Both the position numbers and the translations under genes were made by a program. Positions 1 through 21,473 of a DNA stretch of 21,473 nucleotides are shown here, piece after piece; the first letter of the stretch is position 1, and the number at the start of each line of letters is the position of its first letter. Origin of the DNA: Terramyces sp. JEL0728. Its lineage: Eukaryota > Chytridiomycota > Chytridiomycetes > Rhizophydiales > Terramycetaceae. Location of the stretch: assembly GCA_027603945.1 (NCBI GenBank), contig JADIIU010000179.1, positions 1-21,473 on the forward strand, given 5' to 3'. The notes below the pieces were generated by a model, which saw only the letters and a list, made by a program, of their open reading frames with translations, was not told the origin of the DNA and ran no database searches.

Positions 1-328
1 TCTTGGCTGAGTGGTCCAAGTCAGTGGCTTTAATTCCTAACTCTTTCAATTCAGAATCTTTTTGGTTAATGATTGCGTTCAGTGCTTTTAAATCGGCATC
101 CTTTTGACTTATAACCGTATCCTTTTTATCATTTAATTCTTTAATAACCGCATCCTTTTTATCATTTAATTCTTTAATAACCGTATCCTTTTCTTGCAAC
201 ATATTCAATAATTGTGTTGTTGGGTCTAATTTTAAAGCTGTGGAAATCGTTCTTTTTCTTTCAAAGTAATTAAACTTAAATCTTGTGGTATAACGTGCAA
301 CTCTTTGTAATAATTTGACTGATTGCAT
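1..328 (-). CDS. Partial coiled-coil protein with probable mitochondrial presequence (5' end)
   Basis: The reading frame opens at the ATG at 326-328 and runs off the left edge without a stop, giving 109 codons. The first 35 residues (MQSVKLLQRVARYTTRFKF and on) are rich in Arg, Lys, Ser, Thr and hydrophobics and contain no acidic residue, which is the composition of a mitochondrial matrix-targeting sequence. After it comes a charged helix with an 11-residue repeat built on KELNDKKDxVI, expected to form a coiled coil. The repeat is exact enough at DNA level to show as a 33-bp tandem duplication (122-187). I do not recognise the family. The mitochondrial location is inferred from composition only. 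Because the 3' part lies outside the window, the domain that defines the function may be missing. Confidence 0.6.
   Translation of the reverse strand, partial: MQSVKLLQRVARYTTRFKFNYFERKRTISTALKLDPTTQLLNMLQEKDTVIKELNDKKDAVIKELNDKKDTVISQKDADLKALNAIINQKDSELKELGIKATDLDHSAK
122..187 (-). repeat. 33-bp tandem repeat, two units, inside the partial coiled-coil gene
   Basis: Units 122-154 and 155-187 differ at a single base (Ala versus Thr codon). Each encodes one 11-residue coiled-coil period. A diverged third unit follows toward lower coordinates. Confidence 0.8.
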
Positions 329-591
329 TTGGAAATGAAAAAAGGAAAGGAAAGTTTTGCCACAATTCTTTGGATGTGGCTTAGTAGTGGTAAATTCCAA
401 ATATTTCCACTAATAATTTTAATATCACAGTCCGTAGAGTTTGCCATAACTCCATAGGGTTTGTATGAGAATCTTGAAATCAGATAATTTTGAATAATTT
501 TGAGATTGAGAAAACAAATTTCGAGAAAATCTTCTCGGGATTATCCCGATATTTTTACCGGCTTATTGTCCATTTTACAATCCAATTTAAT
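329..591. other. Intergenic region between the partial gene and the pseudogene
   Basis: About 260 bp, AT-rich. It should contain the promoter of the minus-strand partial gene. I see no RNA gene or convincing ORF; a 71-codon minus-strand ORF here overlaps the presequence in another frame and is taken as a shadow. Confidence 0.4.
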
Positions 592-1147
592 TTATCTTTG
601 GAATTCAGCAATGAATGCTGCCCAAGTATGCCAATTGGCAGTTTCACTCTGATATTCACCAGACCAACGCGATCTCAGTCTTTGTACTGCATCAAACACA
701 ATTTCATTTGAAGTCGCTCCCTGACTCTGTGGCAGAATAAGTTTGTTTTGAAATTGAATCCAGTGTGCTTTACTTTGCAGATTGAAAGAATATCTGCAAA
801 CTACTGTTATTATAGGCGTAGCGCTTTTTGCAAAGGTTCGAAGAGAGGTCAATGAGATTGCTGATGGCATCATAAGTCGATTGTTCTTGAACTTTATAAA
901 GTGATCAATGGAATCTATGTCAGGTCCAGTTTCCGCCTTTTCCATCTCTCCACTAGATGAAAAAGTTACAAGTTCATTCAACGTTCTGCTTGAATTCACT
1001 ATGATTTCGCTCGCAAATTGTTTGATTTTCCAAAATTGTTGCACTTTTAGTTTGCTGGTTCAGGTAATCCTTCAGTAGCGGCTCTAATGTGATTGTAAAG
1101 AGTGCATTTGATTCCTCTGAATCACTTTTTCCCCCAGTTGTAGACAT
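592..1147 (-). pseudogene. Frameshifted, truncated copy of the 310-residue unknown gene at 2885-3817
   Basis: A minus-strand ATG at 1145-1147 starts a frame (MSTTGGKSDSEESNALFTIT) that aligns with the start of the intact gene at 2885-3817. It stops after about 55 residues. The alignment then continues in another frame from GEMEKAETGPDIDSIDHF through WHTWAAFI, ending at a stop at 592-594. Relative to the intact copy, roughly 30 nt around the frame change are missing, and the last third of the protein (proline stretch and C-terminal coiled coil) is absent. No intron of the local 18-21 nt type restores the frame. DNA identity to the intact copy is high in the middle (about 690-880), so the duplication is fairly recent. 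I read it as a dead paralogue. Confidence 0.8.
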
Positions 1148-1222
1148 TTTAATAGCCGAGCCGAGATCAACACAAAAAAGCTATTTAAACGAAAAAAATC
1201 GGAAAAAATTTCACTAAAAAGA

Positions 1223-1792
1223 ATGGATAGTGACCAATTAATTGCAAGTGTAAGACAGGCACCAGATGTTAACTCCAAATTTTTGTTCTATCCTATCTCA
1301 ATTCGACCTGGACAGCCCATATCGCAAGAGGAACTAAATACTGCAATTGACCAATACAACAATTTTTACAAAACTTGTTTAGAAAAGATTAGACGTCGCA
1401 TGTTTCTGGCTTTGGGATTTTTTATCTTCCTTTTAGGTGCTGTAGAGTGTATCATATTTTTTTTCGTTTACAATGACCAAGATTCACTGTACTTTCTCAT
1501 TGGGGGCATATTAAGCATTATAATATGTGCAGCATTTTTATATTTTGCCAGTGGAGTAAAGCCACAAGAAGGACTTGAACAGAATATACATCTCTTGACT
1601 GATAGATTGAACCAGGAATATTCAAGCAGAGGATTGATGTTTCAGCTCACAAAATTGTCAATAGGACAAATCGATCGTTATAGCAATGGAAATTATCGTG
1701 GTAGTTCTCCAATTAATGCGTTTCAATTGGACATTTTTTGGAATTCAAACTACGTGACATTGAATTATCCACCAGCAGCCAAGATTCAATAA
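1223..1792 (+). CDS. Two-pass membrane protein, family unknown
   Basis: An intact 189-residue ORF without introns. A soluble N-terminal segment of about 60 residues ends in a basic stretch (EKIRRRM), followed by two hydrophobic helices at about residues 61-82 and 89-109 separated by a short acidic loop (YNDQDS). A polar C-terminal domain of about 80 residues (to PPAAKIQ) follows. This is a hairpin-type membrane topology, probably with both tails on the same side. The stop codon TAA overlaps AATAAA (1788-1793), the arrangement seen in most genes of this window, which supports it being real. It converges on TRAPPC2. I do not recognise the family and assign no function. Confidence 0.7.
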   Translation: MDSDQLIASVRQAPDVNSKFLFYPISIRPGQPISQEELNTAIDQYNNFYKTCLEKIRRRMFLALGFFIFLLGAVECIIFFFVYNDQDSLYFLIGGILSIIICAAFLYFASGVKPQEGLEQNIHLLTDRLNQEYSSRGLMFQLTKLSIGQIDRYSNGNYRGSSPINAFQLDIFWNSNYVTLNYPPAAKIQ

Positions 1793-1938
1793 ACATAGAT
1801 TCTAATTAAGAATTTGAAATTGTTTTATTGCAGTTTCACTGAAAAATAAAATATTCGTCAAAGTTCCATTACAAAATCTGGAATGAGAGATGTCTTTGCC
1901 AAACATAAATTTGAAACCAAATACGCAACTGATTTTAT

Positions 1939-2388
1939 TTACAACCACTTTCTTGCATTCGCTTTTACCCGCTGGTCAAATATGCCGGATGAAACTGACT
2001 GGTTCAAGTCCATGAACGGATTCATTATTATCTCGTTAGAAAAGGTGTACCTTGATATAGAGTTCATGGCAATCTGAGAAAAAGTTTCTTATCCCGTCCA
2101 CATTCTGCTGATCATGCAACAACAAGAATTTCATTCCACTTGGCAAAACATAAGCAGAAACATTCCATTCCTAAATCAAATTGCTAGTACGTTGAATTTA
2201 TCCACTATTTTCAAATACTTCTGGTTAGTTCCGTACTGCAGTTCATCGATTATATCCAATGAAGAGTGTAAAATGAACTGATTCAAGTGTCTGTATTCAT
2301 CCTTCCTTGCTTCCTTTTGAAGTGGTCCAAACTCTGCTTCGTATAGTGGATTGTCTTGTGTTCCGACTATAATAAAGTAAGAGTTCAT
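1939..2388 (-). CDS. TRAPPC2: TRAPP complex subunit 2 (sedlin / Trs20)
   Basis: Core subunit of the TRAPP tethering complexes, which act as exchange factors for Ypt1/Rab1 on ER-Golgi and Golgi membranes. The protein begins MNSYFIIVGTQDNPLYEAEF and carries the sedlin signatures RHLNQFI, LKIVDKFN, LLHDQQNVDGIRNFF and ELYIK; spliced length is 136 residues against about 140 in animals. Two introns are needed. A 20-nt one at 2171-2190 (GTACTAGCAATTTGATTTAG) lies between DKFN and EWNVSAY. A 19-nt one at 2032-2050 (GTACACCTTTTCTAACGAG) lies between LYIK and IIMNPF. Removing exactly these restores the conserved C-terminus, ending ARKWL. Start ATG is at 2386-2388; an upstream in-frame extension is not conserved. 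AATAAA begins on the last base of the stop codon. Confidence 0.95.
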
Positions 2389-2583
2389 TTTTAGATTTGA
2401 TTTTTGCTGAACGCGGAGGAACAAATTAGCACAACAAAAAATACTGAAATTCCAGATGCGGTAAGTTGATAAACCACTACTTTGACAGTGTGTGAATCTG
2501 TAAATATTCCAGTTTGATTGAAGATACATTCTCTATTTTACATGAAATACTTGAAATATGCCAGCCAAAAAACAGAAAAATGT

Positions 2584-2657
2584 GGTTCTATGGTGTAGTC
2601 GGTTATCACGCAAGCTTAACATGCTTGAGGTCTCCAGTTCGATCCTGGATGGAATCA
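2584..2657 (+). tRNA. trnV-AAC: tRNA-Val (anticodon AAC), copy 1
   Basis: A 74-nt cloverleaf. Acceptor GGTTCTA pairs with TGGAATC (two G-T pairs), discriminator A. The D arm contains GTAGTCGGTTA. Anticodon stem CAAGC/GCTTG holds loop TTAACAT with AAC at 2618-2620. The T arm is TCCAGTTCGATCCTGGA. No intron. The body is close to the yeast-type tRNA-Val(AAC). Confidence 0.95.
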
Positions 2658-2659
2658 TT

Positions 2660-2732
2660 GCCCGGCTAGCTCAATCGGTAGAGCGTGAGACTCTTAATCT
2701 CAAGGTTGTGGGTTCGACCCCCACGTCGGGCT
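2660..2732 (+). tRNA. trnK-CTT: tRNA-Lys (anticodon CTT), copy 1
   Basis: A 73-nt cloverleaf. Acceptor GCCCGGC pairs with GTCGGGC, discriminator T. Anticodon stem TGAGA/TCTCA holds loop CTCTTAA with CTT at 2693-2695. The T arm is GTGGGTTCGACCCCCAC. It starts only 2 nt after tRNA-Val with no T-run between, so the two are probably one Pol III transcript. Confidence 0.95.
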
Positions 2733-2733
2733 C

Positions 2734-2739
2734 TTTTTT
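2734..2739 (+). terminator. Pol III T-run after the tRNA pair, copy 1
   Basis: Six T residues two bases after the tRNA-Lys 3' end; the first such run downstream of tRNA-Val. Confidence 0.8.
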
Positions 2740-2884
2740 CCATTATTTCCCCTTGTATTGTTACTTTGTTGCACTATTCGTCTGGCACACTCCAATATTT
2801 CATACACTACAATTCTCTGGTTGCATATTTTGAAAGTGACATATAACAAGGATAATTTGGTTTGAATGATATTTTATTAGTTGT

Positions 2885-3817
2885 TCAATGTTGATGATCA
2901 GTCTGTTCTGGTATTCTCTCTTGATAACGGTAGGCTGAAGTTGTGTTTGGTCTTGAAGCTGTCTCATATTCTGGAATGATATTAAAATAGGACCTCAACG
3001 TGATATCTAGGGTCCCTACGCAGTTAAGGAATTCTTGGTGTCCAAGCATGTACTCCTCATGTCTTCTTTGATACATTTGTTTCAAGTGATCTAGCCGTTG
3101 TTTAAAATCTCGTAGAATGTTTAACGATACATTTGACGCAGAGTTTATCTGTTCCAAAGCGAGCGCGGCGGATGTTGGTACAGGTCGAAATTGTTGTATT
3201 AAGTGAGGTGGTGGTGGTTGTCCGATTAGTCGATCCTGTTCATATTGATCGGATTCTACAATAAATGCTGCCCAAGTATGCCAATTGGCAGTTTCACTCT
3301 GATATTCACCAGACCACCGCGATCTCAGTCTTTGTACTGCATCAAACACAATTTCATTTGAAGTCGCTCCCTGACTCTGTGGTAGAATAGGTTTGTTTTG
3401 AAATTGAATCCAGTGTGCTTTACTTTGCAGATTGAAAGAATATCTGCAAACTACTGTTGATAGTGGTGTAGTGCTGCTTGCAAAGGTTCGAAGAGAGGTC
3501 AATGAGATTGCTGACGGCATCATAAATCGATTATTCTTTCTGAACCTTATGAAATTGTCGATGGAATCTATGTGAGGATCGGTTTCGACCATTTCAAGCT
3601 CTCCATCATCCCTTATCCTTACTTCATTTTTCAATTGTTGTTGAAATATTTCCCAAATTTTCTGTTTGAGTTCAGTTGGATTTTGGACTGTAACAGATTG
3701 ATTTTCCATTACTATCGCTCTTCTATTTTGTTGGTTCAGGAAATCTTTGATAAGTGGTTCCAATGTAATGTTAAAGAGTCCATTTGATTCTTCAGTATCA
3801 CTTTCAACTGCCGACAT
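2885..3817 (-). CDS. 310-residue protein of unknown family, bracketed by inverted tRNA cassettes
   Basis: The ATG at 3815-3817 (MSAVESDTEESNGLF) gives 310 residues and no intron; the open frame extends further upstream only through the tRNA flank and is not used. Visible parts: an acidic N-terminus; a conserved central block (about residues 80-190) with FMMPSAISLTSLRTF, CRYSFNLQSKAHWIQF, FDAVQRLRSRWSGEY and ANWHTWAAFI; a proline run (GQPPPPHL); and a charged C-terminal helix (FKQRLDHLKQMYQRRHEEYM), probably coiled coil. The central block is what survives in the broken copy at 592-1147. The start codon lies 22 bp from one tRNA repeat and the stop 57 bp from the other. AATAAA lies 7 nt beyond the TGA stop. 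I do not recognise the family. A DNA-binding or regulatory role is possible from the Trp/Arg-rich block but unproven. Confidence 0.75.
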   Translation of the reverse strand: MSAVESDTEESNGLFNITLEPLIKDFLNQQNRRAIVMENQSVTVQNPTELKQKIWEIFQQQLKNEVRIRDDGELEMVETDPHIDSIDNFIRFRKNNRFMMPSAISLTSLRTFASSTTPLSTVVCRYSFNLQSKAHWIQFQNKPILPQSQGATSNEIVFDAVQRLRSRWSGEYQSETANWHTWAAFIVESDQYEQDRLIGQPPPPHLIQQFRPVPTSAALALEQINSASNVSLNILRDFKQRLDHLKQMYQRRHEEYMLGHQEFLNCVGTLDITLRSYFNIIPEYETASRPNTTSAYRYQERIPEQTDHQH

Positions 3818-3903
3818 AAAAAACTCGAAAAATTCCGCAATGAAATATTGGAGTGCGCCAGACGAATAGCGCAACAAAGTAACAATACAAAGGGAAATAA
3901 TGG

Positions 3904-3909
3904 AAAAAA
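3904..3909 (-). terminator. Pol III T-run after the tRNA pair, copy 2
   Basis: Six T on the minus strand immediately downstream of tRNA-Lys copy 2. Confidence 0.8.
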
Positions 3910-3910
3910 G

Positions 3911-3983
3911 AGCCCGACGTGGGGGTCGAACCCACAACCTTGAGATTAAGAGTCTCACGCTCTACCGATTGAGCTAGCCGGGC
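3911..3983 (-). tRNA. trnK-CTT: tRNA-Lys (anticodon CTT), copy 2
   Basis: Identical in sequence to the copy at 2660-2732, on the opposite strand. Confidence 0.95.
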
Positions 3984-3985
3984 AA

Positions 3986-4059
3986 TGATTCCATCCAGGA
4001 TCGAACTGGAGACCTCAAGCATGTTAAGCTTGCGTGATAACCGACTACACCATAGAACC
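3986..4059 (-). tRNA. trnV-AAC: tRNA-Val (anticodon AAC), copy 2
   Basis: Identical in sequence to the copy at 2584-2657, on the opposite strand, again 2 nt upstream of tRNA-Lys. Confidence 0.95.
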
Positions 4060-4063
4060 ACAT

Positions 4064-4245
4064 GAGTCATCATCTGGCTTGTCGTTGATTAAACTTAATA
4101 GTATTGCAAAATAGAAATATCGACTAGACTACATCTGGCTTGAAAATTGGGAAATCTCTATGAAACAAGTGAACAAAGCATGAATTTAAAATACAGTATA
4201 TATTACAAGCCAAAAACCTAGAGTTAATCCAAAAGAAAAGGCGCA
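4064..4245. other. Intergenic region beside tRNA cassette copy 2
   Basis: About 180 bp, AT-rich. It includes the short 5' flank of the minus-strand tRNA pair and two copies of the 11-mer CATCTGGCTTG. No gene seen. Confidence 0.4.
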
Positions 4246-4812
4246 TCAGACATATCTTGCGGGTAGAGAATCTGCAAGATGGGATAATTCCATAAACAGC
4301 AATAGCACATGGGTAGGTTCTCCTACCAAAGTAGGTCCACGTACTAGAGCATGAAAACTCTCCGCTACTTCATCATTTGCAACAATGTAACTTACAAGTA
4401 TCAGACATGGCTCCATACAGTCTTCATGAATCAAGATGGACACTACACCCACTGATTGAAAATCATCATCTCTAGATATTAGTACAAACTAATTGGCAAC
4501 AGTCAGAAGGAAGGCAACATTTGTTTGCTCATCAGTAAGCAGACGACACAATAAATGATTCATCATCCTGTTGAGATTGTTTTCACTTACACTTTTTTTG
4601 TTGAAAAAAAAATTGTAAAAAATTGGAATATGAATTGTCCGATGAGATATCCCTGCGAGCTAAACCTTGCCAGTGCGACTACCTGAGATCCAAAGGGGTG
4701 TTGCTAGGAATACCCCAGTTGACTGCTGTGTGAAATCTCTCTAAAGTAACACTGCATGAAATTCATATTGAAAGAGTAATACATCCATCTTCCGAAATGT
4801 AGTTTCAACCAT
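4246..4812 (-). pseudogene. Coding-like but interrupted region, unknown gene or pseudogene
   Basis: On the minus strand an ATG at 4810-4812 opens MVETTFRKMDVLLFQYEFHA, and protein-like sequence runs on to a TGA at 4246-4248: ARRDISSDNSYSNFLQFFFN, then MMNHLLCRLLTDEQTN, then SILIHEDCMEPCLILVSYIV, ending ADSLPARYV. Three interruptions break it: an in-frame TAG closing 4741-4752, a frame change that a 23-nt GT-AG block at 4660-4682 would repair, and an in-frame TAG closing 4489-4500. The composition looks coding, but the breaks do not fit the local 18-21 nt introns well. It is either a decayed gene or a gene with unusual introns. Family not recognised. The remaining interval to 4869 should carry the CK2 promoter. 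Confidence 0.35.
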
Positions 4813-4869
4813 GTTGCCTAAAATCGTGAGCTCTAATTTTTGGATTTTTTTTTACTTTTGTTAATTCAA

Positions 4870-5923
4870 ATGTCTGTAGCAAGAAAGTACGCCAACGCCA
4901 ACCAGGAAATGGATCGATCATACTGGGACTATGACGAGCTAGAACTGACTTATGGGTAAGTTCTAGTAACCGTAGGGGACAGGAAAACTATGAAATAATC
5001 CGCAAAGTTGGAAGGGGAAAGTATTCTGAAGTATTTGAAGGAGTAAATATTCAGAATGAAATCAAGTGTGTGATCAAAGTTTTAAAACCAATCAAAAAAA
5101 AGAAAATCAAGAGGGAAATCAAGATATTGCAGAATTTAAGCGGAGGAACAAATATTATCCAGTTGCTGGATTTAGTACGAGATCCTTTGGTAAGTAGATT
5201 TAACCATAGAGTAAAACCCCTGCATTGATCATGGAGTATGTCAATAACCAAGATTTCAAAACACTGTATCCGAAATTAACCGATTTCGATGTGAGATACT
5301 ACATGTTTGAATTATTAAAAGTAAGCTTTGCTAATGCAGGCGCTGGATTTCTGCCATTCAAGGGGAATTATGCATAGAGATGTGAAACCGCACAATGTCA
5401 TGATTGACCACGAAAATAGAAAACTCAGATTAATTGATTGGGGGCTGGCTGAATTTTATCACCCGGGTACGGAATACAATGTTCGAGTAGCTTCGCGATA
5501 CTTTAAAGGACCTGAACTATTGGTTGATTTCCAAGAATACGACTACTCTTTGGATATGTGGTCTTTGGGATGCATGTTTGCAAGCATGGTAACTGAGATT
5601 AATCATAGATATTCCGTAAAGAGCCGTTCTTCCACGGACAGGACAATTACGATCAGTTGGTAGTGATTGCCAATGTTTTAGGCACAGATGAGCTGTTTGC
5701 TTATATTGACAAGTACGGCATCGAACTGGATCGCAGATTTGATGATTTACTCACCAGATGCGTAAGAAAGCCATGGACCAGCTTCATTACACCGCACAAT
5801 CAACGCTATATATCAGATGAAGCCATCGAGTTTTTGGACAAATTACTGCGATACGATCATCAAGAAAGAGCTTTGCCAACAGAAGCAATGGAATTAGCAT
5901 ACTTTGATCCTGTCAGAAAATAA
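4870..5923 (+). CDS. CKA1: Casein kinase 2 catalytic subunit alpha, copy A
   Basis: Constitutively active Ser/Thr kinase of the CMGC group, working alone or with CK2 beta on acidic sites. The spliced product is 324 residues, starting [15 protein letters not shown]. All CK2 hallmarks are present: the glycine loop [11 protein letters not shown], catalytic lysine in VIKVLKP, the basic cluster [15 protein letters not shown], catalytic loop [11 protein letters not shown] in place of DFG, and [15 protein letters not shown]. It ends soon after [20 protein letters not shown], so it lacks the long tail of the animal enzyme. Four introns are inferred from family alignment: 4956-4975 (20 nt), 5190-5209 (20 nt), 5321-5339 (19 nt) and 5589-5608 (20 nt), for example GTAAGTAGATTTAACCATAG. 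AATAAA overlaps the stop. Tandem with copy B, 119 bp downstream. Confidence 0.95.
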
Positions 5924-6042
5924 AACCACATTTCGAACTTGTCCATTAATAGTGCACTTGCAGAGATATCTCTCAAGCAACGAGCTGTGATTCAAGTCTC
6001 CATAAATTGCTAAAAATCTTTGAAAAAAAAGCATCAACAAAA

Positions 6043-7101
6043 ATGTCGACTTCAATTGCCCGCTTGTATGCAAATGTCAATGAGCAAATGGATCAATCAT
6101 ACTGGGACTATGACAATGTAGAGCTGACTTACAAGTACGATTTGTTAACAAGGGGCCAAGACAACTATGAAATCATCAGAAAGGTTGGAAGAGGAAAGTA
6201 TTCTGAAGTATTTGAAGGGGTAGATATCAAAAACCATAGGAAATGCATCATCAAAGTGCTAAAACCTATAAAAAAAAAGAAAATCAAGCGGGAAATCAAA
6301 ATTCTTCAGAATTTAAGAGGCGGGGTGAACGTTATTCAGTTATACGAACTAGTTAGAGATCCAATTGTACAGTTTGCTAATGGTAGAGTAAAACCCCAGC
6401 GCTGATTATGGAATGTGTGAATAACCAAGACTACAAGTCCTTGTATCCAAAGTTTACCGATTTTGATATTCGATATTATATCTTTGAATTGTTGAAAGCG
6501 CTGGATTTCTGCCATTCCAGAGGGATAATGCACAGAGATGTCAAGCCAAATGTAAGAAATTGTTGATGTAGAATGTGGTTATCGATCATGAAAAGAGAAA
6601 GCTGAGATTGATTGATTGGGGGCTGGCTGAATTTTATCATCCGAGAACTCATTATAATGTTCGTGTTGCTTCCAGATACTATAAAGCACCGGAATTGTTG
6701 GTTGATTATCAAGAATACGATTATTCGTTGGATATGTGGTCCTTGGGATGCATGTTTGCTAGCATGGTACTCGCTGTTGACCCTAGATTTTTTTGATTGA
6801 AGTGTTCTTTCATGGTGCTGATAATCAAGACCAATTGGTTGAAATTACAAAAGTGCTCGGCACTGATTTGTTTTACAAGTACGTAGACAAGTACAGCATC
6901 GATCTTGATCCTGCATTTGATGTTCTAATCATCAAGAGTCCTAGGAAATCGTGGCACTCGTTTGTTACTCCAGAAAACTCCAAATATGTGTCTGATGAAG
7001 CATTAGAGTTTTTGGACAAGTTGCTGCGATACGATCATCAGGAACGCATCCTTCCTAGCGAGGCAATGGAGCTGGCTTATTTTGATCCTGTAAGAAAATA
7101 A
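6043..7101 (+). CDS. Casein kinase 2 catalytic subunit alpha, copy B (diverged paralogue)
   Basis: The spliced product is 326 residues from the ATG at 6043 ([17 protein letters not shown]). The glycine loop, catalytic lysine (IIKVLKP), HRD and DWG are intact, so it should be active. Differences from copy A fall in normally fixed CK2 positions: KPNN for [12 protein letters not shown] for [16 protein letters not shown] for YFKGPELL, and [10 protein letters not shown] for [10 protein letters not shown]. Four introns: 6135-6152 (18 nt, GTACGATTTGTTAACAAG), 6367-6386 (20 nt), 6552-6571 (20 nt) and 6767-6786 (20 nt). Introns 1, 2 and 4 match copy A in position and phase; intron 3 lies elsewhere. 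The first intron is a multiple of three without a stop. AATAAA overlaps the stop. It may have different substrates or expression from copy A. Confidence 0.93.
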
Positions 7102-7242
7102 ACGTTATGTGTACTTACATGAGGTGGGTGAGTCATGAAATTGTCTTTAAACAAAGTCTGTTGAATATTTTTTAATAATGCCAGCTTGTAAGAAATATAT
7201 TGCAGGTGCTTTTTTGTAACTCTAGGAAAACGTAATTTAACC

Positions 7243-7602
7243 ATGAAGGATGTTTACTTGAAAAAAGGAAACTTTAGCGACACAGATATCCAGCTCATCC
7301 AGAACCTACAGTCGCTGATCCTGAACCACATTAATACCATACTATTTGACGAGTACGAGACTGAAATGGATCTAGATAAAGATGAATGGGTTCTGCTCAA
7401 CAAAGACCTCAGGCCTGAGCTGATGATTGATATTGAGAATAGCTTTCATCGACTAATAATTCATTCCATGTGCCGATATTATTGCTTAAAGTCAAAGAGT
7501 ATTGAAGATGGATGTATAAAAATCGTGGTATCGGTTCCGTATCAATACAGAGATTTTGAATTCCCATCCGTGTCGTTTGTCGAGTACTTTCTCGACAAGT
7601 AA
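7243..7602 (+). CDS. Small R3H-domain protein
   Basis: A 119-residue intronless ORF starting MKDVYLKKGNFSDTD. The segment ENSFHRLIIHSMCRYYCLKS contains the R-x3-H motif (RLIIH) in the helical context of R3H domains, which bind single-stranded nucleic acid. It is preceded by WVLLNKDLRPELMIDIEN, like the region before the R3H motif in R3HDM4-type proteins, and followed by a strand-like IKIVVSVPYQY. No second domain is visible, so this is a short R3H protein, probably an RNA-binding factor. The stop is a tandem TAATAA overlapping AATAAA at 7601-7606. The next gene starts 66 bp downstream. The R3H call is fairly firm; the cellular role is not known. Confidence 0.7.
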   Translation: MKDVYLKKGNFSDTDIQLIQNLQSLILNHINTILFDEYETEMDLDKDEWVLLNKDLRPELMIDIENSFHRLIIHSMCRYYCLKSKSIEDGCIKIVVSVPYQYRDFEFPSVSFVEYFLDK

Positions 7603-7668
7603 TAAACATTGGTTATTCTCTCCATTCTTTGTTTGCTGTCATCCAACTTTGTCAAATTTTTTTCAGTT

Positions 7669-9036
7669 ATGCGATGCTATTATGAACTATTGGGAGTAGA
7701 AAGAACGGCATCGTCAGATGAAATAAAAAAAGCTTATAGGAAACAAGCGCTTCTGAATCACCCAGACAAGAATCCAGAGCAAATTGAAGAAGCAACAAAA
7801 TTATTCGCTTTAATTCAGGAAGCTTATTCAGTCCTTAGTGATGACCATGAACGCAAATGGTAATTACAAGTAATGCAGGTATGATGCACATCGGGAATCG
7901 CTACTAAGGGATTACGACCCATCGCAAAAGGGGAAGTCTGATTTCTTGTCCGTTTCTGATTTACTGCGGTATTATTCCAGACAGTGCTTTGCTGAATTCA
8001 ACGATTCTGAAACAGGATTTTATACAGTGTACAGAGAATTGTTTGTTAAAATTGATACTGAAGAAAAAATGTCGTTGGAAATCGATACAGAATCGATTGA
8101 AGAGGAATTACCAGAATTTTTCACTTTTGGACACATGAATAGTCAATTTGAACCGGATTTGCAGTCTTTTTACAATAGATTCCTATCTTTTTCATCCGTA
8201 AAGTCATTCAAGTGGCATGACGAAGTGAATCCAATGTCAGTTCAAGACAGAAATTTCAGGAGAAAGGCAGACAAGCACAATAAAAAAGCAAGGGAAGCAG
8301 CAAGAAAAGAGTTTAACGAAGCAGTGCGTGATCTGGCTCAGTATATCAGGAAACGCGACCCAAGATACAAAAAGTTTTTGGCAAAACAGGAAGCTAAACA
8401 GGAAGAGCAAAAAAAGATAACGCAAGAACGATTATTGAAAGAAAAGCAAGCCAGGCTGGAGCAAGCGAAGTCATTTACAGCTCCTGAATGGACTCGAGCT
8501 GATAGCGAATCGGATTTCGAGGAAATATATGAATGTGTCGTTTGTGAAGTGACTTTTGATAGCCCAATCAAGATGGAGAAGCATGAAAAGAGCAAAAAGC
8601 ATCTAGATAATGTGGAGCTACTTTTTCACGAAATGGAAGTGGAAATCGAAAAAGAACCTGTGATAGAGAATGAAATTTTTGAATGCACCGTTTGTGATAA
8701 GGTGTTTACTAAGCAGGATCAGGTAACACGCAGCTAACATAGCTTTCAGCTCACAGCTTGTCAAAGAAACATCGCAATCAGCTAAAACAAAGTAAAGCCA
8801 AGAAACCCTCAGATATCTCTGAACTTGATCAAGAATTGGAAAGAGTAGCTCTGGAAGAACAAATCCCAGGACCCAATGCGAAAAAAGAAAAGAAAAAGAA
8901 GACTTCCAGTGGCATATCGTGTAATACGTGCAAAGAAGCGTTCGCAAGCAGGACAAAGTTATTTGAGCATTTAGAAGAAACTGGGCATGCGAGAGCTGTT
9001 CCGGTGCAAGATAGTAAATCGAAAAAACGGAAATAA
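7669..9036 (+). CDS. JJJ1: J-domain zinc-finger protein JJJ1 / DNAJC21
   Basis: Co-chaperone that works with Hsp70 and the Rei1-type factor in late cytoplasmic 60S ribosome maturation, including release of pre-60S shuttling factors. The product is 442 residues. The J domain is at residues 1-65 with HPD in [10 protein letters not shown]. Then comes the family-specific stretch [16 protein letters not shown] and [10 protein letters not shown], a charged helical middle ([20 protein letters not shown]), and three C2H2 fingers: [20 protein letters not shown] and [10 protein letters not shown], each followed by the His pair. Start ATG is at 7669; the open frame upstream is not conserved. Introns: 7860-7878 (19 nt, GTAATTACAAGTAATGCAG), which splits the codon in ERKWYDAH, and 8723-8742 (20 nt, GTAACACGCAGCTAACATAG) inside the second finger. 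AATAAA overlaps the stop. Confidence 0.95.
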
Positions 9037-9089
9037 AAGTTTAATGGAAGATAAATTACGCGGTGGCTGTATTTTTCCCAACCATTTCA

Positions 9090-9790
9090 ATGTCTGCAAT
9101 TGAACACCCATTCTACCCAAGAAATATTGAGCTTCCTCACTTTGTGCCTCAACAATACTCTGCCCTGGAAATTCTAGTCCCATTCTTTGCCGGAGTCGGA
9201 GCGCTGATTGTATTTGGAACTCTAGCGATCAACACCAGAACAATAAATCTAACTTCAAGCAGATTAGGCACAAATCTGGTATTCCTTTGGTTCTTGTCCT
9301 GCGGTGTTATCCACACTCTAGTTGAAGGATATTATGCTTTCAATCAACGGGATATTGCAGGGCAAACAGCTTTCCTTGCTGATCTGTGGAAAGAATACGC
9401 GAAAAGTGATTCCAGGTACATGACTAGCGATTCTTTTGTCTGGATTATGGAGAGCGTAACTGCAATGTTCTGGGGCACGCTTTCATTTTACAATGCGTAC
9501 TTGATTTACACAAACAAGCCAAGCAGACATTTGTTTCAATTCACCGTCTCATTAGGACAGTTTTACGGTGATGTATTGTATTATTTCACCACCTTGGTTG
9601 AAGGTGCACAACATTGCACTCCTCATCCATACTACTTTTACTTTTACTTTGGTACTATTAAACTAACCTAGTTTTCATGAATATCTTGTGGATCTTTTTC
9701 CCTGCAATGATCATGTACAGCAGTGGGAAAGAAATTGTTAAAGGATTGCAACTATCTCAAAAAAGTGAACAAGCAAAGAAGGATAAATAA
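9090..9790 (+). CDS. EBP: Sterol delta8-delta7 isomerase, EBP (emopamil-binding) family
   Basis: ER membrane enzyme that moves the ring-B double bond from C8 to C7 in sterol synthesis. The protein is 226 residues from the ATG at 9090 (MSAIEHPFYPRNIELPHF); the in-frame upstream codon is GTG and is not used. EBP/EXPERA signatures include HPFYPR, GVIHTLVEGYYAF, the near-invariant LWKEYAKSDSRYM, the glutamate in WIMESVTAMFWG, GQFYGDVLYYF, and FVFMNILWI across the splice. Four to five hydrophobic helices are visible, ending in a lysine-rich ER-type tail (QAKKDK). One 20-nt intron at 9652-9671 (GTACTATTAAACTAACCTAG) joins YFYF to VFMN. Typical Dikarya use unrelated ERG2 for this step. AATAAA overlaps the stop; the convergent GPATCH1 stop is 17 bp away. 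Confidence 0.95.
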
Positions 9791-9807
9791 ATATATATCG
9801 GTTTGAA

Positions 9808-12182
9808 TTACATGAAATCGGCTGCTGATGGTCTCTTTACAGATGGAGTGTCTTCTTCGCCTTCACTCTCGTGTTTTACTGCAACGACTTTTTGTTTCTT
9901 GTTTCTAGGTTTGCCCATCAATGCAGTCGTCGAACGCTTGGCTGGTTTAGTAAATTGAGGTCTAAACCCTACCAGTGTATCCTCCTTTTCAGCTTCCAGC
10001 TCAACTTTCTTGTCATCGGTGTACTTTGATAAATCTGGTTTTTCCATTGCAAGTTTACTCTTTGCTTTGGAAAATACTGGTCTGAATTCTTCAGATTCTT
10101 TCTTTAAAGGTTTGGATTTGACTTTTTGTGGTTTTGAAAATGTAATTCCTTCAGATGTTGCTTCTGTTAGAGCCATAGTTGGGACCGGGAGCGGTTTCGA
10201 AAGAGTAATCTTTGGAGGTCTGGCAACAGTGTCTTTTACTGGCGGTCTGGCAACGGTATCTTTTACTGGCGGTCTGGCAACTGTGTCTTTCGATGAAAGT
10301 TTGACAATGGTATCATTGGAGAGTGACTTTATCTCTGCAGATGATTCTGTAACGATATCAACTGTGGGAGGTTCGATAGGTACAGACGCCTTTGGAGAGT
10401 AAACTTCAACCTCCATCATCTCTTCATCAGAATCGTCAAATATTGCTTTAAATAGATCCATTGACGCAACTACCACTTCCTCAGGTTCAGGTTCAGGTTC
10501 CTCCTCCTCTTCAACTATTTCTTCTTCTTTCTCATTCATCATATCGTCTTTAGTCAGCACTTCCTTGTCGGCATCTCCTATATGGCCTGTTACAACGAGT
10601 CTGTCACGCTCTTTCATCAATTCTTCCATGGTTTGTGGATTAAGCGCCATTTTATCCTCCGGATCAATATCGTCCTCGTCTTCATCTTTTCGATACGCAA
10701 CGGCAACTCTGCGACATAATATTTTACAAGGTTTCCACGCGCTTTCTGTTCTAGTCAACCTACCGTATATTATTTGCATTTCCTTTGTCTTTGTTAGTTG
10801 GATATTACCTCTGGACCTTGGCTTTTCTTTTTTTCATCTGTTTCATTGGTAAATCTAGATGCCATCATTTCCGATAAAGGTTTGTACAAGTTTGCAGCTG
10901 TTGAAAACTCTTTGGATTCCGCTGCCATTTCCGCTGTAATTTGCTATGATTAGTTTGGTATTACATCTTTTGGTATTGGGGCAGTATTCCCATCGACAAC
11001 CTTTTGTAAAAACCCTCTATATCTCGTTTGCTTTGGCAAATCTTTCCCAAACGGCATAAATCCTTTCAGCGCATTTTCTGCAATATCTTTTGACACAGTG
11101 GAAAGTTCATACGCCTTCCTTTTCTCGACGGTTGGTACCGTGATAGCCTTTCTAGTAATACCGCTCATTCTTTCTTGCTGCTTCTTTGCAATAAACGAAA
11201 ATATAGATTGCTGTATATCGTCCTTTTCGTCATCCTCTAAACCTCTTTTGGAATCCTTATTTATATCCTTGAAAAATACTGGATTCGGCTTAAAATTAGT
11301 AGGTGGGTATGCAGCCAAATGTAAAGCTGGTGGTTTTTTCAATTCTTTCGCACTATGAAATCCTTCAATTTCGCCGTATCTTGGTTTGGAAATAGCTGGT
11401 TTTGGAGGCGCTTTAGGTTTTTCTTTTCTGTGCATCATTGGTTCACCGTCTTCATCTACATACGAATTGTAATCATTCGTAGATTCTTCATATTCGTCGT
11501 AATCTGACTCATCGTCAAATATCCCAGTGCCAAAGCCTCCTTTTGGTTTACTTTTTGGTCTTTCCTTTTGCAATTTCTCAGTCTTTTGTTTCGCTACAAT
11601 GAATTCAGGTGCAAATGCATGCGGGTTATATCCTCTGCCGTAGGTATTTGAATCTGGCTCTTCTAGCAACAATCCTTGGAGCTTCTTCAATAATGGATCC
11701 TTGTCTAAATTAGACACTAGATTACAAATCTCTTTCCTTTTAGTTTTTGGTCCAACCGTCATTCCTTTGTGATACCCCTGCTCGACCATAATCCGCATTC
11801 CAATGCCTGAATCCACTGATTTAACCAAATCCTCGACAACATTATACAGACGATTAATATTATTTATTCTCTTCTTTTCCATTTCATTTGCAGTGCTTCC
11901 AAGAGATTCAAATTCACTGATTGCATCCTTTCCAAACTCTTGAATATCTTCCAAGTCCATGTAATCGTGAATAGTTTGATTGAAATCCCCTCTGGCATTT
12001 CTGGACGATGAGAATTGTTTTGGCTGCCAACCTTCTTTTGATCCTACGCTGTTGTAATAGCCAGCTGAAAACCCACCTTGAAAGGCACCGTGCAGTCTCT
12101 GTCTACCTTGATCGTCCCTTACTTCTTGCAAGTGCTGCGGAACTCTTTTTTCTGCAGTAATTTTGGTTCCAATTCGCTGCAT
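9808..12182 (-). CDS. GPATCH1: G-patch domain protein 1 (GPATCH1 / TGH family)
   Basis: Nuclear G-patch protein associated with the spliceosome. Spliced length is 777 residues. The N-terminal conserved block (DUF1604) is clear: [46 protein letters not shown] weak G-patch follows ([20 protein letters not shown]), then the family's [12 protein letters not shown] region, [28 protein letters not shown] and, after two introns, [20 protein letters not shown] and [15 protein letters not shown]. The tail is low complexity with a 27-bp tandem repeat. Introns: 10944-10964 (21 nt) and 10789-10808 (20 nt, GTAATATCCAACTAACAAAG). The start is the ATG at 12180-12182; TTG upstream is not used, and a further upstream exon cannot be excluded. 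Unlike most neighbours it has no AATAAA at the stop. A splicing factor is of interest beside the odd introns here. Confidence 0.93.
10217..10291 (-). repeat. 27-bp tandem repeat in GPATCH1 tail
   Basis: About 2.7 near-identical units (10217-10243, 10244-10270, 10271-10291) encode repeats of KDTVARPPV in the disordered C-terminal region. Confidence 0.85.
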
Positions 12183-12380
12183 TTGTGATTTGAAAAACAA
12201 GTTTGCTGATCAGGAGGATACAATCTAAAATAAATTTACTCGGACCAAGCATGTATAAGGCATTGATAAGCGTAGTGATATTTCCCTTGGTGTTACAGTT
12301 GCTTTGAATCCAAACACACAATAATCGAGATATTAATTGCATATAAAAGTTTATTAGTACCGTTTATGTTATTTACATTC

Positions 12381-12617
12381 CTACAAGGATTTATTATTCA
12401 TTAATTCCATCTTTTCATTGTATAATTGGAGTACCTTGTATTCAGAGGCGACTAGCATACGTTCGTATTGGTCAATCTTTTCTTGGAGGCTGCATTTTCT
12501 TTCGACTGGTTTGACAGGTCTTTGAAGTCTATGAACGGGCTTTCCGTATTTGATATTTGCAAGGGTGCTGGACAAGAAGGATTTAGTGATTTTGGTCTTT
12601 GGTTGGAAAGCTGTCAT
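12381..12617 (-). CDS. Small protein of unknown function, 78 residues
   Basis: ORF from the ATG at 12615-12617 (MTAFQPKTKITKSFLSSTLA) to TAG. The N-terminal half is basic and low in secondary structure (HRLQRPVKPVERK). The C-terminal half (CSLQEKIDQYERMLVASEYK to ELMNNKSL) looks like one amphipathic helix suited to a coiled coil. The AATAAA hexamer at 12390-12395 sits six bases before the stop, inside the coding sequence, consistent with the tight 3' ends here. I do not recognise the family. It lies in the gap between GPATCH1 and tRNA cassette copy 3; there is no sign of introns. Confidence 0.5.
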   Translation of the reverse strand: MTAFQPKTKITKSFLSSTLANIKYGKPVHRLQRPVKPVERKCSLQEKIDQYERMLVASEYKVLQLYNEKMELMNNKSL

Positions 12618-12867
12618 TGCAGGTTATTGTTTGTGGTGTTTGTGGTTTTATAGTGTTTGATGTGAGTCATTTTGTCATCCTGGAGAATTCGAGATGGAGA
12701 GTGACTCTTTGCTGTCAAATGCATTGTGATTGCGGTGCAGGTTTGAGAGTGGTTGCAAGTAGCTTGTGCGGTTGCAAGTAGCTGCATGCGGCTAGCTGTG
12801 GAGTGTAGAACAGAAAGATAATTATGAGACGGTGGTAAGTTTGATGTTGGACAGAGGGAAAGCAAGA
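12618..12867. other. Intergenic region before tRNA cassette copy 3
   Basis: About 250 bp, somewhat more GC-rich than its surroundings. It presumably holds the promoter of the 78-residue gene. It contains a 14-bp direct repeat; otherwise I see no gene. Confidence 0.4.
12751..12783 (+). repeat. 14-bp direct repeat
   Basis: GGTTGCAAGTAGCT occurs at 12751-12764 and again at 12770-12783, separated by 5 bp. Confidence 0.8.
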
Positions 12868-12871
12868 ATGT

Positions 12872-12945
12872 GGTTCTATGGTGTAGTCGGTTATCACGCA
12901 AGCTTAACATGCTTGAGGTCTCCAGTTCGATCCTGGATGGAATCA
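12872..12945 (+). tRNA. trnV-AAC: tRNA-Val (anticodon AAC), copy 3
   Basis: Identical to the copies at 2584-2657 and 3986-4059. Confidence 0.95.
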
Positions 12946-12947
12946 TT

Positions 12948-13020
12948 GCCCGGCTAGCTCAATCGGTAGAGCGTGAGACTCTTAATCTCAAGGTTGTGGG
13001 TTCGACCCCCACGTCGGGCT
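12948..13020 (+). tRNA. trnK-CTT: tRNA-Lys (anticodon CTT), copy 3
   Basis: Identical to the copies at 2660-2732 and 3911-3983, 2 nt after tRNA-Val. Confidence 0.95.
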
Positions 13021-13021
13021 C

Positions 13022-13027
13022 TTTTTT
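13022..13027 (+). terminator. Pol III T-run after the tRNA pair, copy 3
   Basis: Six T residues one base after the tRNA-Lys 3' end region. Confidence 0.8.
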
Positions 13028-13214
13028 CCATTATTTCCCTTTGTATTGTTACTTTGTTGCGCTATTCGTCTGGCGCACTCCAATATTTCATACACTACAA
13101 TTCTCCGGTTGCATACTTGAAAATGTCTGAATATGAATCGATCCTTTCAATTCCAAATGTGCCAAATCATCCGAATTGTCAGATACACGAAAAGGGATTG
13201 ATCCAAATATTCCT

Positions 13215-14548
13215 TTATTCATAATCAAGAAGAGAAACCAATCCACTATTCTCACTTTCAAGCACGTTCCTAACACACTCCAACTGTTTGACAATCCTAA
13301 CTATCCCGCAATCATCAACCATCTTGCTATTAATAATATCCCCAACACTCCCAAAACAGTCATACTCTAAAATATACTGCTTGGGACCTGGTTGCGTATA
13401 ACACACCAATTCAATCACTTCCTAAGTTAATTTCATTTAACCATGAATTGCGAAATGTAGGGTTCTCCAAATTGAGTGATTTGGGGTTTAAGTGTGCGAC
13501 CGCGTATAATTGCTTGCAAATACTGCTTTTGCTGGAGCAGTTGGATCAAGTCTAGACAAGCAAACAGTGTAATTGTTTGATGATCAATTAGACGAGGGTA
13601 ATACTGTTCTAATAGCTGTGTGGCAGAGTTCAAGTTGCCTGTTTTTATATTTGTACATATTTCATTCCGAATATCTAATGTGTCGGTATTCCTGACTGTC
13701 TCAAATCCTCCCTTTAAATCCAGGATTTGCTGATTTTTCAACCCAGTTTCGTAAAACATTCTTGCTGACTCTGTGTAACCTGAGTAAACAAGATATTCCA
13801 GCACCAGTTCTGTAATATTTCCGATTTGTATTTGGTTTATTTGGTGGTGTAGTTTTTGCGACTGTTCGCGAATGTACTGTGTGATGTCGAATTTGAACTC
13901 TTCCCTTCCAAAATTAGCTCGGATTATTTCACCTGGTGTTCTTGTGCCTACGCAGGGATACAATACATTTGGAAATTCCTTGAAGGCTATTGATCAAATT
14001 AGATATTACCTAGAGATTAGACAACTTGCGGTACCTATTCCGAGCAGTATTCCATTCTTTGTAAAACTAATATTCCTATTGCCAAAATCAACAATAACCC
14101 CGATAACATCGCCCGTACTATAACTAGGTCCATATCCACTGCTCTTTACATTATACCTTTTCCCATCCTGAGCAAAATACCCAAAAGTCCCTTCTTCAAT
14201 CCCTGGCAACTTTGTACTGGGTTTGTTATTGCTAGATACCCCAATAGAAATGTACCCATCACGACCTTTAGATACAATAGCAGTCTCGTAGTAATAGATA
14301 CCTATTTGCGGTATAGGAATATTAGACAAGACTACAGCAGCATCTGACTCGGTTTTACCTGGTCCTTGGTAATTCATTTGTAAATTCCCTGGTTCTAGTT
14401 CAGCGTACTGATTCTTTGTTTTCAAAGAAAAGCAAGAAGGAAGAACTGGTGGGCTGGGTTCTTTTTTGATAGTATCTTGAATGAATCTCGGTATATTTTG
14501 TTGGGTAGGTGTAGCTGCTGGAGTTGAACTTGAGATTCGTATTGTCAT
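13215..14548 (-). CDS. RANBP9: RanBP9/RanBPM-like protein (SPRY-LisH-CTLH-CRA), Gid1 type
   Basis: Scaffold subunit of the GID/CTLH E3 ubiquitin ligase. The spliced product is 421 residues. The SPRY domain covers about residues 45-205 (IGIYYYETAIVSKGRDGYIS, GDVIGVIVDFGNRNISFTKN, LGIAFKEFPNVLYPCVG, TRTPGEIIRANFG). LisH follows (ITELVLEYLVYSGYTESARM), then CTLH (LDIRNEICTNIKTGNLNSAT, LFACLDLIQLLQQKQYLQAI) and the C-terminal CRA region (EVIELVCYTQPGPKQYILEY). The human RanBP9 order is the same. Introns: 13987-14034 (48 nt, compound, listed separately) and 13422-13441 (20 nt, GTTAAATGAAATTAACTTAG), which joins SQFM to EVIEL. Total coding length is an exact multiple of three. AATAAA overlaps the stop. 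Start ATG at 14546-14548. Confidence 0.93.
13987..14034 (-). other. Compound intron in RanBP9-like gene: two GT-AG units end to end (25 + 23 nt)
   Basis: The exon before ends NGILLGI and the exon after starts AFKEFP, matching the conserved SPRY stretch NGxxLGIAFxxxPxxLYP with no gap, so exactly 48 nt leave. Inside, a first unit (14034-14010, starts GTACCGCAAG, ends TAATCTCTAG) abuts a second (14009-13987, starts GTAATATCTA, ends GATCAATAG) as AG|GT. Removing only one unit breaks the frame. Confidence 0.8.
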
Positions 14549-14718
14549 TGAACGTGACTTTTTTGCAGTCGATTTTTATGTTTGATCAATCTGTTGCAGC
14601 TGTGTGTACTACAGATGCAAATAGCAACCCATTATAGATCCTCAGCTACGAACCGCTCACACTGCAAGATAAACCCAGTCTGTTGTGCGTAAGCTTTTTG
14701 AATTTCTCATGATCATAG

Positions 14719-15839
14719 CTAAAGGTTTATTAAAGAAACAGCTTGCTTGAAAACATTCAAGTCCAGTGCAGAACCTTGATCTCTGGCAATAGCTTCAGCA
14801 ATCTTTAGCTGCATTTGAAACAAACTCCCATCATCAACAACCAACCCATTGGACCTCTTTTCCTTTTGCATCTCAATAAACTCGTTTTGAATTTCTTTTT
14901 CGTTAATCTTGACGTTTGTTTCATCCTTTATATCACTGTATAAATCAATTGCAGGAGAATCAGTTGGGTTCAGTTCAATTTCTAAATGCGTTTTGAATAG
15001 CTTGGAATCAGAAAGAATGATTGACTTGATTGGCTGCTGGAATTCTGTAAATGGAATGTCGTAATCAACCACTGAATCTTGCAGTACTCGTTCAATTAGT
15101 TTAATGTTTTTGTAACCAATTTCATTCAACTTTCCTTCTGTAATCAAATCGTCAAAAATCACTTGCTTGTGCTGTAGCACAGTGTACTCTAATATCTCCT
15201 CTCTTTTCGGCTGCAAATTCTTCTTGTTTAGTTGTTCAATCGAAAGTTCATGGAAAGCAAAGGGAAGCTGCTTAAAGAAATCCTTGTTGTCTGTTTTAAT
15301 CTTTAGTGATAGATCAGTAAACAGGGAATAATAAAACAATTCACCTGCTGTTAATTATGTTTACCTTGCTTGCCCAGTTTGAACAGCACATCCCGCAACC
15401 TGGTGTAATCCAGATCCAAAAGCTTGTGGGAACGAGGCGAAATAGCACCATCACTGACTGTTCCTTTGATTTCATAAACATGGTTCAAGAGTAATGGTTT
15501 TTGTGTTTTCACAATAACTGTTCCTGGTTGGTTTTGGTAATGACAAACAAACGGATATTTTTCAATGTAGCCTTCAAAACCAATCAATTCATCTCCAGGT
15601 TGTAATTCATCTGTGAATAAAAAGTAATCATTGACGAGTAATTCTTGATTGCTTCTCTTGATTCTACATTCCTTTGGTACCAGCTGCATATCCATTTGAT
15701 CTTGCACAAAAACCCGGATTGTTTGTTCTTGACTCAATTCAATGCCAGTGGATTCAAGATCGTTCGAATATTCACTGTTTGGTCCATTAATAGTCAAATA
15801 TTCAATTCCGGTAGGGTCAATATCGTTTTCAACAGTCAT
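14719..15839 (-). CDS. 366-residue protein of unknown family
   Basis: Two exons, 15365-15839 and 14719-15344, joined across a 20-nt intron at 15345-15364 (GTAAACATAATTAACAGCAG). The splice reads LGKQGELFYYSLFTDLSLKI and keeps one frame. The N-terminal half (about residues 1-160) is rich in short strands (ECRIKRSNQELLVNDYF, QPGTVIVKTQKPLLL, VYEIKGTVSDGA) and could be a beta-barrel of OB type, though I cannot show this. The C-terminal half is mostly helical and charged (EEILEYTVLQHKQVIFDDLI, LFQMQLKIAEAIARDQGSAL). No signal peptide or membrane segment. AATAAA lies at 14726-14731, just inside the coding end before TAG. Its start codon is 16 bp from that of the divergent BTB gene. Function unknown. 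Confidence 0.75.
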
Positions 15840-15855
15840 TCTTTCCAGATCAAAA
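15840..15855. promoter_or_regulatory. 16-bp gap between two divergent start codons
   Basis: The 366-residue gene starts at 15839 (minus) and the BTB gene at 15856 (plus). The transcription start sites and promoter elements of both must lie in this gap or inside the opposite coding sequence, so their 5' ends probably overlap. Confidence 0.5.
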
Positions 15856-17159
15856 ATGGAATTTCAAGAAATAGAGATTGAAAAAACGGAAAAGCCCAGC
15901 GAAATTATTATAGACGATTATTCCAAATTCTTTGACGGATTCTACTCTGACTTTACGCTTTATATTAATAATATTAAAGTAAAGCTGCATAAGATTATTA
16001 TCCATAGATCAGGTGCATGTTACTAATTACAGGTACCGGCAGACTTTAATGACCAGGACTGTTAAGCAAGTGCCTGGACAAGGACACGCACCACTTGAAG
16101 ACAGAGATTGACCCGAAAACAATTAAAACAGCCTTGCTTTCATTGTACACCAACAATATAACAAGCAACTTGGAAACATTCAAAGCGTCAATGTACCTAC
16201 AAATCCCGCTATCTGAAAAGATATTTTCCAATATCCTACCAACGTTGGACAAGGAAAATATCTTGAATTTTGTATTATTGTTGGATGGAATGGACTACAG
16301 TAGGCTGGAACAGAGGGTTATCATGAAGATTAGCTTGATATTTGATGACGATTTGGATGGGCTTTCGCTACTGCCCCTTTCTTGGATAGGTAAGTTATTC
16401 TAATTCCCAGGTTTGCGCGTTTCCTGATATATAGGTAGGCTTTCTGTTTAATTAAAGGCAAAGTACTGACTAGTGATTATTGGTGCGTCGAGGACGAGTA
16501 CACACGCTATGAATCGCTGAAAACAATCCTAATGACAAGGAGAGAACGGATGGAACATCTCGAGCTGGAACAAGAAATCCAAGAAAAGAAAACATTCAGT
16601 CTAATAGGAATCCTGAAAAATCTGCTCACTGACGAACAAAAAACAAGAGAAATCTTGCCATTAAAGGAGAGCAGCAAAATTATTGTGCCTAAAACTATTG
16701 GTGATATTTATGAAAAGATTGTGTATACGTTTATGCCCCACTACCAGCTGTCAGTAGTCAAGCAAGATGGCATAATTCCTCTCTCTGTCATATTAGAATC
16801 ATTCTGGATCCAGAATGAAAGTATTAATGTTGATTTGCCAAACTACAGGTACAATGCATTAATCAGATTTGGATTACAAGTCGATGGCCTGGATGGGTTT
16901 GTTAGCAAAGGGTATGGCTGGAACCAATTCATCTTTCGATTAATCGTGCAAAAAGAAGATGACGGGTAAGTTGGATTAACGCAGATACAAAGCCTATTTG
17001 CAAAAGAACAAGGAGATTAGTATTCCAATCTCATACAGGATTTATTACATTTCAGAGAGTGTGGAATTGGTTACTAAAGTCGATAAGGATGGGATTGGAT
17101 TCTGCGACCCAATTGGAAAGAGTGAGAATATGTGGTTTAATATAATTGTTTCTTTTTAA
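15856..17159 (+). CDS. BTB/POZ-BACK domain protein
   Basis: Spliced length 390 residues in four exons. The BTB fold is at about residues 20-85: FFDGFYSDFTLYINNIKVKL, HKIIIHRSG, then after a compound intron LLSKCLDKDTHHLKTEIDPK and LLSLYTNNI. A BACK-like helical region follows (LPTLDKENILNFVLLLDGMD to LSWIGKVLTSDYWCVEDEYT RYESL). The C-terminal 200 residues (SVILESFWIQNESINVDLPN, GWNQFIFRLIVQ, ISYRIYYISESVEL) are strand-rich and not identified. BTB-BACK proteins are usually Cullin-3 adaptors; no Kelch repeats are seen. Introns: 16013-16056 (44 nt, two units), 16390-16457 (68 nt, three units) and 16966-16984 (19 nt, GTAAGTTGGATTAACGCAG). Coding length is an exact multiple of three. The stop is followed by AATAAT rather than AATAAA. 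Confidence 0.88.
16013..16056 (+). other. Compound intron 1 of BTB gene: two GT-AG units end to end (20 + 24 nt)
   Basis: Unit 1 is GTGCATGTTACTAATTACAG (16013-16032); unit 2 (16033-16056) starts GTACCGGCAG and ends TTTAATGACCAG. They meet as AG|GT. Removing unit 1 alone gives a stop after SGTGRL; removing unit 2 alone leaves a stop after SGACY. Removing both gives LHKIIIHRSGLLSKCLDKD, which fits the BTB pattern. Confidence 0.8.
16390..16457 (+). other. Compound intron 2 of BTB gene: three GT-AG units end to end (21 + 24 + 23 nt)
   Basis: Units are 16390-16410 (starts GTAAGTTATT, ends CTAATTCCCAG), 16411-16434 (starts GTTTGCGCG, ends CCTGATATATAG) and 16435-16457 (starts GTAGGCTTTC, ends TTTAATTAAAG). 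Each boundary is AG|GT. Removing all 68 nt joins PLSWIG to KVLTSDYWCVEDEY in frame, continuing a BACK-like pattern. Confidence 0.8.
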
Positions 17160-17194
17160 TAATGTATATTTGGTTTATTTCGAGTATTTATAGA

Positions 17195-17620
17195 CTATGT
17201 ACGTGGCTGGAGGACTCCTGCAACTGGTGCGTCGGTAGCTGATGTGGAATCTGCAGTAGTAGTTTCAGCAGCAGCGTTTGCATCGGTAGCTGTATTATCA
17301 GTACTGGTGTTGTCAGTATTAGCCGTGTTTGCAGTATCAGTAGATGCAGTGTTATCAGTATCAGTAGATGCAGTGTTAGCAGTATCAGTATTAGCCGTGT
17401 TATCAGCATTTCCAGCACTTTGTTGCTGATTGATTTGAGCAAGAATACCAGCCAACTTTTTCTTTAATCCATTCTTTTTCCCCTTTCCTTTTGCCTTTCC
17501 CTTTCCTTTAGCTTTTCCCTTTTTAGCGTCTGGGACTGCATCTCTTTTTACAGTCAAGCCGTTAGATATTGGAGATGCAAAGCCGGTAATGAAGAGGAGA
17601 GGGAGTAGAATCAAGCGCAT
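17195..17620 (-). CDS. Secreted low-complexity protein with Lys-Arg processing site
   Basis: ORF from the ATG at 17618-17620, 141 residues. Residues 1-17 (MRLILLPLLFITGFASP) form a signal peptide with a likely cut after FAS. A short propeptide-like stretch ends in a Kex2-type dibasic site (GLTVKR, then DAVPDAKK). Next is a lysine/glycine block (GKAKGKGKAKGKGKK), a short helix (LKKKLAGILAQINQQQ), and a long Asn/Thr/Ala/Asp/Ser repeat region built on TANTDT and ASTDTDN units. The product is probably secreted, with a basic core and a disordered acidic tail that may be heavily O-glycosylated. The DNA repeats on the plus strand appear as GTATCAGTA/GTGTTA motifs at about 17260-17410. Family not recognised. 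Its TAG stop lies 35 bp from the convergent BTB gene's stop; AATAAA lies 16 nt downstream. Confidence 0.7.
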   Translation of the reverse strand: MRLILLPLLFITGFASPISNGLTVKRDAVPDAKKGKAKGKGKAKGKGKKNGLKKKLAGILAQINQQQSAGNADNTANTDTANTASTDTDNTASTDTANTANTDNTSTDNTATDANAAAETTTADSTSATDAPVAGVLQPRT

Positions 17621-17990
17621 TGGAGAGCAGACTTTGTGTGGGTGTTTTATAGACTTTGGGCTTTGTATGGTTTGAGCCTTGCACCCTGACTTTGGCAGCC
17701 CTTTCACTGAAACGCTTGAAAGAGAAATTAGCAGTCGAATTTCTTTGAGATTGGAGAGAGCAGTGCGCTAAATCAACTGATGCTGTAGCCTACTTTAAGA
17801 AGCACGACAGGTTCAAAAGCCTGCATTTTCTATATCTGTGATCACCAATAGCCAGGCTTGCAAAAGTCGGCTGCGATAGTTGGGGACATTGATCAACTTC
17901 TCGTCACTAAACCCTTACCTATTTGTGAATCGCTCTTTCAAAAGTACTGATTACCATAACCGCGATACAACAATTCTAACACTTAATTTA
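17621..17990. other. Intergenic region between the two secreted-protein genes
   Basis: 370 bp, the upstream region of the minus-strand secreted-protein gene. No RNA gene, repeat or credible ORF was seen. Confidence 0.4.
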
Positions 17991-18613
17991 TTACATGATG
18001 CATAATGATAAAAAAGACAATAGGAATAGCCAGCTGTTTTGTTGGATAGCACTATTAGTAGTTGTATTAGTAGCTGTACCAGTGTTGGATGCAGACAATG
18101 TTGAGGTAGCTGCGGTAGTGTTTTGCACAGATCCGACTACTCTAACACTAGAGCTGTACGTGATATCAGCAGTTGCAATTACAACTCCTGAAGCTTGGCT
18201 AAAGAGCCTAAATTGGGTGAAATCCTTGTAGCTGACAAAATTGCCTGAAGTCGAGACGAATGGAAACACTTTTCCAGCGGAAGCACTAGTAACTGCAGCT
18301 TTGCTGAGTGTTATTCCATCTGAACCACTTTTTGGCCCATTGATTTTTCCTCCCGCCCAAATGCAAGATAATAATGGGTTCATGGTGAAATCATCGCTTA
18401 GTTTGAACTACATTAAAGATTAATTACATTACATCCATCCACAATGGTAATAGATCCGGACACTTGGGTAAATATCGACTGATCATTAAGTGATATTTCG
18501 CTGATGGTTGGGACCAGTGTGACTGTAACTGATTGCCCAGCATAAGGATAATTGGCTTTATCGCAGAGAGAGTACCCGGCAGCAGCAGAAATGAATGGGA
18601 TAATTGAGAGCAT
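17991..18613 (-). CDS. Secreted, probably GPI-anchored Ser/Thr-rich surface protein
   Basis: Two exons (18428-18613 and 17991-18407) joined across a 20-nt intron at 18408-18427 (GTAATTAATCTTTAATGTAG), giving 200 residues. The N-terminus MLSIIPFISAAAGYS is a signal peptide. The ectodomain has three cysteines (YSLCDKANYPYAGQ, IVDGCNFKLSDD, LLSCIWAGGKINGPKSG) and otherwise strand-like Ser/Thr-rich sequence (SGVVIATADITYSSSVRVVG). The last 35 residues are a Thr/Asn/Ser spacer (TTTNSAIQQN) followed by a short hydrophobic tail (SWLFLLSFLSLCIM) with no basic end, the usual GPI-attachment layout. It resembles fungal cell-wall proteins with an internal beta domain, but I cannot name the family. It lies head to tail with the other secreted gene. 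AATAAA overlaps the stop. Confidence 0.75.
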
Positions 18614-19302
18614 TTGTTTTTTTAGGATGAAAAATTAAGTCAATTTAAAGCCACTCTTTTAATTTTCCTTAATTCGATCTACACCTCACGAAAATCACGG
18701 GAACTGTTTTTATTTTTTTCAGCGGAACGATTGCCATAAACGAATAGTGTAAGAATAAGGAATTCAGACTTTCGGATTCTTTTGTTTCTGATGCGCTTTT
18801 GATAAAGCCAAACCGATGGAGTTTGGACATTCGGTTGACATATTTCAACATTTCCACAACTTTACCACGGAACACTTGTTTCCCAAAATAAGAATTATAG
18901 GTGCTGTGCTGGTAGCCATAATACTGGAAAATAAATCAATAATCCCATTGATGATTGGTATTTTAGTATTAAGAGCTGCTACCATTTGAAAATTGACAAT
19001 CTAAATCCGAATAGAACTTTGTCGGATAATGTAAAATCTGTTGCATTCGCTTGGTAACAATGCAATGATATGGTGAGATGCTCATGTCTATCTGAAACCA
19101 CTATACTGAACATTGCATCAAATGTTCGAGCGGGTTAATCTACCCGCATTTCAGTGGACCTCAAAATAAAAGGAATGAGTTTATCCAAATTTAAAGAGCC
19201 GTCTTATCTTTATTGAGTGTGTGCATTGAAATATCTCGGTTACTGGCAACCGCATCTCATCCTTACATGGTATTTAGTCGATGGCGCAAATTCAATTGTT
19301 TA
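18614..19302. other. Long stretch without a confident gene; small hydrophobic ORF at 18816-18989 (+)
   Basis: About 690 bp. It must hold the promoter of the GPI-protein gene. The plus strand has a 57-codon ORF from the ATG at 18816: MEFGHSVDIFQHFHNFTTEH, then a hydrophobic segment IIGAVLVAII and another IIPLMIGILVL. Further on, a frame ending at AAA TAA (about 19166-19168) overlaps AATAAA, as real genes do here, but I could not connect the two with introns of the local type. I call nothing firmly. Confidence 0.3.
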
Positions 19303-20859
19303 TTAGTAACGAATAGTCATCTGGGGATACTGCGCAGCCAGTCTTGCTGCTGCATCTCGATCAATTGTGTTGGACCAGGAGATGTCAAGGTATCGCATTG
19401 ACTTGCCCAAAGAATTCAACACTTCCAAAACTGCAGGTCCAGTAGTTTCGTAGCAACGCATTTCTAAAAGCTCAAGTTTAGTCTCTTTTAAACATTTAGC
19501 TAAAGCAAGCACACCTTCATCACCGAATCTACATCTGTTTAACATCAGCTTTTTGATTCTGGTTTGAGGCAAGTATGTTCCCAACAATTTCAATCCTTGG
19601 TCAGCAATAGGGTTGTCACTGATAACCAACGATTCCAAATCCGATTGTGGTAGCTTGCTGATAAACTTTTCAAAGCCAGTCGCAGTAATGCCACCGTGTC
19701 CCAGATTCAACACTTTAACTGTTACATGCGAAATGTTTTCTCCCAATATATCACAGATTTCATCTCCTCTTTCACCCATGATACCCAATTCTTCAAGCTG
19801 TGAATTTGCAGCTTCTTTTAAAAATTCCGCCAATAACTCTGGTGGAATTTCCAATGTCAAATGCTTTAGTTTGGAATTGGCCAGATTCTTTGCAAGTACT
19901 TTTACTCCGTTTTCAGAGACATTATCCAAGAAAAAGAATTTCTCCAACTTTGATAAATGAATAACGTCAAAGATCTCGTCCATATCTTCTGGTGCCATAT
20001 CATTTTCAGTAAGAGACAAATCCTTGATATTACATAACGGCAATGCCTGTGCCAATGCTCTAATTCCTTCTCTTCCGATTTGATTTCTCCCCAGTTCTAA
20101 ATTTTCAATTAAAGTCCTTGGAAGCACCTCGGCTAATGCCACTACACCTTCATCGCCTACCATATTCCAGTGAAGACTTAGGCTCTTGATTCTAGTATCT
20201 GGTAAAGCAGTACACAAGATTGATACAAATTCATCATCCATGCAATTGTTTTCCAAATCCAAATCTTCAATAAAAGAACCAGGAAGGTACTTTTGCAGTG
20301 CAAGGGCAATCTTTGGTTCCAACTCGTAAGATAGCGTTATTTTCTTTAGCTTTGTCATCTTGCCCAGATTGGCTAGTATGTCGAAAATCTTGTCTTCCTT
20401 GATTGTGTCCATTGCACCAATAAACAATTCGTGGACAGTATTTGCAAGAAAAGAGTTTCCAAGTGCATCGTAACTGTCCTGTTCAATAACATGCACACAG
20501 ACATGATGCGCATTTGGTAAATACTTTTGCAAAAGAGGAAATGAAGTTGAATTCACATAAATTTGCGGAAAGTACCATTTGATGCTTGCCAATTCAAGTA
20601 ACAATTCCTGCGCCAATTCGAAAGGATCTATCGCATAGTCTTCCTCTAACTGAAACTTTTTCTGGAATTCACCTTTAAAATCCAGAGCTAGTCTTGGCCA
20701 GATGTGGTTGGGTTTCAGTCCAAACTTTTCAAGTACAGTAATTGGTGAGAATCTATCTCGCATTTGTTCATTTAATTGAGACAGGCTGTACAAGTCTTGG
20801 CCAGACAGGTAATAGAAAATCCTGTTTTCCAACACATCAGGCGGCAATTGATTCAACAT
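19303..20859 (-). CDS. F-box protein with RNase-inhibitor-type leucine-rich repeats
   Basis: Intronless, 518 residues from the ATG at 20857-20859 (MLNQLPPDVLENRIFYYLSG); an upstream TTG is not needed. Residues 1-40 form an F-box (LPPDVLENRIFYYL, then SLSQLNEQMRDRF), which would dock on Skp1 of an SCF ubiquitin ligase. From about residue 150 on there are at least ten leucine-rich repeats of about 28 residues with the ribonuclease-inhibitor pattern, for example IENLELGRNQIGREGIRALA, IKSLSLHWNMVGDEGVVALA and LESLVISDNPIADQGLKLLG. The repeats would bind the substrate. It ends MRYLDISWSNTIDRDAAARL with a last partial repeat. There is no nucleotide-binding domain, so it is not an NLR. AATAAA overlaps the stop. 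Substrate unknown. Confidence 0.88.
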   Translation of the reverse strand: MLNQLPPDVLENRIFYYLSGQDLYSLSQLNEQMRDRFSPITVLEKFGLKPNHIWPRLALDFKGEFQKKFQLEEDYAIDPFELAQELLLELASIKWYFPQIYVNSTSFPLLQKYLPNAHHVCVHVIEQDSYDALGNSFLANTVHELFIGAMDTIKEDKIFDILANLGKMTKLKKITLSYELEPKIALALQKYLPGSFIEDLDLENNCMDDEFVSILCTALPDTRIKSLSLHWNMVGDEGVVALAEVLPRTLIENLELGRNQIGREGIRALAQALPLCNIKDLSLTENDMAPEDMDEIFDVIHLSKLEKFFFLDNVSENGVKVLAKNLANSKLKHLTLEIPPELLAEFLKEAANSQLEELGIMGERGDEICDILGENISHVTVKVLNLGHGGITATGFEKFISKLPQSDLESLVISDNPIADQGLKLLGTYLPQTRIKKLMLNRCRFGDEGVLALAKCLKETKLELLEMRCYETTGPAVLEVLNSLGKSMRYLDISWSNTIDRDAAARLAAQYPQMTIRY

Positions 20860-21347
20860 TTTTTGCAAAGTTTAGGTAGGCTGAGTGACAAAGGAAAATA
20901 CCGAGTTTTTTTCAACTTGTATTATACAGGAACGCAAAATACTCTCCAGTGTTGGCTATCAGTCGGACCACATTGCCTTCTGACCATAACTTTGACCGAA
21001 TCTCAACAAGTTGAATTCAGAGGATAAGCTATCGGATGCTTATTTAGCGGTATTTAATCCATATATTTACTCTTGTTGGGCTGCTTTTGATTATACTTTT
21101 GCCATTTACAGATTTGCTGGCAGAAGCCTTTGCTCCAGGTAGTTTCAAAGAGATGATACCTGAGTATTATTTGCATTATGATTATACAAGCAATAAAAGA
21201 TGAAGAGCTGACATCATTACTCAATTTGATTCACACTCGCCATTTGGTAATCAGTACATGTGCATATTCTACGAACAAGAATTATCACATGTTATTTATA
21301 TAATCCATCTTGAAGAGACACGTTCTTGGCAACTATGTTTATTCCAT
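20860..21347. other. Gap with coding-like fragments on the plus strand
   Basis: The part next to 20860 should be the F-box gene promoter. On the plus strand, about 21027-21145 reads DKLSDAYLAVFNPYIYSCWA through YRFAGRSLCS. After a possible 26-nt GT-AG gap it continues with IIQAIKDEELTSLLNLIHTR. No start codon or family match was found, so this may be a small gene with unseen exons, a relic, or chance. Confidence 0.25.
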
Positions 21348-21473
21348 TTATTGTGAATCTACTTCTATCACTGTGGATTCAGCAACTTGTTCTTGCGTGA
21401 GTTCTCCCGGAGTTTCACTGGTGTTTACTTTGAATTCTGTTGGTGGATAAAACACCTCTGATAGCTTTCCAAA
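21348..21473 (-). CDS. 3' end of an unidentified gene
   Basis: A minus-strand frame entering from the right edge gives the last 41 residues (FGKLSEVFYPPTEFKVNTSE to STVIEVDSQ) before TAA at 21348-21350. The sequence is acidic and Ser/Thr/Glu-rich, typical of a disordered tail. AATAAA overlaps the stop codon (21347-21352), matching the 3'-end style of the other genes, which supports the call. Identity cannot be told from this fragment. Confidence 0.55.
   Translation of the reverse strand, partial: FGKLSEVFYPPTEFKVNTSETPGELTQEQVAESTVIEVDSQ

Follow-up and report, generated by a model that had tools for sequence, protein, structure and literature searches.

The window, that is the whole 21,473-nt stretch of DNA analysed here (contig C179, 1-21473), carries a 68-nt intron on the plus strand that would be a concatemer of three complete micro-introns, and one of many arrays of 2 to 8 such units in the genome. 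We are fairly confident that each unit is a complete micro-intron removed separately through zero-nucleotide exons, and that some arrays grow by duplication of units.

Tiled introns in the window

The interval 16390-16457 divides without remainder into GTAAGTTATTCTAATTCCCAG | GTTTGCGCGTTTCCTGATATATAG | GTAGGCTTTCTGTTTAATTAAAG, of 21, 24 and 23 nt, joined AG|GT. The host gene and its tiled introns are as follows.

15856..17159, plus strand: host gene, with a 44-nt intron, the 68-nt intron and a simple 19-nt intron at 16966-16984
16390..16410, plus strand: unit 1 of the 68-nt intron, 21 nt, model score 8.35, in-frame stop if kept
16411..16434, plus strand: unit 2 of the 68-nt intron, 24 nt, model score -0.26, in-frame stop if kept
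16435..16457, plus strand: unit 3 of the 68-nt intron, 23 nt, model score 4.76, frameshift and stop if kept
16013..16032, plus strand: unit 1 of the second tiled intron, 20 nt, in-frame stop if kept
16033..16056, plus strand: unit 2 of the second tiled intron, 24 nt, AG|GT join, in-frame stop if kept

The originally predicted division of the 68-nt intron into three GT..AG blocks with zero exon between them is exact. Dinucleotide shuffling of the interval with its ends kept fixed gave no tiling in 20,000 trials; tiling here means a full division into blocks that measure 18-26 nt, begin with GT, end with AG and have T[AG]A[CT] close to the 3' end. Among the 68-nt GT..AG spans in a 221-kb sample of the genome, 1 of 1231 tiles, and this is 16390-16457 itself. 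Every single unit or pair of units kept in the upstream frame gives an in-frame stop.

The units differ in strength. Simple introns have a median model score of 8.5 and a 1st percentile of 2.4, and unit 2, in which donor and branch site are both weak, falls below this percentile. The tile-aware gene model labels the whole interval one LONG intron and not three units.

The start of the host gene at 15856 was picked by eye; the gene model starts at 15742. A Pfam search with the gene gave 0 families at E<=1, which leaves its earlier BTB-BACK name without Pfam support, and a paralogue search of the genome was likewise empty at E<=1. Because the host gene has neither a Pfam match nor a paralogue, the exon boundaries of the 68-nt array are set solely by reading frame and splice signals.

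The 44-nt intron of the host gene (16013-16056, 20+24 nt) was absent from the original prediction. The same is true of a 48-nt intron (13987-14034, minus strand, 25+23 nt) that lies within the SPRY domain of another gene.

13215..14548, minus strand: RanBP9/10-like gene (SPRY, CTLH) with the 48-nt tiled intron
14010..14034, minus strand: unit 1 of its tiled intron, 25 nt, gapless homology over the junction
13987..14009, minus strand: unit 2 of its tiled intron, 23 nt, joined AG|GT

The joined SPRY protein aligns to RanBP9/10 with no gap where 13987-14034 is removed. The default tile-aware model picks another parse here, and a higher tandem prior, or homology, leads to the tiled one. Per 5000 shuffles, 9 and 10 tiled like the 44-nt and 48-nt introns, respectively.

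Simple introns

The genome examined comprises 15.0 Mb in 231 contigs. The 221-kb sample consists of the window and 200 kb from the 20 largest contigs, each contributing 10 kb in one piece. The base gene model is blind to tiling, and motifs of this sample supplied its signal and length priors, which favour 18-26 nt. It gave 322 introns, of which 291 are 18-22 nt long (mode 20), in agreement with the 18-21 nt first noted for simple introns. A length profile of GTA[AC]G..TAAY..AG, made without any prior, likewise peaks at 19-22 nt when compared with one shuffle. In brief, the introns start with GTA, carry a YTRAY branch site with its A mostly 5-6 nt from the end, and end with YAG. An example is:

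5190..5209, plus strand: simple 20-nt intron in a protein kinase gene

On the same sample, the tile-aware model called 301 simple introns and 21 introns longer than 26 nt, 3 of them tiled and 18 LONG, the 68-nt intron included. Several of the LONG calls, not all, are model errors as judged by eye, at gene ends or gene joins. In a ribosomal-protein gene, which we take to be RPL18, the LONG call was rejected because a 23-nt intron fits instead, by eye (L004).

The Rfam U2 model has one strong match in the genome, and the matching sequence holds GTAGTA. The U1 snRNA model (RF00003) gave no match in the genome, but control searches likewise matched nowhere, so that this does not count against a U1 gene.

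Abutting junctions genome-wide

We searched the genome with pattern 1, YTRAY-N-YAG|GTA-N{6,13}-YTRAY-N{1,2}-YAG, and pattern 2, which has NN before YAG. Pattern 1 gave 26 matches against 1 for the reversed pattern and pattern 2 gave 39 against 2, in sum 65 zero-gap matches against 3. Tiled introns recur across the genome, with a marked excess at zero gap. By row count, the 39 matches of pattern 2 represent about 31 distinct places, several rows overlapping one array or duplicated genes. With gaps of 0, 1, 2 and 3 nt between the units, pattern 2 gave 39, 5, 5 and 23 matches, respectively; of the matches with a 3-nt gap, 16 are on contig C106 and 7 elsewhere.

For pattern 1, 21 of the 26 loci were examined; the five dropped (L033, L040, L049-L051) were duplicates or gave an array a second time. 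The pattern left the donor of unit 1 unspecified. A GT is present 18-24 nt upstream at 14 of the 21 distinct junctions, compared to 5, 8 and 8 in shifted windows. Among the seven junctions without an upstream GT, L042 and L044 fit arrays by another parse and the others resemble chance matches in exons. L032 and L033 (C18:67347 and C18:129121) are near-identical duplicated DnaJ-domain genes, approximately 62 kb apart.

The two half-patterns are matched by 158 and 181 of 302 simple introns. From these rates, and with 16 of the 21 matches taken as real, we roughly estimate the abutting junctions of the genome at about 150, against some 22,000 introns, which would make tiling uncommon, about 1 percent.

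A stricter pattern, GTAAG..TAAY..AGGTAAG, showed no excess, with 4 matches in the genome against 6 in the control. We think that it is too strict and that later donors are seldom GTAAG. Its match in an SMC gene (Pfam SMC_N), presumably SMC2, was rejected as a chance match.

Arrays inside conserved proteins

In total, 25 arrays were parsed, comprising 81 units of 19-25 nt. Pattern matches and manual choice both contributed to the set: 16 of the 21 pattern 1 loci (the five unparsed were omitted), three model calls, four starts on C128 given by hand, and two arrays of the window. Twelve arrays have two units and 13 have three or more, and their total lengths are 38-182 nt. Unit donors are GT and rarely GC, the latter in 2 of the 81 units (L042 and L048 on C128).

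Several of the arrays interrupt conserved protein sequence. A five-unit array lies in the SPX domain of an SPX-ankyrin protein at ELEK|VN, and the joined protein is gapless against 7 relatives. Its best-scoring matches are in the chytrids Batrachochytrium salamandrivorans (46 percent identity) and Rhizophlyctis rosea (49 percent), and from this one protein we take the genome to be fungal. Proteasome alpha-7 has a 19+19 array at VEY|A and is gapless to PDB 6epc. A Pfam match spans the junction in a histone deacetylase (20+20), a CAP-Gly domain (20+21), topoisomerase I (22+21+21), an SNF2 protein (20+20) and a TPR protein (19+22+20), and within a HOOK domain the junctions of a seven-unit and a three-unit array are likewise spanned. 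Altogether, the HOOK-domain gene carries arrays of 7, 3, 8 and 3 units, and five units of the eight-unit array are identical. The array of the SNF2 protein adjoins what we take to be its ATP-binding motif. In the Pfam search of ten array proteins, two (L035 and L030) had no domain match over the junction.

Of the 51 units of 14 genes, 49 cause a stop or frameshift when kept singly, with one exception each in L029 and L018; this count leaves out two untiled LONG stretches in those genes. Judged from the coding sequence, removal of the whole array is needed by the conserved proteins.

Longer introns and 3-nt exons

The original prediction held that the spliceosome may handle only about 20-25 nt at a time. 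Such a limit is not supported, given two untiled introns anchored by homology, one of 45 nt in the uS3 (RPS3) gene (L006:4814-4858) and one of 123 nt in the uL30 (RPL7) gene (L005:3082-3204). Both junctions are gapless when compared to solved ribosomal proteins. The 123-nt intron holds a match to an snR39-like C/D snoRNA with 28.7 bits (Rfam cut-off 40, E 0.005). The uL30 gene has a further untiled intron of 44 nt near its start, which lies outside the aligned part and is not anchored by homology. A nested, stwintron-like parse of five untiled introns (45, 45, 44, 75 and 123 nt) was searched for down to a score of -3 and none was found. By eye, the 45-nt intron of uS3 is readable as a 24-nt insert in a 21-nt unit, a parse we rejected since the unit model gives it no support.

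A polyproline-coding stretch on C106 (L052, C106:24920-25420), presumably formin-FH1-like, is built of 3-nt ACC exons that alternate with introns about 20 nt long, and some of these introns are near-identical. Within 501 bases there are 12 ACC exons followed by GTA, and taking out each intron restores GGPPP..PGMG repeats. The 3-nt-gap matches read on C106 belong to this stretch, outside which lie three more (1754-1928) and another two past 25420. Exons this short imply, as far as the gene structure can tell, that each unit of about 20 nt would be recognised by itself.

Unit similarity and alternative explanations

Array units have a median model score of 7.5, below the 8.5 of simple introns (p = 7e-5; with the two GC units left out, p = 2e-4). 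The median donor score is 2.75 for first units and 3.87 for later units (p = 0.011), against 4.21 for simple introns. In identity, 10 of the 56 pairs of neighbouring units exceed the 99th percentile found for introns paired at random, and 46 do not. The 46 dissimilar pairs would be old or separate in origin, and may have arisen by routes other than duplication. Identical 20-mer copies are found in arrays on C128 (five) and C30 (three), and these units occur nowhere else in the genome at <=2 mismatches. Three identical 23-nt units are located at another place on C128, in an array without a homology anchor. The identical copies suggest that the arrays on C128 and C30 arose by local duplication of whole units, because the units occur nowhere else. 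The original prediction proposed that introns may multiply by insertion at an AG|GT site. Such gain is possible in general, but the arrays on C128 and C30 argue for local duplication instead.

The strongest alternative is that an array is spliced in one step, from the outer donor to the last acceptor, as an ordinary longer intron in which the units are passive relics of duplication. The untiled 45-nt and 123-nt introns of the ribosomal-protein genes show that longer introns are removable, and an array of 38-68 nt could be as well. Internal units are sometimes weak, as is unit 2 of the 68-nt intron, and the lower scores of array units point the same way. Nevertheless, we find one-step splicing unlikely. 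Relics should decay, whereas the dissimilar neighbours keep both length and signals, and the first unit of an array is already a complete intron of the preferred length. Because unrelated units still keep length and signals, we infer that each unit is used in splicing.

A minisatellite, i.e. a 20-23 nt tandem repeat with incidental GT..AG that happens to sit in introns, could account for the identical copies on C128 and C30. It does not fit the dissimilarity of 46 of the 56 neighbouring pairs or the variation of unit length within arrays, and repeats alone should not be missing from the protein in phase with GT and AG. We regard this explanation as very improbable. Introns are dense enough (322 per 221 kb) for a few abutting pairs to be expected from random placement with no special process, but the 39 matches at gap 0 against 5 and 5 at gaps 1 and 2, and the 13 of 25 arrays with three or more units, leave chance with hardly any weight.

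Proposed splicing and growth of the arrays

We suggest that the arrays are spliced unit by unit, as their anatomy favours. In brief, every unit starts with GT (rarely GC), carries a branch-like site and ends with AG, and the spliceosome would most likely pair the nearest sites across about 20 nt, i.e. by intron definition. Units could then leave singly and in any order, as the GT or AG of the next unit would stay intact at the exon junction. Some arrays would lengthen when exactly one unit is duplicated, a change expected to be neutral for splicing, as the added copy is an intron too. The removal of single units, the order of removal and the way in which units duplicate are all inferred. The earlier proposal that long introns are removed stepwise (recursive splicing) is favoured by the recurrence of tiling, the zero-gap excess and this anatomy; the length limit that was given as its reason is not.

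More broadly, and with less confidence than in the units themselves, we think that intron length in this genome is probably largely quantised. Units of about 20 nt would be added by local duplication or by insertion at AG|GT, and up to eight reactions would take place at one position, through zero-nucleotide exons and with no exon definition.

Such genes would offer a compact natural system for testing recursive splicing, in that a single gene has introns of about 20 nt that abut in sets of 2 to 8. The exact duplication of one unit would be a visible route of intron gain. The arrays and microexons also bear on the shortest intron and the shortest exon (0 or 3 nt) that a spliceosome can manage, and gene finders will misannotate genomes with intron arrays of this kind.

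Comparison with known systems

In ratchet-point recursive splicing of Drosophila, AG and GT are juxtaposed, a zero-nucleotide exon is formed and the intron is removed stepwise (PMC8605326). The arrays are alike in that acceptor and donor adjoin as AG|GT with no exon between them. According to that paper, recursive splicing in Drosophila subdivides long introns and needs a cryptic RS-exon, whereas the units here are of about 20 nt, up to eight of them abutting, and leave no obvious room for an RS-exon. The 25 parsed arrays, at 38-182 nt in total, do not lie inside long introns. Abutting U2 introns excised by recursive splicing have been listed among the kinds of complex intron, citing animal work (PMC6616335); unlike the arrays here, no ultrashort, multi-unit or fungal case is described in the relevant passages of that source.

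The stwintrons of ascomycete fungi are complex introns that leave in successive standard reactions, with intron definition at work (PMC12403724, PMC7138796). As summarised in these sources, they are nested and the internal intron typically splits a splice element of the external one. The units here are complete and lie side by side, and the junctions fall between complete GT..AG units. Introner elements would leave dispersed near-identical copies; for the two array units searched genome-wide at <=2 mismatches there are none.

Very short introns are described in mikrocytids (16-17 nt) and in Paramecium bursaria (median 24 nt), where splicing is less efficient for introns shorter or longer than 23-26 nt (PMC10245619, PMC12862383). 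These organisms share a narrow intron length range with this fungus, in which 291 of 322 introns are close to 20 nt (18-22 nt); the relevant passages of the two papers describe no arrays. Head-to-tail arrays of ultrashort introns were not found in the literature searched by title and opening abstract, a search that covered mostly journals outside subscription. Within that literature, abutting or recursive introns are known from animals, nested twins from fungi and tiny introns from protists, each separately, and their combination, with as many as eight introns of about 20 nt abutting in one array, was not found.

Other features of the window

Two adjacent protein kinase paralogues (Pfam) are located at 4870-5923 and 6043-7101, and we take both to be CK2-alpha-like. 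Where the gene at 4870-5923 has a 20-nt intron, the one at 6043-7101 has an in-frame, stop-free, intron-like stretch of 18 nt, GTACGATTTGTTAACAAG. A tRNA-Val/tRNA-Lys pair is present in three dispersed copies, at 2583-2733, 3910-4060 and 12871-13021, with flanks that are similar by eye.
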